From assembly GCA_035559435.1 (NCBI GenBank), contig DATMBC010000029.1:1-60350 (forward strand): a DNA stretch of 60,350 nucleotides, read 5' to 3'. The position numbers and the translations under genes are program-made. The number at the start of each line of letters is the position of its first letter. Positions within the stretch are counted from its first letter, which is position 1. Shown here in pieces: positions 1 through 60,350 of the stretch. Below the pieces are notes generated by a model that saw only the letters and a program-made list of their open reading frames with translations, did not search any database and was not told where the DNA came from. This stretch comes from a bacterium. Lineage in GTDB: Bacteria > Zixibacteria > MSB-5A5 > WJJR01.

Positions 1-52
1 CATCCCGCCGGTCGATTGCGCACGCCAACTCGCTGCAAATCAATAGATTACA

Positions 53-415
53 CTATTTCTGCTCAATGGATTCGCCCGGTCGCTCGACTTTGATCTTGCC
101 CTCGATCAGCTCAGAGAGGGCATACGAGGTCATCTTCAGCCGTTTCAGCTCGGCGGCCTCTTCCATGCCCCGTTCTTCCATGGCGACTTTCTTGGCGTTG
201 AGCTGACGGGCGCGGGCCGCCGCGATCAGGACGCCTTCGTAGCGGTTCTTGGCGTGCTGGCGCAGCCCTTCCAGGGAGATGAGCCGACCGTGCTTGCCCC
301 CGCGCAGGGTCATCCGGCCTTTTTCGACGCGCGGCTGCGCCGGGACAAATGTCTGCTCGTCGTGCCCGTCATCCATCGCATTGCGATCATTGGTGTCGAC
401 CATAGCCATTCCCAT
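53..415 (-). CDS. rpoZ: DNA-directed RNA polymerase omega subunit
   Basis: This is the small omega subunit that helps assemble and stabilise RNA polymerase by wrapping the beta-prime C-terminus. The product is about 120 residues. The family core is visible as NRYEGVLIAAARARQLN followed by an alternating Lys/Glu helix and a segment ending in ALSELIEGKI. I placed the start at the ATG at 415, because a GGAGGAAGG Shine-Dalgarno lies just upstream; the frame stays open further upstream, but those codons overlap gmk. The N-terminal extension before the core is acidic and not recognisable. It follows gmk by 25 bases, the usual gmk-rpoZ arrangement, so it is probably cotranscribed from the yicC promoter. 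In many genomes the next gene is coaBC. A CAT at positions 1-3 could be the start codon of such a gene on the minus strand, but nothing else of it is present. Confidence 0.93.
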   Translation of the reverse strand: MGMAMVDTNDRNAMDDGHDEQTFVPAQPRVEKGRMTLRGGKHGRLISLEGLRQHAKNRYEGVLIAAARARQLNAKKVAMEERGMEEAAELKRLKMTSYALSELIEGKIKVERPGESIEQK

Positions 416-440
416 TAATCCTTCCTCCGTGTGTGTGATT

Positions 441-1058
441 TCAAGCCGGCGATGTGGCGGCGGCCAGCGACGGGTGCCGTTCACGTCGCAACATTTCGGC
501 GCGGATCACCGCTTCGCAGTCGGCAATACAGTCCTTCAGGTCATCGTTGGTCACCAGATAGTCGTATTCACCGGCGCGGCTCAGTTCGGTCCGAGCGGTC
601 TCCAACCGCCGGGCAATGGCCTCCGGCGACTCGGATCGGCGGCCCTTCAAGCGACGCACAAGCGCGCTCATCGAAGTGGGCAACAGAAAGATGCTCACCA
701 CACCGGGCAGAGCGTGCCGCAGCGAAGCAGCCCCCTGGACATCGAGGTCGAAGAGCATGATCCGCTTCAGCCGTTGGGCCCGTTCGACGTTGGCGCGCGG
801 CGTGCCATACGACTTGTCATGCACCGTCGCCCACTCCACCAGTTGGCCCGCGTCCCTCATACGCGCAAACTGCTCCTCCGTCGCAAAAAAATAGTGTGTG
901 CCGTTGCGCTCGCCGGCGCGTTTGGCGCGGGTTGTGACCGACACCGAGTAGAGAAACTCGGGGTGCTTGCGGCGCAGGGCGTTGATGACGGTGGTCTTGC
1001 CGCCGCCCGACGGGGAGGAAATCACCACCATCATTGCGGTGCCCGTCCAGCGCCCCAT
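441..1058 (-). CDS. gmk: Guanylate kinase
   Basis: This enzyme phosphorylates GMP (or dGMP) to GDP with ATP, a cytosolic step in purine nucleotide synthesis. The 205-residue length is normal for the family. The P-loop is SSPSGGGKTTV near residue 14, followed by the GMP-binding region (SVTTRAKRAGERNGTHYFF) and a lid segment with EWATVHDKSYGTPR. The region LFDLDVQGA is the typical Walker-B-like strand. The start at 1058 is supported by a GGGGAGCGAGGAG stretch upstream; a start eight codons later (MMVVISSPS) is possible. It lies 25 bases behind yicC and 25 bases ahead of rpoZ in the same direction, a very common trio. Confidence 0.97.
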   Translation of the reverse strand: MGRWTGTAMMVVISSPSGGGKTTVINALRRKHPEFLYSVSVTTRAKRAGERNGTHYFFATEEQFARMRDAGQLVEWATVHDKSYGTPRANVERAQRLKRIMLFDLDVQGAASLRHALPGVVSIFLLPTSMSALVRRLKGRRSESPEAIARRLETARTELSRAGEYDYLVTNDDLKDCIADCEAVIRAEMLRRERHPSLAAATSPA

Positions 1059-1083
1059 GCTCCTCGCTCCCCGCGTCCGGCCC

Positions 1084-1974
1084 TTACTCGATGTTCTGCA
1101 CCTGCTCGCGGATGCGCTCCAGCTCTTCCTTCAACTGCACCGCGAGAGTCGAAATCTCCGCCGAGACCGACTTGGAGGCGATCGTGTTCGCCTCGCGGTT
1201 CATCTCCTGCAGGAGAAAATTGAGACGCCGTCCGGCGGCCTCGCCGGCTTCGAGCGTCTCGACGAAATGTTCGGTGTGCACCAGCAGCCGCACGCACTCT
1301 TCGGTGATATCGGCGCGATCGGCCAGGAAGGCGACCTCCTGGGCGATACGCTGTGGCTCGATTCCGGTCTGGCCGAGCAGTTCCTGAATGCGGGCATTGA
1401 GCCGGTCACGGATCGCCGCCGGCACTGCCGCGGCCAGTTGCTTCACCTGGCCGACACAGGACTCGATGATCGCCACCCGTTCGCGCAAATCGCGCGCCAG
1501 CGCTTCACCCTCGCGGCGACGCGCCGCCACCAGTTGGTCGAGGGCCGCGTTCAACGATTCGGTGAGCACCGACTCCACCGTGGCGTCGATCGTCTCCGCC
1601 TGTGTTCCCCACAGGTCGGGAATGCGCAACAAATCGCCGAGCCCAAGCGGGGCGAGCGATTTATGCCGCGCGCCGATACGCTGCAGTGTGTCGACATACC
1701 AATCGACCAGAGCATCGTTGGGCGCCTGATTCGGCGCGAAATCGACACGCTCCCAAGTCAGTTGGCCGAAGATCTTGCCACGGGAGAGCCGCTTGTCGAT
1801 GAGCGCCCGCAACGGGGACTCCATCCCCATCAGCCAGCGCGGCAGGCGCAGGGAGATTTCCAGGAAGCGGCTGTTGACCGAGGAGAGTTCAAAGACCGCG
1901 CGGTAGCCGTCGCGGACAACCTCACCGCGGCCAAAGCCGGTCATGCTCTCGATGTAAGCGCTCTTTCCCGCCAT
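1084..1974 (-). CDS. yicC: YicC family endoribonuclease-type protein
   Basis: The 296-residue protein starts MAGKSAYIESMTGFGRGE; the MTGFGR box is the hallmark of the YicC N-terminal domain. The C-terminal DUF1732 part is recognisable from EVAFLADRADITEECVRL and from NFLLQEMNREANTIASKS near the end. Members of this family from E. coli and Bacillus have been reported to affect RNA stability and to act as endoribonucleases, so a role in RNA turnover is the best guess. It is the first gene of yicC-gmk-rpoZ, an order shared by many bacteria. A promoter candidate lies just upstream (TTGACT, 17 bases, GATTAT). No strong Shine-Dalgarno is seen before the chosen ATG. Confidence 0.92.
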   Translation of the reverse strand: MAGKSAYIESMTGFGRGEVVRDGYRAVFELSSVNSRFLEISLRLPRWLMGMESPLRALIDKRLSRGKIFGQLTWERVDFAPNQAPNDALVDWYVDTLQRIGARHKSLAPLGLGDLLRIPDLWGTQAETIDATVESVLTESLNAALDQLVAARRREGEALARDLRERVAIIESCVGQVKQLAAAVPAAIRDRLNARIQELLGQTGIEPQRIAQEVAFLADRADITEECVRLLVHTEHFVETLEAGEAAGRRLNFLLQEMNREANTIASKSVSAEISTLAVQLKEELERIREQVQNIE

Positions 1975-1987
1975 AATAGAAACGCCT

Positions 1988-2016
1988 ATAATCCGCTATT
2001 CCCGGCTGGAAGTCAA
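1988..2016 (-). promoter_or_regulatory. Candidate sigma-70-type promoter of yicC-gmk-rpoZ
   Basis: Reading the minus strand, TTGACT (2016-2011) is followed by a 17-base spacer and GATTAT (1993-1988), about 14 bases before the yicC start codon. The -35 box matches 5 of 6 consensus bases and the -10 box 4 of 6. It lies in the divergent gap between yicC and the RqcH gene. This is a by-eye match only. Confidence 0.4.
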
Positions 2017-2056
2017 TGGATTATCCGGCGGGCGGGAGAGCCAAGGCATTGGGGCA

Positions 2057-3790
2057 ATGAAAGTTATCGGCTGGCAATTGGTGCGCTTGGCCCGCGAGGC
2101 GCAAGAATACGTTGTGGGGTGCCAGATCGAGCAGATCCGTCGACGCCCGGATCGGGCGCGGATCGGTCTGGTCGCGGGGTCGTCGCGCGGAAAGTTCCAC
2201 ATCGTCATCGGCGTTCGCGGCGAAGCGGCGGCGCTCTATTGGTCGCAAGCCAAATCGCGCATCGCCGACTGGCAACTCTACGAACGCACCGAAGCATTCA
2301 ACCGTCTGCGCTCCGCGCGTCTGACCGCCGTGGGCATCGCCGCCAATGATCGGATCCTGCGCTTCGAGTTCGACAAACCCGGCGAGGCGCCGGAGGAGGA
2401 CCGTCGTTACTCGTTGGTCGCCGCCTGGACAGGGAGCGCGGCCAACTTGTGGCTGATCGATCCGACGGATGAGACCATCCTGGAATCGCTGCACCCCGAC
2501 GCCGATGCCGAGGACCGCGGACGGCGACGCGCGTTGAGTCTTCCCGCGCCTCCCGATCTGGCCGATTGGCGGACGCTGACGCGGGCGGACTACAAGAGAC
2601 TGCGCCAGTCCGACCAGACGCTTGACCTCGGCGACTTTCTGCGGCGGCGTTTCTGGGGGATCGATAGCGGCTTGGCACGACAGATCGAGGAACGCGTCGG
2701 TGCGACATCACCATCGGAGACGGCCGGCGAACATTCGGCGTTGCGTGACTGGGAGGAGTTCCAGGCATTGCGGGAAGTCGCGGGAGCGGCGATTGATCCG
2801 GCCACTCCGCTTTTGATGACCGGCGTCGGTTACGATCCATCGGACATTCGACTGGCGGGCCCTGCCGCCACGGGAACGGCGTCGCTGGCCGAACTTCTGG
2901 TCGCCTGTGACCGTGCGCGCGCCGCCGGGGCGACGGATTCGGGGCCGCTGGCGCACATCGCCGGCGCCCTGCGCGATCTGCTGCGCAAAAACGAGCGCCG
3001 TCTGGCCTCGCTGGCGCGGACCGAGGCGGAGGGGGCGCGCGCCGACGAATACAAGCGTCTGGCCGACCTGCTGTCGGCCCATCGTGCCGACCTGCGCAAG
3101 GGGATGGCGGGAATCGACGTGCCGGACTGGCAGCGTGGGTCAACGATCACCATCCCGCTCAATGCGGCGCGTTCGCCGCAACAGAACATCGACGACTACT
3201 ACCGCAAGGCGCGCAAGGCGGCCGACGCGGTGTCCGCGGCGCGCAATGAACGTCCGCATCTGGCGCGTGACCTGGAACGGCTGCGCGCGGCGCTGGCGCG
3301 GATCGATGCCGGACTGGTGGAGGGTGACGCGCTGCGTGAGATCGCCGTGGCCTTTGGTATCGACCCGGAGGTGCCGGCGACGGGGCGTCGTCCGGCGCCG
3401 CGTCTGCCTTATCGTGAGTTCATAATCGGGCGCGACCGCCTGTTGGTGGGACGTTCCTCGCGCGACAACGATGAATTGACGCTGCGCCATGCCCGCCCGC
3501 AGGACCTGTTCTTCCATGTGCATGGCTCGCCGGGATCGCATGTGATCCTGCGCCGTGAGAACCGGGAGACGCCGGTGGACAAAGACACGATCACTCTGGC
3601 CGCGCAGGTGGCGGCCTACTTCAGCAAGTCAAAGCATGCGGGGCTGGTCCCGGTGGTGTACACCGAGGCCCGGTATGTGCGCAAGCCGCGCAAGGCCCCG
3701 GCGGGCACGGTGAGCGTCGAACGCGAAAAATCCATCATGGTCCGTCCCCTGCCGCCCCCGGGTTACCACGACAAGAAGACCCCGGATTAG
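2057..3790 (+). CDS. rqcH: RqcH/NFACT family ribosome quality control protein
   Basis: The 577-residue protein has the NFACT architecture: an NFACT-N domain from residue 1 to about 180, a central helical and coiled-coil part, and a C-terminal NFACT-R (DUF814) domain at about 455-570 with VHGSPGSHVILRR and YTEARYVRKPRKAPAGTV. In Bacillus, RqcH binds stalled 50S subunits with peptidyl-tRNA and recruits tRNA-Ala to add alanine tails; its Asp97-Arg98 pair is essential. Here Asp98-Arg99 stands at the matching place (ANDRILRFEF), so an active elongator is likely. Older names are fibronectin-binding protein A or DUF814 protein. The gene is divergent from yicC. GGGGCA just before the ATG is a plausible ribosome site. 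No RqcP/Hsp15 gene is next to it. Confidence 0.93.
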   Translation: MKVIGWQLVRLAREAQEYVVGCQIEQIRRRPDRARIGLVAGSSRGKFHIVIGVRGEAAALYWSQAKSRIADWQLYERTEAFNRLRSARLTAVGIAANDRILRFEFDKPGEAPEEDRRYSLVAAWTGSAANLWLIDPTDETILESLHPDADAEDRGRRRALSLPAPPDLADWRTLTRADYKRLRQSDQTLDLGDFLRRRFWGIDSGLARQIEERVGATSPSETAGEHSALRDWEEFQALREVAGAAIDPATPLLMTGVGYDPSDIRLAGPAATGTASLAELLVACDRARAAGATDSGPLAHIAGALRDLLRKNERRLASLARTEAEGARADEYKRLADLLSAHRADLRKGMAGIDVPDWQRGSTITIPLNAARSPQQNIDDYYRKARKAADAVSAARNERPHLARDLERLRAALARIDAGLVEGDALREIAVAFGIDPEVPATGRRPAPRLPYREFIIGRDRLLVGRSSRDNDELTLRHARPQDLFFHVHGSPGSHVILRRENRETPVDKDTITLAAQVAAYFSKSKHAGLVPVVYTEARYVRKPRKAPAGTVSVEREKSIMVRPLPPPGYHDKKTPD

Positions 3791-3863
3791 GGCCGGGCCG
3801 TGTGGCGCCAAAACGGGTTTTGAGTGTATATTAGGAGGCGTGACCGTCCGACCCAACCTGCCC

Positions 3864-4232
3864 ATGAAGATCAAACTCGCCATTGTGACCGTACTCATCC
3901 TCGCCGCCGTCGGCGTGGTCTGGATGTACCAGTCCGGCCAGCTGGGCGTTGTCGATCCACAAAACCGCAAGGTCGAACAACCGATCGACGAGGCCACTTT
4001 TGTGAAGGCCTATGTCGAACTCGCCACCCTGGCCGAGACGATGGCGATCGGCACGCCTGAGTACGAGCGCGAGAAGGCGCGCGTGCTGGAGGGACTGGGG
4101 GTCACCCCGGAGGCGGTCGAAAAGCAATTGGCCTCCTACAACAATCGCCCCGACCTGTGGCATCCGATCTGGGAGAAGATCCAGACCGAATTACAAAAAC
4201 GAGCCGGGACCTCCGGTTCATCGGGCGGGTGA
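3864..4232 (+). CDS. Small single-pass membrane protein of unknown function
   Basis: I do not recognise this family. From the ATG at 3864 the product is 122 residues. It begins with two lysines and a hydrophobic segment of about 17 residues (LAIVTVLILAAVGVVWM), then a soluble, charged, mainly helical part rich in Glu and Lys. This looks like an inner-membrane anchor with a periplasmic helical domain. An in-frame GTG at 3840 is an alternative start, but the AGGAGG before it ends only one base from the GTG, which is too close. A -10-like TATATT at 3827-3832 suggests transcription could begin around 3839, giving a short leader before the ATG. A candidate terminator follows at 4253-4284. Confidence 0.6.
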   Translation: MKIKLAIVTVLILAAVGVVWMYQSGQLGVVDPQNRKVEQPIDEATFVKAYVELATLAETMAIGTPEYEREKARVLEGLGVTPEAVEKQLASYNNRPDLWHPIWEKIQTELQKRAGTSGSSGG

Positions 4233-4252
4233 GAACGGCAAGCCGCTGTCCG

Positions 4253-4286
4253 ACGCCGCCAGGCGGAATTCGCTGGCGGCGTTTGA
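4253..4286 (+). terminator. Candidate intrinsic terminator
   Basis: A perfect 10-base inverted repeat (ACGCCGCCAG at 4253-4262, CTGGCGGCGT at 4273-4282) closes a 10-base loop and is followed by TTT. It lies 20 bases after the stop of the small membrane protein. The T tract is short, so efficiency is uncertain. Confidence 0.5.
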
Positions 4287-4332
4287 TCTTGGCCGATCCA
4301 CTGCCATCGTCACGAATTAATTCGCGAGATGA

Positions 4333-4362
4333 TTGACAGCCACAAGACGCCCTTCCTTACTT
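4333..4362 (+). promoter_or_regulatory. Weak promoter candidate before the MoaD-BNR pair
   Basis: A perfect -35 hexamer TTGACA (4333-4338) is followed after 18 bases by TTACTT (4357-4362), a poor -10 box. It lies between the terminator hairpin and the MoaD-like start at 4428, where a new transcript would be expected. Support is weak. Confidence 0.25.
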
Positions 4363-4427
4363 GGCAACCAGTAGTCTGACCCGTTGGGCACGCGGATTCT
4401 CCGAGCACCCGGAGGGGGAACGAAAAC

Positions 4428-4703
4428 ATGACAATTATTATCCGCATCCCCGGACCATTGCGCGAGACATGCGGCGGCGCGTCCGAGGTGCCGGTGCCGG
4501 CTGCGACCATCGCGGCGGCTCTCAACGAAATCGAACGGCAGCATCCGTTGTTGTATCGCGGCGTTTGCGACGAGACCGGTCGGGTGCGTCGTCACATCAA
4601 CCTGTTCATCAACAAGTCACTGGTGCGTGGCCCGCAGGGGCTGACAACACAACTGTCGCCGGGGGATGTGATTACGATCATGCCCGCGGTTTCGGGAGGT
4701 TGA
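4428..4703 (+). CDS. MoaD/ThiS family ubiquitin-like sulfur carrier protein
   Basis: The 91-residue product has the beta-grasp pattern of MoaD and ThiS: a first strand TIIIRIPGPLRE, a helix with TIAAALNEIERQHP, the segment HINLFINKSLV, and the end LSPGDVITIMPAVSGG. The final Gly-Gly is the feature that is adenylylated and thiocarboxylated in sulfur carriers, so the end appears functional. GGAGGGGG upstream of the ATG at 4428 is a good ribosome site. No MoaE, MoaB, ThiG or ThiF gene is nearby. Instead the stop codon is 2 bases from the start of an Asp-box propeller protein, so the two are almost certainly coexpressed. Its target pathway cannot be told from sequence; a molybdopterin role is one option, a different sulfur-transfer or conjugation role another. 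Confidence 0.88.
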   Translation: MTIIIRIPGPLRETCGGASEVPVPAATIAAALNEIERQHPLLYRGVCDETGRVRRHINLFINKSLVRGPQGLTTQLSPGDVITIMPAVSGG

Positions 4704-4705
4704 GC

Positions 4706-5797
4706 ATGCCGGAACGTGTGATTCTCTGCCTGGGAACCAAGAAGGGATTGTTCGTGGCCGAGGCGGCCAAGACCCGTCGCCGCTTCGAATTACGGGGGCC
4801 GTTCGGACCGGGCGTCTCGGTCAATGCGGCGTTGGTCGACCGCCGCGGCAAGCCGCGTATTTATGCCTCAAGCTGCAATCCGTTTTTCGGGATGAAGGTC
4901 CTGCGCTCAACCGATCTGGGCAAATCGTTCAAGGAGACCAAGTCGGCGCCGAGTTTTCCAAAGGACGATGGGCGCGCGCTGGCCAACATCTGGTCGCTGG
5001 AAGCGGGGCATGACACGAAGGACCTGTGGTGCGGCGTTGAGCCGGCGGCGCTGTTCCACAGCGACGACGGCGGCGATTCCTGGGAGATGGTGCCGGGGAT
5101 CAGCAACCATGAGCACGCGCGCCAGTGGCAACCCGGCGGCGGCGGGCTTTGCATGCACACCATCCTGATGGATGGCGAGCGCATCCATCTCGGCATTTCG
5201 ACCGGCGGGCATTACCTCAGCGAGGACCGCGGCCAGAGCTTTCGTCCGGCCAACAACGGCATCGGCGCCGGATTTGTCCCCGATCCGTTCCCGGAATGGG
5301 GGCAGTGCGTCCACAAAATCGCGGGACATCCGGACGCGCCGGGGCGATTCTATCTGCAAAATCACGGCGGCTGGGACGAGCGCCCGGGGATTGGCGTGCT
5401 GCGCAGCGACGACCACGGCCACACCTGGCGGTCGATCAGCAAGGGACTGCCATCGGATTTCGGATTTCCCATCGTCGTGCATCCCCACAATCCCGAGGTC
5501 GTCTATGTCGTGCCGCTGGTTCCAATGACGCGAACCTGCCCCGACGGCTCCCCCGCGGTCTGGCGCAGCGAAAACGGCGGCGACTCCTGGAAGCGACTGG
5601 CTAAGGGATTTCCCAGGAAGGACTCCTACTTCACCGTCCTGCGTGACGCGCTCGACATCGATGACCTGAAGTCTCCGGCGCTCTACCTGGGCACGACGAC
5701 CGGACAATTGTGGATGGGACGCGAGGGCGGCGAGGAATGGACATGTCTCTTCGATTCGCTGCCGCCGATCCACTGTGTTAAAGTCGCGGTTGTGTAA
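4706..5797 (+). CDS. Asp-box (BNR) repeat beta-propeller, sialidase-fold protein
   Basis: The 363-residue protein contains repeated Asp-box motifs of the form S-x-D-x-G-x-x-W/F: STDLGKSF, SDDGGDSW, SEDRGQSF, SDDHGHTW and SENGGDSW. These mark the turns of a sialidase/BNR-type beta-propeller. It starts MPERVILCLGTKKGLF, with no signal peptide, so it is probably cytoplasmic. I see no clear sialidase catalytic set (FRIP motif, arginine triad), so a sugar-hydrolase function should not be assumed. It begins 2 bases after the stop of the MoaD/ThiS-like gene, which implies a shared task. The ATG at 4706 is preceded by GGGAGG inside the end of the upstream gene. Confidence 0.85.
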   Translation: MPERVILCLGTKKGLFVAEAAKTRRRFELRGPFGPGVSVNAALVDRRGKPRIYASSCNPFFGMKVLRSTDLGKSFKETKSAPSFPKDDGRALANIWSLEAGHDTKDLWCGVEPAALFHSDDGGDSWEMVPGISNHEHARQWQPGGGGLCMHTILMDGERIHLGISTGGHYLSEDRGQSFRPANNGIGAGFVPDPFPEWGQCVHKIAGHPDAPGRFYLQNHGGWDERPGIGVLRSDDHGHTWRSISKGLPSDFGFPIVVHPHNPEVVYVVPLVPMTRTCPDGSPAVWRSENGGDSWKRLAKGFPRKDSYFTVLRDALDIDDLKSPALYLGTTTGQLWMGREGGEEWTCLFDSLPPIHCVKVAVV

Positions 5798-5835
5798 TCC
5801 CCGCAAGATCGACTCTGCATTCCTCACTTCCCATG

Positions 5836-5980
5836 CGGGGGAGAGGGCTGGGGTGAGGGGGCGATCCTGCCGCACACATCAGCCCCCTACCCTAACCCTT
5901 TCCCCTGAAAGGGGAGAGGGACTACACATTAGTCAACCGCACTGCAAGCGCGCTGCGCTGCCTACTCTCCCCCATGGGGC
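5836..5980. repeat. Intergenic CCCTxxCCCT/GGGAGAGG inverted repeat element
   Basis: The gap between two convergent operons holds a G-run/C-run element. GGGGGAGAGGGCTGGGGTGAG starts at about 5837, and its near inverted copy, CCCCCTACCCTAACCCTTTC, starts at about 5883, followed by a small CCCCT-GAA-AGGGG hairpin. A third fragment, CTCTCCCCCATGGGGCGA at about 5964, is again an inverted copy of the left end. Similar C/G-rich intergenic palindromes occur in multiple copies in many bacterial genomes. It may act as a bidirectional terminator here, but no T tract is seen. Confidence 0.6.
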
Positions 5981-5993
5981 GACGGGATCGCAG

Positions 5994-6413
5994 TCATTCC
6001 AAAACGAAGGCGGCGACGGTATGAACCAGCGGTGGTTCTTTGCCGGGGGCGGCGGCGCTGATGGAGATCGTGTCGAAGCGAAAGCTTTTGTGTGCGCAGT
6101 TGTGTTCGGCGAGATAGCACTCGGCCGCGCGGGCGATGGCGGCCTGTTTGCGGGGCGTGATCCAGGTGATGGGGTCGCCGTAGTGGGCGGTCCGGGCGGT
6201 CTTCACCTCTACGAACACGAGGCAGTCGCCGTCTTCGGCGATGATGTCCAACTCATTGCGAACGCCGGGCGCGCGCCAGTTGCGAGCGATGATAAGGTAG
6301 CCGCGCGCGACCAGATAGTCGGCAGCGCGCTGTTCACCGCGCCGCGCCAACCGTTGACGCGGGGTGGGATGCCTGGGCTTGGGGATCTTGCGCGGTGTCT
6401 TGCGACCGACCAT
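5994..6413 (-). CDS. yraN: YraN family (UPF0102) nuclease-like protein
   Basis: The product of about 139 residues carries the restriction-endonuclease-like core of UPF0102: an N-terminal helix with RGEQRAADYLVARGY, the strand ARNWRAPGVRNELDIIAEDG, and the VFVEVKTAR box that supplies the E-x-K residues of the fold. The biochemical role is not settled; a Holliday-junction-resolvase-like or nuclease function is inferred from the fold. I chose the ATG at 6413, whose A is also the last base of the rnhB stop codon (TGATG), giving translational coupling. A start nine codons earlier, at 6440, is also open. It is the last gene of the ffh operon, directly behind rnhB, a common pairing. Confidence 0.9.
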   Translation of the reverse strand: MVGRKTPRKIPKPRHPTPRQRLARRGEQRAADYLVARGYLIIARNWRAPGVRNELDIIAEDGDCLVFVEVKTARTAHYGDPITWITPRKQAAIARAAECYLAEHNCAHKSFRFDTISISAAAPGKEPPLVHTVAAFVLE

Positions 6414-7078
6414 CACAGTTCGAGGGAGTTTTGCCGCCACTCGCGCACCGGCGCGAAACTGCGGCGGTGGATGGGCGATGGACCGAGACGCTCCAGCGCC
6501 TCCTGGTGTTCCGGCGTGGCATATCCCTTGTGATGCGCGAAACCGTAGCCGGGGTATGTCTGGTCGTATTCCTCCATCATGCGGTCGCGGATTTCCTTGG
6601 CGAGGATCGACGCCGCGCCGATGGTGATGCTGGCGCTGTCGCCGCGGACGATGGCGCGTTGCGGACAGGCCAGATCGGGGATGAGCGCCTTGCCGTCGAC
6701 CAGCACGGCCTCAGGCGGCATGGCCAGTTGTTCGATGGCGCGCCGCATGGCCAGAAAGGTAGCGTTGAGGATGTTGATCCGGTCGATTTCGGCCGGCGCG
6801 ACCAGCCCCACGCCCCAAGTCAACGCCTGCGCGGCAATCGACGGGAAGAGGGTGAGACGTTCGGCCTGTGTGAGCGTCTTGGAGTCGTGAACACCGGGAT
6901 CGTTGAAGCGTTCGCTGAGAATCACGGCGACGGCGATGACCGGACCCGCCAGGGGGCCGCGTCCGACTTCATCGACACCGGCCACCAGGCGCAATCCGCT
7001 CTCCCAGAACCGCCGTTCATGGAGCCAACGGTCGAGGGCATCGCCGTTGGCTTTTGATCCGCGCGCCACGCGTCGCAT
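6413..7078 (-). CDS. rnhB: Ribonuclease HII
   Basis: This 221-residue enzyme cleaves the RNA strand of RNA-DNA hybrids and removes single ribonucleotides from DNA. The catalytic Asp-Glu pair sits in the conserved box VAGVDEVGRGPLAGPV near residue 40. The next Asp is in VLVDGKALI, and the late catalytic region is in ASITIGAASILAKEIRD. The C-terminus has the expected YPGYGFAHHKGYATPEH segment. It is preceded by the SRPBCC gene (15 bases) and overlaps yraN by one base. In many operons rnhB follows rplS directly; here the SRPBCC gene is inserted between them. Confidence 0.96.
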   Translation of the reverse strand: MRRVARGSKANGDALDRWLHERRFWESGLRLVAGVDEVGRGPLAGPVIAVAVILSERFNDPGVHDSKTLTQAERLTLFPSIAAQALTWGVGLVAPAEIDRINILNATFLAMRRAIEQLAMPPEAVLVDGKALIPDLACPQRAIVRGDSASITIGAASILAKEIRDRMMEEYDQTYPGYGFAHHKGYATPEHQEALERLGPSPIHRRSFAPVREWRQNSLEL

Positions 7079-7093
7079 GGGAGTTGCCGTTCG

Positions 7094-7651
7094 CTACTGC
7101 GCCGATGAAACTTTCCTGCGATAGTCCCCCGATTCCACGTACGGCTTGAAGCGTTCGATCAGGAAGTGATGCCAGACACGATCGACGATGTCGGGAATCT
7201 CCGGCTCGATCTGTCCGGTGGCGTTCACCGTCAGCGTGAGCAGCGTGCTGTCGCTGCCCCGCGCCGTGAACTCCAGCGTATGCACCATGACGATGGCGCG
7301 TCCGGTCAGGCCCAGAGGCCCTTCAAAGCGCAGGAGCCGTCCGCGCCACGCGGTGATTACAGTCGCATGCAACGCGCCGTTGCCGGAATCGTCAAAGATC
7401 TCATAGAATCCGCCCCCGGCTTTGGGCTCGATGTAGAGCGCCTTGGGATGCTCGGCGATGGAGTGATCCCACCAGTCGCGGATGTCGCCGGTGAACGCGT
7501 CGAAGACCGCCACCGGCGATGCCGGCAGCGTCAGTTGGTGCGTGACGACAAATCCCGTGGGCGCCAGCGGCGCGACCGCACCCTGTCCTACCCGAAACGG
7601 CAACGCCGTCAGAAACGCCGCGACCGCGGCCACGCGCAGGAGGCGTGTCAC
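7094..7651 (-). CDS. Exported SRPBCC (START-like) domain protein
   Basis: The 185-residue protein begins with a signal peptide (TRLLRVAAVAAFLTALPF) and continues with an SRPBCC-type pattern: VTHQLTLPASPVAVFDAFTG, WWDHSIAEHPKALYIEPKAGGGFYE, and a later strand in which the field is scaled and returned (VMVHTLEFT). Such domains bind hydrophobic ligands in a deep pocket; AHSA1-like members are the nearest type. The substrate is unknown. The start is a GTG at 7651, separated from the rplS stop by one base, so it is embedded in the translation operon and probably translated by coupling. An exported ligand-binding protein is out of place among ribosome genes, and I do not know of a functional reason. 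Confidence 0.8.
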   Translation of the reverse strand: MTRLLRVAAVAAFLTALPFRVGQGAVAPLAPTGFVVTHQLTLPASPVAVFDAFTGDIRDWWDHSIAEHPKALYIEPKAGGGFYEIFDDSGNGALHATVITAWRGRLLRFEGPLGLTGRAIVMVHTLEFTARGSDSTLLTLTVNATGQIEPEIPDIVDRVWHHFLIERFKPYVESGDYRRKVSSAQ

Positions 7652-7652
7652 G

Positions 7653-8024
7653 TTACTCGCCGCCCCCGGCGGCCACGTCGGTCTTCTTCTCCTTGACCCG
7701 CGCGGCGCGTCCGGTCAGCTCGCGCATGTAGAACAACTTGGCGCGGCGGACCTTGCCCTGCTTGACCAGTTCGACCTTGGCCACGTTGGGCGAATGGGTC
7801 GGGAAGATGCGTTCGACAAACACGCCATGCTCGGAGAGCTTGCGCACGGTGAAGGTGGCATTGGCGCCGACCCCGCGCTTCTGGATGACAGTGCCCTGGA
7901 AGACCTGGATGCGTTCCTTGTCGCCTTCCTTGATCTTCACGTGGACGCGGACAATGTCGCCGGGATTGACCGGGGCGGCTTCGGCCTGCGGGTCCTTGAG
8001 TCCGATGGTGTTGAGGTTGATCAT
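7653..8024 (-). CDS. rplS: 50S ribosomal protein L19
   Basis: This is the L19 protein at the 30S-50S interface. The 123-residue sequence has the family signature: [27 protein letters not shown], then [24 protein letters not shown] and the basic [22 protein letters not shown]. The C-terminal tail adds about eight residues beyond the usual end. The ATG at 8024 has an AAGGAG Shine-Dalgarno nine bases upstream. It follows trmD by 29 bases, as in most bacteria. Confidence 0.98.
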
Positions 8025-8053
8025 CGCGATACTCCTTCAAGTATGATTGTTTT

Positions 8054-8818
8054 CTATCCTTCACCGCCGACATCGAACTCGGCGTCCGCATTCTCGAGAA
8101 TCCGTCGCCGGCCGCGGGCGGCCAGGTCGGGACGGTACAACTCGGTCAATTCGCGCGCCTGTTCCGCGCGCCAGTCGGCCACCTGGGCGTGATGCCCCGA
8201 CAACAAGACCGGCGGCACCTGCAGGCCGCGCCACTCGGCGGGGCGGGTGTACTGCGGCGCGCCAAGGCCGCCATCGTCGCGCACGAACGAATCGTTGCGC
8301 GCCGCCTCGTCGTTGCCCAGGAAACCCGGGACCCGTCGGGCGGTCGCCTCAATCATCACCATGGTCGGCAGTTCGCCGCCCGAGAGCACGTAGTCGCCGA
8401 TGCAGCGACGCACCGGCCGCAGGTAGTCGAACACGCGCTCGTCCATGCCCGTGTAGTGACCGCAGACGAAGATCAGGTGCGACCGTCCGGCCCACTCGTC
8501 GGCGTCATCCTGGCCAAACAGCGAGCCGTGCGGCGTGGGAATGATGGTCACGCAATCCACGGCGCCGGGCCCGCCGCCGAGTGATTCGACGGCGCGCGCG
8601 ATCGGCTCGGCCTTGAGGATCATGCCGCCGCCGCCGCCGAACGGTGTGTCGTCGATGGTGTGATGCGCCGGATCATCGGACCAATCGCGCAGATCATGAA
8701 CGCGCACCGACAGCACGCCTTGGGCCAAGCCGCGGGCCATCAGCGATTCGCCGAGAAATCCGGAGAACATCGCCGGGAAGGCGGTGATCACATCGATGGT
8801 CAGCCCCTGTGTGCCCAT
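8054..8818 (-). CDS. trmD: tRNA (guanine-N1-)-methyltransferase
   Basis: TrmD methylates G37 of tRNAs reading CNN codons with SAM and so prevents +1 frameshifting. The 254-residue protein shows the N-terminal IDVITAFPAMFSGFL, the box DDTPFGGGGGMILKAEPI, the SAM-binding trefoil-knot region HYTGMDERV and DYVLSGGELPTMVMIEATARRVPG, and a C-terminal helical domain. The first six residues (MGTQGL) are extra compared with the usual MRFDVLT start. It sits 7 bases behind rimM and 29 before rplS. Confidence 0.97.
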   Translation of the reverse strand: MGTQGLTIDVITAFPAMFSGFLGESLMARGLAQGVLSVRVHDLRDWSDDPAHHTIDDTPFGGGGGMILKAEPIARAVESLGGGPGAVDCVTIIPTPHGSLFGQDDADEWAGRSHLIFVCGHYTGMDERVFDYLRPVRRCIGDYVLSGGELPTMVMIEATARRVPGFLGNDEAARNDSFVRDDGGLGAPQYTRPAEWRGLQVPPVLLSGHHAQVADWRAEQARELTELYRPDLAARGRRRILENADAEFDVGGEG

Positions 8819-8825
8819 GTGTCTG

Positions 8826-9335
8826 TCAATCCAGCAATCCCGGTATCGGATCGATCACCATGCGTCGGGTCTTCAAGTCGATCGACTTGATGAAGACATC
8901 GACCGCCGGAATCATGAACTCCCTGTCGCCATCGCGGCAGACATAGATGTCGTTGGCGGTGCCGTCGATAATCTCCACGATCGCTCCCACCGCACGACCA
9001 TCGGGGGTGACCACGGTCAGGCCGAGGATCTGATCATGGAAGTATCGTCCCTCCGGCAGCGCGACCCGCTCGGCCGCTTCGATTTCGACATCGCCACCCA
9101 GCCAGATCTGCACATCCTCGGGCGTCTGGACCGCGTCGGTGCGCAGAATCACAAACCCGGCGGCGATCTGGACGGAGAGGACGTTGGCGGCGGCGGTCCT
9201 GGCACCCCGGGAGAGCGTTACCCGCTTCAACGCGGCGAAGCGCTCCAGATCATCGGCGTAGGGCCAGACACGGAACGCGCCCTGGACGCCATGCGCCTTG
9301 CCAATTTTGCCGAGGGCGACACGGTCGGTCACCAC
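8826..9335 (-). CDS. rimM: 16S rRNA processing protein RimM
   Basis: RimM assists assembly of the 30S head domain and binds S19. From the GTG at 9335 the product is 169 residues, the usual size. The N-terminal RimM domain reads VALGKIGKAHGVQGAFRVWPYADD, and the C-terminal PRC-barrel part includes LGLTVVTPDGRAVGAIVEI and FMIPAVDVFIKSIDLKTRRMVI. The reading frame is open further upstream, but GGGAGAGG precedes the tandem GTG-GTG, so I placed the start there. The KH-domain protein (KhpA) that often lies between rpsP and rimM is absent. Confidence 0.95.
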   Translation of the reverse strand: MVTDRVALGKIGKAHGVQGAFRVWPYADDLERFAALKRVTLSRGARTAAANVLSVQIAAGFVILRTDAVQTPEDVQIWLGGDVEIEAAERVALPEGRYFHDQILGLTVVTPDGRAVGAIVEIIDGTANDIYVCRDGDREFMIPAVDVFIKSIDLKTRRMVIDPIPGLLD

Positions 9336-9366
9336 AGCGTTTCCTCTCCCGCCAAGAGAAGGGAGA

Positions 9367-9747
9367 CTACTCCTCCTTCTTGGCGCCGGCGGCCTCGGCC
9401 ATGCGGGCACGCTTGCGCGCCTTGACCTTGCCGGCCTTCTCGGTCACGGTGTCCTTCAGGACGAGATTCGAGTAGTCCTCGCCCTTTTGCGCCTTGGCCC
9501 AGATCATGTCCAGTCCGGTATGAACGAACAACGTACGGACCGTGTCCGACGGCTCGGCGCCCATCTTGAGCCACTTGAGGGTCTTTTCGATGTCGAAAGA
9601 GACCTTGCCGGGCTTCTCGGTGGGACGGTACCAGCCGATGATCTCGATGAATCGGCCATCGCGCGGCATGCGCGAATCCGCCGCGACCACGCGGTACAGC
9701 GGGGCGTTGCGGCGCCCGCCGCGGCGAAGACGAATGGTTGCTGCCAA
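9367..9747 (-). CDS. rpsP: 30S ribosomal protein S16
   Basis: The 126-residue sequence has the S16 pattern: TIRLRRGGRRNAPLYRVVAADSRMPRDGRFIE, then the ligand-free core with IEIIGWYRPTEKP and a helical stretch WLKMGAEPSDTVRTLF. The last 40 residues are a Lys/Ala/Glu-rich extension, common in longer S16 proteins. The start is a TTG at 9747: no ATG exists in a suitable place, and a strong GGAGG lies seven bases upstream. It is the second gene of ffh-rpsP-rimM-trmD-rplS. Confidence 0.96.
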   Translation of the reverse strand: MAATIRLRRGGRRNAPLYRVVAADSRMPRDGRFIEIIGWYRPTEKPGKVSFDIEKTLKWLKMGAEPSDTVRTLFVHTGLDMIWAKAQKGEDYSNLVLKDTVTEKAGKVKARKRARMAEAAGAKKEE

Positions 9748-9795
9748 TCAAAACCTCCGGTGAATATGGTGAATCGTTAACGAGACTCCATGCGA

Positions 9796-11127
9796 TCAAC
9801 CCATGGGCATGCCGAACGGCACGCGCAGGGGGCCCTTCTTCCCTGCCTTGGAGAACTGCTTCATCATCTTCTGCATCATGCCGAACTGCTTGATCAGGCG
9901 ATTGACGTCCTGAATCGAGTTGCCTGAGCCGCGGGCGATGCGCGCGCGACGCGCCCCGTTGAGGATTTCGGGGCGGCGACGCTCTTCGGGGGTCATCGAG
10001 AGGATCATCGCCTCCATCCGCCCCTGCGCCTTGGGATCAAGAGACATCCCCTTCAACTGCCGCCCCACGCCCGGCAACATGCCGAGGATGGAGTCCAGCG
10101 GCCCCATCTTCTTCAATTGCTGCATCTGCTCGAGGAAGTCCTCGAAGTTGAACTGCGCGCGCCGCAGTTTCTCTTCCATCTCGCGGGCGCGCTGGCTGTC
10201 GATGGTCTGCTGCGCTTTTTCCACCAGCGAAACGACATCGCCCATGCCGAGAATGCGCGAGGCCATCCGATCGGGGTGGAAGGGCTCGAGGTCCTCGACC
10301 TTTTCGCCGACGCCGGTGAAGAGGATCGGGACGCCGGTGACTTTGGCGACCGAGAGCGCGGCGCCGCCGCGGGCATCGCCGTCGATCTTGGTGAAGATCA
10401 CGCCGTCGATGCCGACTTTGTCGGCGAAGGCCGAGGCCGAGCTGACCGCATCCTGCCCGGTCATGGCATCGGCGACGAAGAAGGTTTCGGTCGGGCGCAG
10501 CCGCTCTTTGATGCCTCTGACTTCGTCCATCAACTCGTCGTTGACATGAAGCCGTCCGGCGGTGTCCACGATGACCAGATCGCAGTGCGCCTGGGCGGCG
10601 GCGGCCAGACCGGCGACCGCCACATCGAGCGGGGAGCCGGCGCCGGCGTGCACCGGAATCTTCAACTGCTGCCCGAGTTTGCGCAATTGTTCGATCGCCG
10701 CGGGCCGTTGCAGATCACAGGCCACCAGCATTGGCTTGCGCCCGCTCTTGGCAAAACGCGCCGCGAGTTTCGCGCAGGTGGTTGTCTTGCCCGATCCCTG
10801 CAACCCGACCAGCATCCAGATTGTGGGATGGGGCGGCTTGGCGAATTGGACCGGACGGTACTGTCCGCCCAGAAGCGCCACCAGACGGTCGTGGATGATC
10901 TTGATGATCTGCTGACCCGGCGTGACCGAATTGAGCACCTCGGCGCCGAGCGACTCGCGCTGGACGTCTTCGAGGAACTCCTTGACGACCTTGTAATGAA
11001 CGTCCGCCTCGAGGAAGGCGCGCCGCACCTGCTTGAGCGCTTCCTCGATGTTCTTCTCCGAGACCTTGCCGTGACCGCGCAGAGTCTTGAAGACACGTTC
11101 GAGACGTTCGCCGAGTTGATCAAACAT
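9796..11127 (-). CDS. ffh: Signal recognition particle protein Ffh
   Basis: Ffh is the GTPase of SRP that targets nascent membrane proteins to the translocon with 4.5S RNA and FtsY. The 443-residue protein has the N domain (MFDQLGERLERVFKTLRG), the G domain with GLQGSGKTTTCAKLA (G1), DTAGRLHVNDELMDEV (G3) and TKIDGDARGGAALS (G4/G5), and a methionine-rich M domain ending FGMMQKMMKQFSKAGKKG. It is the first gene of the translation operon. The M domain tail ends FGMPMG, a normal variable end. The 4.5S RNA gene is not in this window. Confidence 0.98.
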   Translation of the reverse strand: MFDQLGERLERVFKTLRGHGKVSEKNIEEALKQVRRAFLEADVHYKVVKEFLEDVQRESLGAEVLNSVTPGQQIIKIIHDRLVALLGGQYRPVQFAKPPHPTIWMLVGLQGSGKTTTCAKLAARFAKSGRKPMLVACDLQRPAAIEQLRKLGQQLKIPVHAGAGSPLDVAVAGLAAAAQAHCDLVIVDTAGRLHVNDELMDEVRGIKERLRPTETFFVADAMTGQDAVSSASAFADKVGIDGVIFTKIDGDARGGAALSVAKVTGVPILFTGVGEKVEDLEPFHPDRMASRILGMGDVVSLVEKAQQTIDSQRAREMEEKLRRAQFNFEDFLEQMQQLKKMGPLDSILGMLPGVGRQLKGMSLDPKAQGRMEAMILSMTPEERRRPEILNGARRARIARGSGNSIQDVNRLIKQFGMMQKMMKQFSKAGKKGPLRVPFGMPMG

Positions 11128-11227
11128 AGTCTATTCCATCCACCATCCACCGATGGCGCAAAAACACGGATGCGATTTGAGCCCGCAGCCGTTGCGGCCG
11201 AACAGAAGCGGTCCGGCGCAAACCTTA

Positions 11228-11256
11228 AATATACGAGGGCTTTAGCGGAATTTCAA
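11228..11256 (-). promoter_or_regulatory. Candidate promoter of the ffh-rpsP-rimM operon
   Basis: On the minus strand TTGAAA (11256-11251) and TATATT (11233-11228) are spaced by 17 bases, about 100 bases before the ffh start codon. The -10 box is the same TATATT hexamer seen before secD and rpoN. Confidence 0.45.
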
Positions 11257-11339
11257 GGGAGCACTGTAATCGCCCCGACACAGACACAAGAGGCATGGAG
11301 ACTTGTCAACATATTCCCAGACAACACCTTACCTGATTT

Positions 11340-12107
11340 TCAGCGGTTGCGCGAAATGACCAGATCAATCTCGCTGCCCAACGGCAGTTCTTCACCGGGC
11401 GTTTGGACCTGCTCGAGAATTGTGCCGGCATCGCGGTCGCGATCATAGCGTCGGTCAACCCGTCCGACCAAGAGCCCACGCTCACGCAGGAGGATGCGCG
11501 CCTCTTCGATATTCATGCCGACCAAATTGGGACACCAGGTGTAGTCCTCGCGCAGTTCGGCGTTGACGAGCAAATTGACCACAGCGCGTCGCGGCAGACG
11601 GCTGCCGGCGCCGGGGATGGTGCCAACCACCGTGCCGGTTGGCAAGGAGGCGTCCTCGGAGCGGGCGCGTCCCCCGACAATGAACCCGGCCTCCTGCAGG
11701 ATTAATTCGGCCTGACGAATGGTCTGGCCGCGAACACGCGGCACATCGATCAGTTGCGACCCGCGCGAGACCACGATGCGGAAGAGGCGCCCGCGCTTGA
11801 TCGGCGATCCGGGCCCGGGACGTTGTTCGATGATGACGCCATCGGGATACTCGGGAGAGAAACGGCGCTCGACAATCTCCATGTCACCATCGACCGCGGC
11901 CAGGATCGATTGCGCCTCTTCCAGTTGATGCCCGACCAGCATGGGCGCGGGAATTTCCTCGCCATGCCGGGTGATGATCGGCATCACGACCTTGTCGACC
12001 AGCAGGATCAGGGCGGCCACAACGAGGAGCGGAATACCGACGATCTTGAACAACCGCCGGAACCACGCCTTGCGCCAGGCCCGTTGCCAGTGGGACAGTT
12101 CGCTCAC
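11340..12107 (-). CDS. Membrane-anchored protein with three PASTA domains
   Basis: From the GTG at 12107 the product is 255 residues. It has a short basic cytoplasmic N-terminus, a hydrophobic segment at about 19-42 (IVGIPLLVVAALILLVDKVV), and three extracytoplasmic PASTA repeats. These can be read from APMLVGHQLEEAQSILA, VPRVRGQTIRQAELILQEAG and CPNLVGMNIEEARILLRERG, each ending in a conserved G-S-x-hydrophobic strand. PASTA domains bind peptidoglycan fragments in PrkC-type kinases and PBPs. No kinase domain is present. The GTG overlaps the rsmB stop (GTGA), so the two are translationally coupled. In Firmicutes rsmB is commonly followed by stp and prkC, so this may be the sensor half of that locus, but the function is inferred. 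Confidence 0.88.
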   Translation of the reverse strand: MSELSHWQRAWRKAWFRRLFKIVGIPLLVVAALILLVDKVVMPIITRHGEEIPAPMLVGHQLEEAQSILAAVDGDMEIVERRFSPEYPDGVIIEQRPGPGSPIKRGRLFRIVVSRGSQLIDVPRVRGQTIRQAELILQEAGFIVGGRARSEDASLPTGTVVGTIPGAGSRLPRRAVVNLLVNAELREDYTWCPNLVGMNIEEARILLRERGLLVGRVDRRYDRDRDAGTILEQVQTPGEELPLGSEIDLVISRNR

Positions 12108-13522
12108 GGTTGCGCGCGTCGCATCCGCGCGGCGAAGACGCCATCGAGACCGTCTTCCGGCGGGCGGGTGGAGAGGTAGCCGGCAGGAGTGACGTATTTG
12201 TGCGGCACCCAGGTCCCGGCGGGCTCGAGCGTGAATTCGGGATGATCCCGCAGGAAGATTTCGACCACTTGCTCGTTTTCCTGTGGGGAGAGGGTGCAGG
12301 TGGAATAGACAAGCACGCCGCCGGGGGCGACGTGGGCGGAGGCCGCGGTCAGCCAGATGCCCTGCGAGCGCGACAGACGGGTGATGTCGGCCGGCGACTT
12401 GGTCCACCGCACTTCGGGGTTCTTCGGCAGCGTGCCGAGCGCCGAACACGGCGCATCGGCCAGAACCCGCGCGGCGGCGCGATCGCCGAGACTGGTGACG
12501 TCGGCGGCGATCGGCAGGATGTTGTTGTAGCCCAGGCGCAGCTTGTTTTCGGTCACACGCTCCAGGCGCTTTTCGCTTTTGTCCACCGCGAGCACCTGGC
12601 CGGTCTCACCGACACGCTCGGAGATGGCCAATGTCTTGCCGCCGGGAGCGGAGAACATATCGATGATGGTTTCGCCCGGTTGCGGATCGAGCAGTTGGAT
12701 GACCAACCCCGCCGCCGGATTCTGGACCCAGCCATACGGTCCGGCAAACAGCGGCGAACCGACAGTCAGCGCCGAGGTGGCGACGGAAACATAGTCGTGG
12801 AACTCCGGATGCACCCGCGCCGAACCCAGCTCGTGCTCGGCAATCATCTTCAAGACCACGTCCGCATCGACACCCTGAGCCAGCCGGAAGAAATAGGACG
12901 GCGGGCTGTTGGCCCAACGTTCGATCCGTTCCGGACGGTTGTTGCCGAACCGGGTAAAGAGGATTTCGACCAGCCAGTCGGGCATGGAGAGGCGTTCGCC
13001 CCAGTAGACCAACTCATTGTCCGTCTGCGGCGGAGCCTGTTCGGCGGCGCGCAGGTCTTCCTTTTCGCGCGCGGCGCGCCGCAGGACGGCGTTGACCAAT
13101 CCGGCGATGCCTTGATGGGCGACCGCCTTGGCGGCATCGACGGCGGTGGAGACCGCCGCGTGCGGCGGGATGCGATCGCAATCGACGACTTGAAACAGAC
13201 CGAAGCGAAGTATCCACTTCACCGGCTCTTTGAGGTCCTGATACTTGCCGTCGGTGAGATAACGCGCCTGGGCATCGAGACGGCGCATCCGGCGCAGGAC
13301 GCCGGCGGCCAGATGGATGGCCAACGCGCGGTCGCGCTGGGACAGATGCGAGAGCGCCGCATCCGAGTGCCAGATTTCGTCGAAATCTTCGCTGCCGCGC
13401 ACCGAACGGGTGGCGAGGTCATAGGCGACCGCGCGCGGGTTGTCCGCGCCGTAAGGATTAACAGGGGGACGCGGAGCCTGCGAGGGCTTTCCAGGTCGTC
13501 GGTGATCGTTGCGCCGTTCCAT
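12104..13522 (-). CDS. rsmB: 16S rRNA (cytosine-967-C5) methyltransferase
   Basis: RsmB methylates C967 of 16S rRNA. The 472-residue protein has an N-terminal NusB-like RNA-binding domain (about 25-165; RALAIHLAAGVLRRMRRLD and LVNAVLRRAAREKE) and a C-terminal SAM methyltransferase. Both cysteines needed for m5C chemistry are present: LADAPCSALGTLPKNPEVRW (motif IV) and VYSTCTLSPQENEQVV (motif VI). Motif I is read as MFSAPGGKT, where many homologues have CAAPGGKT. The last base positions overlap the start of the PASTA gene. Confidence 0.95.
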   Translation of the reverse strand: MERRNDHRRPGKPSQAPRPPVNPYGADNPRAVAYDLATRSVRGSEDFDEIWHSDAALSHLSQRDRALAIHLAAGVLRRMRRLDAQARYLTDGKYQDLKEPVKWILRFGLFQVVDCDRIPPHAAVSTAVDAAKAVAHQGIAGLVNAVLRRAAREKEDLRAAEQAPPQTDNELVYWGERLSMPDWLVEILFTRFGNNRPERIERWANSPPSYFFRLAQGVDADVVLKMIAEHELGSARVHPEFHDYVSVATSALTVGSPLFAGPYGWVQNPAAGLVIQLLDPQPGETIIDMFSAPGGKTLAISERVGETGQVLAVDKSEKRLERVTENKLRLGYNNILPIAADVTSLGDRAAARVLADAPCSALGTLPKNPEVRWTKSPADITRLSRSQGIWLTAASAHVAPGGVLVYSTCTLSPQENEQVVEIFLRDHPEFTLEPAGTWVPHKYVTPAGYLSTRPPEDGLDGVFAARMRRAQP

Positions 13523-13644
13523 GGCGGGCAGAGGTCCTTACCAGGCTCATCCTATTGTGATACGGACAAAAACGGCGATTGATCCCCACCTAACAAAAGG
13601 TATTTGGTGCAAATCGGACCGAGCGGGGTCCCCGATCTTGTCTG

Positions 13645-15336
13645 TCAGAGGCCTAAGCCGGGCAGTTTGATACGGTTATCCCGGGCAAAATCGACGGCCT
13701 TTTGGTACCCGGCCTCGGCATGCCGCATCACCCCGGTGCCGGGGTCGTTGGTCAAGACCCGTTCGAGCCGTCCCTTGGCATCCTCGGAACCATCGGCCAC
13801 AATCACCATACCGGCGTGCTGAGACAACCCCATGCCGACACCGCCGCCATGGTGAATCGAGACCCAGCCGGCGCCGGAGATGGCGTTCAGCAGGCCATTG
13901 AGCAGCGGCCAATCGGCCACCGCGTCGGAAGTGTCGGCCATCGATTCGGTCTCGCGGAAGGGCGAGGCCACCGAGCCGCAATCCAAGTGGTCACGGCCGA
14001 TCACAATCGGCGCGCTGATCCTGCCCTTGGCGACCAAGTCGTTGATGATAAGTCCGAATTTGTCACGTTCGCCATAGCCAAGCCAGCAGATGCGCGCGGG
14101 CAGCCCCTGATAGCGGACCTTTTCGCGCGCCATGCGGATCCAGCGGCAAAGTGGTTCGTTATGGGAAAACTCGCGCAGGACCACCTCATCGGTGACGGCG
14201 ATGTCGGCGGGATCGCCGGAGAGGGCGACCCAGCGGAAGGGGCCCTTCCCTTCGCAGAACAGGGGCCGGATGTAGGCGGGGACAAAGCCGGGGAAGGCGA
14301 AGGCGTCGGCATATCCGGCCTTCTGCGCCTGGCCGCGCAGGTTGTTGCCATAGTCGAAGGCGATCGCGCCGGCTTTCTGCATCGCCACCATCGCCTCGCA
14401 GTGCCGGGCCATCGCCGCCATCGAACGCCGGATGTAACTCTGCGGGTCCTTCTGCCGCAGCGCGATCGCATCGGCCAGCGACAACCCATCAGGGACATAG
14501 CCGGACAATTCATCGTGGGCCGAGGTCTGATCGGTGACGATGTCGGGGATCTCGTGACGACGCACCAGTTCAGGGAGAATCTCCGCGCAATTGCCGACAA
14601 GACCAATCGACACCGGTTTCTTCGCCGCGACCGATTCTTTCACCCAGCGAAGCGCTTCATCAAGCGAACGGGTCTTTCGATCGCAGTATTCCTTTTCGAG
14701 GCGGCGGTCGATGCGCGATTCATCGACCTCGACCACCAGCGCGACACCGCCATTGAGCGTGACCGCCAGCGGCTGGGCGCCGCCCATCCCCCCCATGCCG
14801 CCGGTGACCACCCAGCGTCCGGTGAGATCGCCGCCGAAGTGCTGCGTGGCGACCGCGGCAAACGTCTCATAGGTCCCCTGCAGAATGCCCTGGGTGCCGA
14901 TGTAGATCCATGATCCGGCGGTCATCTGGCCGTACATCATGAGGCCGAGCGCCTCGAGACGGCGGAATTCCTCCCAATTGGCCCAGCGCCCGACGAGGTT
15001 GGAGTTGGCGATGAGCACACGCGGCGAGAGTGGATGCGTCTTGAAGATGCCCACGGGCTTGCCGGATTGGACCAGCAGTGTCTCGTCGTTGGCCAGCGAG
15101 CGCAACGAGGCGACAATCTGGTGAAAACACTGCCAATTGCGCGCCGCCTTGCCGGAGCCGCCGTAGACGATCAACTCCTGCGGATGCTCGGCCACCTCGG
15201 GGTCGAGGTTGTTGTGGATCATGCGCAGGGCGGCTTCCTGAATCCATCCCTGGCAGGTGCGGGAGTTGCCGCGCGGCGCGCGCACGGGCGTGTAGGCGGG
15301 CATGGGTGTCGCGGGTTGGTTTATGGCTGTTGTCAT
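13645..15336 (-). CDS. hutU: Urocanate hydratase
   Basis: HutU converts urocanate to imidazolone propionate in histidine degradation, using tightly bound NAD+ as an electrophile. The 563-residue length fits the family. Recognisable stretches are [45 protein letters not shown], the NAD-binding region [14 protein letters not shown] and the C-terminal [26 protein letters not shown] sequence precedes the ATG at 15336. No hutH, hutI, hutG or hutC is in the window, so the rest of the pathway must lie elsewhere or the gene may be part of a scattered set. It is 47 bases behind purL and may share its transcript. Confidence 0.96.
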
Positions 15337-15383
15337 ATGTCCTCGCCCTCCTCTTCATGACTCCCCGGCGGTCATCTGCCCGC

Positions 15384-17633
15384 TTACGCCACCGCCGCGG
15401 CCGTGACTTCCTCCATCAAGGCGGGCAGCGCGTTGCGGTGCAATTCACGCAGCGCCGTGACCGAATCGTCGATATACGGGCGCATGACCAGACGGTCGGC
15501 GACGGTCACATGCCCGAGGAACTGGAAGGGCACGCCGTCGGCGCGCGCGGCGGCCTCGATGGCGGCGCGATCTTCCATCGCAAACGAGATGACGATGCGC
15601 GATTGGCTCTCGCCGAAAAGCAAGGCGTCGGGACGCCCGTTCCAGAAGCCGAAGTCCCCCTCGAAGCCGCGTGTGCGGTCATCCGGACCGAGACACATCT
15701 CGAAAAGCGCAACCGCCAACCCGCCATCGGCGCAGTCGTGCGCGGCGCAGATCCACCCCTCGCGGATGGCGCGCATCACGAACCGCTGGACTTTCAGTTC
15801 ACGCGCGAAATCCAGCGCCGGCACCTGTCCGGCAACCTGGCCATGGAAGAGTTTCAGGTACTCACTCCCACCCAGCTCCTCGAAGGTTGCGCCGATGAGG
15901 GCGACGCCATCCTCCGGCTCCTTGAAGTGACCGGTGGTGATGAACGCCAAGTCCTCGATTTTGCCGATCATGCCGATGGTGGGCGTCGGATATACCGCGC
16001 GGGTCGGGTCTTCGTTGTAGAAACTCACATTGCCGCCGGTCACCGGCGTGCCGAAGGCCCGGCAGGCTTCGCCCATGCCGCGCACGCACTCGGCGAACTG
16101 GTAGTACATCTCCGGCTTGTAGGGATTGCCGAAGTTGAGGCAGTTGGTGATCGCCAGCGGACGCGCGCCGACGCAGACAAGATTGCGCGCCGCTTCGGCG
16201 ACGGCGATCTGCGCGCCGAGGCGCGGGTTCAGATAGCAGAAGCGGGCGTTGCAGTCGGTGGTGGCCGCCAGCGCGGTGTTGGTCTTGCGGATGCGGATCA
16301 CGCCGGCGTCCATGCCCGGGCCGAGGGCGGTCCCGGTGCGCACGCTCTGGTCATATTGCCGGTAGACCCAGGACTTGTCGCAGAGATTGGGCGCGGCGAC
16401 CATGCGGCGCAGAACATCATTGAAGTCTTTGGGCAGCGCGAGGGCGCCGGTGTCAAACGCCGCCAGCTGATCGAGGTAGCCGGGACGTTTCTCTTCGCGC
16501 CGGTATTGCGGGGTTGAGCCGCCGAGCGCCAGCGCCTCGGCGGGGATGTCGGCCTTGCGTTCGCCGTAGTGATCGACGATGAACCGTCCGCCGGGAATCA
16601 CTTCGCCGATCTGGGCGCAGTCGAGCTGCCACTTGGCGCAGATCCGTTTGATCTGCTCATCCCTGCCGATCTTGCCGATCACCAGCATCCGTTCCTGCGA
16701 TTCGGAGAGCAGGATCTCATACGGGGTCATCCCCGCTTCGCGCACCGGCACGCGCGCGGTGTCGATGTGGATCCCCTGTCCGCCGCGGAAGGCGGTCTCG
16801 GAGCAGGAGCAGGTGATCCCGGCCGCGCCCATGTCCTGAATACCGACCAGCAGATCCTGATCAATCATCTCCAGCGTTGCTTCCAGGAGCAGCTTCTCGG
16901 TGAAGGGATCACCGATCTGCACTTGCGGGCGTTTGGCCTCGGATTTCTCCGAGAGCTCCTCGGAGGCAAACGTGGCGCCATGGATGCCATCGCGGCCGGT
17001 TTTGGAGCCGACGACGAACACCGGCGCGCCGACCACCGAGGCCTGCGCCTTGGCGATCTTGTCGGTGCGGACGATGCCGATGGCCAGTGGATTGACCAGC
17101 GGGTTGCTGGTGTACGAATCCTCGAAGACGGTCTCGCCGCCGATATTGGGCACGCCAAAGCAATTGCCGTAATCGCCAACCCCGCGCACCACGCCGTCGA
17201 CCAGGTAGCGAACTCTTGCGTTGGCCGGATCGCCGAAACGCAGCGAGTCGAGCACCGCGATCGGACGCGCTCCCATAGTGAACACATCGCGCAGGATGCC
17301 GCCGACGCCGGTGGCGGCGCCCTGATAGGGCTCGACCGCCGACGGGTGATTGTGCGATTCGATCTTGAAGACCACCGCGAGCCCGTCGCCCCAGTCGACC
17401 ACGCCGGCGTTCTCCTCCCCCGCCTTGGCGAGCATCGCCTCGCCCTCGCGCGGCAGGGTCTTCAGCAGCAGAATCGAGTTCTTGTAGCTGCAGTGCTCTG
17501 ACCACATGACCGAGAAGATGCCCAGTTCGGTCCAGGTCGGCTCGCGTCCGAGGATGGACTTGATCTTGTCGTACTCGTCCGCGGAGAGGCCGTGTTCCTC
17601 GACCAGCGCGGGAGTGATGCGGGGTTCCTGCAT
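15384..17633 (-). CDS. purL: Phosphoribosylformylglycinamidine synthase subunit PurL
   Basis: This is the ATP-dependent synthetase subunit that converts FGAR to FGAM in purine synthesis, working with PurQ and PurS. The product, 749 residues from the ATG at 17633, is the typical small PurL rather than the fused large form. Motifs include VMWSEHCSYKNS, VVFKIESHNHPSAVEPYQGAATGVGG, SGGRDGIHGATFASEEL-like DGIHGATFASEEL, and a second half with ALAATTDCNARFCYLNP and APVTGGN-type GTPVTGGNVSFYNE. I moved the start inward by 14 codons because AGGAG lies seven bases before this ATG. No purQ or purS is adjacent. Confidence 0.97.
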   Translation of the reverse strand: MQEPRITPALVEEHGLSADEYDKIKSILGREPTWTELGIFSVMWSEHCSYKNSILLLKTLPREGEAMLAKAGEENAGVVDWGDGLAVVFKIESHNHPSAVEPYQGAATGVGGILRDVFTMGARPIAVLDSLRFGDPANARVRYLVDGVVRGVGDYGNCFGVPNIGGETVFEDSYTSNPLVNPLAIGIVRTDKIAKAQASVVGAPVFVVGSKTGRDGIHGATFASEELSEKSEAKRPQVQIGDPFTEKLLLEATLEMIDQDLLVGIQDMGAAGITCSCSETAFRGGQGIHIDTARVPVREAGMTPYEILLSESQERMLVIGKIGRDEQIKRICAKWQLDCAQIGEVIPGGRFIVDHYGERKADIPAEALALGGSTPQYRREEKRPGYLDQLAAFDTGALALPKDFNDVLRRMVAAPNLCDKSWVYRQYDQSVRTGTALGPGMDAGVIRIRKTNTALAATTDCNARFCYLNPRLGAQIAVAEAARNLVCVGARPLAITNCLNFGNPYKPEMYYQFAECVRGMGEACRAFGTPVTGGNVSFYNEDPTRAVYPTPTIGMIGKIEDLAFITTGHFKEPEDGVALIGATFEELGGSEYLKLFHGQVAGQVPALDFARELKVQRFVMRAIREGWICAAHDCADGGLAVALFEMCLGPDDRTRGFEGDFGFWNGRPDALLFGESQSRIVISFAMEDRAAIEAAARADGVPFQFLGHVTVADRLVMRPYIDDSVTALRELHRNALPALMEEVTAAAVA

Positions 17634-17813
17634 GGTGCGCTCCTGCCCACCACGGATGACGTTGTCTGGTCCCATACAGGAATCTAACGGATTGTCTCGG
17701 GGCGATCAAGTGGGCGGCGGGCGGCGTTGCCCCCGGGCAGTATGGCCGGCATCGAACCGCTCTGTCAGGGGCAAGCAGGGTTCACCACTGCGCGAGCAGA
17801 GCGACCGACGTAG

Positions 17814-17834
17814 GGGCGAACCTCGTGTTCGCCC
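17814..17834. repeat. Palindrome A (GGGCGAAC/GTTCGCCC)
   Basis: A perfect 8-base inverted repeat with a 5-base loop (17814-17821, 17827-17834), inside the string TAGGGGCGAACCTCG. Palindromes of this type are often dispersed many times in bacterial genomes; only one copy is visible here. Confidence 0.6.
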
Positions 17835-17863
17835 GACTATGCAACTGATCGTAAAAGGAAGAA

Positions 17864-17886
17864 GGGCGGGTCTCAGACCCGTCCCC
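17864..17886. repeat. Palindrome B, degenerate copy (GGGCGGGTCT/AGACCCG)
   Basis: GGGCGGGTCTCAGACCCGTCCC forms an imperfect hairpin preceded by GAAGAA. It closely resembles the hairpin at 18895-18921, which is also preceded by AAGAAG, so the two are likely copies of one element. Confidence 0.6.
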
Positions 17887-17905
17887 GAATCTGTACAATT
17901 TGTAG

Positions 17906-17937
17906 GTCAGGAGCCCGCTTTCTGGGCTCCTGACTTT
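17906..17937. repeat. Palindrome C (GTCAGGAGCCC/GGGCTCCTGAC)
   Basis: A perfect 11-base stem (17906-17916 with 17924-17934) and 7-base loop followed by TTT on the plus strand. It lies 55 bases downstream of the lipoprotein stop at 17992 (minus strand), so it could also end that transcript, but no T tract follows in that direction. Confidence 0.55.
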
Positions 17938-17991
17938 ACGGCTTTGGTTTTGTTCGCAGAATCCCTGACGGCGGGGTGCGTGTGCGACCGA

Positions 17992-18774
17992 CTATTCCGC
18001 CTGCAAGCGCGCGGTATACCAGCGATCGCGCCAATTGTGAATGTCGATTCGAACCGCCGCCGGTTGGCCGATGGGCGCTCGAGGAAAGCCGTCCAGGAGT
18101 CGGGTGATCGTCGCAAAATCGGACTCGTCCCGGTAGATGTAGACATCGGCGTTGGGCGGGTACGGCCAGACACCATATTGCGGACGCTCGCGGGGCGCCA
18201 GCCACGGTTGCCCGAAGACGCTGTCGTGAATCAGGGCGCAGAGGGGCGCGTATTGGTGCTCGGAATACTGACAACTGACGGCGAAGCTGTGGCGCGGCAC
18301 TTTCCACCAGACCGAGTCGGTCGGCTCGGTGAATCGCGTCGCGATCGGCGTCAATTGAATACGGTCGGCATAGATGTTCAGCCCGTAATGATCGGCGCTG
18401 TCACCGTGGACGACGCTGAGTTGATAGCGTCCGCGTGTGGTGTCAATGGCAACGATGGCCGCGGCTCTTGTCAATACGTCAGCGCAGATTCCATCACGAT
18501 AGACCGCGTCACCGATGCTGATGACGATCTTGTTGTCCTTGGTCGCAACGGAGGCCTCGAGGTAATAGCAGGGATTCGGATACCACTCTTTCGCCTGCAA
18601 TTCAATCACCGGGTAGGCATCGAAACCCCAGGCGGAGCGGTCGTGGTAGTGCACGGTCGGCACGGCAATCGTCAGCCCGTCGGTCAGCGGCCGTCGGTCC
18701 TCGATCTCGGCGCAGGCGGCCAGCGCCGCGGCGACCGTGAGCGCGCCCCACGTGCGAACAAGCGTCTGCCGCAT
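17992..18774 (-). CDS. Predicted lipoprotein of unknown function
   Basis: From the ATG at 18774 (GGAGGGGAA upstream) the product is 260 residues. It has a lipoprotein signal: basic start MRQTLVR, hydrophobic core, and the lipobox LAAC at about 18-21. The mature protein is rich in aromatic residues and short beta strands and does not match a family I know. The residues WYTARLQAE at the end and GDAVYRDG in the middle suggest a beta-sheet fold. A TATATT -10-like box at 18804-18799 with GTGACA 19 bases further up could be its own promoter. A terminator separates it from the DUF4175-like gene upstream. Confidence 0.75.
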   Translation of the reverse strand: MRQTLVRTWGALTVAAALAACAEIEDRRPLTDGLTIAVPTVHYHDRSAWGFDAYPVIELQAKEWYPNPCYYLEASVATKDNKIVISIGDAVYRDGICADVLTRAAAIVAIDTTRGRYQLSVVHGDSADHYGLNIYADRIQLTPIATRFTEPTDSVWWKVPRHSFAVSCQYSEHQYAPLCALIHDSVFGQPWLAPRERPQYGVWPYPPNADVYIYRDESDFATITRLLDGFPRAPIGQPAAVRIDIHNWRDRWYTARLQAE

Positions 18775-18894
18775 TTCCCCTCCCGTCCTGCCCTCGTGAA
18801 TATACACCCCAGCGGCGGAGTTTTGTCACTGAACGGCGAGGCTGCGGATCACCCCAGGTCGTGCAGACCCGCCTGGCGTCCAGGGCACAAGAAG

Positions 18895-18921
18895 AAGGGG
18901 CGGGTCGCAGACCCGCCCCTT
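18895..18921 (-). terminator. Intrinsic terminator-like hairpin after the DUF4175-like gene
   Basis: A perfect 11-base stem (AAGGGGCGGGT, 18895-18905, with ACCCGCCCCTT, 18911-18921) around a 5-base loop. On the minus strand it is followed by CTTCTTGT. It lies just after the DUF4175-like stop at 18944. It is also the better copy of palindrome B. Confidence 0.6.
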
Positions 18922-18943
18922 GGGGATTGCCGTATGGAAGAGA

Positions 18944-21900
18944 TCACTTCTCCGGCGTCGCGCCGGCGTTGCGTGACTCGGCCAGGGCGCGGAAGTAGGC
19001 CTTGATCGTCTCCTCGTACTCCTTCGGGTAGCCCTCTTCCTGATAGCGGGTGAGGAGACGGTCGTATTCCTCGTCGGTCAGGCCGGCGGCGTCGGGCAGC
19101 GCGCCCGGCGAGGTGCGGCCATAGGTCCCCTCCGGCTGCTGCGCCTGACGTTCATCCTTGAAGTCCTGCTTCTGCAGGGCATGCTGGAAATCGAGCATGC
19201 GCGTGTAGATGCGCTTCTGGCGTTCGCGGGTCTCCTCGGTGACCTGGCCGCGCTCCATGTCTTCGATCACCTTCTGCATTTCCTCGGCGAGTTTATCGAG
19301 CCGTCCCAGTTGCTGATCCTTGCCGATTTCTGAGTTGAGTTCATCGACACCCTGCTTGATCGCCTGCTGTTCGCCCTTGAGCCGCTTGAGCAGTTCGCGT
19401 TCGCCTTCGGACATCTGGCCCGACCCCTGCCCCTGCTGCGGCATCTGCGCGTTGAGTCGTCCCTGCTTCTGCGAGAGCCCGCCCATCTTCTGCCCCGCCT
19501 CGCCGGGATTCTGGCAATTGGGGTTGGGCTTGGCGCAGGCGCTGGGATTGGGGTTGTTGCACTGGCTGTTTTTCTCCATGCTCTGGGTCAGGTCCTGCGA
19601 GACCTGATTGAGACTGAAGAGCGCCTCTTTCTGGTTGTTGCCGGCGTTGGGGCCGCGGCGGTCGCTGAGACACTGCGACGACTGACTCATGCGCTCCATG
19701 GCCTGGCCGAGTTTCTGCGAGGTTTCCGCCGAGATCGCGGTCGACTGTTTGGCCATCTCCATCAGTTGCTGGGCGACCTTCTCGGTGGCGGCGCGCAGCG
19801 CCTCCTGCCGGGCGGCCATCTCGCGCAATGACAGCGACGTGGGATCCAGTTGCGCGGTCTCGTTGATGACTTTCTCCTGCTCCTCGGAAAGGTACATCGT
19901 CTTGTCGAGCGCCTCGCGCAGCTCCCTGGCCATCTGCTCCTGCTGCTGCGAGTTGGTTTCCTTCTGGAACTGCTTCATCTGCGCCAGCAACTGTTGCATC
20001 GACGCGGCCGCCTCGCCGGTTTTCTGCTCGGCGCCCTTCTTGTCCTGCGACTGCATGTTCTCCGCCGCCTGCTTCATCTGCTGGGAGGCGGGGGAGTTTT
20101 TCGCCGACTGGCAGAAGCCCGCGGTCTTTTCGGGGCTGGCAAGTTTGGCCTCGTTCAACTGCGCCTCGGCCGCGGCCAGCTCTTCGGCGAACTCATCGAA
20201 CCGCTCCTTGAGACGCTCCTGCGGCGGGGCCAGGGCCGGCTGGGCGTCTTTCGGCGATTCCTTGGACTGCTCGTTGAGCGCCTCTTCCTGCGCGGCCATC
20301 TCCTCGAGACGGCGGATCATCGCGTCGACCTTCTGCTCGGCCTGCAGACGCTTGAGGTAGGCGATGGTGCGGTCGAGGCGCTTGATCATCTCGTCCTGCG
20401 AGAAGTTCATCTCCTGCATGGCGCGCTTGATGTCCTCGGGATTCATCTTCTCAAGCGCTTCCTGCAGGCGTTTCTGCGCCTCGCGCATTTCGGGGGTGGC
20501 GACCTCCTCGAAGAGCTTCTGCGCCTCCATCATCTTCTGGAGCATCTCCAGCGAGGCGAGTTTCTTCTCCTGGGCCTCGGCGACCTGCTTTTGCATGTTC
20601 TCGGCCAGACGGTCCAGTTCCTTTTCGAGGTCCTGGGCGCGCTGGGCGACATCGGTCACCTTCTTCTGGTCGTCCCAATTGAGCTCCTGCTGCGGGGCCA
20701 GTTCGCGGCGCAACGTTTCCAACTGCTTGGACAATTCGCGCTCGGCGCCGAGCAGACGGTCGAGCGCGGTCATGTCGGTGGCGCGCTCTTCCTCGAACTC
20801 GGCCATCATCTCATCCAGCGACGGCAGTCGGACCGCATAGGTCTTGCTGATCGCGGTCTTCGGGCCGCTCACCGCGTCGTTGTCGCGGACTTCGACATAG
20901 TAGTAGACCACATCCTCGGGCATGAGGCCCCAGTCGGCCAGGTCGAAGAAATACACCGGTTCGAGCCGCTCGCCGGCAACGCGCGATTCGGGAATGGCGA
21001 ACTCGCGCGCGGCGCGTTCGAGGCCCTCCGACATCCAGCGGGTCTTCAGAGTCAGGCCGGAAAAGCCATAGTCGTCGCGCGCGACGATCTTCAGGTTGAC
21101 TGCCATGTCCTCGCCCAGATCGACGTTGTGGCCGGGCAGGACGATATCGACCGACGGCTCCCGGTCGGGAATCGCGGTGATCGTGTATTCGATCGGATTG
21201 GGATTGGAGCGTCCCGACTCATCCAAGAGCGCCAGATGGTAGGTGCGGTTGTCGCGCACGACCAGCTCGGTGGTGGCGCTCTGCCCCTTGACCGTCATGG
21301 CGTGGCGGGTGCCGTCGGCAAAGACCAGCGCCGCCTCGGAGAGATCGCGATTGGACTCGACGCGCATCGCCACACGGCTGCCCACCGGCGCGGTCACGGT
21401 GCCATCGTTGGCATCCAGCACCAGCGGCGGCAGATTGGTGTAGGCCGGCGGGAAGACATCCAGACGCAGCGCGCCGACCCGCGGCCGGTCGACCGCGCTG
21501 ACGGTGTAGACGTCGGAGGTGCGTTCACCGGCGACGACGTAGTACTCGAAATCGCGTTTGACCTGCGGCAGGACATGCTGGAACTCGCGGGTCAGCCCCG
21601 ACACGGCGCCCGGGGCCTTCGAGGCGACCACCGGTTCGATATCGCCCAGCGACCGCCACTGGCCCCCTTCGGAACGGTGGAAGATGGCGACGGTCTTCGG
21701 CAGATCGGACCCCTCCACCCGGGCGGTGATGCGGAAGTCATCGAACTTGACCGCTTCGACCGAACCGGGCAGCACGGTCAAAGTGTAAGGGATCGGCTCG
21801 GCGTAATCGGCCAACGGGCGCGAGTAGGCGTCCCAGGATTTCTTGGCCAGGCCGGGAAAGAGCACGGTCAAAAGCAAGGCGGCCCCGAAGCCGAGTCCGG

Positions 21901-22375
21901 CCCAACGCGCGGCGCGGCGCAGACGGCGACGGTCGAGCGCTTCCATGAAGTCGATGGCGTCGCTCATTTCGGTCGCCTGACGGATGGTCAGATCGACCAG
22001 CGCCAGCGAGTAGTGCTCCGGGTTGGTGCGGGCCTTGTCGGCCAGTTGCAGCGAGGCGATCAGCCGGTTTTTCAGTTCGGGGTACTTGGCCTCGACCGCC
22101 AGCGCCAGCCGTTCGGGGCCCGGCGACCAGATGGTCGAGCGGGCAATCGCCAGAACCAGGATGCCAACCAGCGTCGCCAGCACCGCGCCGACGGCGATGA
22201 CCCGGATGGCCGAAGCCGGGACCACAATGGCGGCCACCAGCGCCAAGAGGACAAAGGCAACCGAGGCGAGGGCGACCATCCAGCCGGCATGGGTCAGCCA
22301 CTCGAAGGTGATGGCGCGCAAGCGCATCTGGCGGAGGCGGGTGAGCAATTGCTCGAGGTTGGGCATCGGGGTCAT
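18944..22375 (-). CDS. Giant membrane-anchored coiled-coil protein (DUF4175-like)
   Basis: The 1,143-residue protein has two membrane hairpins near the N-terminus (about 25-80, and LGFGAALLLTVLFPGL at about 160-175). A long extracytoplasmic beta region of repeated Ig-like strands follows, up to about residue 520 (for example PRVGALRLDVFPPAYTNLPP and SRVAMRVESNRDLSEAALVF). The last 600 residues are predicted coiled coil, very rich in Gln, Glu, Met and Lys. The N-terminal pattern LALAVEAKYPELKNRLIASLQL is typical of DUF4175-type proteins. The function is unknown. GAGGAG precedes the ATG. Upstream on the same strand is a DUF4159 gene; DUF4159 proteins are often found with DUF4175-like, BatA and MoxR genes, suggesting a cell-envelope complex. 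Confidence 0.8.
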   Translation of the reverse strand: MTPMPNLEQLLTRLRQMRLRAITFEWLTHAGWMVALASVAFVLLALVAAIVVPASAIRVIAVGAVLATLVGILVLAIARSTIWSPGPERLALAVEAKYPELKNRLIASLQLADKARTNPEHYSLALVDLTIRQATEMSDAIDFMEALDRRRLRRAARWAGLGFGAALLLTVLFPGLAKKSWDAYSRPLADYAEPIPYTLTVLPGSVEAVKFDDFRITARVEGSDLPKTVAIFHRSEGGQWRSLGDIEPVVASKAPGAVSGLTREFQHVLPQVKRDFEYYVVAGERTSDVYTVSAVDRPRVGALRLDVFPPAYTNLPPLVLDANDGTVTAPVGSRVAMRVESNRDLSEAALVFADGTRHAMTVKGQSATTELVVRDNRTYHLALLDESGRSNPNPIEYTITAIPDREPSVDIVLPGHNVDLGEDMAVNLKIVARDDYGFSGLTLKTRWMSEGLERAAREFAIPESRVAGERLEPVYFFDLADWGLMPEDVVYYYVEVRDNDAVSGPKTAISKTYAVRLPSLDEMMAEFEEERATDMTALDRLLGAERELSKQLETLRRELAPQQELNWDDQKKVTDVAQRAQDLEKELDRLAENMQKQVAEAQEKKLASLEMLQKMMEAQKLFEEVATPEMREAQKRLQEALEKMNPEDIKRAMQEMNFSQDEMIKRLDRTIAYLKRLQAEQKVDAMIRRLEEMAAQEEALNEQSKESPKDAQPALAPPQERLKERFDEFAEELAAAEAQLNEAKLASPEKTAGFCQSAKNSPASQQMKQAAENMQSQDKKGAEQKTGEAAASMQQLLAQMKQFQKETNSQQQEQMARELREALDKTMYLSEEQEKVINETAQLDPTSLSLREMAARQEALRAATEKVAQQLMEMAKQSTAISAETSQKLGQAMERMSQSSQCLSDRRGPNAGNNQKEALFSLNQVSQDLTQSMEKNSQCNNPNPSACAKPNPNCQNPGEAGQKMGGLSQKQGRLNAQMPQQGQGSGQMSEGERELLKRLKGEQQAIKQGVDELNSEIGKDQQLGRLDKLAEEMQKVIEDMERGQVTEETRERQKRIYTRMLDFQHALQKQDFKDERQAQQPEGTYGRTSPGALPDAAGLTDEEYDRLLTRYQEEGYPKEYEETIKAYFRALAESRNAGATPEK

Positions 22376-22594
22376 GAAATCGGGCTCCTCAGGTCATTTG
22401 TCAGTATTGTCGGCGAGAACGAAAGGCGCCGTCACACATACTTTTACGCGGGAACGCGTCGATTGGCGCGCCCATTTTGCCAAACCACTACAAAATCAGT
22501 TTAAGTTTTTGCGATGGTCGATCGTGCCGACGGTTCAGAATCATTCGAGCGCCACTCGTCTCGAACTTCTATTGTCCGATACGATACCGCTGGA

Positions 22595-23338
22595 TCAATG
22601 CGTCAGGGCGTAGTATGCGATGTTCGCACCCATCCGCAAGGCCTCCAAGCGCTTGGCAGGCGGGTCCTTGTGGACTTGCGGGTCTTCCCAGCCGTCGCCG
22701 ATGTCGGATTCGTGCACATAGAAGACCACAACCCGGTCGCCATCGAGGATGGCGTAGCCGCGTGGCGCCTGGTCATCGTGACGGTGGATCTTCGGCAGCC
22801 CGCCGGGGAATTGGAAGGGCGACTGGTAGATCTCGTGGGAGAACGGCAGTTCCACCAAGTCGCGATCGGGGAAAATGCGTTTCAGTTCGCGTCGGATCGA
22901 GGCGTCCATGCCATAGGAATCGTTGGCCAGCCAGAAGCCGCCGCCGGTCAGATAGCGACGCATCGCGACCACTTCATCGTCGGTGAAGCGGATGTTGCCG
23001 TGGCCGGTGGAGAAGATGAACGGATACGAGAACAGTCGTGGATCGGACGGCTTGATCCGCACCTCGGCCTTGTTGACATCGAGGCCGACATTTTCATCGA
23101 TGAAATCCAGCAGATTGGGAATGGCCGAGGAGCCCCAGTACCAATCGCCGCCGCCGGAGTACTGCAGGCGGGCGACGGTGAAGACCGACGGGTCGACTGG
23201 CGCCTGGGTCTGGGCCGCTGGAGGACGACGCGCCGGCATGGGGATAAATTCAGTCTGCGCCAACGCGCCGACCGCGGCCAGCAACGCCGCGGCGCCGGCC
23301 AGCAAGAGCACGCGTGATCGGATGCCTGGGCGAATCAT
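22595..23338 (-). CDS. DUF4159 domain protein with signal peptide
   Basis: The product of about 247 residues starts with a signal peptide (about 1-28, ending ALAQ). The rest matches DUF4159: a strand ARLQYSGGGDWYW, a segment ending in NIRFTDDEVVAMRRYLTGGGFWLANDSYG, and PFQFPGGLPKIHRHDDQAPRGYAILDGDRVVVFY. These domains have a class I glutamine-amidotransferase-like (ThuA-type) fold, but no catalytic cysteine is evident at the nucleophile elbow (GFWLAND). I placed the start at the ATG at 23338, with AGGA eight bases upstream. It is 9 bases behind the cupin gene and 219 bases ahead of the DUF4175-like gene. Confidence 0.85.
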   Translation of the reverse strand: MIRPGIRSRVLLLAGAAALLAAVGALAQTEFIPMPARRPPAAQTQAPVDPSVFTVARLQYSGGGDWYWGSSAIPNLLDFIDENVGLDVNKAEVRIKPSDPRLFSYPFIFSTGHGNIRFTDDEVVAMRRYLTGGGFWLANDSYGMDASIRRELKRIFPDRDLVELPFSHEIYQSPFQFPGGLPKIHRHDDQAPRGYAILDGDRVVVFYVHESDIGDGWEDPQVHKDPPAKRLEALRMGANIAYYALTH

Positions 23339-23347
23339 CAATCGATC

Positions 23348-23797
23348 CTACTTCTTCCCCGTCGGATCGGCATAGATACGATCCTTGCCGTCGAACCCCG
23401 GCGAGAAGACCGAGATCACCACCGCGGGGTTGGAGCCCATGTTGTGGAAGGCATGCGGGGTGCCGCGCGGGACATGCACGACCTGCCCGGCCTTCACCTT
23501 GATCTTTCGGTCCCCCAATGTCAGCCGTCCCGAGCCGCGAACGATCCAGACATTTTCGTCGTGGGCGGCATGGTGGTGCATCTCGACCATCGTTTCAACC
23601 TGGGTCAGATGCACACTGGAGGTGGAATCCCAGGCGATGACGTCGCTGCGAAAGGCCTGCCCCTTGACCAATTGATGTTCGTTGAGCAGCGAGTCGATGT
23701 CATAGACCCCCGGCCCCGGGACGCCGCTCTGCGCCCACGCGGCGGCCGCCCCGGCGATCCAAACGGCAACGGCCAATACGGCGGCGAATCGTTTCAT
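23348..23797 (-). CDS. Exported cupin-domain protein
   Basis: From the ATG at 23797 the product is 149 residues, with a signal peptide (MKRFAAVLAVAVWIAGAAAAWAQ). The mature part is a single-domain cupin: motif 1 has MHHHAAHDENVWIVRGSG with three histidines and a glutamate as metal ligands, and motif 2 is GQVVHVPRGTPHAFHN. The metal and substrate are not known. GGGAGGG precedes the start. It sits between secF and the DUF4159 gene on the same strand. Confidence 0.85.
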   Translation of the reverse strand: MKRFAAVLAVAVWIAGAAAAWAQSGVPGPGVYDIDSLLNEHQLVKGQAFRSDVIAWDSTSSVHLTQVETMVEMHHHAAHDENVWIVRGSGRLTLGDRKIKVKAGQVVHVPRGTPHAFHNMGSNPAVVISVFSPGFDGKDRIYADPTGKK

Positions 23798-23890
23798 GTG
23801 CACCCTCCCCTTGCGGCGCGCCCCATAAAGCCACGCCCGTCGGAGGTTATACCCGCGACGGGCGTGGCGGCAAGAGCAATTCTGCAACTC

Positions 23891-24820
23891 CTACGAGGCG
23901 CGGAAGCGCTTCGGGCTGCGGGTTTCCCAGTCGACGTACATAGTGGACGCGACGAAAATCGATGAGTAGGTGCCGATCAGAATGCCGACCAGAAGCGCGA
24001 GGGCAAAATCGCGCAGAACCGGGCCGCCGACGATCGCGAGAATGATCAGGCAGGCGAGCACGGTGGTACCGGTCATGATCGTGCGCGAGAGCACCTCGTT
24101 GATGGAGAGATTGACCGAAGGGACGAAATCCGCCTTGCGGTGAAATTTCTTCAGGTTCTCGCGGATACGGTCATAGACGGTCACCTTGTCGGTGAGCGAG
24201 TACCCGGCGAGCGTCAGGATGGCGGAGATCAGCAGAATGTTGATCTCCACGCCCATCAGGTAGAAGATACCCAGCACCGCCAGCACGTCATGGAAGGTGG
24301 CGATCGTGGCGCAGACCCCGAAACGGAAGTCGAACCGGATGGCGATGTAGATCAGGATGCCCAGAAGCGAGAGCGCCACGGCGATGAGCGTATCCTTCTT
24401 GAGGTCCTTACCCACCGCGGCGCCGACCTCGTGCACGGTGTCGAGGTTAAAGTTGTTGTCGGGGAAATACTGCTTGATGAGGTTGACCACCGATTGCGCC
24501 TTCTGGGTCTCCCCTTCGGCGACCTTCACGCGAATGAAGAAGGTGTAGGGCTGCGGGCGCCCGGCCACGTGCACGATTTCGGCGTCCTCAAAGCCGCCGC
24601 GTTCCAGGGCGGCGCGCAGGTCGCCGATGTCGACCGGCTGATCGAAGTATCCCTCGACCACGGTCCCGCCGGTGAACTGGATCCCGAGGTTGGCGTTGCC
24701 GGAGGCGATCATCACCGCGGCGAAGATTCCCAACAGGACCAGCAGGGCCGAGAGGATGTAGGCCGGGGTGCGCTTACCGATGAAGTCAATGTTGGTGTCG
24801 CCAATGATGCGAAACGGCAT
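23891..24820 (-). CDS. secF: Protein translocase subunit SecF
   Basis: SecF works with SecD to drive the late steps of Sec export using the proton-motive force. The 309-residue protein has six predicted membrane segments, the periplasmic P1 domain after the first, and the family motifs FRFGVCATIATFHDVLAVLGIF and GYSLTDKVTVYDRIRENLKKF. The ATG at 24820 has GGAGAAC upstream. It follows secD by 21 bases. SecF is a separate protein here, as in most diderms. Confidence 0.97.
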   Translation of the reverse strand: MPFRIIGDTNIDFIGKRTPAYILSALLVLLGIFAAVMIASGNANLGIQFTGGTVVEGYFDQPVDIGDLRAALERGGFEDAEIVHVAGRPQPYTFFIRVKVAEGETQKAQSVVNLIKQYFPDNNFNLDTVHEVGAAVGKDLKKDTLIAVALSLLGILIYIAIRFDFRFGVCATIATFHDVLAVLGIFYLMGVEINILLISAILTLAGYSLTDKVTVYDRIRENLKKFHRKADFVPSVNLSINEVLSRTIMTGTTVLACLIILAIVGGPVLRDFALALLVGILIGTYSSIFVASTMYVDWETRSPKRFRAS

Positions 24821-24841
24821 ATCGTTCTCCGCTGCGGTCCG

Positions 24842-26542
24842 TTAGATCGAGAGCGTCTTATACGACTTGCGGAAGTCAAAGACCACCCGGGTCACGACCA
24901 CCGCGGTGAACAGACTGATCGCCACGCCCCAGAAGAGCGTGACGGCGAATCCCTTGATGGGACCGGTGCCAAAGATGAAGAGGGCCAGCGCGGTGATCAG
25001 CGTGGTGACATGCGAATCGATGATCGCCGACATGGCGCGGTCATAGCCCGCGTCGATCGCGTTGCGCACCGACTTGCCGGCGCGCATCTCCTCGCGGATG
25101 CGCTCGAAAATCAGCACGTTGGCGTCCACCGACATGCCCAGCGACAGGATGAAGCCGGCGATGCCGGGCATCGTCAGGGTGGCGTGCAGCACCGCCATCA
25201 CGCCCAACAGGAAGATGCCGTTGAAAAGCAGACCCACGTTGGCGATCAAACCGGACAGTTTGTAGTAGAAGGCCATGATCAGGAAGACCGCCAACAGACC
25301 CAGAAGCGAGGCGTTGATGCCGCGGCGGATCGAGTCCTGGCCCAGCGACGGACCGATCACGTTGTTTTCGATCACTTTGACTGGCGCCGGCAGCGCGCCG
25401 GCACGCAGCACGATGGCCAGATCGTTGGCGTCCTCGTAGGTGGCGTTTCCGCCCATGGTGATCTGGCCGCGGTCCTGAATGCGCGACTGGATTTCGGGGG
25501 CCGACTCGACACGGTTGTCGAGCACGATGGCCAGCGGCTTATTGATGTTGGCGCCGGTGAGCCGGGCAAACTTGCGGCCGCCTTCACGGGTCAGCTGGAA
25601 GCTGACGATCGGCTTGCGGAACTGGTCGAACGACGGCTTGGCATCGGTGAGATACTTGCCTTCCAATTCGACCTGCTTTTTAAGCAGATAGAGCCGCTCG
25701 ACTTCCATCCCGCCGACAAACTCGGAGCGCGTGCTCCAGGCGAATTCGACGTCCGGGGGAATGAGTTTTTGCACATCCGGTCGGGCGAGGATCATTTCCA
25801 CCAGAGGGACCTCATCCTTGGCCACCATCCAGCCGTATCCGCCTGACGGATCCAAAAGCGAGGAGAGCGGAGCTTCCTTGGGGATCTGCGGCGGGAGCAC
25901 TTCGGCGGTGTCCTGCGTCAGGTCCGGCGATTCGCCCTTGGCCAACGCGCCGGCGCCCGTGGTATCGGCCTTGGCGGTGTCGGCGCCGAAGAGGGATTCG
26001 AGCGCGCCGCGTTCGCCGGCGGTGTCGGACGGCGTGGCGGTCGTGTCCAATCCCGCGGCGGCTTCCAGGGCGCGGTCGATACGGTCCAGGAGCAAAGACG
26101 ACATCTCCGGCGACTCGAGGAGTTTGAACTCCAGCAGCGCGGTGCGGCCGATCAGTTCACGGGCGCGCTCGGGATCGCTGATGCCGGGCAATTCGACCAC
26201 GATCCGGTCCTTGCCCTGCACGGCGATCACCGGCTCAGCCACGCCGAACTGGTCGACGCGGTTGCGCAGGATTTCCTTGGCGCGCTCGACGGCGTCGGAG
26301 GCCTCATCGGGGTTGAGATTGGTTTTGTCGACCTGAAGAACCAGGCGCATCCCGCCTCGCAGATCGAGGCCGAGCTTCATCGCCTTTTGTTGCAGCTTGA
26401 TCCAGCTTTGCGGATCGGTTTTGGCCAGTTCTTCCCGTTCGGCCGGTGACATCATGTACAGATCGATGGTCGGGTAGAGAAACCAGAACGATCCGGCCAG
26501 CAGAAAGAGGATGAGCCCGATTTTCCAGCCTTGTCCCTGCAT
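24842..26542 (-). CDS. secD: Protein translocase subunit SecD
   Basis: From the ATG at 26542 the product is about 566 residues. It begins with one membrane segment (about 8-30), then the periplasmic domain with KLGLDLRGGMRLVLQVD, and ends with the five-segment membrane block that contains SLGMSVDANVLIFERIREEMRAGKS. An unusual insert rich in Thr, Ala and Asp (about residues 170-225) separates the two halves of the periplasmic region. A promoter with TTGACA and TATATT lies at 26616-26643. YajC is not encoded in front of it. Confidence 0.96.
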   Translation of the reverse strand: MQGQGWKIGLILFLLAGSFWFLYPTIDLYMMSPAEREELAKTDPQSWIKLQQKAMKLGLDLRGGMRLVLQVDKTNLNPDEASDAVERAKEILRNRVDQFGVAEPVIAVQGKDRIVVELPGISDPERARELIGRTALLEFKLLESPEMSSLLLDRIDRALEAAAGLDTTATPSDTAGERGALESLFGADTAKADTTGAGALAKGESPDLTQDTAEVLPPQIPKEAPLSSLLDPSGGYGWMVAKDEVPLVEMILARPDVQKLIPPDVEFAWSTRSEFVGGMEVERLYLLKKQVELEGKYLTDAKPSFDQFRKPIVSFQLTREGGRKFARLTGANINKPLAIVLDNRVESAPEIQSRIQDRGQITMGGNATYEDANDLAIVLRAGALPAPVKVIENNVIGPSLGQDSIRRGINASLLGLLAVFLIMAFYYKLSGLIANVGLLFNGIFLLGVMAVLHATLTMPGIAGFILSLGMSVDANVLIFERIREEMRAGKSVRNAIDAGYDRAMSAIIDSHVTTLITALALFIFGTGPIKGFAVTLFWGVAISLFTAVVVTRVVFDFRKSYKTLSI

Positions 26543-26853
26543 GCTCTGAAGTCCCAGTTGGTTGACGGCGCACCGACACCAATAATTCAAAGTGCCGGAA
26601 AAAAAATAGACCGCCAATATACCCCGAACCTTCGCAATGTCAAATGATTATCCGATGGGAAACTGTCACAGTTGCTCGGCGGCCGCGATTTTCAACTATC
26701 TGCCGGGCAAGGAGTTGATTGTCGGCCGTGCCAAGCGGTCGCAAGGCAGGGAGCGGGCCTGTCTGTCCGCTTTCATCTTGAAACTGACGTGGGCGAATGC
26801 GACCTTCGCACACAATGAACAGTGTGCAGCCCTCCGTCGAAAGGATTACGACC
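26543..26853. other. Divergent intergenic region between secD and the M16 peptidase
   Basis: This gap of about 310 bases holds the secD promoter and a run of eight A residues at about 26600-26607 (T run on the minus strand) in the secD leader. A promoter for the M16 gene must also lie here, but I cannot point to a good one. No small gene is convincing. Confidence 0.6.
26616..26643 (-). promoter_or_regulatory. Promoter of secD-secF
   Basis: The minus strand reads TTGACA (26643-26638), a 16-base spacer, and TATATT (26621-26616). The -35 box is perfect and the -10 box has one mismatch. The expected start point near 26610 leaves a leader of about 70 bases with an early U-run. Confidence 0.55.
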
Positions 26854-29502
26854 ATGCAACGTGCAACGCTCTTCATGGCAACAAGTTATCGGGCGATGGC
26901 CGAAGCGGTCATTGTGGCGCTCCTCCTTTGCGTCCTCGGCGCGACAACCGCTCACAGTCAGCTCCGGGCGGCGTCGCAGACCACGGCCTATAAGGCGCCC
27001 AACGGCATGGAGATCCTGCTCAAGGAGAATCATTCCAGCCCGATGATCGCGTCGATCGTCTTCGTCAACTCCGGCGCCAAGTACGAGACCGACTTTAATA
27101 ATGGGACGACGCACTTCCTTGAGCATCTGCTGTTCAACGGCACCGCCAGTCGGACCCAGGAGCAGATTTCCGACCGCATCAAGAACCTGGGCGGGTACAT
27201 CAACGCCTTCACGCGCAAAGAGGTGACCGCCTATCTGTCGCTGGTCCCGCGCGAGCACATCGCCGAAGCGCTCGACATCCAGCAGGACATGCTCTTCAAC
27301 TCGATCTTCCCGGAGGATCGGTTTCCCAAGGAACGCAAAATCGTGATCGAGGAGATCCGCAAGGACTCCGACTCGCCGGACTATGTCGCCGAGCTCTTCC
27401 ATGACCGCTGGGCCTATCAGGGCAGCCCTTACGCCCGTCCGGTGCTCGGCTATGAAAACCTGATCGCGACGATCCCGCGCGAGGAAGTCATCGACTATTA
27501 CCACATGTATTACCAGCCGAACAACATGACACTGCTGGTGATCGGCGACTTCGAGACCGCGGCGATGAAAAAGGAGATCGAGCGGACCTTTGGCCAGCAC
27601 CCGGCGCGGCCGCTGCCGGAGCGTCCGGCGATCACCGTGCCCGCGCTCTCCGGCGCGGTGGTGCAGAAGACCGAGGCCGACATCGGCGAGACGCGGGTCG
27701 ATGTGCATATCCGGCTGCCGTTGTTCCGCGACCCGGCGTACCTGCCGCTGGCGCTCTGGTCGGAAATCCTCAACGACGAGGCCCTCTCCCCGCTGATCAA
27801 GAACCTGACCAAGGGCGACAACCCGCCGGCGACGCGGGTGAGCGTCTCGCTGGAGACGCAGGCCGAATTCAGCGCCTACCGCATCTCCGCGGCCAGCGAC
27901 AAGGCGGAGCGCGCCGACGAGATCCTGGCCGGCATCCTGTCCACGTTGAGGGGCCTGTCGGCCACGCCGATCGGGCAGGACGATATCCGCCTCATCGGGA
28001 CCCGTCTGCGGGTCGAGGACATCTTCCTCCGCGAGCGGCTTCATTACTACGCGATCATGAAGGCGCCGATGCTGGTGGTCACCGGCTATGACTTCGTCGA
28101 TCAGTTGCCGGACCGTCTGGCGCAGGTGACGACGTCGCAGTTGCAGAAGGCGGCCGCGCAGCACCTGCAGGGGACCGCCTATGTGGCCACGATCGTGACG
28201 CCGCCCGACACCGCCGCGATCGCGGCGGCGCCCTCCGACGTGTCGCGCACGGTCTATCGCAAGGAGACGCTGCCCAACGGGCTGCAGGTGGTCATCAAAA
28301 GCAACCCCGATTCGCGGGTGTTCGCGCTCAATGTGTTGGGCAAGAACCGTTCGGCCATAGAACCGGAGGGCCTGGAGGGCATTTCCGATTTCGTCAACCG
28401 GATGCTGATTTCGGGCACCACGACACGGACCTCCGAGCAGATCAGCCGCGATCTGGCGGCCATCGGCGCGGAGCTGACCACCAACGACAATCCCTACATT
28501 CCCTACGACGATCATTACACCACGCCGCAGTACACATTCGTCAAGTTTGCCACCATTGATGAATATGCCGCCGCCGGGGCATCGCTGTTGGCCGACTTGG
28601 TTGCCAACGCCTCCTTCCCCGCCGACGAAGTCGAGAACAAGCGGCGCGAGGTGATGGGGCTTTTGGGGATGGCGGCGGCATCGACCAACCAGGTCTGCCG
28701 CGATGTGTTCAGTCGGGCGCTCTTCGGCGACGGGCCGTATGCCCGGCCGATCATGGGCTCGATGACCTCGGTGTCGCAATTCAGCAGCGAGTCGCTGCAG
28801 GCGCATCGGGCGCGGCTGTATGCGCCGGGAAATGTGATTCTGACCTGCGTGACGGGATTGCCGGCCGACTCGGCGCTGGCCCTCATCGTCTCGGCATTCG
28901 GCGGAATGAGCGGCGCGGGCAGCGCGGTGACGATCCCGCTCCCGGCGGCGCCGAGCACGGTGCAGGCCGAGCACAAAACAATGCAGAAGGAGCAGATCTA
29001 CATCTATCTCGGCAACGCGACCGCGGGCGCGACTTCGCCCGACATGCCGGCGCTCCTAGTGGCCAACAACATCCTCTCGGCGCGACTGGCCAATGAACTG
29101 CGCGAAAAGCAGGGGCTGGCCTATTCGGTGGGATCATCGGTGCAGTTCGACCGCGACTTCGGCTGGTTCACCTGCAAGATGGGAACGGGTAAAGCCAACT
29201 TCGCCAAGGCCAAGGAAGGGATTGTCGAGCAGATCCGCCGACTGCACGATGAGCCGGTGTCGGCGGAGGAGCTGGAGACCGCGCAGAACACGCTTTGGGG
29301 GTCCTCATTGACCTCGCGCCTGTCACGCGTCAACCAGGCCTTCTTCATGGGTGTCGATGAGTTCCTCGGCCTCGGCTACGATTTCAGCGATCGGATGATC
29401 GAGCAGGTGCGTGCCGTGACCGCCGCCGATGTCCAGCGTGTGGCGAAGGCCCACTTCCACGCCGACAGTTACATTCTGGCCACGGTCGGAGCGTTGGAAT
29501 AG
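26854..29502 (+). CDS. M16 (pitrilysin/insulinase) family zinc peptidase
   Basis: The product of about 882 residues has a signal sequence (MATSYRAMAEAVIVALLLCVLG) and two M16 halves. The first half is catalytic: HFLEHLLF is the inverted zinc motif HxxEH, and the third ligand is the glutamate in VIEEIRKD about 75 residues later. The second half, starting about residue 470 (LPNGLQVVIKSNPDSRVFALNV), lacks HxxEH (GISDFVNRML at the same place), so it is the non-catalytic partner domain. The fold forms a chamber for peptides. I chose the ATG at 26854 (AAAGGA upstream); 26875 is possible. The gene stands alone and divergent from secD. Confidence 0.92.
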   Translation: MQRATLFMATSYRAMAEAVIVALLLCVLGATTAHSQLRAASQTTAYKAPNGMEILLKENHSSPMIASIVFVNSGAKYETDFNNGTTHFLEHLLFNGTASRTQEQISDRIKNLGGYINAFTRKEVTAYLSLVPREHIAEALDIQQDMLFNSIFPEDRFPKERKIVIEEIRKDSDSPDYVAELFHDRWAYQGSPYARPVLGYENLIATIPREEVIDYYHMYYQPNNMTLLVIGDFETAAMKKEIERTFGQHPARPLPERPAITVPALSGAVVQKTEADIGETRVDVHIRLPLFRDPAYLPLALWSEILNDEALSPLIKNLTKGDNPPATRVSVSLETQAEFSAYRISAASDKAERADEILAGILSTLRGLSATPIGQDDIRLIGTRLRVEDIFLRERLHYYAIMKAPMLVVTGYDFVDQLPDRLAQVTTSQLQKAAAQHLQGTAYVATIVTPPDTAAIAAAPSDVSRTVYRKETLPNGLQVVIKSNPDSRVFALNVLGKNRSAIEPEGLEGISDFVNRMLISGTTTRTSEQISRDLAAIGAELTTNDNPYIPYDDHYTTPQYTFVKFATIDEYAAAGASLLADLVANASFPADEVENKRREVMGLLGMAAASTNQVCRDVFSRALFGDGPYARPIMGSMTSVSQFSSESLQAHRARLYAPGNVILTCVTGLPADSALALIVSAFGGMSGAGSAVTIPLPAAPSTVQAEHKTMQKEQIYIYLGNATAGATSPDMPALLVANNILSARLANELREKQGLAYSVGSSVQFDRDFGWFTCKMGTGKANFAKAKEGIVEQIRRLHDEPVSAEELETAQNTLWGSSLTSRLSRVNQAFFMGVDEFLGLGYDFSDRMIEQVRAVTAADVQRVAKAHFHADSYILATVGALE

Positions 29503-29504
29503 CC

Positions 29505-30008
29505 CTATAGGGTGAGCTGAAAGGTCGTGTCGAGAGAGCCGGAGCCAAGACCCGTCCACAGCGTGTCGCCGACCGCATTGATCGATCGCCGGCCGGTCTG
29601 ATACTGGACGCGGAAACGGTAGCCGCACTCGGGGGTCGGGGCATTGATAGGGATCCAGGTCTCCTTGCCGCTGATCGTGTCGCCGCTGGGATGGACGGCG
29701 GGAGAGAAGAGTGAGCGTTCCAGAACGACCGCGCCATCGCGGTCAAGGCGGTAGCCGGTGACGCGCATCCAGCGTCGTGCGGTGGATTGAAAAGCGATGC
29801 GCCATTGCAACTCGATCCCGGTCTCGACCGTGCCATCGGCGACGTATCCGTGGTAATCGAATCGGGCGAAGCGAACCTGGGTGGTATCGACCGGGCGGCC
29901 GGAACCGCCGGATGCGGTCGGAGAATCGGCGTCGCAGGATGGCAGGGCCACGATGGCCAGCATCCCCACGAGCACCGGCGCCCGGATCGTGGTCGGCCAA
30001 CTTCGCAT
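29505..30008 (-). CDS. Predicted lipoprotein of unknown function
   Basis: From the ATG at 30008 (AGGAG upstream) the product is 167 residues. The signal (RAPVLVGMLAIVALPSC) ends in the lipobox LPSC, after which Asp follows. The mature protein is a beta-rich domain with two aromatic clusters (RFARFDYHGYVADGTV and PECGYRFRVQYQ) that may be Ig-like. Its stop codon faces the M16 stop two bases away, with a CCCTATAGGG palindrome between them. I do not recognise the family. Confidence 0.72.
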   Translation of the reverse strand: MRSWPTTIRAPVLVGMLAIVALPSCDADSPTASGGSGRPVDTTQVRFARFDYHGYVADGTVETGIELQWRIAFQSTARRWMRVTGYRLDRDGAVVLERSLFSPAVHPSGDTISGKETWIPINAPTPECGYRFRVQYQTGRRSINAVGDTLWTGLGSGSLDTTFQLTL

Positions 30009-30064
30009 CGATTGCTCCTGTTCAATTATACGAAGGAACCGACCAACGAATTGGGCCCCCGGAC

Positions 30065-30094
30065 TTGACAGAGTATCGGTCGGGGGCCTACTCT
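30065..30094 (+). promoter_or_regulatory. Candidate promoter of the SDR-SelW-isoprenoid operon
   Basis: TTGACA (30065-30070), an 18-base spacer and TACTCT (30089-30094), 25 bases before the GTG start at 30119. The -35 box is perfect, the -10 box poor. Confidence 0.35.
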
Positions 30095-30118
30095 GTGGCC
30101 ACACCATGAGGAGCATCC

Positions 30119-30901
30119 GTGAGTGAGAAGCGTTTTGCCAATCAGTTGGCGCTGGTGACCGGGGCCTCGTCGGGGATCGGGGCGGCGACCGCGCGCGCCT
30201 TCGCCGCCGAAGGGGCGCGGCTGATCATCGCCGCGCGCCGCGTCGACCGCCTCGAACAAATGGCCGCGGAGATGCGGTCGGCGCACGGCACCGAAGTCTT
30301 CGTGTTGGAGCTCGATTTGCTGAAACAGCGTGAGGCGATGGCGCGGCTGGAAGCGCTGCCGCCGGATTGGAAGACGGTCGACATACTCGTCAATAACGCC
30401 GGGTTGTCGCGCGGACTGGATAAACTGCACGAGGGCCGTTACGACGACTGGGAAGAGATGATCGAGGTCAACGTGAAGGGGCTATTGGCGGTCAGCCGGA
30501 CGGTGATTCCGTGGATGGTGGCGCGCGGCAAAGGGCATGTCATCAACATCGGCTCGATCGCCGGACGCGAGGTCTATCCGGGGGGCAACGTGTACTGCGC
30601 GTCGAAGTTCGCCGTGCGCGCGATCAACCGCGGCATGGCGATCGATCTGGTCGGCACGCCGATCCGGGTCACCACCATCGATCCGGCGCTGACCGAGACC
30701 GAATTCAGTCTGGTGCGGTATCGCGGCGACGCGAAGCGCGCGGCGGCGCCGTATCAGGGATTGCGGGCGCTCTCGGGTGAGGACATCGCCGACGCGATCC
30801 TCTGGGCGGCGTCGCGTCCGGCCCATGTCAACGTTTCCGAAATGGTGATCTATCCGACCGCGCAACGATCCGCGACGATAGTGCATCGCAACGACTCATA
30901 A
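30119..30901 (+). CDS. Short-chain dehydrogenase/reductase (YdfG-like)
   Basis: The 260-residue protein is a classical SDR: TGASSGIGAATARAFAAEGA is the NADP(H)-binding Gly motif, NNAG follows at about residue 90, and YCASKFAVRA supplies the catalytic Tyr and Lys with a Ser in GSIAG. The overall sequence is closest to the YdfG group, which acts on 3-hydroxy acids such as serine. The start is a GTG with GAGGAGC upstream. It is followed after 23 bases by the selenoprotein gene and then by the squalene/phytoene-synthase-like gene, so it heads a three-gene operon. Confidence 0.92.
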   Translation: MSEKRFANQLALVTGASSGIGAATARAFAAEGARLIIAARRVDRLEQMAAEMRSAHGTEVFVLELDLLKQREAMARLEALPPDWKTVDILVNNAGLSRGLDKLHEGRYDDWEEMIEVNVKGLLAVSRTVIPWMVARGKGHVINIGSIAGREVYPGGNVYCASKFAVRAINRGMAIDLVGTPIRVTTIDPALTETEFSLVRYRGDAKRAAAPYQGLRALSGEDIADAILWAASRPAHVNVSEMVIYPTAQRSATIVHRNDS

Positions 30902-30924
30902 CCCTGACGCCGAAAGGACGGGCC

Positions 30925-31146
30925 ATGGCCAAACGTGTCACGATCAAATACTGCAATGAGTGAAACTATCTTCCCCGCGCCGCCAGTCTGGCGGACGAAT
31001 TGAAGAAGACATTGGGTATCGACGCGGAGTTGATCGCCGGCAGCGGCGGCGTCTTCGAGGTCAAGGCCGATGGTCTGCTGGTCTTTTCGAAGAAAGTGGC
31101 GGGACGATTCCCGGAGCCGTCCGAGATCATCGCGGCGTTGAAATAG
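30925..31146 (+). CDS. SelW/Rdx family selenoprotein with in-frame UGA at the CxxU motif
   Basis: Read through one in-frame TGA (30961-30963), this is a 73-residue protein of the SelW/SelT/SelH (Rdx) family. The N-terminus is MAKRVTIKYCNEU, with selenocysteine at residue 13 in place of the second Cys of the CxxC motif. The following NYLPRAASLADELK and the end GSGGVFEVKADGLLVFSKK are the classic family consensus, continuing into GRFPEP. Nothing but the TGA interrupts the frame. AAAGGA lies before the ATG at 30925. The Rdx fold is thioredoxin-like and is thought to act in redox control. It lies between the SDR and the squalene-synthase-like gene. If Sec were not inserted, the product would be a 12-residue peptide. 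Confidence 0.9.
30978..30997 (+). promoter_or_regulatory. Candidate bacterial SECIS hairpin
   Basis: After the TGA, CCGCCA (30980-30985) pairs with TGGCGG (30989-30994) around a GTC loop. Two further pairs (30979-30996, 30978-30997) can extend it with one bulged A. The apex is about 22 bases after the UGA, in the usual range for bacterial SECIS elements, and the loop contains GU, the feature recognised by SelB. It is by-eye folding only. Confidence 0.6.
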
Positions 31147-31159
31147 GACCGATGCGCGC

Positions 31160-32065
31160 ATGAGCGCCCCGCTTGATTTGGACGCCGCCTATGCGGCCTG
31201 CGAAACGCTGGCCGGACGGGACAAGCCGCACCTGTATGCCGCGGCGCAGTTGTTCGAGCGCCCGGCGGTGCGACGCGCGTTTGTGGCCACCTACGCCTCC
31301 ATGCGGGTCATCGACGATGCGATTGACGGAATTCCCAACCGCGCTTCGCTGACCGCCGACCGGCGACGCAGCGAATTGGGACGGGTGGCGCGGTGGCTGG
31401 AGGCAGTGCATGCCGCCCGTCGGGGCACACCGTCACCGGGTCCGCTCTGGACCGCACTGGCGGACACGCTGGCGCGCTTTGACTTCCCGCTCGACCCCTG
31501 GCGGAACCTGGCGGAAGCGATGTCGGCCGATGTGGTCACTCCCTCCTTCCGCACCTGGGATGAGCTGCGTCGTTACATGCATGGCGCCTCGGTGGCGCCG
31601 GCCGTGGTCTTCATGTATCTGGTGCTGATGAAGCCGGGCGCGGACGGCATCTTTCGGACCGGCTGGAGCTACGAGCGCGTGTTGGCCGCCACCGAGGATC
31701 TGGCGGTCTTCTGCTATTGCGTGCACATCCTGCGCGATGTCGCCGTTGACCTGACGCTCGGTGAATCCGGGCTGGTCTACCTGCCGGAGGAAGATCTGTC
31801 GCGATTTGGGATGGAGCGCGACGATCTGCATCGGCTGCGCGACGCCGGGGTCGCCGACGGCGCTTATCGCCTGTTGGCGCGCTATGAGGCGCAACGGGCC
31901 TGGGAGCATCTGGCGCGCGGCCGTGCCCGTCTGCCGGAGATTCTGGCCGAGGCGGAGCCGTCCAACGGCCGGGCGCTGACCATCCTGATCGACACTTACG
32001 TACGCATTCTCGGCGCACTGCAGGAACGCGAGTTCGACGTTTTTGCCACCACGCCCACGGCCTGA
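31160..32065 (+). CDS. Squalene/phytoene synthase family protein
   Basis: The 301-residue protein belongs to the trans-isoprenyl diphosphate synthase (squalene/phytoene synthase) class. The first Asp-rich motif is seen as RVIDDAIDGI (residues about 48-57), and the second as HILRDVAVDL at about 193, where most members have an NxxRDxxED. The substitution of the acidic residue before the last Asp by Val is unusual. The substrates are likely two prenyl diphosphates (C15 or C20), with the exact product unknown. No downstream carotenoid or hopanoid gene is in the window. It starts 13 bases after the selenoprotein stop. Confidence 0.88.
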   Translation: MSAPLDLDAAYAACETLAGRDKPHLYAAAQLFERPAVRRAFVATYASMRVIDDAIDGIPNRASLTADRRRSELGRVARWLEAVHAARRGTPSPGPLWTALADTLARFDFPLDPWRNLAEAMSADVVTPSFRTWDELRRYMHGASVAPAVVFMYLVLMKPGADGIFRTGWSYERVLAATEDLAVFCYCVHILRDVAVDLTLGESGLVYLPEEDLSRFGMERDDLHRLRDAGVADGAYRLLARYEAQRAWEHLARGRARLPEILAEAEPSNGRALTILIDTYVRILGALQEREFDVFATTPTA

Positions 32066-32160
32066 ATTGCTTCACGCGCGGTTTTCCGTTGACGGCCGTC
32101 ATGGCCGGGCGGAGATTAGCCCATCACAGGTGTCTGCGCCTCCGCAGACGAGGAGGGTCA

Positions 32161-32712
32161 ATGGTAAAACGGATCATGATTGCGGCGGCGGCGGTGGCGC
32201 TCAGTCTGCCGACCGCGGTCGCGCACGCGACCGGTTGGGGCATCGGCGGCTTCGGCGGGGTCAGCATTCCGATCGCGCAGGACGATGCGGCCAACGGAAT
32301 GGTCTTCGGCGGACATCTGCGGTTGTCGCTGGGGGGCATGCTCGGCATCGAGCCGAATTTCACGTATTTCAAGAACGGCGACTGGGAAATCGATGAAGTG
32401 CCCGGCGAGACGTTCGAGGGGTCCAAGCTCACCTCGGTGGGAATCAACGTCATCCTCGGCGGCGCGGGTCCGGCGGTCGGGTTTCGCTTCTTCCCCTTCG
32501 GCGGGATCAAGTATTACAATGAAGAGAACGACTTCCGCGACTTCAGCGACGGGCAGCTGGGGTTCTGTGGCGGCATGGGATTCGAGATTGGCTCGGGCCC
32601 CCTGGGCATCGAGGCGCGCGCCTCGGGCGAAATCCTGCCGCTGGACAATGGTGGATCGCGCAAGTGGGCGCACCTGCGCGCGGGACTCAACTATTACTTT
32701 GGCGTGAGATGA
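32161..32712 (+). CDS. Outer-membrane beta-barrel protein
   Basis: From the ATG at 32161 (GAGGAGGG upstream) the product is 183 residues, with a signal peptide (MVKRIMIAAAAVALSLPTAVAHA). The mature part alternates hydrophobic and polar residues with many Gly and aromatic residues, and ends in an aromatic strand (AGLNYYFGVR). This matches small 8-stranded OMP barrels such as OmpW/OmpA-like proteins. Ligand or cargo are unknown. It is followed 17 bases later by a lipoprotein gene, so the two probably form a pair. Confidence 0.82.
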   Translation: MVKRIMIAAAAVALSLPTAVAHATGWGIGGFGGVSIPIAQDDAANGMVFGGHLRLSLGGMLGIEPNFTYFKNGDWEIDEVPGETFEGSKLTSVGINVILGGAGPAVGFRFFPFGGIKYYNEENDFRDFSDGQLGFCGGMGFEIGSGPLGIEARASGEILPLDNGGSRKWAHLRAGLNYYFGVR

Positions 32713-32729
32713 AACGAGGCGAACCGACC

Positions 32730-33278
32730 ATGACAAAAACCAGACTGCACAAAGGATACCTGGCGGCCGCGCTGACGCTGTTGCTGCTGGCCGCGGGCTG
32801 TATCGTGTCCGGCCAGTTTGTCGTCGTCATCTCCGGCACACGCACAATCACATCCAGCGACGAGACGCTCGACTATCTGGCCGTGGACTTGACGGACAAC
32901 GAGACCTGGCAGGACCACAAGGATGACATCCAGGCGATCATCGATGTGAAATTCGAATGCGAGTTCGTCAACAACCTGAATTCCGCCGCCGACGGCGAGC
33001 TTTACATCTCCACCGAGTTGTACACCACCGCGGAGCAGGTCCGTACCAACGCGACCAAAGTCTTCGGCGGGCTGGCGCTGGAACCGTTGGAGGTCCGCTC
33101 GGTGTCGTTTTCCGAGTCGGCCGACTACGTTGAGAACCTGGAGACGGTGCTCGACCTGCTCGAGGGCGGCCAGTTCTACTTTTATGGCATCGCCGCCGAA
33201 GCGCCTTTCGACATCACGGTGCGCGGCGCGGGCGACGAGGATTACGTGCGTTTCCTGATTACCTTCTCCGCGGGCTGA
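32730..33278 (+). CDS. Predicted lipoprotein of unknown function
   Basis: From the ATG at 32730 the product is 182 residues. The signal (HKGYLAAALTLLLLAAGC) ends in a strong lipobox LAAGC, with Ile-Val after the cysteine. The mature protein looks like a beta-sandwich with many Asp, Thr and Glu residues and no recognised motif. An ATG at 32709 overlapping the previous stop is a possible alternative start. A strong terminator follows at 33306. Confidence 0.75.
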   Translation: MTKTRLHKGYLAAALTLLLLAAGCIVSGQFVVVISGTRTITSSDETLDYLAVDLTDNETWQDHKDDIQAIIDVKFECEFVNNLNSAADGELYISTELYTTAEQVRTNATKVFGGLALEPLEVRSVSFSESADYVENLETVLDLLEGGQFYFYGIAAEAPFDITVRGAGDEDYVRFLITFSAG

Positions 33279-33305
33279 AAACTTTCCGCATCTCCAGACA
33301 CAAGA

Positions 33306-33333
33306 GGCCGGCGCCTTGGCGCCGGCCTTTTCT
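33306..33333 (+). terminator. Strong intrinsic terminator
   Basis: A perfect 10-base GC stem (GGCCGGCGCC at 33306-33315, GGCGCCGGCC at 33318-33327) with a 2-base central TT, followed by TTTTCTT. It ends the SDR-to-lipoprotein transcript and lies between two convergent units. Confidence 0.85.
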
Positions 33334-33352
33334 TGTTGAGCCTGTCATCCTC

Positions 33353-33751
33353 TCAGCGCGGGACCAGCCGGGCGATCGCCTCGATCAGGTCGGTGGATTT
33401 GAACGGCTTCTTCAAGATGCAGTCGACGCCGATCTCGTTGGCGCTGCCGCTGGAGAACTCGGACAGATAGCCGGTCATGAGGATGATCGGGATCGCGGGG
33501 TAATCCTTGCGAACCAGCCGCGCCAGCGAGAGCCCGTCCATCCCGGGCATGCGGATGTCGGAGACGATCACGTCGGAGGGGGCATCGGCCAGCACATCCA
33601 GCGCGGCCACGCCATCGGAGGCGGTGCGCACGGTGTGGCCGGCATGACGGACCATCAGGTCCACCACGGTCAGGATCAGGGGATCGTCGTCAACTACCAA
33701 CACATTGAGCGGACGGGTGACGGTGATGGACGTGGAGCGGGGTGTGGTCAT
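33353..33751 (-). CDS. Single-domain response regulator (receiver domain)
   Basis: The 132-residue product is a CheY-like receiver with nothing else. The acidic pocket reads VLVVDDDPL at about residues 17-25. The phosphorylated Asp lies in VIVSDIRMPGMDG, the conserved Thr in ILMTGY and the Lys in ILKKPF. It has no output domain. No histidine kinase gene is nearby, so its partner is unknown. Confidence 0.9.
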   Translation of the reverse strand: MTTPRSTSITVTRPLNVLVVDDDPLILTVVDLMVRHAGHTVRTASDGVAALDVLADAPSDVIVSDIRMPGMDGLSLARLVRKDYPAIPIILMTGYLSEFSSGSANEIGVDCILKKPFKSTDLIEAIARLVPR

Positions 33752-33873
33752 CGCGTGAATAGTCCTCTCTCTCCCGTTGTAAGATCGGCACTTCGGTGGA
33801 ATGATTAAGGGGAGGGATGGGCGGCGCGGAGAGAGAAAAGTTGCCCATCCTATGGGAAGAATCCCATACTGGG

Positions 33874-34713
33874 TTAGACGGGCGGCGGCTGGCAGCGCGG
33901 GCAGAAGTGAGCGCTGCGTCCGGAGAGCACCAGTCGTTCGATGATGGCGCTACACGATAGGCACGGTAGCCCATCGCGCCCATAGACATGCAATTGCGGA
34001 GCGAATCCGCCGGCTTCGCCGGTCAGGTCGGAGAACGTGTCAAACGTGGTGCCGCAGGCCTCAATGGCCGCTGTGAGGATGCGCTGGATGGCGGCGCGTA
34101 AACGGCGGATATGGGCCCGATCGATGAGGTCGCCGGGCGAGAGCGGGTGCACTCCGGCGGCATGCAGCGCCTCATCGGCGTAGATGTTGCCCAAACCCGC
34201 GATCGCCGTCTGATCCAAAAGCAGCGACTTGATTGGACGATGAGTGCGTGCCAGGCGGCGACGCAGGTCGATCTCGGTGATCGTGTCGGCCTCCGGACCC
34301 AGCTTGGCGATGCCGGGATGACGGTGGGCATGACCATCGGGGACGAAGTCTGCACGGGCAAACTGGCGCGTGTCGACCAACACGAGGCGCCGCGCATCGG
34401 GCAATGGGCCGCCCGCCACTGTCAGGATCAAACGGTCGTAGCGTTCGCGGCGCGCATCGGGCGGATAGAGACGGAACCGTCCGGTCATGCGCAGGTGCGC
34501 GACGAAATGGCCGCCGCCGGCAAAAGAGATGACGATGTATTTGCCGCGACGGGTGACGCGTTCGACCGTGCGGCCGGTCAGGGCGTCTTTCCAGCCACGG
34601 GGATTGCCCTTGGAGATGCGCGCCGAGGCAAAGTCCACACGCTCGATACGCGCGCCGACAATCGCCGGACGCAGGGCGCGCACCACCGTTTCGACTTCGG
34701 GCAATTCGGGCAT
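33874..34713 (-). CDS. mutM: Formamidopyrimidine-DNA glycosylase
   Basis: MutM removes 8-oxoguanine and related lesions from DNA by base excision. From the ATG at 34713 the product is 279 residues. It starts MPELPEVETVV, which places the catalytic Pro and Glu directly after the initiator Met. The helix-two-turn-helix region has LDQTAIAGLGNIYADEAL, and the C-terminal zinc finger has two CxxC pairs (CLSC and CPRC). The frame stays open upstream, but only this start gives the required N-terminus. It begins 4 bases after the ABC ATPase stop. Confidence 0.96.
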   Translation of the reverse strand: MPELPEVETVVRALRPAIVGARIERVDFASARISKGNPRGWKDALTGRTVERVTRRGKYIVISFAGGGHFVAHLRMTGRFRLYPPDARRERYDRLILTVAGGPLPDARRLVLVDTRQFARADFVPDGHAHRHPGIAKLGPEADTITEIDLRRRLARTHRPIKSLLLDQTAIAGLGNIYADEALHAAGVHPLSPGDLIDRAHIRRLRAAIQRILTAAIEACGTTFDTFSDLTGEAGGFAPQLHVYGRDGLPCLSCSAIIERLVLSGRSAHFCPRCQPPPV

Positions 34714-34717
34714 GGGA

Positions 34718-35788
34718 TCAAACGGTCGCGCGCAGACGTTGCCCGCTTGGGGGATCGAAGAACAACAGCCGGTCGGGCCGCGGCTCCGGCGCGACCGGGG
34801 CGCCGATCGGCAAAGCGGCATGGGCTTCGGCCAATACGGTCAGTTGCCGTGGGCCGTCGGTGACGACACACTGCACCTTGTCGCCAAGGAATTCCTGCGA
34901 AGCGATCCGCCAGCGGCCGTCATCGTCGGCCCGCAATTGCACATGCTCGGGACGCACCCCGACTTCGACCGCGGCCGGCCAGGCGCCGGCGGGCCGGGAT
35001 GACGTTCTCCAACCATACGGATCGACCACCAATGCGCCGTCGGATTGTCGCACCACCGCATCCAGCATGTTGATCGTCGGACGGCCGAGGAACTGCGCGA
35101 CGAAACGATTCGGCGGGTCATCATAGAGCGCCTGTGGTGTGCCGATGCCCATCAGAGTCCCGGACTCCAAAACGACAATCCGGTCGGCCATGGTCAGGGC
35201 TTCGGTCTGATCATGGGTGACATACAGCGAGGTCTTTCCCAGCTCTTTCTGGCGGGCGACGATCTCACGGCGCATGCCGGCGCGCAACGGCGCATCGAGA
35301 TTTGACAGCGGCTCATCGAACAAAAAGATGCGGGGATCGGCCGCCATGGCGCGCCCGAGCGCGACCCGCTGCCGCTGACCGCCGGACAATTCACGCGGAC
35401 GGCGTGTCAGTTGCGCGGTCAGTTGCAGCGCGTCGGCAATCTGCCGCACGCGTCGGGCGATGTCGTCTTTGGCCACGCGGCGAATTTTCAGCGGGAAGGC
35501 AATGTTATCGTGAACCGTCCAATGCGGATACAGGGCATAGGATTGGAACACCATGGCGACGCCACGGTCCTTCGGCGGCCGCGGGGTGACATCGGCGCCA
35601 TCGATCAGAACACGTCCGGCGTCCGGCGACTCCAGTCCGGCGACCACGCGCAACAACGTCGACTTGCCGCACCCCGAAGGACCGACAATGACCAGGAACT
35701 CCCCATCGCTGACGGTAAACGAAACCCCGGCCAGCGCGACCGTGGGGCCATAGGCCTTGCGGATGCTGTCAAATTCCACGCGCGACAA
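34718..35788 (-). CDS. MalK/UgpC-type ABC transporter ATPase
   Basis: From the TTG at 35788 (GAGG upstream) the product is about 356 residues. Features are Walker A VGPSGCGKSTLLRVVAG, Q-loop region FQSYALYPHWTVHDNIAFPL, signature LSGGQRQRVALGRAM, Walker B FLFDEPLSNLDA and the switch VTHDQTEA. A C-terminal TOBE-type regulatory domain follows. These are the features of ATPases that power carbohydrate importers. No permease or binding-protein gene is nearby, so it may serve distant transporters. The TTG start is the weakest part of this call. Confidence 0.9.
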   Translation of the reverse strand: MSRVEFDSIRKAYGPTVALAGVSFTVSDGEFLVIVGPSGCGKSTLLRVVAGLESPDAGRVLIDGADVTPRPPKDRGVAMVFQSYALYPHWTVHDNIAFPLKIRRVAKDDIARRVRQIADALQLTAQLTRRPRELSGGQRQRVALGRAMAADPRIFLFDEPLSNLDAPLRAGMRREIVARQKELGKTSLYVTHDQTEALTMADRIVVLESGTLMGIGTPQALYDDPPNRFVAQFLGRPTINMLDAVVRQSDGALVVDPYGWRTSSRPAGAWPAAVEVGVRPEHVQLRADDDGRWRIASQEFLGDKVQCVVTDGPRQLTVLAEAHAALPIGAPVAPEPRPDRLLFFDPPSGQRLRATV

Positions 35789-35942
35789 AACGATGATCCT
35801 CAAGTCGATGCACGCGCCAATGTGCGACGCGGCGCGCCCGCCGTCAAGCCGCAGCAAAGACCGTTCGTGATGTGGGTTGACTCCGGCCGGGAAAGTCCCG
35901 TCTTTGGCGCGGGGGAAATACCTTCCGTGGGAGAGTAAGCGC

Positions 35943-37379
35943 ATGCGCAGTGTGGCCAGACGGATCCCGACGGGTCCGACGATTGATACCAGCATCTTCA
36001 AAAGCTACGACATTCGCGGCATCGTTCCCGACCAACTGAATACCGAAGTGGCCCGGCTGGTAGGGCGGGTGTTCCGGTCCGAACTGCCCGGGCCGGTGGT
36101 GGCGGTGGGCCGCGACATGCGGATTCATTCCGACGAGCTGACCGATGCGCTCTGCGAAGGGTTGGTCGCCGGTGGGTGCACGGTCCTCGATGTCGGACGG
36201 GTCTCGACCGACGCGCTCTACTTCGCGGTGGGGCACTTGCAGACCGACGGCGGAATCATGGTCACCGCCTCGCACAATCCGCCGGAGTACAACGGGTTCA
36301 AGATGTGCCGTCGCGGCGCCGAACCGCTGTCGGGCAAGGACGGCATCAACCGCATCGCCGAAATGATCTCGCTGGGCGATGTCGACGAACCGACCGCCGA
36401 GGGACGCATCGAGGAACGGGATATCCTGCCGGCTTTCACCGAACATGTCCTCTCGTTTATCGATCGCGCGAAGATCCGACCGTTCAAGATCGTCATCGAC
36501 GCCGGCAACGGCATGGCGGGGGTCACCGTGCCGCGGGTCTTCGAACATCTCCCCTGCCAGGTCATTCCGCTGTTCATGGAGTTGGACGGGCGTTTCCCCA
36601 ACCATCTCGCCAATCCGATCGAGCCGGAGAACCTGAAGGATTTGCAGGAGCGCGTGTTGGCCGAGCGCGCCGATTTCGGCGTGGCCTTCGACGGCGACGC
36701 CGACCGCATGTTTCTGATCGATGAGAACGCCAAACCCATCGGGGGTGACATCGTGACCCTGCTGGTGGCCAGGAGTCTGCTGGCGAAGAATCCGGGCGCA
36801 ACCATCCTCTACAACATCATCTGCTCACGGGCGGTCTCGGAAGGGATCATGGCCGCCGGTGGCCGCGCGGTGCGCACACCGGTAGGGCACGCACTGATCA
36901 AGCCGATCATGAAGAAGGAAAACGCCATCTTTGGCGGGGAGCACTCCGGCCACTTTTACTTCCAGAAGAACTGGTATGCCGACTCGGGGCTGATCGCGCT
37001 TCTGGTGGCGATGGAGGCCATATCCGAGTCGGATAAGTCGTTGTCCCAGTTGGTCCATTCGCTGGATCCGTACTTCCGCTCGGGCGAGATAAACAGTAAG
37101 GTGACCAGCATCCCCAAGACGCTGCAGAAGATTGAGGCGGCCTTCCCGGACCGTTTGATTGACCGGTTGGATGGGATCACGATCCAAGCGGAAGACTGGT
37201 GGTTCAATGTCCGGCCCTCCAACACCGAACCCCTGCTGCGGCTTAACGTCGAGGCGAAATCGGCCGATCTATTAAAAGAGAAGACGGAAGAGGTTCTCCG
37301 TCTCATTCGGGGCCGAAAGCGCACCGCCCCCAACACGACGAAACCCAAGGCCAAAGGCAAGGCCAAGGCCAAGGCCTGA
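35943..37379 (+). CDS. Phosphomannomutase/phosphoglucomutase
   Basis: The product of about 478 residues belongs to the alpha-D-phosphohexomutase superfamily, most like the AlgC/ManB type. The phosphoserine loop reads GGIMVTASHNPPEYNG, the metal loop FDGDADRMF, the sugar-binding loop GGEHSGHFYF, and the phosphate-binding loop RPSNTEPLLRLNVEA. Substrates would be mannose- or glucose-1-/6-phosphate, used for GDP-mannose or polysaccharide precursors. The last 20 residues are a Lys/Ala-rich tail that is not part of the fold. GGAGAG lies before the ATG at 35943. It is followed 41 bases later by a response regulator. Confidence 0.94.
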   Translation: MRSVARRIPTGPTIDTSIFKSYDIRGIVPDQLNTEVARLVGRVFRSELPGPVVAVGRDMRIHSDELTDALCEGLVAGGCTVLDVGRVSTDALYFAVGHLQTDGGIMVTASHNPPEYNGFKMCRRGAEPLSGKDGINRIAEMISLGDVDEPTAEGRIEERDILPAFTEHVLSFIDRAKIRPFKIVIDAGNGMAGVTVPRVFEHLPCQVIPLFMELDGRFPNHLANPIEPENLKDLQERVLAERADFGVAFDGDADRMFLIDENAKPIGGDIVTLLVARSLLAKNPGATILYNIICSRAVSEGIMAAGGRAVRTPVGHALIKPIMKKENAIFGGEHSGHFYFQKNWYADSGLIALLVAMEAISESDKSLSQLVHSLDPYFRSGEINSKVTSIPKTLQKIEAAFPDRLIDRLDGITIQAEDWWFNVRPSNTEPLLRLNVEAKSADLLKEKTEEVLRLIRGRKRTAPNTTKPKAKGKAKAKA

Positions 37380-37420
37380 CGTCACGCGGGCGGCGCGCCA
37401 ATCCAGGAGGGATGTCGCCC

Positions 37421-38188
37421 GTGACCACTGCCTCACCCAAGCATCTGTTGATCGTCGACGACGATCCGCGCATCCGTGGTTTGCTCTCCGAAGCGCTGGG
37501 CGCGCTCGGCTATGCGACTTCGCAGGCCGGCAACGGCCGTGAGGCGTTGGAGATGGTCTATCACCACGATTACGACTGCGTGATCACCGACATCCGCATG
37601 CCGGAGATCGACGGGTTGACCCTGTTGCAGGCCCTCAAGGCGCAGAAGCCGGAGCTGCCGGTGGTGATGATCACCGCGTTTGCCGTCCCGCAGCACAAGG
37701 CCGAGGCGGTCGAGTCGGGCGCCGATGGCTTCCTGATGAAACCGTTCCGTCTCTCCAAGATCGAGGACGTGCTGGAGCGGGTGCTGGGGCACGCCAACAG
37801 CAACGGCCATGCCAAGCGGCCGATCCGCGCGGTGTTGGTGGTGGACGACGATCCCGAGTTCCGGATCCTGCTTCTGGAAGTGCTCGAAGCGATGCGCTAC
37901 AACGTCGAAAGCGCCGGCAGCGCCGAGGAGGCGCTGACCCACATTGAGCATCATTGCCCCGATGCCATCATCGTCGACTACCGTCTGCCGGGAATGAGCG
38001 GCGAGACGCTGGTGAAGACGATCAAGGGCCTGCACCCGGAACTGCCGGTCATCATGATCTCCGGGTATGCGCCGTCGCTGTCGGGGCGCGAATACGCCGA
38101 CGGCGCGGCCGACGCGTTCCTCATGAAGCCCTTTCGGATTGACCGGATCGGCGACGTGCTCCGTTCGCTGGAAGCGACGGAGCGTTAG
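37421..38188 (+). CDS. Tandem receiver-domain response regulator
   Basis: The product of about 255 residues consists of two receiver domains joined by a short linker. Domain 1 has LLIVDDDPRI, ITDIRMPEIDG, MITAF and LMKPFR; domain 2 has VLVVDDDPEF, IIVDYRLPGMSG, MISGY and LMKPFR. All active-site residues are kept in both. No output domain is present, so it likely works in a phosphorelay. An ATG at 37412 lies one base after AGGAGGG, which is too close; the GTG at 37421 has proper spacing, so I used it. The 3' end overlaps the convergent antiporter gene by 4 bases. Confidence 0.88.
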   Translation: MTTASPKHLLIVDDDPRIRGLLSEALGALGYATSQAGNGREALEMVYHHDYDCVITDIRMPEIDGLTLLQALKAQKPELPVVMITAFAVPQHKAEAVESGADGFLMKPFRLSKIEDVLERVLGHANSNGHAKRPIRAVLVVDDDPEFRILLLEVLEAMRYNVESAGSAEEALTHIEHHCPDAIIVDYRLPGMSGETLVKTIKGLHPELPVIMISGYAPSLSGREYADGAADAFLMKPFRIDRIGDVLRSLEATER

Positions 38189-39906
38189 GCCGACACCGCG
38201 GGCGGCTCATCGTCGATGCCGCGCCGATCCCGAATCCGCACGCGTTCATCGACCACGGTTTCCACACTCGCCCCGCAGGCCAAAAGCACACGGGCGGTGA
38301 CCTCCACCGCCGCTTCCAATTCCGCCGGCACGACATCGGTCGCGCCCGCTTTCAGCAGCGGCTCCACCGACGAGACGAACCGCGCGCGGACCAGCACCGG
38401 GACCACCGGCGAAATGCGCCGCGCGGCGCGGACGCTCTGCTCGGCCGCCTGCGGATCATTGACCACCAGCACCAGCATGCGCGCGCGCCGCAAACCGAGA
38501 TGCTCGAGCACATCGGCGTTGGTCACATCGCCGTAGACAATTGGTTCATGTTCGGCGGCGGCCTCGCGCACAGTCTGCGGATTCAGGTCAACCACCAGAT
38601 AGGGTATGCCGGCGGCGCGCAGGGCATGCCCCAACTCGCGTCCGGCCACACCCCAGCCGGCGATGATGACGTGATCATGAAGGCGGCTGATCGGCCCTTC
38701 CTCATCCGGCGCGGGCGCAGCGCGGAAAAGCCGAATCAGCCAGGTCCGTCGGCCGGCGGCTTCGGCCAGACGCGGTCCCTGCGCCATCAGCAGCGGAGCG
38801 ATCACCATGCTCAGGATGATGGCCACCAGCAGCGTGTCCCCGAAGGAGTACGCCATCAGCGGGGTGCCGTTCGCCGCTGAGATCAACACAAATGAGAACT
38901 CGCCAACCTGCGCCAGCGACAGGCCGGCGAGGATGGCCACCCGCAACGGCAGACGCATCAACCAAACCACCAGCATCACGATAAGACTCTTGGCCGCCAG
39001 GATGAGCGCCAGCCAGGCGAGGATGGGCAGGAACGTCCGCAAGATGATGCCGGGATCAAGCAGCATCCCGATCGACACAAAGAAGAAGCTGGTGAGCAGT
39101 TCCCGGAACGGGATGAGGTCCGCCATCGCCTGATGCCGATACTCACTGCCGGAAATGACCAGACCGGCGAGAAACGCTCCCAGCGCCAGGGAGACACCCG
39201 CCTGGGTGGCGACCCAGGCGGTGCCGATGCACACCAGAAGGGCGGTGAGAATGAACAGATCGCGTTGCCGTGTCTGCGCCACCCAATGCAACACCCGCGG
39301 CACCAGGAAGAACGCCGCCAGCAGCACGACAATCAGCGCGGCGATAGTCACCAGCGCGGCAATCCAGATCCAGCCGCCCACCGTGGAACCGCCGGCCAGG
39401 AGCGGAATGGCGAGCATCATCGGCACGACGCAAAGGTCCTGAAAGACCAGTATGCCGAGCGTCAGGCGGCCGTGCGGAGAGTGAAGATCGCCGCGGCTCT
39501 CCAACGCGCGCAGCACGATCGCGGTGCTGGAAACCGCGATCAGAAACCCCAGAAAGATTGTCTGTGAAACTGTCAGCCCCAGCGCCAAGCCCAAGAGCGC
39601 GAAGATGCCCCCGGTGATCCCGACTTGGAGCGCGCCACCGACCAGGATCGACCGCCAGAGGCGGCGCAGTCGCTCCAACGAAAGTTCCATTCCGATGCCG
39701 AACAGCAGGAGTGCGACGCCGATCTCGGAAAGCAATGCGACTTGCCGCGGGTCACTGATGAGGGCGATCGATTTGGGACCGACGATGGTGCCGGCAATAA
39801 TGTAGCCGGCGATGGGCGGGATGCCAAACCGGCGCAGGAATCCCACCACCACCACGGCCGTGGCGAGGATGATGGCCAGATCGCGGAGTATTGACAGGTC
39901 GTGCAT
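38185..39906 (-). CDS. CPA2-family (Kef-type) K+/H+ or Na+/H+ antiporter
   Basis: The 573-residue protein has 12-13 membrane segments (about 1-390), with the Kef/CPA2 pattern SLERLRRLWRSIL and LVFQDLCVVPMMLAIPL. A C-terminal RCK/TrkA-N domain is marked by IIAGWGVAGRELGHALRAAG, a Rossmann fold for NAD(H) that normally gates transport. Its role would be pH or potassium homeostasis. It follows suhB by 9 bases. The short distal C-terminal part after the Rossmann fold looks degenerate. The gene is convergent with the tandem receiver gene. Confidence 0.92.
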   Translation of the reverse strand: MHDLSILRDLAIILATAVVVVGFLRRFGIPPIAGYIIAGTIVGPKSIALISDPRQVALLSEIGVALLLFGIGMELSLERLRRLWRSILVGGALQVGITGGIFALLGLALGLTVSQTIFLGFLIAVSSTAIVLRALESRGDLHSPHGRLTLGILVFQDLCVVPMMLAIPLLAGGSTVGGWIWIAALVTIAALIVVLLAAFFLVPRVLHWVAQTRQRDLFILTALLVCIGTAWVATQAGVSLALGAFLAGLVISGSEYRHQAMADLIPFRELLTSFFFVSIGMLLDPGIILRTFLPILAWLALILAAKSLIVMLVVWLMRLPLRVAILAGLSLAQVGEFSFVLISAANGTPLMAYSFGDTLLVAIILSMVIAPLLMAQGPRLAEAAGRRTWLIRLFRAAPAPDEEGPISRLHDHVIIAGWGVAGRELGHALRAAGIPYLVVDLNPQTVREAAAEHEPIVYGDVTNADVLEHLGLRRARMLVLVVNDPQAAEQSVRAARRISPVVPVLVRARFVSSVEPLLKAGATDVVPAELEAAVEVTARVLLACGASVETVVDERVRIRDRRGIDDEPPAVSA

Positions 39907-39915
39907 CGTCAGCCG

Positions 39916-40743
39916 CTACCGCGGATACCGTCCGAGTTTGATAGTGGCCAGCATCTGCCGGTGCAACACGGGGTTGGCGGCGACCGCCTGGCCCCGGGCC
40001 AGCGTGAACGGGTTGCCGTCGAAGTCGGTCACCTGCGCGCCCGCCTCCCGACAGAGTATGGTGGCGGCGGCAAAGTCCCAAGGGGAGAGTTTCATCTCCC
40101 AGAAGCCATCGAAGCGTCCGGCGGCGGTCCAGGCCAGGTCCAACGCGGCGGCGCCCATGCGGCGGATGGCGCGGGCGGTCTTGGCGAAGCGGGCGAAGTG
40201 GTCCAGATTGTCGAATTCGCTGTCGCGAATGTCATAGGGAAATCCGGTGGCCAAAATCGCGTTTCCCAGATCGGCGGTCTGTGAGACGGATAGCCGATGC
40301 CCATTGAGATACGCCCCGCCGCCGCTGGTGGCGGTGAACAGTTCACGCCCCATCGGGTGATAGACGATGCCGCAGATCGGCTGCTCCCCACGCCACAGCC
40401 CCATCGACACGCAGAAGATCGGCAAACCATGCGCGTAGTTGGTCGTGCCATCCAGCGGGTCCACATACCAGGCGTACCCGCTTTCGGCCCGCCGCTCGGA
40501 GCCCTCCTCAGCGATGATCGCAAAGTCGGGAAAGGTCTTCTGCAGTGACGCGACGATCAGCTCCTCGGCGCGGCGGTCCATCTCGGTGACGAGATTAATG
40601 GCGCCTTTCAGCTCAACGGTGTGTGTGCCGCCGAGGTGAGCGGCCAGCAGGTCGCCGGCGGCACGGGCGATGGGAATGGCCGATTCCAGATACTCACGCC
40701 CGAGCGGGTCGGTCGGGGCGGCGTGTTCGGCGCGCGGTGTCAT
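39916..40743 (-). CDS. suhB: Inositol monophosphatase family protein
   Basis: The 275-residue protein has the metal-binding motifs of inositol monophosphatases: AIIAEEGSE, VDPLDGTTNYAHGLP and SPWDFAAATILCREAGA. It hydrolyses myo-inositol phosphates or related sugar phosphates; SuhB in E. coli also acts on RNA polymerase. The substrate cannot be chosen from sequence. It lies between the ABC exporter genes and the antiporter, with short gaps, and probably shares their transcript. Confidence 0.93.
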   Translation of the reverse strand: MTPRAEHAAPTDPLGREYLESAIPIARAAGDLLAAHLGGTHTVELKGAINLVTEMDRRAEELIVASLQKTFPDFAIIAEEGSERRAESGYAWYVDPLDGTTNYAHGLPIFCVSMGLWRGEQPICGIVYHPMGRELFTATSGGGAYLNGHRLSVSQTADLGNAILATGFPYDIRDSEFDNLDHFARFAKTARAIRRMGAAALDLAWTAAGRFDGFWEMKLSPWDFAAATILCREAGAQVTDFDGNPFTLARGQAVAANPVLHRQMLATIKLGRYPR

Positions 40744-40759
40744 GGGATGCTCCCTGGAT

Positions 40760-42571
40760 TCAGGCGGTCAGCCGCTCGGCATCGGCGGTGTCACGGTCGG
40801 ATTCTTCCTGCAGACGGTAGAGCCGCGCATAGATGCCGTCCTGGGCCATCAGTTCGCTGTGCCGTCCCATCTCGCGAACCCGTCCCTTGTGCAGGACGAG
40901 GATGCGATCAGCGGAACGGATGGTCGAGAGGCGGTGGGCGATGACGATGTTGGTGCGGCCCGCGAACACTTCGGCGAGGGCCGCCTGAATCTGCAACTCG
41001 GTGCGATGATCAACCGACGAGGTCGCCTCGTCCAGGATGAGGATGCCGGGATCGAAGGCCACGGCGCGCGCGAAGGCGACCAGTTGCTTCTCCCCCACCG
41101 ACAGTCCCGAGCCGCGCTCGCCGAGGCGGCGCGTCAGAGCATCGCCGTTGCCCTCGCTCAGACGCGCCAGCCCGACGCGCTCGGCCGCACGGGCCAGTGC
41201 TTCCGGTGTCAGGGAGTCATCGTCGAGACGGAGATTGTCGAGGACCTGGCCGGAAAAGAGGAAGACATCCTGCGAGATCATGCCGACGCGGCGGCGGAGT
41301 CGTCGCGGGTCCCAGGCGCGGATGTCGATGCCATCCACGCTGATGCGTCCCTTCTGGAATTCATAGAGCCGGGTGATCAGGTTGGCGATCGAGGTCTTGC
41401 CGGAACCGGTGGCGCCGACAATCGCGACGGTCTCGCCTGGATGCACGTCGAAACTGATGTCTTCCAGCACCCAGTCTTCGCCCTGATAGGCAAACCAGAC
41501 GTTTTCAAAGCGCACATGGCCGGGCACCGGGGGCGTAGACGGCGTGGCTAGCGCCGGATCGGCGACGACGGCGGGCCGCGTGTCGAGCAGTTTGAAGATG
41601 CGCTCGGAGGAAGCCATCGCGCCCTGCAGCACATTGTACTTTTCGGACAGGTCGCGAATCGGCGCGTAGAATCGCTCGGCGTATTGGATGAACGCGGCCA
41701 GGGCGCCGAAGGTCATCGCCCCGGCGACCACCTGCCCGCCGCCATACCAGATGATCAGCGCCAGCGAAATCGCGCCGATCAGCTCGACCACCGGATAGAA
41801 AACGGCGTAATGCAGGACCGAACGGAAGTGCGCGTCGCGCAGTTCGGCGTTACGCTGCTGGTGCTGCGCGAGGGTCTCGGCTTCGCGATTGAACCCCTGC
41901 ACCACCGCCACGCCCGTGACATGCTCCTGCCAGAAGGAATTGACCTTGGCCACCAGCCGGCGCACCTCGCGGTAGTCCTCGCGGACGCGGATTTTGAAGA
42001 TCCAGGTGGCCAGCGCCAAAAGCGGCAACACCGCGAAGGTAACCAGCGCCATCTTCGGATTGAGATAGACCATGGCCGCCACGATGGCGATCAGCGTCAG
42101 GACGTCGCCGAAGATCGTCACCACGCCGGAAGCGAACAGTTCATTGAGTTGATTGACATCGCCGGTCACGCGGGTCAACAGCCGCCCGACCGGATTGCGA
42201 TCGAAGAACTTCATGTCGAGCGTGAGCAGGTGATCGAACAACTGCGTCCGCATATCGAGCATCGCCCGCTGCCCGATCCACTGCGTGGTGATCATGTGCA
42301 GGAATTGAATCACAAACTGCGCGGCGAGGATGCCCAGATAGACCAACGCCCAGTTCAACAGCCCGGCCATGTCCTTTTCGGCGATGGGGCCGTCGATGAT
42401 GCGCGCGATCACCCACGGTCCGGCGATGGCCAGGCCCGAGGCGGCGATGAGAAGCAACAGCGAGGCAAAGACCGCCCAGCGATAGGGACGCAGATAGCCG
42501 ACCAACCGCCGCATCAGGCGGTGATCGTAGGCCTTGCCGAGGGCCTCATCTTCAAAGAACGGCTCGGACAT
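40760..42571 (-). CDS. ABC exporter half-transporter B (permease-ATPase)
   Basis: The product of about 603 residues has an N-terminal six-helix exporter domain and a C-terminal ATPase. Walker A is VGATGSGKTSIANL, the signature is the non-canonical LSVGEKQLVAFARA, and Walker B is GILILDEATSSVD with the catalytic Glu and the switch His in VIAHRLSTI. This is a full, active site. Together with the upstream half-transporter it should form a heterodimer. Substrate is unknown; lipid or drug export is typical. The start at 42571 is 4 bases after the stop of the first half-transporter gene. Confidence 0.93.
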   Translation of the reverse strand: MSEPFFEDEALGKAYDHRLMRRLVGYLRPYRWAVFASLLLLIAASGLAIAGPWVIARIIDGPIAEKDMAGLLNWALVYLGILAAQFVIQFLHMITTQWIGQRAMLDMRTQLFDHLLTLDMKFFDRNPVGRLLTRVTGDVNQLNELFASGVVTIFGDVLTLIAIVAAMVYLNPKMALVTFAVLPLLALATWIFKIRVREDYREVRRLVAKVNSFWQEHVTGVAVVQGFNREAETLAQHQQRNAELRDAHFRSVLHYAVFYPVVELIGAISLALIIWYGGGQVVAGAMTFGALAAFIQYAERFYAPIRDLSEKYNVLQGAMASSERIFKLLDTRPAVVADPALATPSTPPVPGHVRFENVWFAYQGEDWVLEDISFDVHPGETVAIVGATGSGKTSIANLITRLYEFQKGRISVDGIDIRAWDPRRLRRRVGMISQDVFLFSGQVLDNLRLDDDSLTPEALARAAERVGLARLSEGNGDALTRRLGERGSGLSVGEKQLVAFARAVAFDPGILILDEATSSVDHRTELQIQAALAEVFAGRTNIVIAHRLSTIRSADRILVLHKGRVREMGRHSELMAQDGIYARLYRLQEESDRDTADAERLTA

Positions 42572-42575
42572 GGGT

Positions 42576-44399
42576 CTACATGCGCTCCAGTTCTTCGATG
42601 ATCGCCTCGCGCGCCACCCAGCGGGCGTAGGCGCCGCCGCGGGCGACCAATTCATCGTGTGATCCGGCATCGACCAGTCGTCCCTCTTCGAGAAAGAGGA
42701 TGCGGTCGACCCGCGCCAGCGTGGCGATGCGATGCGTGATCAGGATGATGATGCGCGTGCCGAACTGCGCGGCCAGGCGGTCGGTAATTTCGCGTTCGGT
42801 CTGGGCGTCAACGGCGCTGAAGGCATCGTCGAGCACCAGCACATCGGCGTCGGCGGCCAACGCGCGGGCCAGCGTGACCCGTTGCTTCTGCCCGCCGGAG
42901 AGCGTAATGCCGCGCTCGCCGACGACGGTCTCATACCCCTGCGGGAACTCGGCGACATCCTTGGCGAAGGCGGCGCTCTCGGCCAGCCGCCGGGTGTCAT
43001 CGTCGCCGGCCACGCGTCCGGTCAGGTTGATATTGGCCCGCAGTGTTTCGGAGAACAGAAATGCCTCCTGCGGCACCACGGCGATGCGCGACCGCCACAA
43101 CGCGCGCGGCACGGCGTTGGCATCGACGCCCGCCAGAAACAGCGTGTGATCGGGCACCGGATACCGTCGCCAGAGCAGGTGGGCGATCGTCGATTTGCCC
43201 GACCCGGTCGGGCCGGCGATGGCCACCGTCTCGCCGGGATGGATGACAAAGGAGATGTCATAAAGCGCCCACTCACGGCCGCGGGCCTCGGGGGCGCCGT
43301 CGGCGGCCGGGGCGGCGCCATAGGCGAACGAGAGATGGCGGAATTCCAACGGCCCGCGTTCGATTCGTGACACCGCGGGCACCGCCGGCTCGATGATAGC
43401 GGACTTGGTCTGCAGAATCGCGCCGAGGCGTTGCAGAGAAACCACTCCGCGCTGATAGAGCGACACCACCCATCCCAGCGCGATCATCGGCCAGATGAGC
43501 ATGCCCAGATAGACGGAGAAGGCAACGAGCGTGCCGAGGTCGATGCGCCCGTCGATCACCCCGCGTCCGCCGACGATCAGAACCAGCACGATGGCGGCGC
43601 TGGACAGCAGGGTCATGAGCGGCATGTACGCGCCATACATGGCGACCAAACGCATGTTCAACCGGAACAATTCCTTGCTGTCGCGGACAAAGCGGCGGCT
43701 GCGGTCCTCCTCGCGGGAGAAGGCGCGCAGAACACGGATCCCGGCGAAGGACTCCTGCACCGACGCCGACAGCGCCGAGAACATCTCCTGAATCGCCATC
43801 AAGCGTTTGTGCGCGACGCCGCCCAGCAGGTTGGTGACGACCGCCAGGATCGGCAGCGGCGTGAGCACCCAAAGCGCCAGTTGCCAGTCAAGATGGAACA
43901 TCAACGGCATCGCCACCAGCGCCACCACCAGCGTGTTGACCCCCTGCATGATGCCGGGGCCGATCATCATGCGGACCTGCTCGATGTCCGAAGAGGCGCG
44001 GGTGATGATATCGCCGGTGGGTGTGCGGTCAAAGAAGGTGCCGTCAAGCTTGAGAATATGCTCGAAGAGATCGCCGCGCAGATCATACTCGATCTTGCGC
44101 GACGCCCAGATCACCGTCCGACGCACCATGAAGCGGAAAAGGCCGGAAACCAGCATCAAGAGCACGATCAACGCCGCATCCCAGATCAGGAGGGAGGCGT
44201 CACCGCCATGCTCGATGCGGTTGATCGCGCGCCGCAGCACCAACGGCGAGAGCAACTCCAGCGCGTTGGTGACAATGATCGCCACCAGCCCCCACCAGAA
44301 GTAGCGACGGTACCGCTTGACGTATGGGAAGATGAGACGCAGACGCTGCAGCATACGTGGGTCGGAGCGGCGGCCAGAATCATCCGCCGGGCCGGTCAC
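42576..44399 (-). CDS. ABC exporter half-transporter A (permease-ATPase)
   Basis: The 607-residue protein has six membrane helices (about 30-330) and an ATPase domain. Walker A is AGPTGSGKSTIAHL, the signature is the standard LSGGQKQRVTLARAL, and Walker B reads VLVLDDAFSAVD, with Asp where the catalytic Glu is expected. The switch His is kept (LITHRIATL). An Asp in place of Glu in one subunit and a non-canonical signature in the other is the pattern of heterodimeric exporters with one degenerate site, such as TM287/288 and TmrAB. The GTG at 44399 and an ATG at 44354 are both possible starts. Confidence 0.93.
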   Translation of the reverse strand: MTGPADDSGRRSDPRMLQRLRLIFPYVKRYRRYFWWGLVAIIVTNALELLSPLVLRRAINRIEHGGDASLLIWDAALIVLLMLVSGLFRFMVRRTVIWASRKIEYDLRGDLFEHILKLDGTFFDRTPTGDIITRASSDIEQVRMMIGPGIMQGVNTLVVALVAMPLMFHLDWQLALWVLTPLPILAVVTNLLGGVAHKRLMAIQEMFSALSASVQESFAGIRVLRAFSREEDRSRRFVRDSKELFRLNMRLVAMYGAYMPLMTLLSSAAIVLVLIVGGRGVIDGRIDLGTLVAFSVYLGMLIWPMIALGWVVSLYQRGVVSLQRLGAILQTKSAIIEPAVPAVSRIERGPLEFRHLSFAYGAAPAADGAPEARGREWALYDISFVIHPGETVAIAGPTGSGKSTIAHLLWRRYPVPDHTLFLAGVDANAVPRALWRSRIAVVPQEAFLFSETLRANINLTGRVAGDDDTRRLAESAAFAKDVAEFPQGYETVVGERGITLSGGQKQRVTLARALAADADVLVLDDAFSAVDAQTEREITDRLAAQFGTRIIILITHRIATLARVDRILFLEEGRLVDAGSHDELVARGGAYARWVAREAIIEELERM

Positions 44400-44468
44400 A
44401 ATCTAACGGCTGGCCGGGGCCGATGTTGGCCTTTTTCTCCGTGCCGGGCGAAAAAGCGGCGAGTGTGC

Positions 44469-45374
44469 TCAGAAGAGCCGGACGTCGACTTTGAGATACT
44501 TGCGCGGATGCTCGCGGATATCGCGCACCAGCGCGTCGATGTCCGCGGCGGTGGCTTCCCAGCGCCGCAGCAGTTGGTCGTCGTGCAAAAGGCGCGGCAG
44601 CGTGCCTTCGCCGTTCTGCAGGTCGGCGACCAATTGATGGGCCGCGCCGGCCAGCGAATCGAGGCGATCGGCAAAGAGCGCGAGATGGGCCGTGGTGGTG
44701 TCGAGACGAGCGACGGAGCGGTTGATCGCGTGCTCGTTGGTTTCCATCGTGAGCCGCAACCGTCGCGCCGCCTCGCCGAAGTCGGCCACGGCGCGGTCGA
44801 TGCCGGTTTGATTGCGATCGATCAGGTCCGATGTCTGACGCGCCACGCGCTCCAGCCCGGCGGTGATGGCGGCAATGCGCTGCAGGGTCGTGTCGGAGCC
44901 GATGGTGGCGCGCACGGCGACCACCAGATCGCGGACATCCTCGGTCATGCGGCCCATCAGGCCCATGACCTCCGGAATGCCGGTGTCGTACTCGCCGCGC
45001 GCAACCGAGTCGCGCGGCAGCGGCTCGGCCGCTGTCCCGGTGCGCACGTCGACAAACCGTTCGCCCATCAGGCCGACATTCTTGATGGTGAATTCAGCGT
45101 CGGCGCGCAGTTGGACGTCGTTGGCAAAGTACATCCCGACTTTGACCCCGCCCTCGTCCAGATCGATCGAGGCGACCTTGCCCTTGTTCACGCCGGAGAT
45201 CGAGACCGGATCACCGGTCGAGAGCGTGCCGATGTTGGGAAACCAGACGTACTGAACGTAGCGGCTGCGTTCGAGGCGAAAGCCCTTCAGCCAGAGCAGA
45301 CCGGAAATGAGGATCAATAGCGCGATGAGAACCGTCGCGCCCACTTTCAATTCGGCTTTGGATGACCCGTCCAA
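44469..45374 (-). CDS. MlaD/MCE family protein
   Basis: The 301-residue protein has one N-terminal membrane segment (about 9-29: VGATVLIALLILISGLLWL) and an MCE domain at about 38-115, with the conserved VSISGVNKGKVASID and GLMGERFVDV. A long helical C-terminal part follows, as in other MlaD-like proteins that form a needle or ring for phospholipid transport. The usual partners MlaE and MlaF are not in the window. The start is a TTG with a purine-rich GGGAGGGGAAGG upstream. It lies between hprK and the ABC exporter. Confidence 0.88.
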   Translation of the reverse strand: MDGSSKAELKVGATVLIALLILISGLLWLKGFRLERSRYVQYVWFPNIGTLSTGDPVSISGVNKGKVASIDLDEGGVKVGMYFANDVQLRADAEFTIKNVGLMGERFVDVRTGTAAEPLPRDSVARGEYDTGIPEVMGLMGRMTEDVRDLVVAVRATIGSDTTLQRIAAITAGLERVARQTSDLIDRNQTGIDRAVADFGEAARRLRLTMETNEHAINRSVARLDTTTAHLALFADRLDSLAGAAHQLVADLQNGEGTLPRLLHDDQLLRRWEATAADIDALVRDIREHPRKYLKVDVRLF

Positions 45375-45477
45375 ACGCCCTTCCCCTCCCGCGGCCGGCC
45401 CGGTTGACGAAGCCGGACACGCTCCCCGGCCATTTCTTACTTGTATCGGAAAATTCGCCCCGCGTTCCAGCCCCGCG

Positions 45478-46446
45478 TCACTCGGTGTCGGACTCGAGGT
45501 ACTGCGCGGTGGCGTGCCGGCGCATCATCTCCTCGGTGAGGGCGCGCGAGAATTCGCGCGGAGTGTGGACGCCATAGACCTTCAGCATGTGGTTCATCGC
45601 GATGACCTCGGAGATCACCGTGATGTTCTTGCCCGGCGACAGCGGCAGGGTGACCAGCGGGATCTCGGCGCCGAGGATCGTGGTGTATTTGTCCTCGAGG
45701 CCGAGACGTTCGTACTCGACATCCTCCCGCCACAGTTCCAGACGGACCTCGACTTCGATGCGCTTCTGGAGCCGGACGGCACGGATGCCGAAGAGCTTCT
45801 CGACATTGATGATGCCGACGCCGCGGATCTCCATGTGGTGGCCCAAGTGCTCGCCGGCCGTGCCAATAATCACCTGCGGCGCGCGGCGAGTGATGCGCAC
45901 GACATCGTCGGCGACCAGACGGTGGCCGCGTTCGATCAGGTCGAGCGCGATTTCCGATTTGCCGATCCCCGACCGTCCAGTGTAGAGCAGTCCGATGCCG
46001 TACACGTCGACAAAGGTGCCATGGATCTGGGTGGTGGGGGCGAAACGGACATCGAGGTACACCGAGAGCCGGTTGATGAAGTCGGTGGTGGACAGCCGGG
46101 TGCCCAAAAGCGGGATCTGGTATTTGTCCGCCAGTTCGATCATCTCGGGCGGCACCGCCTGGTTCTTGGTGACGATCACCAGCGGCACGCCGGTCTGATA
46201 GAGCATGTCGAGAATGTCGCGCCGGCGCTCGGGGGACAGAGATTCCAGGAAGGTGATCTCGGTCTCCCCGAGCACCTGCGTGCGGGTGCGCGGGAAGCGG
46301 TCGACGTAGCCGGTCAGGGCCAGGCCGGGCCGGTGAATCTCGGCGTTGATGATCTGCTTTTTGAGTCCCAAGCGTCCGGCGAGCACGGTCAGGTCGAATT
46401 GCTCCCGCCGGTCCTCGAGCAGACGTTCAATGGTCACCGCGTCCAT
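45478..46446 (-). CDS. hprK: HPr kinase/phosphorylase
   Basis: HprK phosphorylates Ser46 of HPr (and reverses it), a key step in carbon catabolite control. The 322-residue protein has the N-terminal DRTGG-like domain and the C-terminal kinase with P-loop TGRSGIGKSEIALDLIERGHRLVADD. The family signature GHHMEIRGVGIINVEKLFG follows. In diderms HprK usually belongs to a PTS that regulates rather than transports sugars. It lies 25 bases behind hpf; no HPr gene is in this window. Confidence 0.95.
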   Translation of the reverse strand: MDAVTIERLLEDRREQFDLTVLAGRLGLKKQIINAEIHRPGLALTGYVDRFPRTRTQVLGETEITFLESLSPERRRDILDMLYQTGVPLVIVTKNQAVPPEMIELADKYQIPLLGTRLSTTDFINRLSVYLDVRFAPTTQIHGTFVDVYGIGLLYTGRSGIGKSEIALDLIERGHRLVADDVVRITRRAPQVIIGTAGEHLGHHMEIRGVGIINVEKLFGIRAVRLQKRIEVEVRLELWREDVEYERLGLEDKYTTILGAEIPLVTLPLSPGKNITVISEVIAMNHMLKVYGVHTPREFSRALTEEMMRRHATAQYLESDTE

Positions 46447-46471
46447 GCCGCCCCCTCATTCCCGATGCGCG

Positions 46472-46822
46472 TCACTGGGCCAGGGTTTCGCCGTTGCGCA
46501 GGGAGGCCGTCTTGGCCTCGATGATCGCCTTCGGATCTTTCTCCTTGAGCCGGTCCTTATACTTTTTGAGTTGGGCTTCCATCTTGCCGGCGGCCTCATC
46601 GATGGCGGTGCGCATGTCGCCGGCCTCGGCGCTGCCGGTCAGCAGGGTGCCGTGCACCTGCGCCGAGGTCTCGGCCAGATGACGGTGCTTATCAACTTCG
46701 AGAATCCAGTGCAGATCGACGATATTGGAAAAGAAACGTTCGAATTGACGGGAGCGGTGCTCAACGTGGTCTTTGACTTCGCTGGTGAGCTCAAAATGAC
46801 GCGCGGTCACTCGTACGGACAT
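46472..46822 (-). CDS. hpf: Ribosome hibernation promoting factor (short form)
   Basis: The product of 116 residues is the short type of HPF, which binds the 30S subunit and, with RMF, stabilises dimers in stationary phase. Recognisable parts are RVTARHFELTSEVKDHVEHR and a stretch with WILEVDKHRHLAETSAQVHG. It lacks the long C-terminal dimerisation domain. AAAGGAGACGGAG before the ATG at 46822 is a very good ribosome site. A hairpin at 46839-46863 stands just before it. The gene order rpoN, (glpX), hpf, hprK is a variant of the common rpoN-hpf cluster. Confidence 0.95.
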   Translation of the reverse strand: MSVRVTARHFELTSEVKDHVEHRSRQFERFFSNIVDLHWILEVDKHRHLAETSAQVHGTLLTGSAEAGDMRTAIDEAAGKMEAQLKKYKDRLKEKDPKAIIEAKTASLRNGETLAQ

Positions 46823-46838
46823 CTCCGTCTCCTTTCCC

Positions 46839-46863
46839 GCCGCATGCTGTAAAACAGCACGCG
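46839..46863 (-). other. Hairpin in the hpf leader
   Basis: CCGCATGCTGT pairs with ACAGCACGCGG around an AAA loop (one mismatch), between the glpX stop and the hpf ribosome site. It could be a weak terminator or an hpf mRNA leader structure. There is no T tract on the minus strand after it. Confidence 0.45.
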
Positions 46864-46924
46864 GGATTCGTGTGGGCCGTGCCAGACAACGCCAGATCAA
46901 TCCAAGGGCGGCGCATGCGCGCCG

Positions 46925-47905
46925 CTACGCCTCCTTGTAGTGGTAGTGCGCGAACGCGGTGCCGCGCAGCGCGGAGTGCCGGGTTTCAATGATGCGTATG
47001 CTGCGGGTCAGCGAGCGCATCACGATGGAATGCGTGGTGGCGCCCTGCGCGGTGAACTGAACGCCGCGCAGCATATCGCCATTGGTGACGCCGGTGGCGG
47101 CGAACATGATGTTGTCGCCGCGCGCCAGCTCGCTTTCGGTGTAGATGCGATTGATGTCGGTGACGCCCATGGCGCGGGCGCGCTCGATTTCGGTCTGATT
47201 GCGGGGCCGCAGCCGCCCCTGTAGGGCGCCGCCAACGCAACGCAGCGCCGCGGCGGCCAGAACGCCCTCCGGCGCGCCGCCGGTGCCCATGAGCACGTTG
47301 ACGCCGGTGTCGGGCAACGCCGTGGCGATGGCGGCGGACACGTCGCCATCGGGAATGAGCTGGATGCGGCAGCCGGTCTTGCGCACGTCGGTGATCAGAT
47401 CGGCGTGCCGGTCGCGGTCGAGGATGACCACCGTCAGGTTCTCCACGGGCATGCCCAGGGCGTCGGCGACATCGTGCAGGTTCTCGGCGGTCGACTTGCG
47501 CAGATCGATGGCCTCGCGGGCCTCCTCGCCGACGGCGATCTTCTCCATGTAGGTATCGGGCGCGTGCAGGAAGTGCCCCTTGGCGGCCATGGCAACCACG
47601 GCCAGCGCATTGGGACGGGCATAGGCCACCGAATTGGTGCACTCCAGCGGGTCGAGGGCGATATCCACCTGCGGCCCCTTGCCGGTGCCGACACGCTCGC
47701 CGATGTAGAGCATCGGCGCCTCGTCGCGCTCCCCTTCCCCGATCACCACGGTGCCATCGAAGTCGATCTCGTTGAACACCGACCGCATCGCTTTGACCGC
47801 GGCCTGGTCAGCGGCGTTCTTGTCTCCCTTTCCCAGCCATTGCGCCGAGGCCAACGCCGCCGCCTCGGTGACACGGACCATCTCAAGTCCTAAGTGGCGA
47901 TCCAT
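46925..47905 (-). CDS. glpX: Class II fructose-1,6-bisphosphatase
   Basis: GlpX hydrolyses fructose-1,6-bisphosphate in gluconeogenesis. From the ATG at 47905 (GGGAG upstream) the product is 326 residues. Typical stretches are MVRVTEAAALASAQWLGKGDKN, VVIGEGERDEAPMLYIGERVG and VLMGTGGAPEGVLAAAALRC. The Li-sensitive phosphatase box reads ALDPLECTNSVA, where Cys replaces the nearly invariant Gly of DPxEGT. One base change (GGC to TGC) would explain it. The metal aspartate and glutamate are kept. It sits between rpoN and hpf, with a terminator in front. Confidence 0.94.
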   Translation of the reverse strand: MDRHLGLEMVRVTEAAALASAQWLGKGDKNAADQAAVKAMRSVFNEIDFDGTVVIGEGERDEAPMLYIGERVGTGKGPQVDIALDPLECTNSVAYARPNALAVVAMAAKGHFLHAPDTYMEKIAVGEEAREAIDLRKSTAENLHDVADALGMPVENLTVVILDRDRHADLITDVRKTGCRIQLIPDGDVSAAIATALPDTGVNVLMGTGGAPEGVLAAAALRCVGGALQGRLRPRNQTEIERARAMGVTDINRIYTESELARGDNIMFAATGVTNGDMLRGVQFTAQGATTHSIVMRSLTRSIRIIETRHSALRGTAFAHYHYKEA

Positions 47906-47969
47906 CGCGCTCCCGATGATGTGGTTGGAAAATGTCGTCGGTTGTCCGAAATCGGTTCCGTCCAGCCCA

Positions 47970-48004
47970 TGAAAACGGGACAGGCCAATGATACACCTGT
48001 CCCG
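47970..48004 (-). terminator. Intrinsic terminator after rpoN
   Basis: CGGGACAGG (47976-47984) and CCTGTCCCG (47996-48004) form a 9-base stem. On the minus strand it is followed by TTTTC. It sits between rpoN and glpX, so glpX may have its own promoter or depend on read-through. Confidence 0.7.
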
Positions 48005-48054
48005 GAAAGCACGCAATCACGGTTGAGCAGGAGCGGATCGGCGTCAAGGCAACC

Positions 48055-49554
48055 TTACTCCCACAGGGTTGAGGCCGCGGACTTGGCGGCGGAGACCGAG
48101 GGCGGCGCGGAAACGTCCTCCGCCGGCTTGGCCGGACGGTCGAAGACCTTGCGGCGGAACCGCGCCGCAGGGATGTGCAGCTCCTCGCGGTACTTGGTCA
48201 CGGTGCGCCGGGCCATCTTGACCCCCTCGGACTGGAGTCTCTGGTAAATCTCCTGATCGGACAGCGGATTGGAGGGGTCCTCGGCGGCCACAATCGCGGC
48301 GATCCGTTGCTTGACCGAGGTCTTGGTGACCGATTCGCCGTCGGACTTCTCAACGCCGGAATTGAAGAAGTACTTGATCTCGTAGACCCCCTGCGGGGTC
48401 TGGACATACTTGTCGTTGGCGACGCGGGAGATGGTGGCCACATTCACGCCGACTTTGCGGGCGATGTCCTCCATGATGAGGGGCTTGAGAAACGACGGGC
48501 CCTTCTCGAAGAATTCGCGCTGCTCTTCGACGATCGCCTCCATCACGCGCACCATGGTCGAGCGCCGCTGGTTGATGGCGTTGAGCAGCCAGCGGGCCTG
48601 TTCGAGCTTCTCGCGCACGTACTGCTTGGTCTCTGTGGGGACATTCTGGCCGCGCTTGAGCAGATCGCGGTAGGCGCCGTTGATGCGCAGGCGGGGCACG
48701 TTGCGGTCGTTGTGATAGACCACATACTGCTCCTCGATGCGCTCGACGATGAGGTCGGGCACGACGGGCCGGGCGGCGACGGTGAAACGGCCTTGGGCCG
48801 GGCGCGGCGAGAGATGCCGCAGCTCCTCCATCGCCTGCTGGACCTTCTCGACCGAGACGCCGAGCGACTGCGCCAGCTGCATGTGGGTCTTGCGATCCAG
48901 TTCGTGGAAGTGCTCGGCGACGATGCGCGCCGCCAGCGAGTCGGACAAGTTCTTTTGCGCCAGCTGCAGCAGCAACGCTTCGCGCAGGTCGCGGGCACCC
49001 ACGCCGGGCGGATCAAAGGTCTGGACCAGCCGCAGCACCTTCTCCACTTTGGCCGGCTCGACCTTCAGGTCGGCGGCCAGTTCCTCGACGGTCATGTGCA
49101 AGAGCCCGTCATCGTCGAGATTGCCGATGATGTACTCGCCGATCTCGAGGTCCTCGTCGGAGGTCTTGGCCAATTGCAGTTGCTCGATCAAATGGTCGTA
49201 GAGCGTGATCTCGGCCACCGGCGTGTGCTCGAGCATCTCCTCGGATTGCTCGGAGACGCGGCGCGGGACGAATTCAGACCCTTCGTCGAGGTAAGTGGAC
49301 CAGTCGAAGTCGGCTTCGGGCCCCGCTTCCGTTGGCTTGACTTCGGTCTGCGCCGGCTCGGCGATCAGTTGCTCTTCCTTGATCTCTTCCTGTTCGGTTT
49401 CGAGCGCTTCGACCTCTTCCAACAGCGGATTGGTGGCCAGTTCCTGACGAAGTGTCTGCTCCAGTTTGAGGACCGGCATCTGCAGCATCTTCAAGGACTG
49501 AATCAGCTGCGGCGCCATGACCTGACGCAGACCCAGACGAAGTTCGAGTTTCAC
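48055..49554 (-). CDS. rpoN: RNA polymerase sigma-54 factor
   Basis: Sigma-54 needs an AAA+ activator to open promoters with -24/-12 elements. The 499-residue protein has the N-terminal Gln/Leu-rich region I (LRQVMAPQLIQSLKMLQMPVLKLEQTL), an acidic linker of about 90 residues, the core-binding domain, a helix-turn-helix, and at the C-terminus the RpoN box ARRTVTKYREELHIP. The tail after the box is a little longer than usual. A promoter lies at 49650-49677. No sigma-54 activator gene is in the window. Confidence 0.97.
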   Translation of the reverse strand: MKLELRLGLRQVMAPQLIQSLKMLQMPVLKLEQTLRQELATNPLLEEVEALETEQEEIKEEQLIAEPAQTEVKPTEAGPEADFDWSTYLDEGSEFVPRRVSEQSEEMLEHTPVAEITLYDHLIEQLQLAKTSDEDLEIGEYIIGNLDDDGLLHMTVEELAADLKVEPAKVEKVLRLVQTFDPPGVGARDLREALLLQLAQKNLSDSLAARIVAEHFHELDRKTHMQLAQSLGVSVEKVQQAMEELRHLSPRPAQGRFTVAARPVVPDLIVERIEEQYVVYHNDRNVPRLRINGAYRDLLKRGQNVPTETKQYVREKLEQARWLLNAINQRRSTMVRVMEAIVEEQREFFEKGPSFLKPLIMEDIARKVGVNVATISRVANDKYVQTPQGVYEIKYFFNSGVEKSDGESVTKTSVKQRIAAIVAAEDPSNPLSDQEIYQRLQSEGVKMARRTVTKYREELHIPAARFRRKVFDRPAKPAEDVSAPPSVSAAKSAASTLWE

Positions 49555-49649
49555 GCGGTTACATCCTCCCGGTGGATCGATTCCATTTCCGATGTGAGTC
49601 GATCACACGCGGTTATCGACATCAGGGGCGCTTCCAAGGCCCCACAGGC

Positions 49650-49677
49650 AATATATCCAACCCCGCAACCCTGACAA
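49650..49677 (-). promoter_or_regulatory. Promoter candidate of rpoN
   Basis: On the minus strand TTGTCA (49677-49672) and TATATT (49655-49650) with a 16-base spacer, about 95 bases before the rpoN start. Each box has one mismatch to consensus. Spacer and -10 are identical in form to the secD promoter. Confidence 0.5.
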
Positions 49678-49831
49678 GAGCAAACCCGTTGTGTCACAAT
49701 TCGATGACACGAGGAATGTGGAGTTGATCTTCAGGCGAGCCGCCTCCACTTCACGAGTTTCCCTGTCCTATAGTACTTATCGGCGGAAAACCGCAACTGT
49801 TTGACCCGAATGCCGCTGGCCGGCGGGAATC

Positions 49832-50773
49832 TCACTTCTTCTTGGACTTGGCGGGCTTGGTCTCGGCCACCAATTCGGGGTCCAACGTGATGTCGCAGGT
49901 CAGACAACGCATGGTGCCATCGGAGTAATCGATGACATAGAGGTTGCTGGAGGGCCAGGAGCCCCCGATGTAGGCGATGCGTTTGCCATCAGGGGAATAG
50001 GCGGCGTAGAAGGCCGGCAATGGCAGAAGCTTGTCGTTTTTGGAGCCGTCGGCCGCGGCGGCGAATATCCAGCGCTCGCCTTCGGCGGGCGCGCTGCAGT
50101 AGATCACAGAGGCGCCATCGATCGACCAGTTCGGGTTGGAATTGCCGGAGGCGGCGTCGCCGAGGATGCGCGAGTCGCCGGTGTTGGCATCGATGACGAC
50201 CACCTGATCCTTGGCGCCTTCGGCCGACAGATAGCAGGCCACCTTCCGGCCATCGGGCGACCAGCGCGGATTGTGTTCTGCGCCGGGTGTGTTGGTCAGC
50301 CGCTCGACGGTCGCGCCATTGAGACTCATGATGTAGAGGTCCGGGTTGCCGTCGCGGTCGGAGACAAAGACGATGTCATTGCCGTCGGGCGAGAGGCAGG
50401 GGGCGGCGTCGCGTCCGGGATGGTTGGTCAGCCGGCGCATTCCGCCGCCGTCGGCGTTCATGACATAGATCTCATCGTTGCCGTCGCGGTTGGAGGTGAA
50501 AAACAACTTCGCCCCGTCCTTCGACCAGCAAACCCCGGCATCAACGGCGTCGTTTTTGGTCAAGCGCGTCACCAGCTTGCCCCGCAGCACCATCGTGTAA
50601 ACTTCGGAGGGCTTCTGATTGATCATCGCCGTGAAGGCGACCGCGTTGCCATCGGGCGCCCAGGCAACATCCTGGTAGAAGACGGTCGGCGTGGAGAGTG
50701 TGTCGGCGGCCCGGACGGGCGTGACGGCCCACAGCGTCAGAACAGCCACGGCATAAAGCAGTCGGCTTCGCAT
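49832..50773 (-). CDS. Periplasmic TolB-like PD40 beta-propeller protein
   Basis: The 313-residue protein has a signal peptide (about 1-22, ending VRA) and repeats of the PD40/TolB type: AWAPDGNAVAFTA, CWSKDGAKLFFTSNRDGNDEIY, CLSPDGNDIVFVSDRDGNPDLY, RWSPDGRKVACY, and YSPDGKRIAYIG. It forms a six-bladed propeller. A lysine-rich tail (KPAKSKKK) ends the protein. Real TolB belongs to a tol-pal operon, which is absent here, so the partner and role are open. Confidence 0.9.
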   Translation of the reverse strand: MRSRLLYAVAVLTLWAVTPVRAADTLSTPTVFYQDVAWAPDGNAVAFTAMINQKPSEVYTMVLRGKLVTRLTKNDAVDAGVCWSKDGAKLFFTSNRDGNDEIYVMNADGGGMRRLTNHPGRDAAPCLSPDGNDIVFVSDRDGNPDLYIMSLNGATVERLTNTPGAEHNPRWSPDGRKVACYLSAEGAKDQVVVIDANTGDSRILGDAASGNSNPNWSIDGASVIYCSAPAEGERWIFAAAADGSKNDKLLPLPAFYAAYSPDGKRIAYIGGSWPSSNLYVIDYSDGTMRCLTCDITLDPELVAETKPAKSKKK

Positions 50774-50847
50774 CGTCGTCTCGCTTCAGTTGTAGGTCAA
50801 GAAACCGTGCCAGACAGCCTGTCCTCAAGAAACGGGGACCATCCTGG

Positions 50848-51795
50848 TTGTCAATCCAGAAATCGGACTTGGCGGCTCCCGATCCTTATCTATCATTATC
50901 GACCGGGAGGGCGGCATCCCTAACCGGCGATGCCGCTCTCCCTGCCCGCGTGCGATTCAAACCTCTGGCACTTCTCGTGGCCGCCCTGGCGGCGTTTGCC
51001 GCCAATTCCCTGCTATGCCGTCTGGCGCTGGGCGGAAACACGATCGATCCGGCCAGCTTTACTTCCATCCGCCTGCTCGCCGGGGCGCTGACTTTGGGTC
51101 TGCTGGCCGGTTTCCGGGGCAATTGGGCGTGGCTACGCGCCGGCGGATGGGGGCCGGCTGTCGCGTTGGCGGCGTATGCGGCGCCCTTCTCCTTTGCCTA
51201 CTTACGGCTGAGCGCTGCGACCGGGGCGCTCATTCTGTTTGCGGCGGTGCAGGCCGCCATGCTGGGATGGGCGATCGCGACGGGGGAGCGTCTCGTCGGG
51301 CGGCAGTGGGCGGGACTGGCGATTGCCATCGGCGGACTCGTCTATCTGCTCTTGCCTGGCGTCGCGGCGCCGCCTCTGACGAGCGCCATGCTGATGGCGG
51401 CGGCCGGCGCGGCTTGGGGATGGTACTCGCTGGCAGGACGTGACGCGCCGGATCCATTGGGCGCGACCGCTTCCAATTTTATCCGCGCGCTCCCGCTGGC
51501 GCTCCTGGTCAGCGCACTGACATGGTCCGGACAGCAGACAAGCACCGAAGGAATCGTGTTGGCGGCAACGTCCGGGGCGATTGCATCCGGGCTGGGGTAT
51601 GCGGTGTGGTACCTGGCGCTGCGGCACATCACGACCGGCAGCGCGGCTGCCGCGCAACTGGCGGTGCCGGCGCTGGCGGCCTGGGGCGGAGTCGTGCTGC
51701 TGGAGGAGCCCTTGACGATACGTCTGATAATCGCCGCGGCGCTAATCCTCGGCGGGGTTGGATTGGCGCTGTCAGGACGCGCCGGCAGATCGTAG
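50848..51795 (+). CDS. EamA/DMT family transporter
   Basis: The product has ten predicted membrane segments in two EamA repeats, the pattern of drug/metabolite transporters: FAANSLLCRLALGGNTIDPASFTSIRLLAG opens the first repeat and MLMAAAGAAWGWYSLAGRDA opens the second. Substrate is unknown. The start is uncertain. The first possible codon is a TTG at 50848, giving 315 residues with a 30-residue soluble lead. A GTG at 50950 (RFKPLALLV) would give 281 residues and is more like the family. No strong ribosome site helps to choose. Confidence 0.85.
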   Translation: MSIQKSDLAAPDPYLSLSTGRAASLTGDAALPARVRFKPLALLVAALAAFAANSLLCRLALGGNTIDPASFTSIRLLAGALTLGLLAGFRGNWAWLRAGGWGPAVALAAYAAPFSFAYLRLSAATGALILFAAVQAAMLGWAIATGERLVGRQWAGLAIAIGGLVYLLLPGVAAPPLTSAMLMAAAGAAWGWYSLAGRDAPDPLGATASNFIRALPLALLVSALTWSGQQTSTEGIVLAATSGAIASGLGYAVWYLALRHITTGSAAAAQLAVPALAAWGGVVLLEEPLTIRLIIAAALILGGVGLALSGRAGRS

Positions 51796-52040
51796 GAGTA
51801 TCGCATTGGTCTCACCCGTGCAAGACAGCCAAGAAACGCGTTGCGCAACAGGACTCGCTCGGGTCTGATAACTTCTGCCCCCAAGAAATCATTAAACCCA
51901 TCAATCTGCCATCATGCTCCAAAGTCAGCCGCGCGCATGGTGGAATGTGACGTAAGCCGCAATCGCGACGGGGCACGGGCTTTCAGCCCTTTGCTGTGTC
52001 GTGCTGATGCCACCCTCGGTGGTACGGGTTCTCAGCCTGC

Positions 52041-52067
52041 GTGGAACAGGTAGAAAACCTGTTCCAC
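52041..52067. repeat. Palindrome D (GTGGAACAGGT/ACCTGTTCCAC)
   Basis: Perfect 11-base stem with a 5-base AGAAA loop. An outer pair CTTTCAG (51980-51986) and CTGAAAG (52067-52073) flanks it at a distance, suggesting a larger inverted element. Confidence 0.6.
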
Positions 52068-52083
52068 TGAAAGAGCAACAAGG

Positions 52084-52120
52084 ATCCCAAGACCCGGCCA
52101 AGAGCGCCGGGTCTTGGGAT
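52084..52120. repeat. Palindrome E, 15-base stem
   Basis: ATCCCAAGACCCGGC (52084-52098) pairs perfectly with GCCGGGTCTTGGGAT (52106-52120) around a 7-base loop. It is the longest perfect inverted repeat I found outside genes. No T tract follows on either strand. Confidence 0.7.
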
Positions 52121-52189
52121 GACGGACTCCGCCGACGACAGTCCATCAATGCGTCAGTCCGTCGCAAACTCCAGCGAATTGGCCCCACC

Positions 52190-52225
52190 AACAAGAAACG
52201 GCCCTGCCACATCGTGACAGGGCCG
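52190..52225 (-). terminator. Intrinsic terminator of the TPR-thioredoxin gene
   Basis: CGGCCCTG (52199-52206) pairs with CAGGGCCG (52218-52225), with an inner CAC/GTG pairing. On the minus strand TTTCTTGTT follows. It lies about 25 bases after the stop at 52250. Confidence 0.7.
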
Positions 52226-52249
52226 TCGTTCAGTTGTCGTGAATTCGCG

Positions 52250-53785
52250 CTACGCGCCCTTCTTCAGCGCCGCCTCGATCGACTTGGCCAGCTCTTCGCC
52301 GCGGCATTGATCGCCGGAAGCGGCCAACGATCCATCGCGGCCGATCAAGAACGGGCTGGGAATGCCGGAGCCATCGACCAGATAGGCCTTCACCAGCGGA
52401 CCGTTCCAGTCCTGCTGATCGTAGATGTGGCGCCAGTTCATTCCTTTCTCGGCGATCCACTTCTTGTAGGCATCCACCGTGGTCCTGTCGGCGTAGTCCA
52501 GCGAGACGGAGAGGATATCAAACCCCTGCGCCTTGTACTTCTCGTAGGCGGCCAGGATGTGCGGCAGTTCGGCGCGGCAGGGCCCACACCAGGTCGCCCA
52601 GAAGTCGAGGAGGACAACCTTGCCCTTGTAGTCGGCCAGAGAAACCGGCTTGCCATCGACATCGACGCCTTCGGTCGGAATCGGCCAGAGCGCGGCGACG
52701 ACATCCTCGCGGAAGAAGGCGCCGGCGATGTCCATGGCGGGCTCATCGTCGCGGTAGCGGTCTGTGAACGCCTTGATCTTCCCCTTCAGCGATCCGCGGT
52801 TGTCGCCGGCTTCCTCAAGCGCGAAAGCCAGTTGCCAGGCCTCGGCGGCGCCGGCGTACTTGGTGCCCGGCTCGACTTTGGCAAAGTAGGCGCGGGCGGA
52901 GCCGGTGCTGGTCACCCAGTTCGGATCGGCCGGGCCCTTGGGCAAAAGTTCGCAGGTTGCGGCGACACCGGCCCGGTAGTTGGCCTCGTTGCGGCCATCG
53001 GCCGAGGGACCGGAAGCCAGATAGTTTTCAATTTCCTTGATCGCCGCCTTGGCGACCGCTCCCCAAGGGCCATAGATGGCGCGAATGCGCGTGATAGCTC
53101 GGACCCGTTCCAGCCCGGCATCGAATTCGGGATTGTCCTTCTCCAGTGCGGCCTGCGCGGCGATCCGGCGGGCTTCAAATTCCATGCGGGCCAGATCGCT
53201 TTGCCAGGCAAAGCGCACCGCGCGATGCTTGCGCCAGATCGCCTCCTGCGCCACCACCCAGCGTTCGAGCGAATCCTTGTCGGGAATCGACGCGGGCGGT
53301 GTATCGTACTTGGGCAGACCGTTGGCAAACAACGGAGCCACCGCGTCCAGGTTGGCCGCGGCCTTTTCGACCAGCGGCGCAAACCGGACATCGGCGCGCA
53401 GGGCTTCCAGATCGCCGTCGTTGCTCAGGTGATCCGGGTCGTCCCAGCCGTTCTCGACCGCCTTGGCCAGCCACTGGAAAGCCGCATCGATCTGCTTGTT
53501 GCGGCCATAGGCGCAGGCCAGATTGTAGTAGCCCCACTTCCCTTCCGGGATCAATTGGGCCTGACGTTCGAAGGCGGCGACGGCCATCTCGAGATTGCCA
53601 TCGTCGAGATACTGGTAACCTGAATCCCCAACCGCGCTGTAGGCATCAATGAGGCCGAGATCGTAGGTGGGCAGGGCGTTTGCCTGACCGGCGGTGGTCT
53701 GGCTGACCGCGGTCTGCCGGCCCAGCAGCCATCCGGCCAAGGCCATGACAGTCAGCGCGGCAACAATCGACATGCGTTTGAACAT
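52250..53785 (-). CDS. Exported TPR protein with C-terminal TlpA-like thioredoxin domain
   Basis: From the ATG at 53785 (AGGAGG, 8-base spacing) the product is 511 residues. A membrane anchor or signal (MSIVAALTVMALAGWLLG) is followed by TPR-like helices at about 50-135 (WGYYNLACAYGRNKQIDAAFQWLAKAV), an alpha-helical middle, and a thioredoxin-fold domain from about 385. Its redox motif is ATWCGPCRAELPHIL, as in TlpA/ResA. It likely reduces or isomerises disulfides in the periplasm, perhaps for cytochrome maturation, but no ccm gene is near. A TATATT box at 53821-53826 lies upstream without a good -35. Confidence 0.92.
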   Translation of the reverse strand: MFKRMSIVAALTVMALAGWLLGRQTAVSQTTAGQANALPTYDLGLIDAYSAVGDSGYQYLDDGNLEMAVAAFERQAQLIPEGKWGYYNLACAYGRNKQIDAAFQWLAKAVENGWDDPDHLSNDGDLEALRADVRFAPLVEKAAANLDAVAPLFANGLPKYDTPPASIPDKDSLERWVVAQEAIWRKHRAVRFAWQSDLARMEFEARRIAAQAALEKDNPEFDAGLERVRAITRIRAIYGPWGAVAKAAIKEIENYLASGPSADGRNEANYRAGVAATCELLPKGPADPNWVTSTGSARAYFAKVEPGTKYAGAAEAWQLAFALEEAGDNRGSLKGKIKAFTDRYRDDEPAMDIAGAFFREDVVAALWPIPTEGVDVDGKPVSLADYKGKVVLLDFWATWCGPCRAELPHILAAYEKYKAQGFDILSVSLDYADRTTVDAYKKWIAEKGMNWRHIYDQQDWNGPLVKAYLVDGSGIPSPFLIGRDGSLAASGDQCRGEELAKSIEAALKKGA

Positions 53786-53877
53786 TTCCACTTCCTCCTG
53801 TCGTTTCGCGTCAAGGGGCGAATATACGGCATGAAACCCGCAAGCGCCCTGAAAGTTTCAGCCGGATAAAACAGCGC

Positions 53878-55377
53878 TCAATCGATGCGCTCGGGGTTGC
53901 GCCAGCGGAAGCGGTTGGCGCCCTTCTCGGTGCCCAGCCAGAGATAGTCGCCATCGACCTGGATGACCTGCACCAGGTTGGAGAGCATGCCATCGTCGAC
54001 GGTAAACACCCGCCGTTCCCGCGTGGCGGGGACAAAGCGGACCAGACCGCTGCGGGTGGCGGCCCAGAGGATGCTGTCGGTCACTGCCAACGAGAAGACA
54101 TTGTCATCGGGAAGGCCATCGACCGATTCGTAAACCCGGGCCGGATCGCGGAGATTCAAATCAATAACACCGATGCCGCGTTCCATCCCGACATAGAGAT
54201 GGCCGTCATGGACCACCAGCGAGCGCACACTGCGCGCAAATGCGCCATCGGCCCGGTCATACCGCGTCCACTCTGCCGCGGGCTTGACCAGACGAAAAAG
54301 TCCGCGGTCGGTGCCGAGCCACACCACATCGCGGGCGGCGGCGATGGCGCGGACGCGGGCGTTGCCGACCTCGGAAGAAGTTGCCGAGAACGCGGAATCG
54401 TTGGGTAGATAGATCGCATCGACGCCGCTTTCCGTGCCGACCCAGAGGAAGTCGCCGTCGAGGCAGATCGTGTTGACCCGGTCATCGGTCAGACCGCGCG
54501 AGCGGCCATAAGTGCGGAAGCGTCCGCTGGCGCGGTCGTAGCGTACCACGCCCAGATCGGTGGCCATCCAGAGCGTCTTTCCGTCGGGTGTCCCGGCGAA
54601 CTGATAGATGGCATCGGTGGCGAACCCATCGACATAGCGCGCTTCGATGTATTGCCAGGTGGAGTTGACGGTGTCGTAAATGCTGAGCGCGCCCTCGGTG
54701 GTGTAGTAGGTCGGCCCGCCAAAGAAGACCTTGCCGCTGTCGAGGAAGATCGCCGCGACGTTGTCGTGGAAAAGTCCCCACTCCTGCGGCTCGAGATCGA
54801 AGCCGGCGTAGGGCTGGCGCCAGACGAAGTCCCCCCAGGTGCCGATCCACACGTTGCCGTAGGAGTCCTCGATGGCGCCGGCGATACGGTAGGAACGCAG
54901 ATGCGGGTCGGTGAAGTACCCCTCGGTCAGCACATCATAACCCCGGGGCAGATACCATCCCTCGATGCGCGGCTCGGCCCAGGGGCGCACCAGCGAATCG
55001 GGGAAGGAGGGCGAGTAGCGCCATTCGTCCCACACGCGGCGGAAGACGGAGTAACCCGCCGGGGTCTGCGCGAAGAGTTCATCGGTGTCGGGGTTGTAGG
55101 CGAGCCGCTGGATGTCGTTGGAGGGCAGCCCTTCGGCGGTGGTAAGCGGTGTGGCCCAGCGCCGGGCGTAGCGATCGAAACGGGCCACGCCGCCGCGGGT
55201 GCCGAAGTAGACATAGTCCGGCGCCTCGGCGGCCGAAGTCACAAAGCGCAGCGACGTGAACGCCCGCCAATCTCCCGGCTTGTAGCGGGGATTGGGATCT
55301 GCCAGCGCGATCGCGCTCCCGACAAGCAGCGCGGCGGCACTCAGCGCCATCGTGGCAATGTGGCAGCGTACCCTCAT
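53878..55377 (-). CDS. Exported regulator-type beta-propeller protein
   Basis: From the ATG at 55377 the product is 499 residues. It has a signal peptide (MALSAAALLVGSAIALA) and many blades of the two-component-regulator propeller type: VYFGTRGGVARFD, VWIGTWGDFVW, LWMATDLGVVRYD, LWVGTESGVDAIY, VWLGTDRGLFRL, LWAATRSGLVRF and LWLGTEKGANRF. Such propellers usually form the sensor of hybrid histidine kinases. Here no membrane anchor at the end, kinase or other domain follows. The start codon overlaps the stop of the aminotransferase gene by one base (TGATG). Confidence 0.85.
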   Translation of the reverse strand: MRVRCHIATMALSAAALLVGSAIALADPNPRYKPGDWRAFTSLRFVTSAAEAPDYVYFGTRGGVARFDRYARRWATPLTTAEGLPSNDIQRLAYNPDTDELFAQTPAGYSVFRRVWDEWRYSPSFPDSLVRPWAEPRIEGWYLPRGYDVLTEGYFTDPHLRSYRIAGAIEDSYGNVWIGTWGDFVWRQPYAGFDLEPQEWGLFHDNVAAIFLDSGKVFFGGPTYYTTEGALSIYDTVNSTWQYIEARYVDGFATDAIYQFAGTPDGKTLWMATDLGVVRYDRASGRFRTYGRSRGLTDDRVNTICLDGDFLWVGTESGVDAIYLPNDSAFSATSSEVGNARVRAIAAARDVVWLGTDRGLFRLVKPAAEWTRYDRADGAFARSVRSLVVHDGHLYVGMERGIGVIDLNLRDPARVYESVDGLPDDNVFSLAVTDSILWAATRSGLVRFVPATRERRVFTVDDGMLSNLVQVIQVDGDYLWLGTEKGANRFRWRNPERID

Positions 55378-56564
55378 CACGACTGCTTGCGCCCGCGGTG
55401 TGCCGCGAAACGGATCATGGCCGTGGCCAGTCGGTCCACATCGGCGGCAGTGTTGTAAAAGTGCGGCGACACACGAATGTTCCCCTCGCGCAGCGACACA
55501 TAAATACGCTGCGCCGTTAGACGGCGATGCAAGTCCTTCGTCTGAGGACCTGCAATTGATACAATCGCCGAGCGGTTCGCGGCGCGGGGAAAGACCAGCG
55601 GCCGCCAGGGCGTCCCCACGAGCCGCTCGCCCAGCCGGCGGTGCAGCGACTGAATGTGCCGGTGGATCCGTCCGACGCCGCATTCGGCCAGGATCGACAG
55701 CCCGGCGTAGGCCAGACGCACGGAATAGAATGGATAGGTCCCGACTTCCCAGAAGCGTCCATCGTTGAAGGCGGGACGGTCCCAGCGTTGCAGATCGCCC
55801 CAGGTGTATCCCCAATCGTAACCGAGCCAGCCGCCATAGGGCGGACGCACGGAACGGATCGGCGCGGAGGCTATCGCAAAGAACCCTCCGCCGGTCTGTC
55901 CCAGGAGCCATTTTTGCGTTCCGCAGGCGATGGCATCGACGCCATCGGCGGTCATGCGCAGCGGCGTCACTCCGGCCCCCTGCGTCACATCCACCAGCAA
56001 GAAGCAGCCATGCGCGTGGCAGAGACGGGCAAGCTGTGCGAGGTCGTTGCGGTAGCCGTTGAAGTACTGCACCCAGGACGTGACCAGGACGGCGGCGCCG
56101 CGTTTCAATTCGGCTTCCAGCACCGAGAGATCGGGCGCGCCATCGGGACAGAGGATCGGCACGACCGTCAAACCGCCGCGTTCAGCCAGCGTGCGCACAG
56201 CGTAGACGGCGGCGGGGAACTCGTTGACAGGCACCAGCACCCGCTCACCCGGCTTCAGCAAAAGCCCGCCGAGGATGGCATTGAGGCCATAGGAGGCATT
56301 GGGGCAAAACGCGACGCGACTGGCCGGCGCGCCGGCCAGCCGCGCAAAAAGCCGTCGCGACTTTTCCAGCAGCGAGAACGTCTCCCCGTCCACATCGGGA
56401 TCTTCGCGGATGATGCTCTGCTTTTTCAGCAATGCGTCGACCAGCCGGCGGCCACGGACCGGCACCGGGCCGAACGACGCATGGTTGAGGAAGGTGGTGC
56501 CGCGCGCGATTGGAAACTCGCGCCGCAGCGCGCGCAGGGGATCGGCGACTTTGGGCGCTGTCAT
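55377..56564 (-). CDS. Class V aminotransferase (PLP-dependent)
   Basis: From the ATG at 56564 the product is 395 residues. The fold type I PLP features are present: LNHASFGPVP at the N-terminus, DVTQGAGVTPL at about 200, and the Schiff-base Lys218 in CGTQKWLLGQTGG. The family includes cysteine desulfurases, isopenicillin N epimerase-like and kynureninase-like enzymes; the ASFGP start resembles the epimerase-like group. The substrate is open. The start overlaps the previous stop (ATGA), and its own stop overlaps the propeller start. Confidence 0.9.
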   Translation of the reverse strand: MTAPKVADPLRALRREFPIARGTTFLNHASFGPVPVRGRRLVDALLKKQSIIREDPDVDGETFSLLEKSRRLFARLAGAPASRVAFCPNASYGLNAILGGLLLKPGERVLVPVNEFPAAVYAVRTLAERGGLTVVPILCPDGAPDLSVLEAELKRGAAVLVTSWVQYFNGYRNDLAQLARLCHAHGCFLLVDVTQGAGVTPLRMTADGVDAIACGTQKWLLGQTGGGFFAIASAPIRSVRPPYGGWLGYDWGYTWGDLQRWDRPAFNDGRFWEVGTYPFYSVRLAYAGLSILAECGVGRIHRHIQSLHRRLGERLVGTPWRPLVFPRAANRSAIVSIAGPQTKDLHRRLTAQRIYVSLREGNIRVSPHFYNTAADVDRLATAMIRFAAHRGRKQS

Positions 56565-56971
56565 ACGCGGGATACCAGGGCGCCGACAATTGTCATCGCG
56601 CCGCCGATGCGTAACAGGTCGATGAGCAGGCTCCACAACGTGCGATCCCAGCCCTGCTCGGACGCATCGAGCAGCCGCAGGGGTGTCGCGCCGAAGACAA
56701 ACGCGAGGAGCCCCAGCGCCAGCCCGGCCCGCGCGCCGGTGAAGGGCAGGATCACATCGATGACCGAAAGCAGTGAAATCGGGATGATGGACAAAAAGAC
56801 CAGATTGGTGATCAGCAGATTGCCCCAGTCGCCGGGCCACCAGTGCGGGTGCGGCGCCTCATCGACGGTGCGGTGAGACAGCCATCGCCCCTGCCCCAGG
56901 CGTCCCAGCAGCGAGACGGCGACCGCATACAACCAGGATGGAATGACAATCCAGATTCCGCTCACAGCCAT
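56561..56971 (-). CDS. Small multi-pass membrane protein
   Basis: From the ATG at 56971 the product is 136 residues. It has four hydrophobic segments (about 3-18, 46-66, 72-92 and 112-133) and short loops, with HPHWWPGDWGN in the first long loop. I do not recognise the family. Its start overlaps the epimerase stop by 10 bases and its stop overlaps the aminotransferase start (ATGA), so all four genes from 57960 to 53878 are coupled. Confidence 0.7.
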   Translation of the reverse strand: MAVSGIWIVIPSWLYAVAVSLLGRLGQGRWLSHRTVDEAPHPHWWPGDWGNLLITNLVFLSIIPISLLSVIDVILPFTGARAGLALGLLAFVFGATPLRLLDASEQGWDRTLWSLLIDLLRIGGAMTIVGALVSRV

Positions 56972-57960
56972 CCTCTCTCCCGGTACCATTGCGCGGTCTG
57001 CTTCGCGCCGTCGGCGAAGGGGATTTGCGAATGATAGCCGAGCAGGCGCCGGGCTTTTTCGGTCGAACAGGTCCAATTGCGGATGAGAAAATCGCGCGCC
57101 TTGGCGCGGTTGAGCCGCGGCACAAACCCGAACGCCTTGCCAATGTAGTCGGCGGCGCCGGCGATGGTCATCAGAATGGGCTTGGGAATCTTGATGGGGA
57201 TGGCCCAGGTGCCGAGCGCCTGACGGATCAGTTCCATCAGTTCGGCCAGTTCATACGAACGATCTTCTGCAATGTAAAACACCTGCCCATTGGCCCGGTC
57301 GTTGTCAAGCGCCAGCAGGGCGCCGTGCACGAGGTCTTGTACATGCACAATCGCGATTCGTTGCGGCTGCGGACCGAAGACCGGCTTGATGTGCCAGCCG
57401 ACCGTTTGGAAAATGGCGAGAATGGCGGTGTCTTCGGGGCCATAGACCGACGGTGGGCGGATGGCGGTGACCGGCAGATGGTCGGCGCGGGCCATGACGG
57501 CGTTTTCGCCGGCGAGTTTGCTTTCACCATACGGCGTATGGGGAGCGGGCGGATCCTCCTCGGTCCTGGCCCGGTCGGATGGGCTGGGACCGCCGGCCGC
57601 CTGCGAGGATATATAAATGAAGCGTTTCAGACCGGGCGCGACCTCCTCGACGGCATCGAGGAGTTTGATCGTGCCGACGCAGTTGGCGTGGTGGTAGGCC
57701 TCCGGCGACGGGGCACGCACCAGGCCGGCATTATGAATGACGTACTGTGCGCCTTCGGCGCCGCGACGGAGGGCGAGGCGGTCATCCAGATCGCCGGTGA
57801 TCCATTCCAGTTCGAGGCCCGCCAGACGCGAGCGATCGGCCTTCGGTCGGATCAAGACCCGCACACGGAAGCCGCGGTCAATCAAGGCACGGGTCAAATG
57901 CGAGCCGACAAACCCGTTGGCGCCGGTGAGGAAGACGATCGGGGCGGCGTCGTTGGTCAT
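56962..57960 (-). CDS. NAD-dependent epimerase/dehydratase (extended SDR)
   Basis: From the ATG at 57960 the product is 332 residues. The N-terminal Rossmann motif is FLTGANGFVGSHLTRALIDRG. Catalytic residues are seen in YISSQAAGG and in PYGESKLAGE (Tyr-xxx-Lys). The C-terminal half is of the epimerase or 3-beta-HSD type. It is divergent from the serine palmitoyltransferase gene. In Caulobacter the ceramide reductase CerR is also annotated as an NAD-dependent epimerase and lies near spt, so this enzyme is a candidate for 3-ketoceramide reduction. That is inference from context. Confidence 0.9.
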   Translation of the reverse strand: MTNDAAPIVFLTGANGFVGSHLTRALIDRGFRVRVLIRPKADRSRLAGLELEWITGDLDDRLALRRGAEGAQYVIHNAGLVRAPSPEAYHHANCVGTIKLLDAVEEVAPGLKRFIYISSQAAGGPSPSDRARTEEDPPAPHTPYGESKLAGENAVMARADHLPVTAIRPPSVYGPEDTAILAIFQTVGWHIKPVFGPQPQRIAIVHVQDLVHGALLALDNDRANGQVFYIAEDRSYELAELMELIRQALGTWAIPIKIPKPILMTIAGAADYIGKAFGFVPRLNRAKARDFLIRNWTCSTEKARRLLGYHSQIPFADGAKQTAQWYRERGWL

Positions 57961-58144
57961 GCGACCCGGCGGGGAAATCGCCTTGACTCGGCTGCCAAGG
58001 CGGCGTTTGTTAAGGCGGACTTTTTTCGCAACGGGTTGACCGTCAAGGGAATGGTCCGATCTTGTGTTTCCGGAATGCAGGGCGGGATCACGCTCGGACC
58101 GCGCCTGCCGTCCAAGGACTGGAATCAATAGCGAGCAAAGGCCG

Positions 58145-59365
58145 TTGGCAACGTTGAAGACTCAGACGACCATCACGCCGGCCGACCTGTTTGACAAGTG
58201 CCGGCAGTTCACCACCGCCCGGGAAGTCATGGCGATGGGGATTTACCCGTATTTCCGCGTCATCTCCTCCGCGCCGGGGACCGTGGTCACGGTCGACGGC
58301 AAGGAATTGCTGATGATCGGCTCCAACAACTACCTGGGACTGACCAATCATCCCAAGGTGGTGGAGGCGGCCGCCGAGGCGGCGCGCAAGTTCGGGTCGG
58401 GATGCACCGGGTCGCGCTTCCTCAATGGCACGCTGGATTTGCATGTCGAGCTGGAGCACCGGCTGGCGAAATTCATGAAGCGGCCGGCGGCGCTGGTCTT
58501 CTCGACCGGCTTCCAGACCAATCTCGGTACCATCTCCTGCCTGGTCGGACGCAACGACACGATTTACGCGGACCGATCCAATCACGCGTCGCTGGTGGAC
58601 GGGTGCCGTTTGTCGTTCGGACGGACGGTCAAGTTTGCGCACAACGACATGGCCGATCTGGAGCGGGTGCTGACCAACACGGTCAACGGCGGCGGACGGC
58701 TGATCGTGGTCGACGGCGTCTTTTCGATGGAAGGCGACATCGTCAAACTGCCCGACGTGATCCGTCTGGCCCGCGCGCACGGAGCGCGGGTGATGGTCGA
58801 TGACGCGCATTCGATCGGCGTTCTGGGCGAGGGCGGCCGCGGCACGGCCGAGCATTTCGGCCTGATCGACGAAACCGACATCGTGATGGGGACATTCTCA
58901 AAGTCGTTTGCGTCGCTGGGCGGCTTCATCGCGGCCGAAGAGGATGTCATCCACTACATCAAGCACTTCTCGCGCGAACTCATCTTTTCGGCCTCGATGC
59001 CGCCGGCCTCGGTGGCCTCCTGCATAGCCGCGCTCGACATCATCGAAAGCGAACCGGAACGCCGGACGCGTTTGTGGGAGATCACCCACCGCATGCACCG
59101 CGAGTTCCGGCAACTGGGCTTCGACATTGGCACGACCGAGACGCCGATCATTCCGATCCTGGTGGGCGACGACATTCTCACCTTTCGATTCTGGCGCGAA
59201 CTGACCGACGCCGGGCTGTTCACCAATCCGGTGGTCTCCCCTGCCGTGCCGCCCGGGCAGGCACTGATCCGCACATCGTACACCGCCACGCATACCGACG
59301 AACAACTCGATTTCGTGCTCGAGACATTCGCGAAGATCGGGCGGAAGTTGGGCGTAATCTCGTAA
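58145..59365 (+). CDS. spt: Serine palmitoyltransferase-type PLP enzyme (AOS family)
   Basis: The product of about 406 residues belongs to the alpha-oxoamine synthases (SPT, KBL, BioF). The stretch GCTGSRFLNGTLDLHVELEHRL is very like bacterial serine palmitoyltransferases. The PLP site is seen as DDAHSIGVLG (Asp219, His222) and the Schiff-base Lys253 in TFSKSFASLGGF. SPT joins serine and a fatty acyl-CoA (or acyl-ACP) to form 3-ketosphinganine. The start is uncertain: TTG at 58145 or 58154, with AAAGG shortly before; I see no ATG in a good place. An epimerase that could be CerR lies divergently. KBL or BioF activity is possible but less likely. Confidence 0.85.
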   Translation: MATLKTQTTITPADLFDKCRQFTTAREVMAMGIYPYFRVISSAPGTVVTVDGKELLMIGSNNYLGLTNHPKVVEAAAEAARKFGSGCTGSRFLNGTLDLHVELEHRLAKFMKRPAALVFSTGFQTNLGTISCLVGRNDTIYADRSNHASLVDGCRLSFGRTVKFAHNDMADLERVLTNTVNGGGRLIVVDGVFSMEGDIVKLPDVIRLARAHGARVMVDDAHSIGVLGEGGRGTAEHFGLIDETDIVMGTFSKSFASLGGFIAAEEDVIHYIKHFSRELIFSASMPPASVASCIAALDIIESEPERRTRLWEITHRMHREFRQLGFDIGTTETPIIPILVGDDILTFRFWRELTDAGLFTNPVVSPAVPPGQALIRTSYTATHTDEQLDFVLETFAKIGRKLGVIS

Positions 59366-59634
59366 TCGCGGCTGCGTCAGCTGCGTCAGGTTGCGTCAGG
59401 GGCTGACGCAGCGGCATTCTGCTGACGTCTAACGACTTCCACTGAATTGTCCAATATTAGACTGCGTCAGGTGACGCAGCGGCGCCTGAAATCCGACTCC
59501 GAACCGGACTTGTCCGCGCCTCTAACTCATTGTCCCATAATAGACCGTAAAAACAGGAATGAAGGCGATGTGATTGGCACGCGCTTAGATGCAAGGAGTC
59601 TCCTGGGCGCATGGGATGCGCCGGAGAGCCGTGG
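59366..59634. repeat. GCGTCAG repeat cluster and a 17-base direct repeat
   Basis: This gap holds GCGTCAG at 59374, 59383, 59393 and 59464. Inverted copies form two hairpins: TGCGTCAG/CTGACGCA (59392-59410) and CTGCGTCA/TGACGCAG (59462-59479). A 17-base direct repeat ATTGTCC(A/C)ATA(T/A)TAGAC occurs at 59446-59462 and 59529-59545 (15 of 17 match). No gene is convincing here. Confidence 0.7.
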
Positions 59635-60350
59635 ATGGAGACCCCGCTTGGACTAACCGGGAGCCGTCGCCTGATTGCACTCGCCTTGGCGGTGCTCTCG
59701 TGGCTGTGCGTTGCTGGATGCCCTGATTTCACCCTAGAGCGGTTCTGGGATTGCATCAGGGGTGTCATTCCGACTGTACCACCTTTGAATAACAAGCTCT
59801 GCCCAGGGGATTCAGGCGGTTCTCCCCCTCCGATATCAGAGCCGGATCCGGATGTTGATATTGAATGTGACGGGACAACGGTAGTTCGTGGCAGTGCCGG
59901 TGGCAGCGCCTCGGCCGCAGGCCGGATGGTGTGGGCGGCCCTGGAAAAAGATGGGCAGGTCTTCTTCCCGACCGGCGGGGTTAGTGTTCCCGAAGGGCCT
60001 TACCAAGTCACAGGATTGGAAGTGCGGGTTCCTTCGGGCACGCTGCCGGGAACGTACAATTATGTTCAGGTGCTCACTGACGGCTCTTCACCGGTCGGCG
60101 ACTTGACGAACTATCTGGCCATCAGCGAGCCCAAGCCAGTGCAAATCGGCGCGGCGGGGGTTGCGGCATTAGACTGTTTCCGCGTGCTGTACGGAGACTC
60201 CCTGACACTAAAGGCCAATGTGACTCCTTTCGGAGCGATAGCGATCACCGACCGCGGCACCGGCGAGTCCAGTGATCCGGGCATCAGTTGGCAGGCGGCC
60301 AACCCCAATGGTCTGCCCTCCGAGAGTCAATTCTTCGTGAATTTGGGCAA
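59635..60350 (+). CDS. Predicted lipoprotein, 3' end beyond the window
   Basis: An open frame runs from the ATG at 59635 (GGAGAG upstream) to the end of the window without a stop, so at least 238 residues. It has a lipoprotein signal: RRLIALALAVLSWLCVAGC with lipobox VAGC. The following part has many Pro and Cys (LCPGDSGGSPPPISEPDPD), then beta strands with YQVTGLEVRVPSGTLPGTYNYV, which resembles secreted adhesin or Ig-like domains. I do not recognise the family. Its base composition is lower in GC and it uses TTA, CTA and ATA codons that are rare in the neighbours, which may hint at transfer or relaxed selection. Confidence 0.75.
   Translation, partial: METPLGLTGSRRLIALALAVLSWLCVAGCPDFTLERFWDCIRGVIPTVPPLNNKLCPGDSGGSPPPISEPDPDVDIECDGTTVVRGSAGGSASAAGRMVWAALEKDGQVFFPTGGVSVPEGPYQVTGLEVRVPSGTLPGTYNYVQVLTDGSSPVGDLTNYLAISEPKPVQIGAAGVAALDCFRVLYGDSLTLKANVTPFGAIAITDRGTGESSDPGISWQAANPNGLPSESQFFVNLG

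Follow-up and report, generated by a model that had tools for sequence, protein, structure and literature searches.

It is established for the SelW-like family that SelB and selenocysteyl-tRNA decode UGA as selenocysteine (Sec) at a hairpin. Bacterial SelW-like selenoproteins were reported in 2005–2006 (PMC1088965, PMC1794560), from the Sargasso Sea (PMC1088965) and from Geobacter, Desulfotalea and Symbiobacterium (PMC1794560). In the marine GOS set those with a CxxU motif outnumber every other prokaryotic selenoprotein family, with 427 genes (PMC2398784). The function of bacterial SelW has been called unclear, and in eukaryotes the SECIS element lies in the 3′ UTR (PMC1088965). Within the window analysed here, a stretch of 60,350 nucleotides, we found a frame that is very probably, as judged from sequence, a genuine SelW-like selenoprotein gene of the Rdx family, in which the TGA at codon 13 is read as Sec. 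The locus has the following features:

30119–30901, plus strand: SDR-family oxidoreductase gene, the upstream neighbour (Pfam adh_short, 176 bits; nearest named model YdfG of NCBIfam, below cut-off).
30911–30918, plus strand: ribosome-binding-site-like sequence GAAAGGAC, shortly 5′ of the selW ATG, recognised by its letters.
30925–31146, plus strand: putative selW-like (Rdx family) selenoprotein gene, 73 residues, CxxU at residues 10–13, ATG start, TAG terminator.
30961–30963, plus strand: in-frame TGA, presumably read as selenocysteine; all 19 aligned genes have TGA at this codon.
30978–30997, plus strand: bacterial SECIS-type hairpin, 8 pairs with one bulged A and a GUC triloop, 22 bases from TGA to loop.
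31160–32065, plus strand: squalene/phytoene-synthase family gene, the downstream neighbour (Pfam SQS_PSY, 126.8 bits; nearest named model HpnD of NCBIfam, below cut-off).

Translated with readthrough, the selW frame gives MAKRVTIKYCNE-U-NYLPRAASLADELKKTLGIDAELIAGSGGVFEVKADGLLVFSKKVAGRFPEPSEIIAALK before its terminator, and codon 13 is the single internal TGA. The readthrough product scored 74.2 bits against Pfam Rdx (cut-off 22.6), 97 bits against the NCBIfam SelT/SelW/SelH model NF041051 (cut-off 88) and 59.5 bits against TIGR02174 (cut-off 34.2), and it was also matched by sequence to solved SelW-related structures. In an AlphaFold2 model (mean pLDDT 89.3) the product adopts a thioredoxin-like fold; its redox motif follows the first strand, in the loop between strand E5–10 and helix H16–30. 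The motif comprises Cys10 and TGA13, and both columns are invariant as Cys or TGA in an alignment of 20 sequences. The initial annotation, made from the letters and their open reading frames, had described a SelW/Rdx gene with a good ribosome site, broken only by one TGA at the position of the second Cys of CxxC. Family membership was confirmed by Pfam, NCBIfam and the predicted fold, the single TGA was located at 30961–30963, and a ribosome-site-like sequence is present. Sense codons other than Cys or Sec, which that annotation had named as evidence to the contrary, do not occur in the aligned column, where only Cys or TGA is found.

A second Rdx gene is present in the same genome, on contig C74 (21192–21410; L001:1453–1737, minus strand). 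It carries the motif YCTQC and no TGA, scores better than the selenoprotein gene against Pfam Rdx (106.7 bits), and has Cys where selW has TGA in the alignment. Because none of the 24 other Rdx-bearing genomes of the phylum sample contains a Cys-type Rdx copy, the C74 gene may have been acquired horizontally.

The phylum sample searched for Rdx comprised 132 genomes, 25 of which bear the gene. Each of the 25 contains an Rdx gene broken by a single in-frame TGA, and the sole Rdx gene without a TGA is the extra Cys copy on C74. Codon-by-codon alignment of 19 genes placed the TGA of the window's selW and of 18 other homologues, drawn from many families of the class, at the identical codon; for the 6 further genomes the TGA rests on the stop count of the search. 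The same TGA in all 18 other aligned homologues argues that its presence is more than chance. For the codons 3′ of the TGA, comparison of selW with six relatives gave dN of 0.18–0.40 and dS of 0.9–1.5, and these codons are under purifying selection. A scan of viral contigs for selW relatives returned none, and a scan of GTDB contigs with the single selW protein as query returned only four distant relatives. When the window was scanned for other TGA-interrupted redox frames, no second credible selenoprotein was found.

The chance that UGA is generally reassigned in this organism, say to Trp or Gly, and that selenocysteine plays no part is negligible; no observation speaks for it. UGA terminates 6 of the 11 window frames examined, including the gene downstream of selW, as well as the selW genes of four relatives (G001, G002, G008 and G013), and Cys stands at the TGA position in the C74 paralogue, all of which refutes general reassignment. 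In those four selW genes (L027, L024, L030 and L038, respectively) TGA would serve as both Sec codon and stop within one short gene.

The bacterial SECIS model requires G as the first base of a 3-base loop, a spacing of 16–37 and a minimum free energy of −7.5 or lower (PMC13188914). The selW hairpin fits this model on every count, with its GUC loop, 22-base spacing and a minimum free energy of −14.6 kcal/mol (z = −3.0). Codon +7 after the TGA has C as its third base in 19 of 19 genes while the residue varies between Ala, Ser, Thr and Val. Ser occupies codon +8 in 17 genes, each time written AGT, and the remaining two genes carry GGT and AGG at this position; AGT makes up 8.6% of the Ser codons of five window genes. 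Across the 19 genes, hairpin support was scored by pair counts for the named structure instead of by an RNAalifold consensus. The six inner pairs were formed in 89.5% of cells, against 22–49% for slid partners, and covariation was 0.209, a value reached by 0 of 500 shuffles, against 0.101 in shuffled alignments. Covariation is clearest for a pair between the third positions of two Ala codons that are themselves invariant as residues; it is seen as C-G, G-C, U-G and G-U. The bases after the TGA are conserved beyond the needs of the protein and constrained at the RNA level. Variation in the outer pairs leaves the RNAalifold consensus with a weak energy (−0.46), and synonymous shuffling of the selW hairpin by itself gave a modest result, 3% of the shuffles folding equally well. 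A search of the hairpin region against Rfam gave no match.

That the TGA arose in a Cys-type Rdx gene by chance nonsense mutation, or is a sequencing error there, has practically no probability. Nothing speaks for it other than the Cys-only paralogue in the same genome, and it is refuted by the fixation of the TGA throughout the phylum sample and by the conserved hairpin that comes after it. The initial annotation had judged selenocysteine likelier than random nonsense from the single gene. That judgement is now supported by the conservation of the TGA, purifying selection, the SECIS hairpin and the class-wide occurrence of selA, tRNA-Sec and a TGA-containing selD (see below). The TGA of selW is almost certainly a Sec codon, at which Sec would be inserted into the product.

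From what is established for the family, decoding would proceed as follows. A ribosome would reach the UGA at codon 13, where the SECIS hairpin, starting about 15 bases 3′ of the UGA, would recruit SelB and selenocysteyl-tRNA(Sec). Sec would then take the place of the second Cys of CxxC, so that the thioredoxin-fold product would carry a Cys-x-x-Sec couple. By analogy with its family, the product is likely to act in thiol or selenol redox exchange, its counterpart being either a small thiol or another protein.

To find the decoding machinery, the source genome was searched by profiles, DNA comparison and sequence stretches. The assembly consists of 106 contigs and is rated 100% complete. Its selD gene, on contig C31, has a TGA at the catalytic Cys position, as do the selD genes of most relatives; a synonymous-shuffle hairpin test on selD was not significant (39%). 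Despite that rating, profile and tRNA searches of the 106 contigs did not find selA, selB or selC (tRNA-Sec), which is the weak point of the Sec reading. The seven best tRNA-Sec-like matches proved to be Leu, Ser, Arg and Gly tRNAs, and a selB-like match on C97, which at 181 bits stayed below the cut-off, was discounted as an apparent EF-Tu-type factor. The proposed search for selA, selB, selC and selD recovered one gene of the four, itself with a TGA. The claim of the initial annotation that this organism decodes Sec is supported by the TGA-containing selD, the conserved selW TGA and the hairpin; the selA, selB and selC that it implies are not in the assembly.

Among the source genome and 57 relatives, selA was found over the cut-off in 49 of 58 genomes and tRNA-Sec in 52 of 58, and selB was identified in G001 by Pfam and in G002 and G004 by similarity. 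The selA, selB and selC genes are almost universal in the class, and both same-genus relatives have them. In these two and in G004 they are clustered in the order selC-selA-selB. On one side the cluster is flanked by genes for an amidohydrolase and NfeD, and on the other by bshC and a bshA-like glycosyltransferase gene. This sel/bacillithiol block spans about 13.7 kb in the congeners, lying at about 57.4–71.2 kb of C40 in G001, and is absent as a whole from the source assembly. The first bases of contig C8 of the source assembly correspond to the far side of the block and run collinear with the congeners from there onward. The NfeD end of the region lies mid-contig on C65, 64 kb into 87 kb. 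There the neighbours of NfeD (L121:13500–17500) are HAD and DoxX genes, not amidohydrolase-selB, and synteny with the congeners is broken. This break is a rearrangement or an assembly misjoin.

A different reading of these data is that the lineage has recently lost selA, selB and selC together, leaving the TGA-containing selW and selD as early-terminating relics that have not yet decayed. We consider this unlikely. It accords with the absence of all three genes from the assembly, and with NfeD lying mid-contig beside DoxX and HAD genes on C65, where the region really is rearranged or misjoined. It fits poorly with the loss of the whole 13.7 kb block, bshC included, when bshC is present in 8 of 8 other relatives tested, and with contig C8, which from its first bases follows the gene order on the far side of the block, as expected had the block fallen between contigs. 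A fragmented relative (G003, 530 contigs) likewise has the TGA-containing selW, with neither selA nor tRNA-Sec over the cut-off. Intact selW and selD frames and the purifying selection on selW also speak against loss, although they would look no different after a recent one. If the three genes had indeed just been lost, the locus would offer a snapshot of a lineage losing a genetically encoded amino acid, before any change from Sec to Cys.

We judge it more likely that the block fell into an assembly gap than that Sec decoding was lost; the whole block including bshC is missing, and C8 starts just beyond it. We take the absence of the block to reflect a gap beside C8, together with a misjoined or rearranged C65, and infer that the organism's own selA, selB and selC lie in that gap. 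Absence of these genes from a complete genome had been named in the initial annotation as evidence against Sec; with an assembly in 106 contigs and the whole syntenic block missing, the absence seen here is not of that kind.

Other arrangements of sel genes were observed among the relatives. In G007 (C38, L137) a Cys-form selD (GLGCACK) is fused in frame behind a NifS-like cysteine desulfurase. Long selD frames of 734–902 amino acids in G011, G012, G020, G026, G027, G037 and G042 suggest the same fusion there. A TGA-containing selD coexists with a fused or long selD in some genomes (G007, G011). The selC-selA-selB cluster stands beside bacillithiol genes at L102 (G001:C40), L103 (G002:C112) and L104 (G004:C8), an adjacency that may point to which small thiol these selenium users employ.

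In the window, selW is separated by 23 bases from the SDR gene and by 13 bases from the squalene/phytoene-synthase-like gene, and this close spacing suggests that the three genes could be carried on one transcript. The SDR gene is also directly 5′ of selW in G001, G003 and G005, and the squalene/phytoene-synthase-like gene directly 3′ in G001–G005 and G008. The relatives' selW loci span 1.5 kb on each side, and a neighbour's absence elsewhere is weak evidence. No description of this context was found in the SelW selenoprotein literature searched. The initial annotation had called a setting with an SDR and an isoprenoid synthase undescribed; the neighbouring genes are real, and the remark holds to the extent of a neighbourhood conserved in one family.

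The finding gives a sparsely studied bacterial phylum a selenoprotein with good support and a Sec-decoding trait present almost throughout the class, and it corrects a gene that would be cut short or overlooked in standard annotation. The selW neighbourhood, together with the adjacency of sel and bacillithiol genes in relatives, offers an entry point to the thiol or partner of bacterial SelW. Knowledge of how selenoproteins are made is unchanged.

By predicted fold the product resembles the SelW-related bacterial structures 2fa8, 2ojl, 2obk, 3dex, 2oka and 2p0g over the whole protein (TM 0.88–0.94, 30–42% identity), and differs from those proteins in having a Sec codon at the second motif position. 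Mouse SelW (2npb) and MIEN1/C17orf37 (2ljk) belong to the same fold family (TM 0.68 and 0.78, respectively); they are eukaryotic and more distant than the bacterial structures. The closest counterparts are the bacterial SelW-like CxxU selenoproteins (PF10262, TIGR02174, NF041051), which are of the same family by profile and predicted fold and share Sec at the second motif position and a SECIS element directly 3′ of the UGA within the coding sequence. What differs from them is the position of the gene, in its family, between an SDR gene and a squalene/phytoene-synthase-like gene. The selW gene is a well-supported but ordinary addition to this long-known family.
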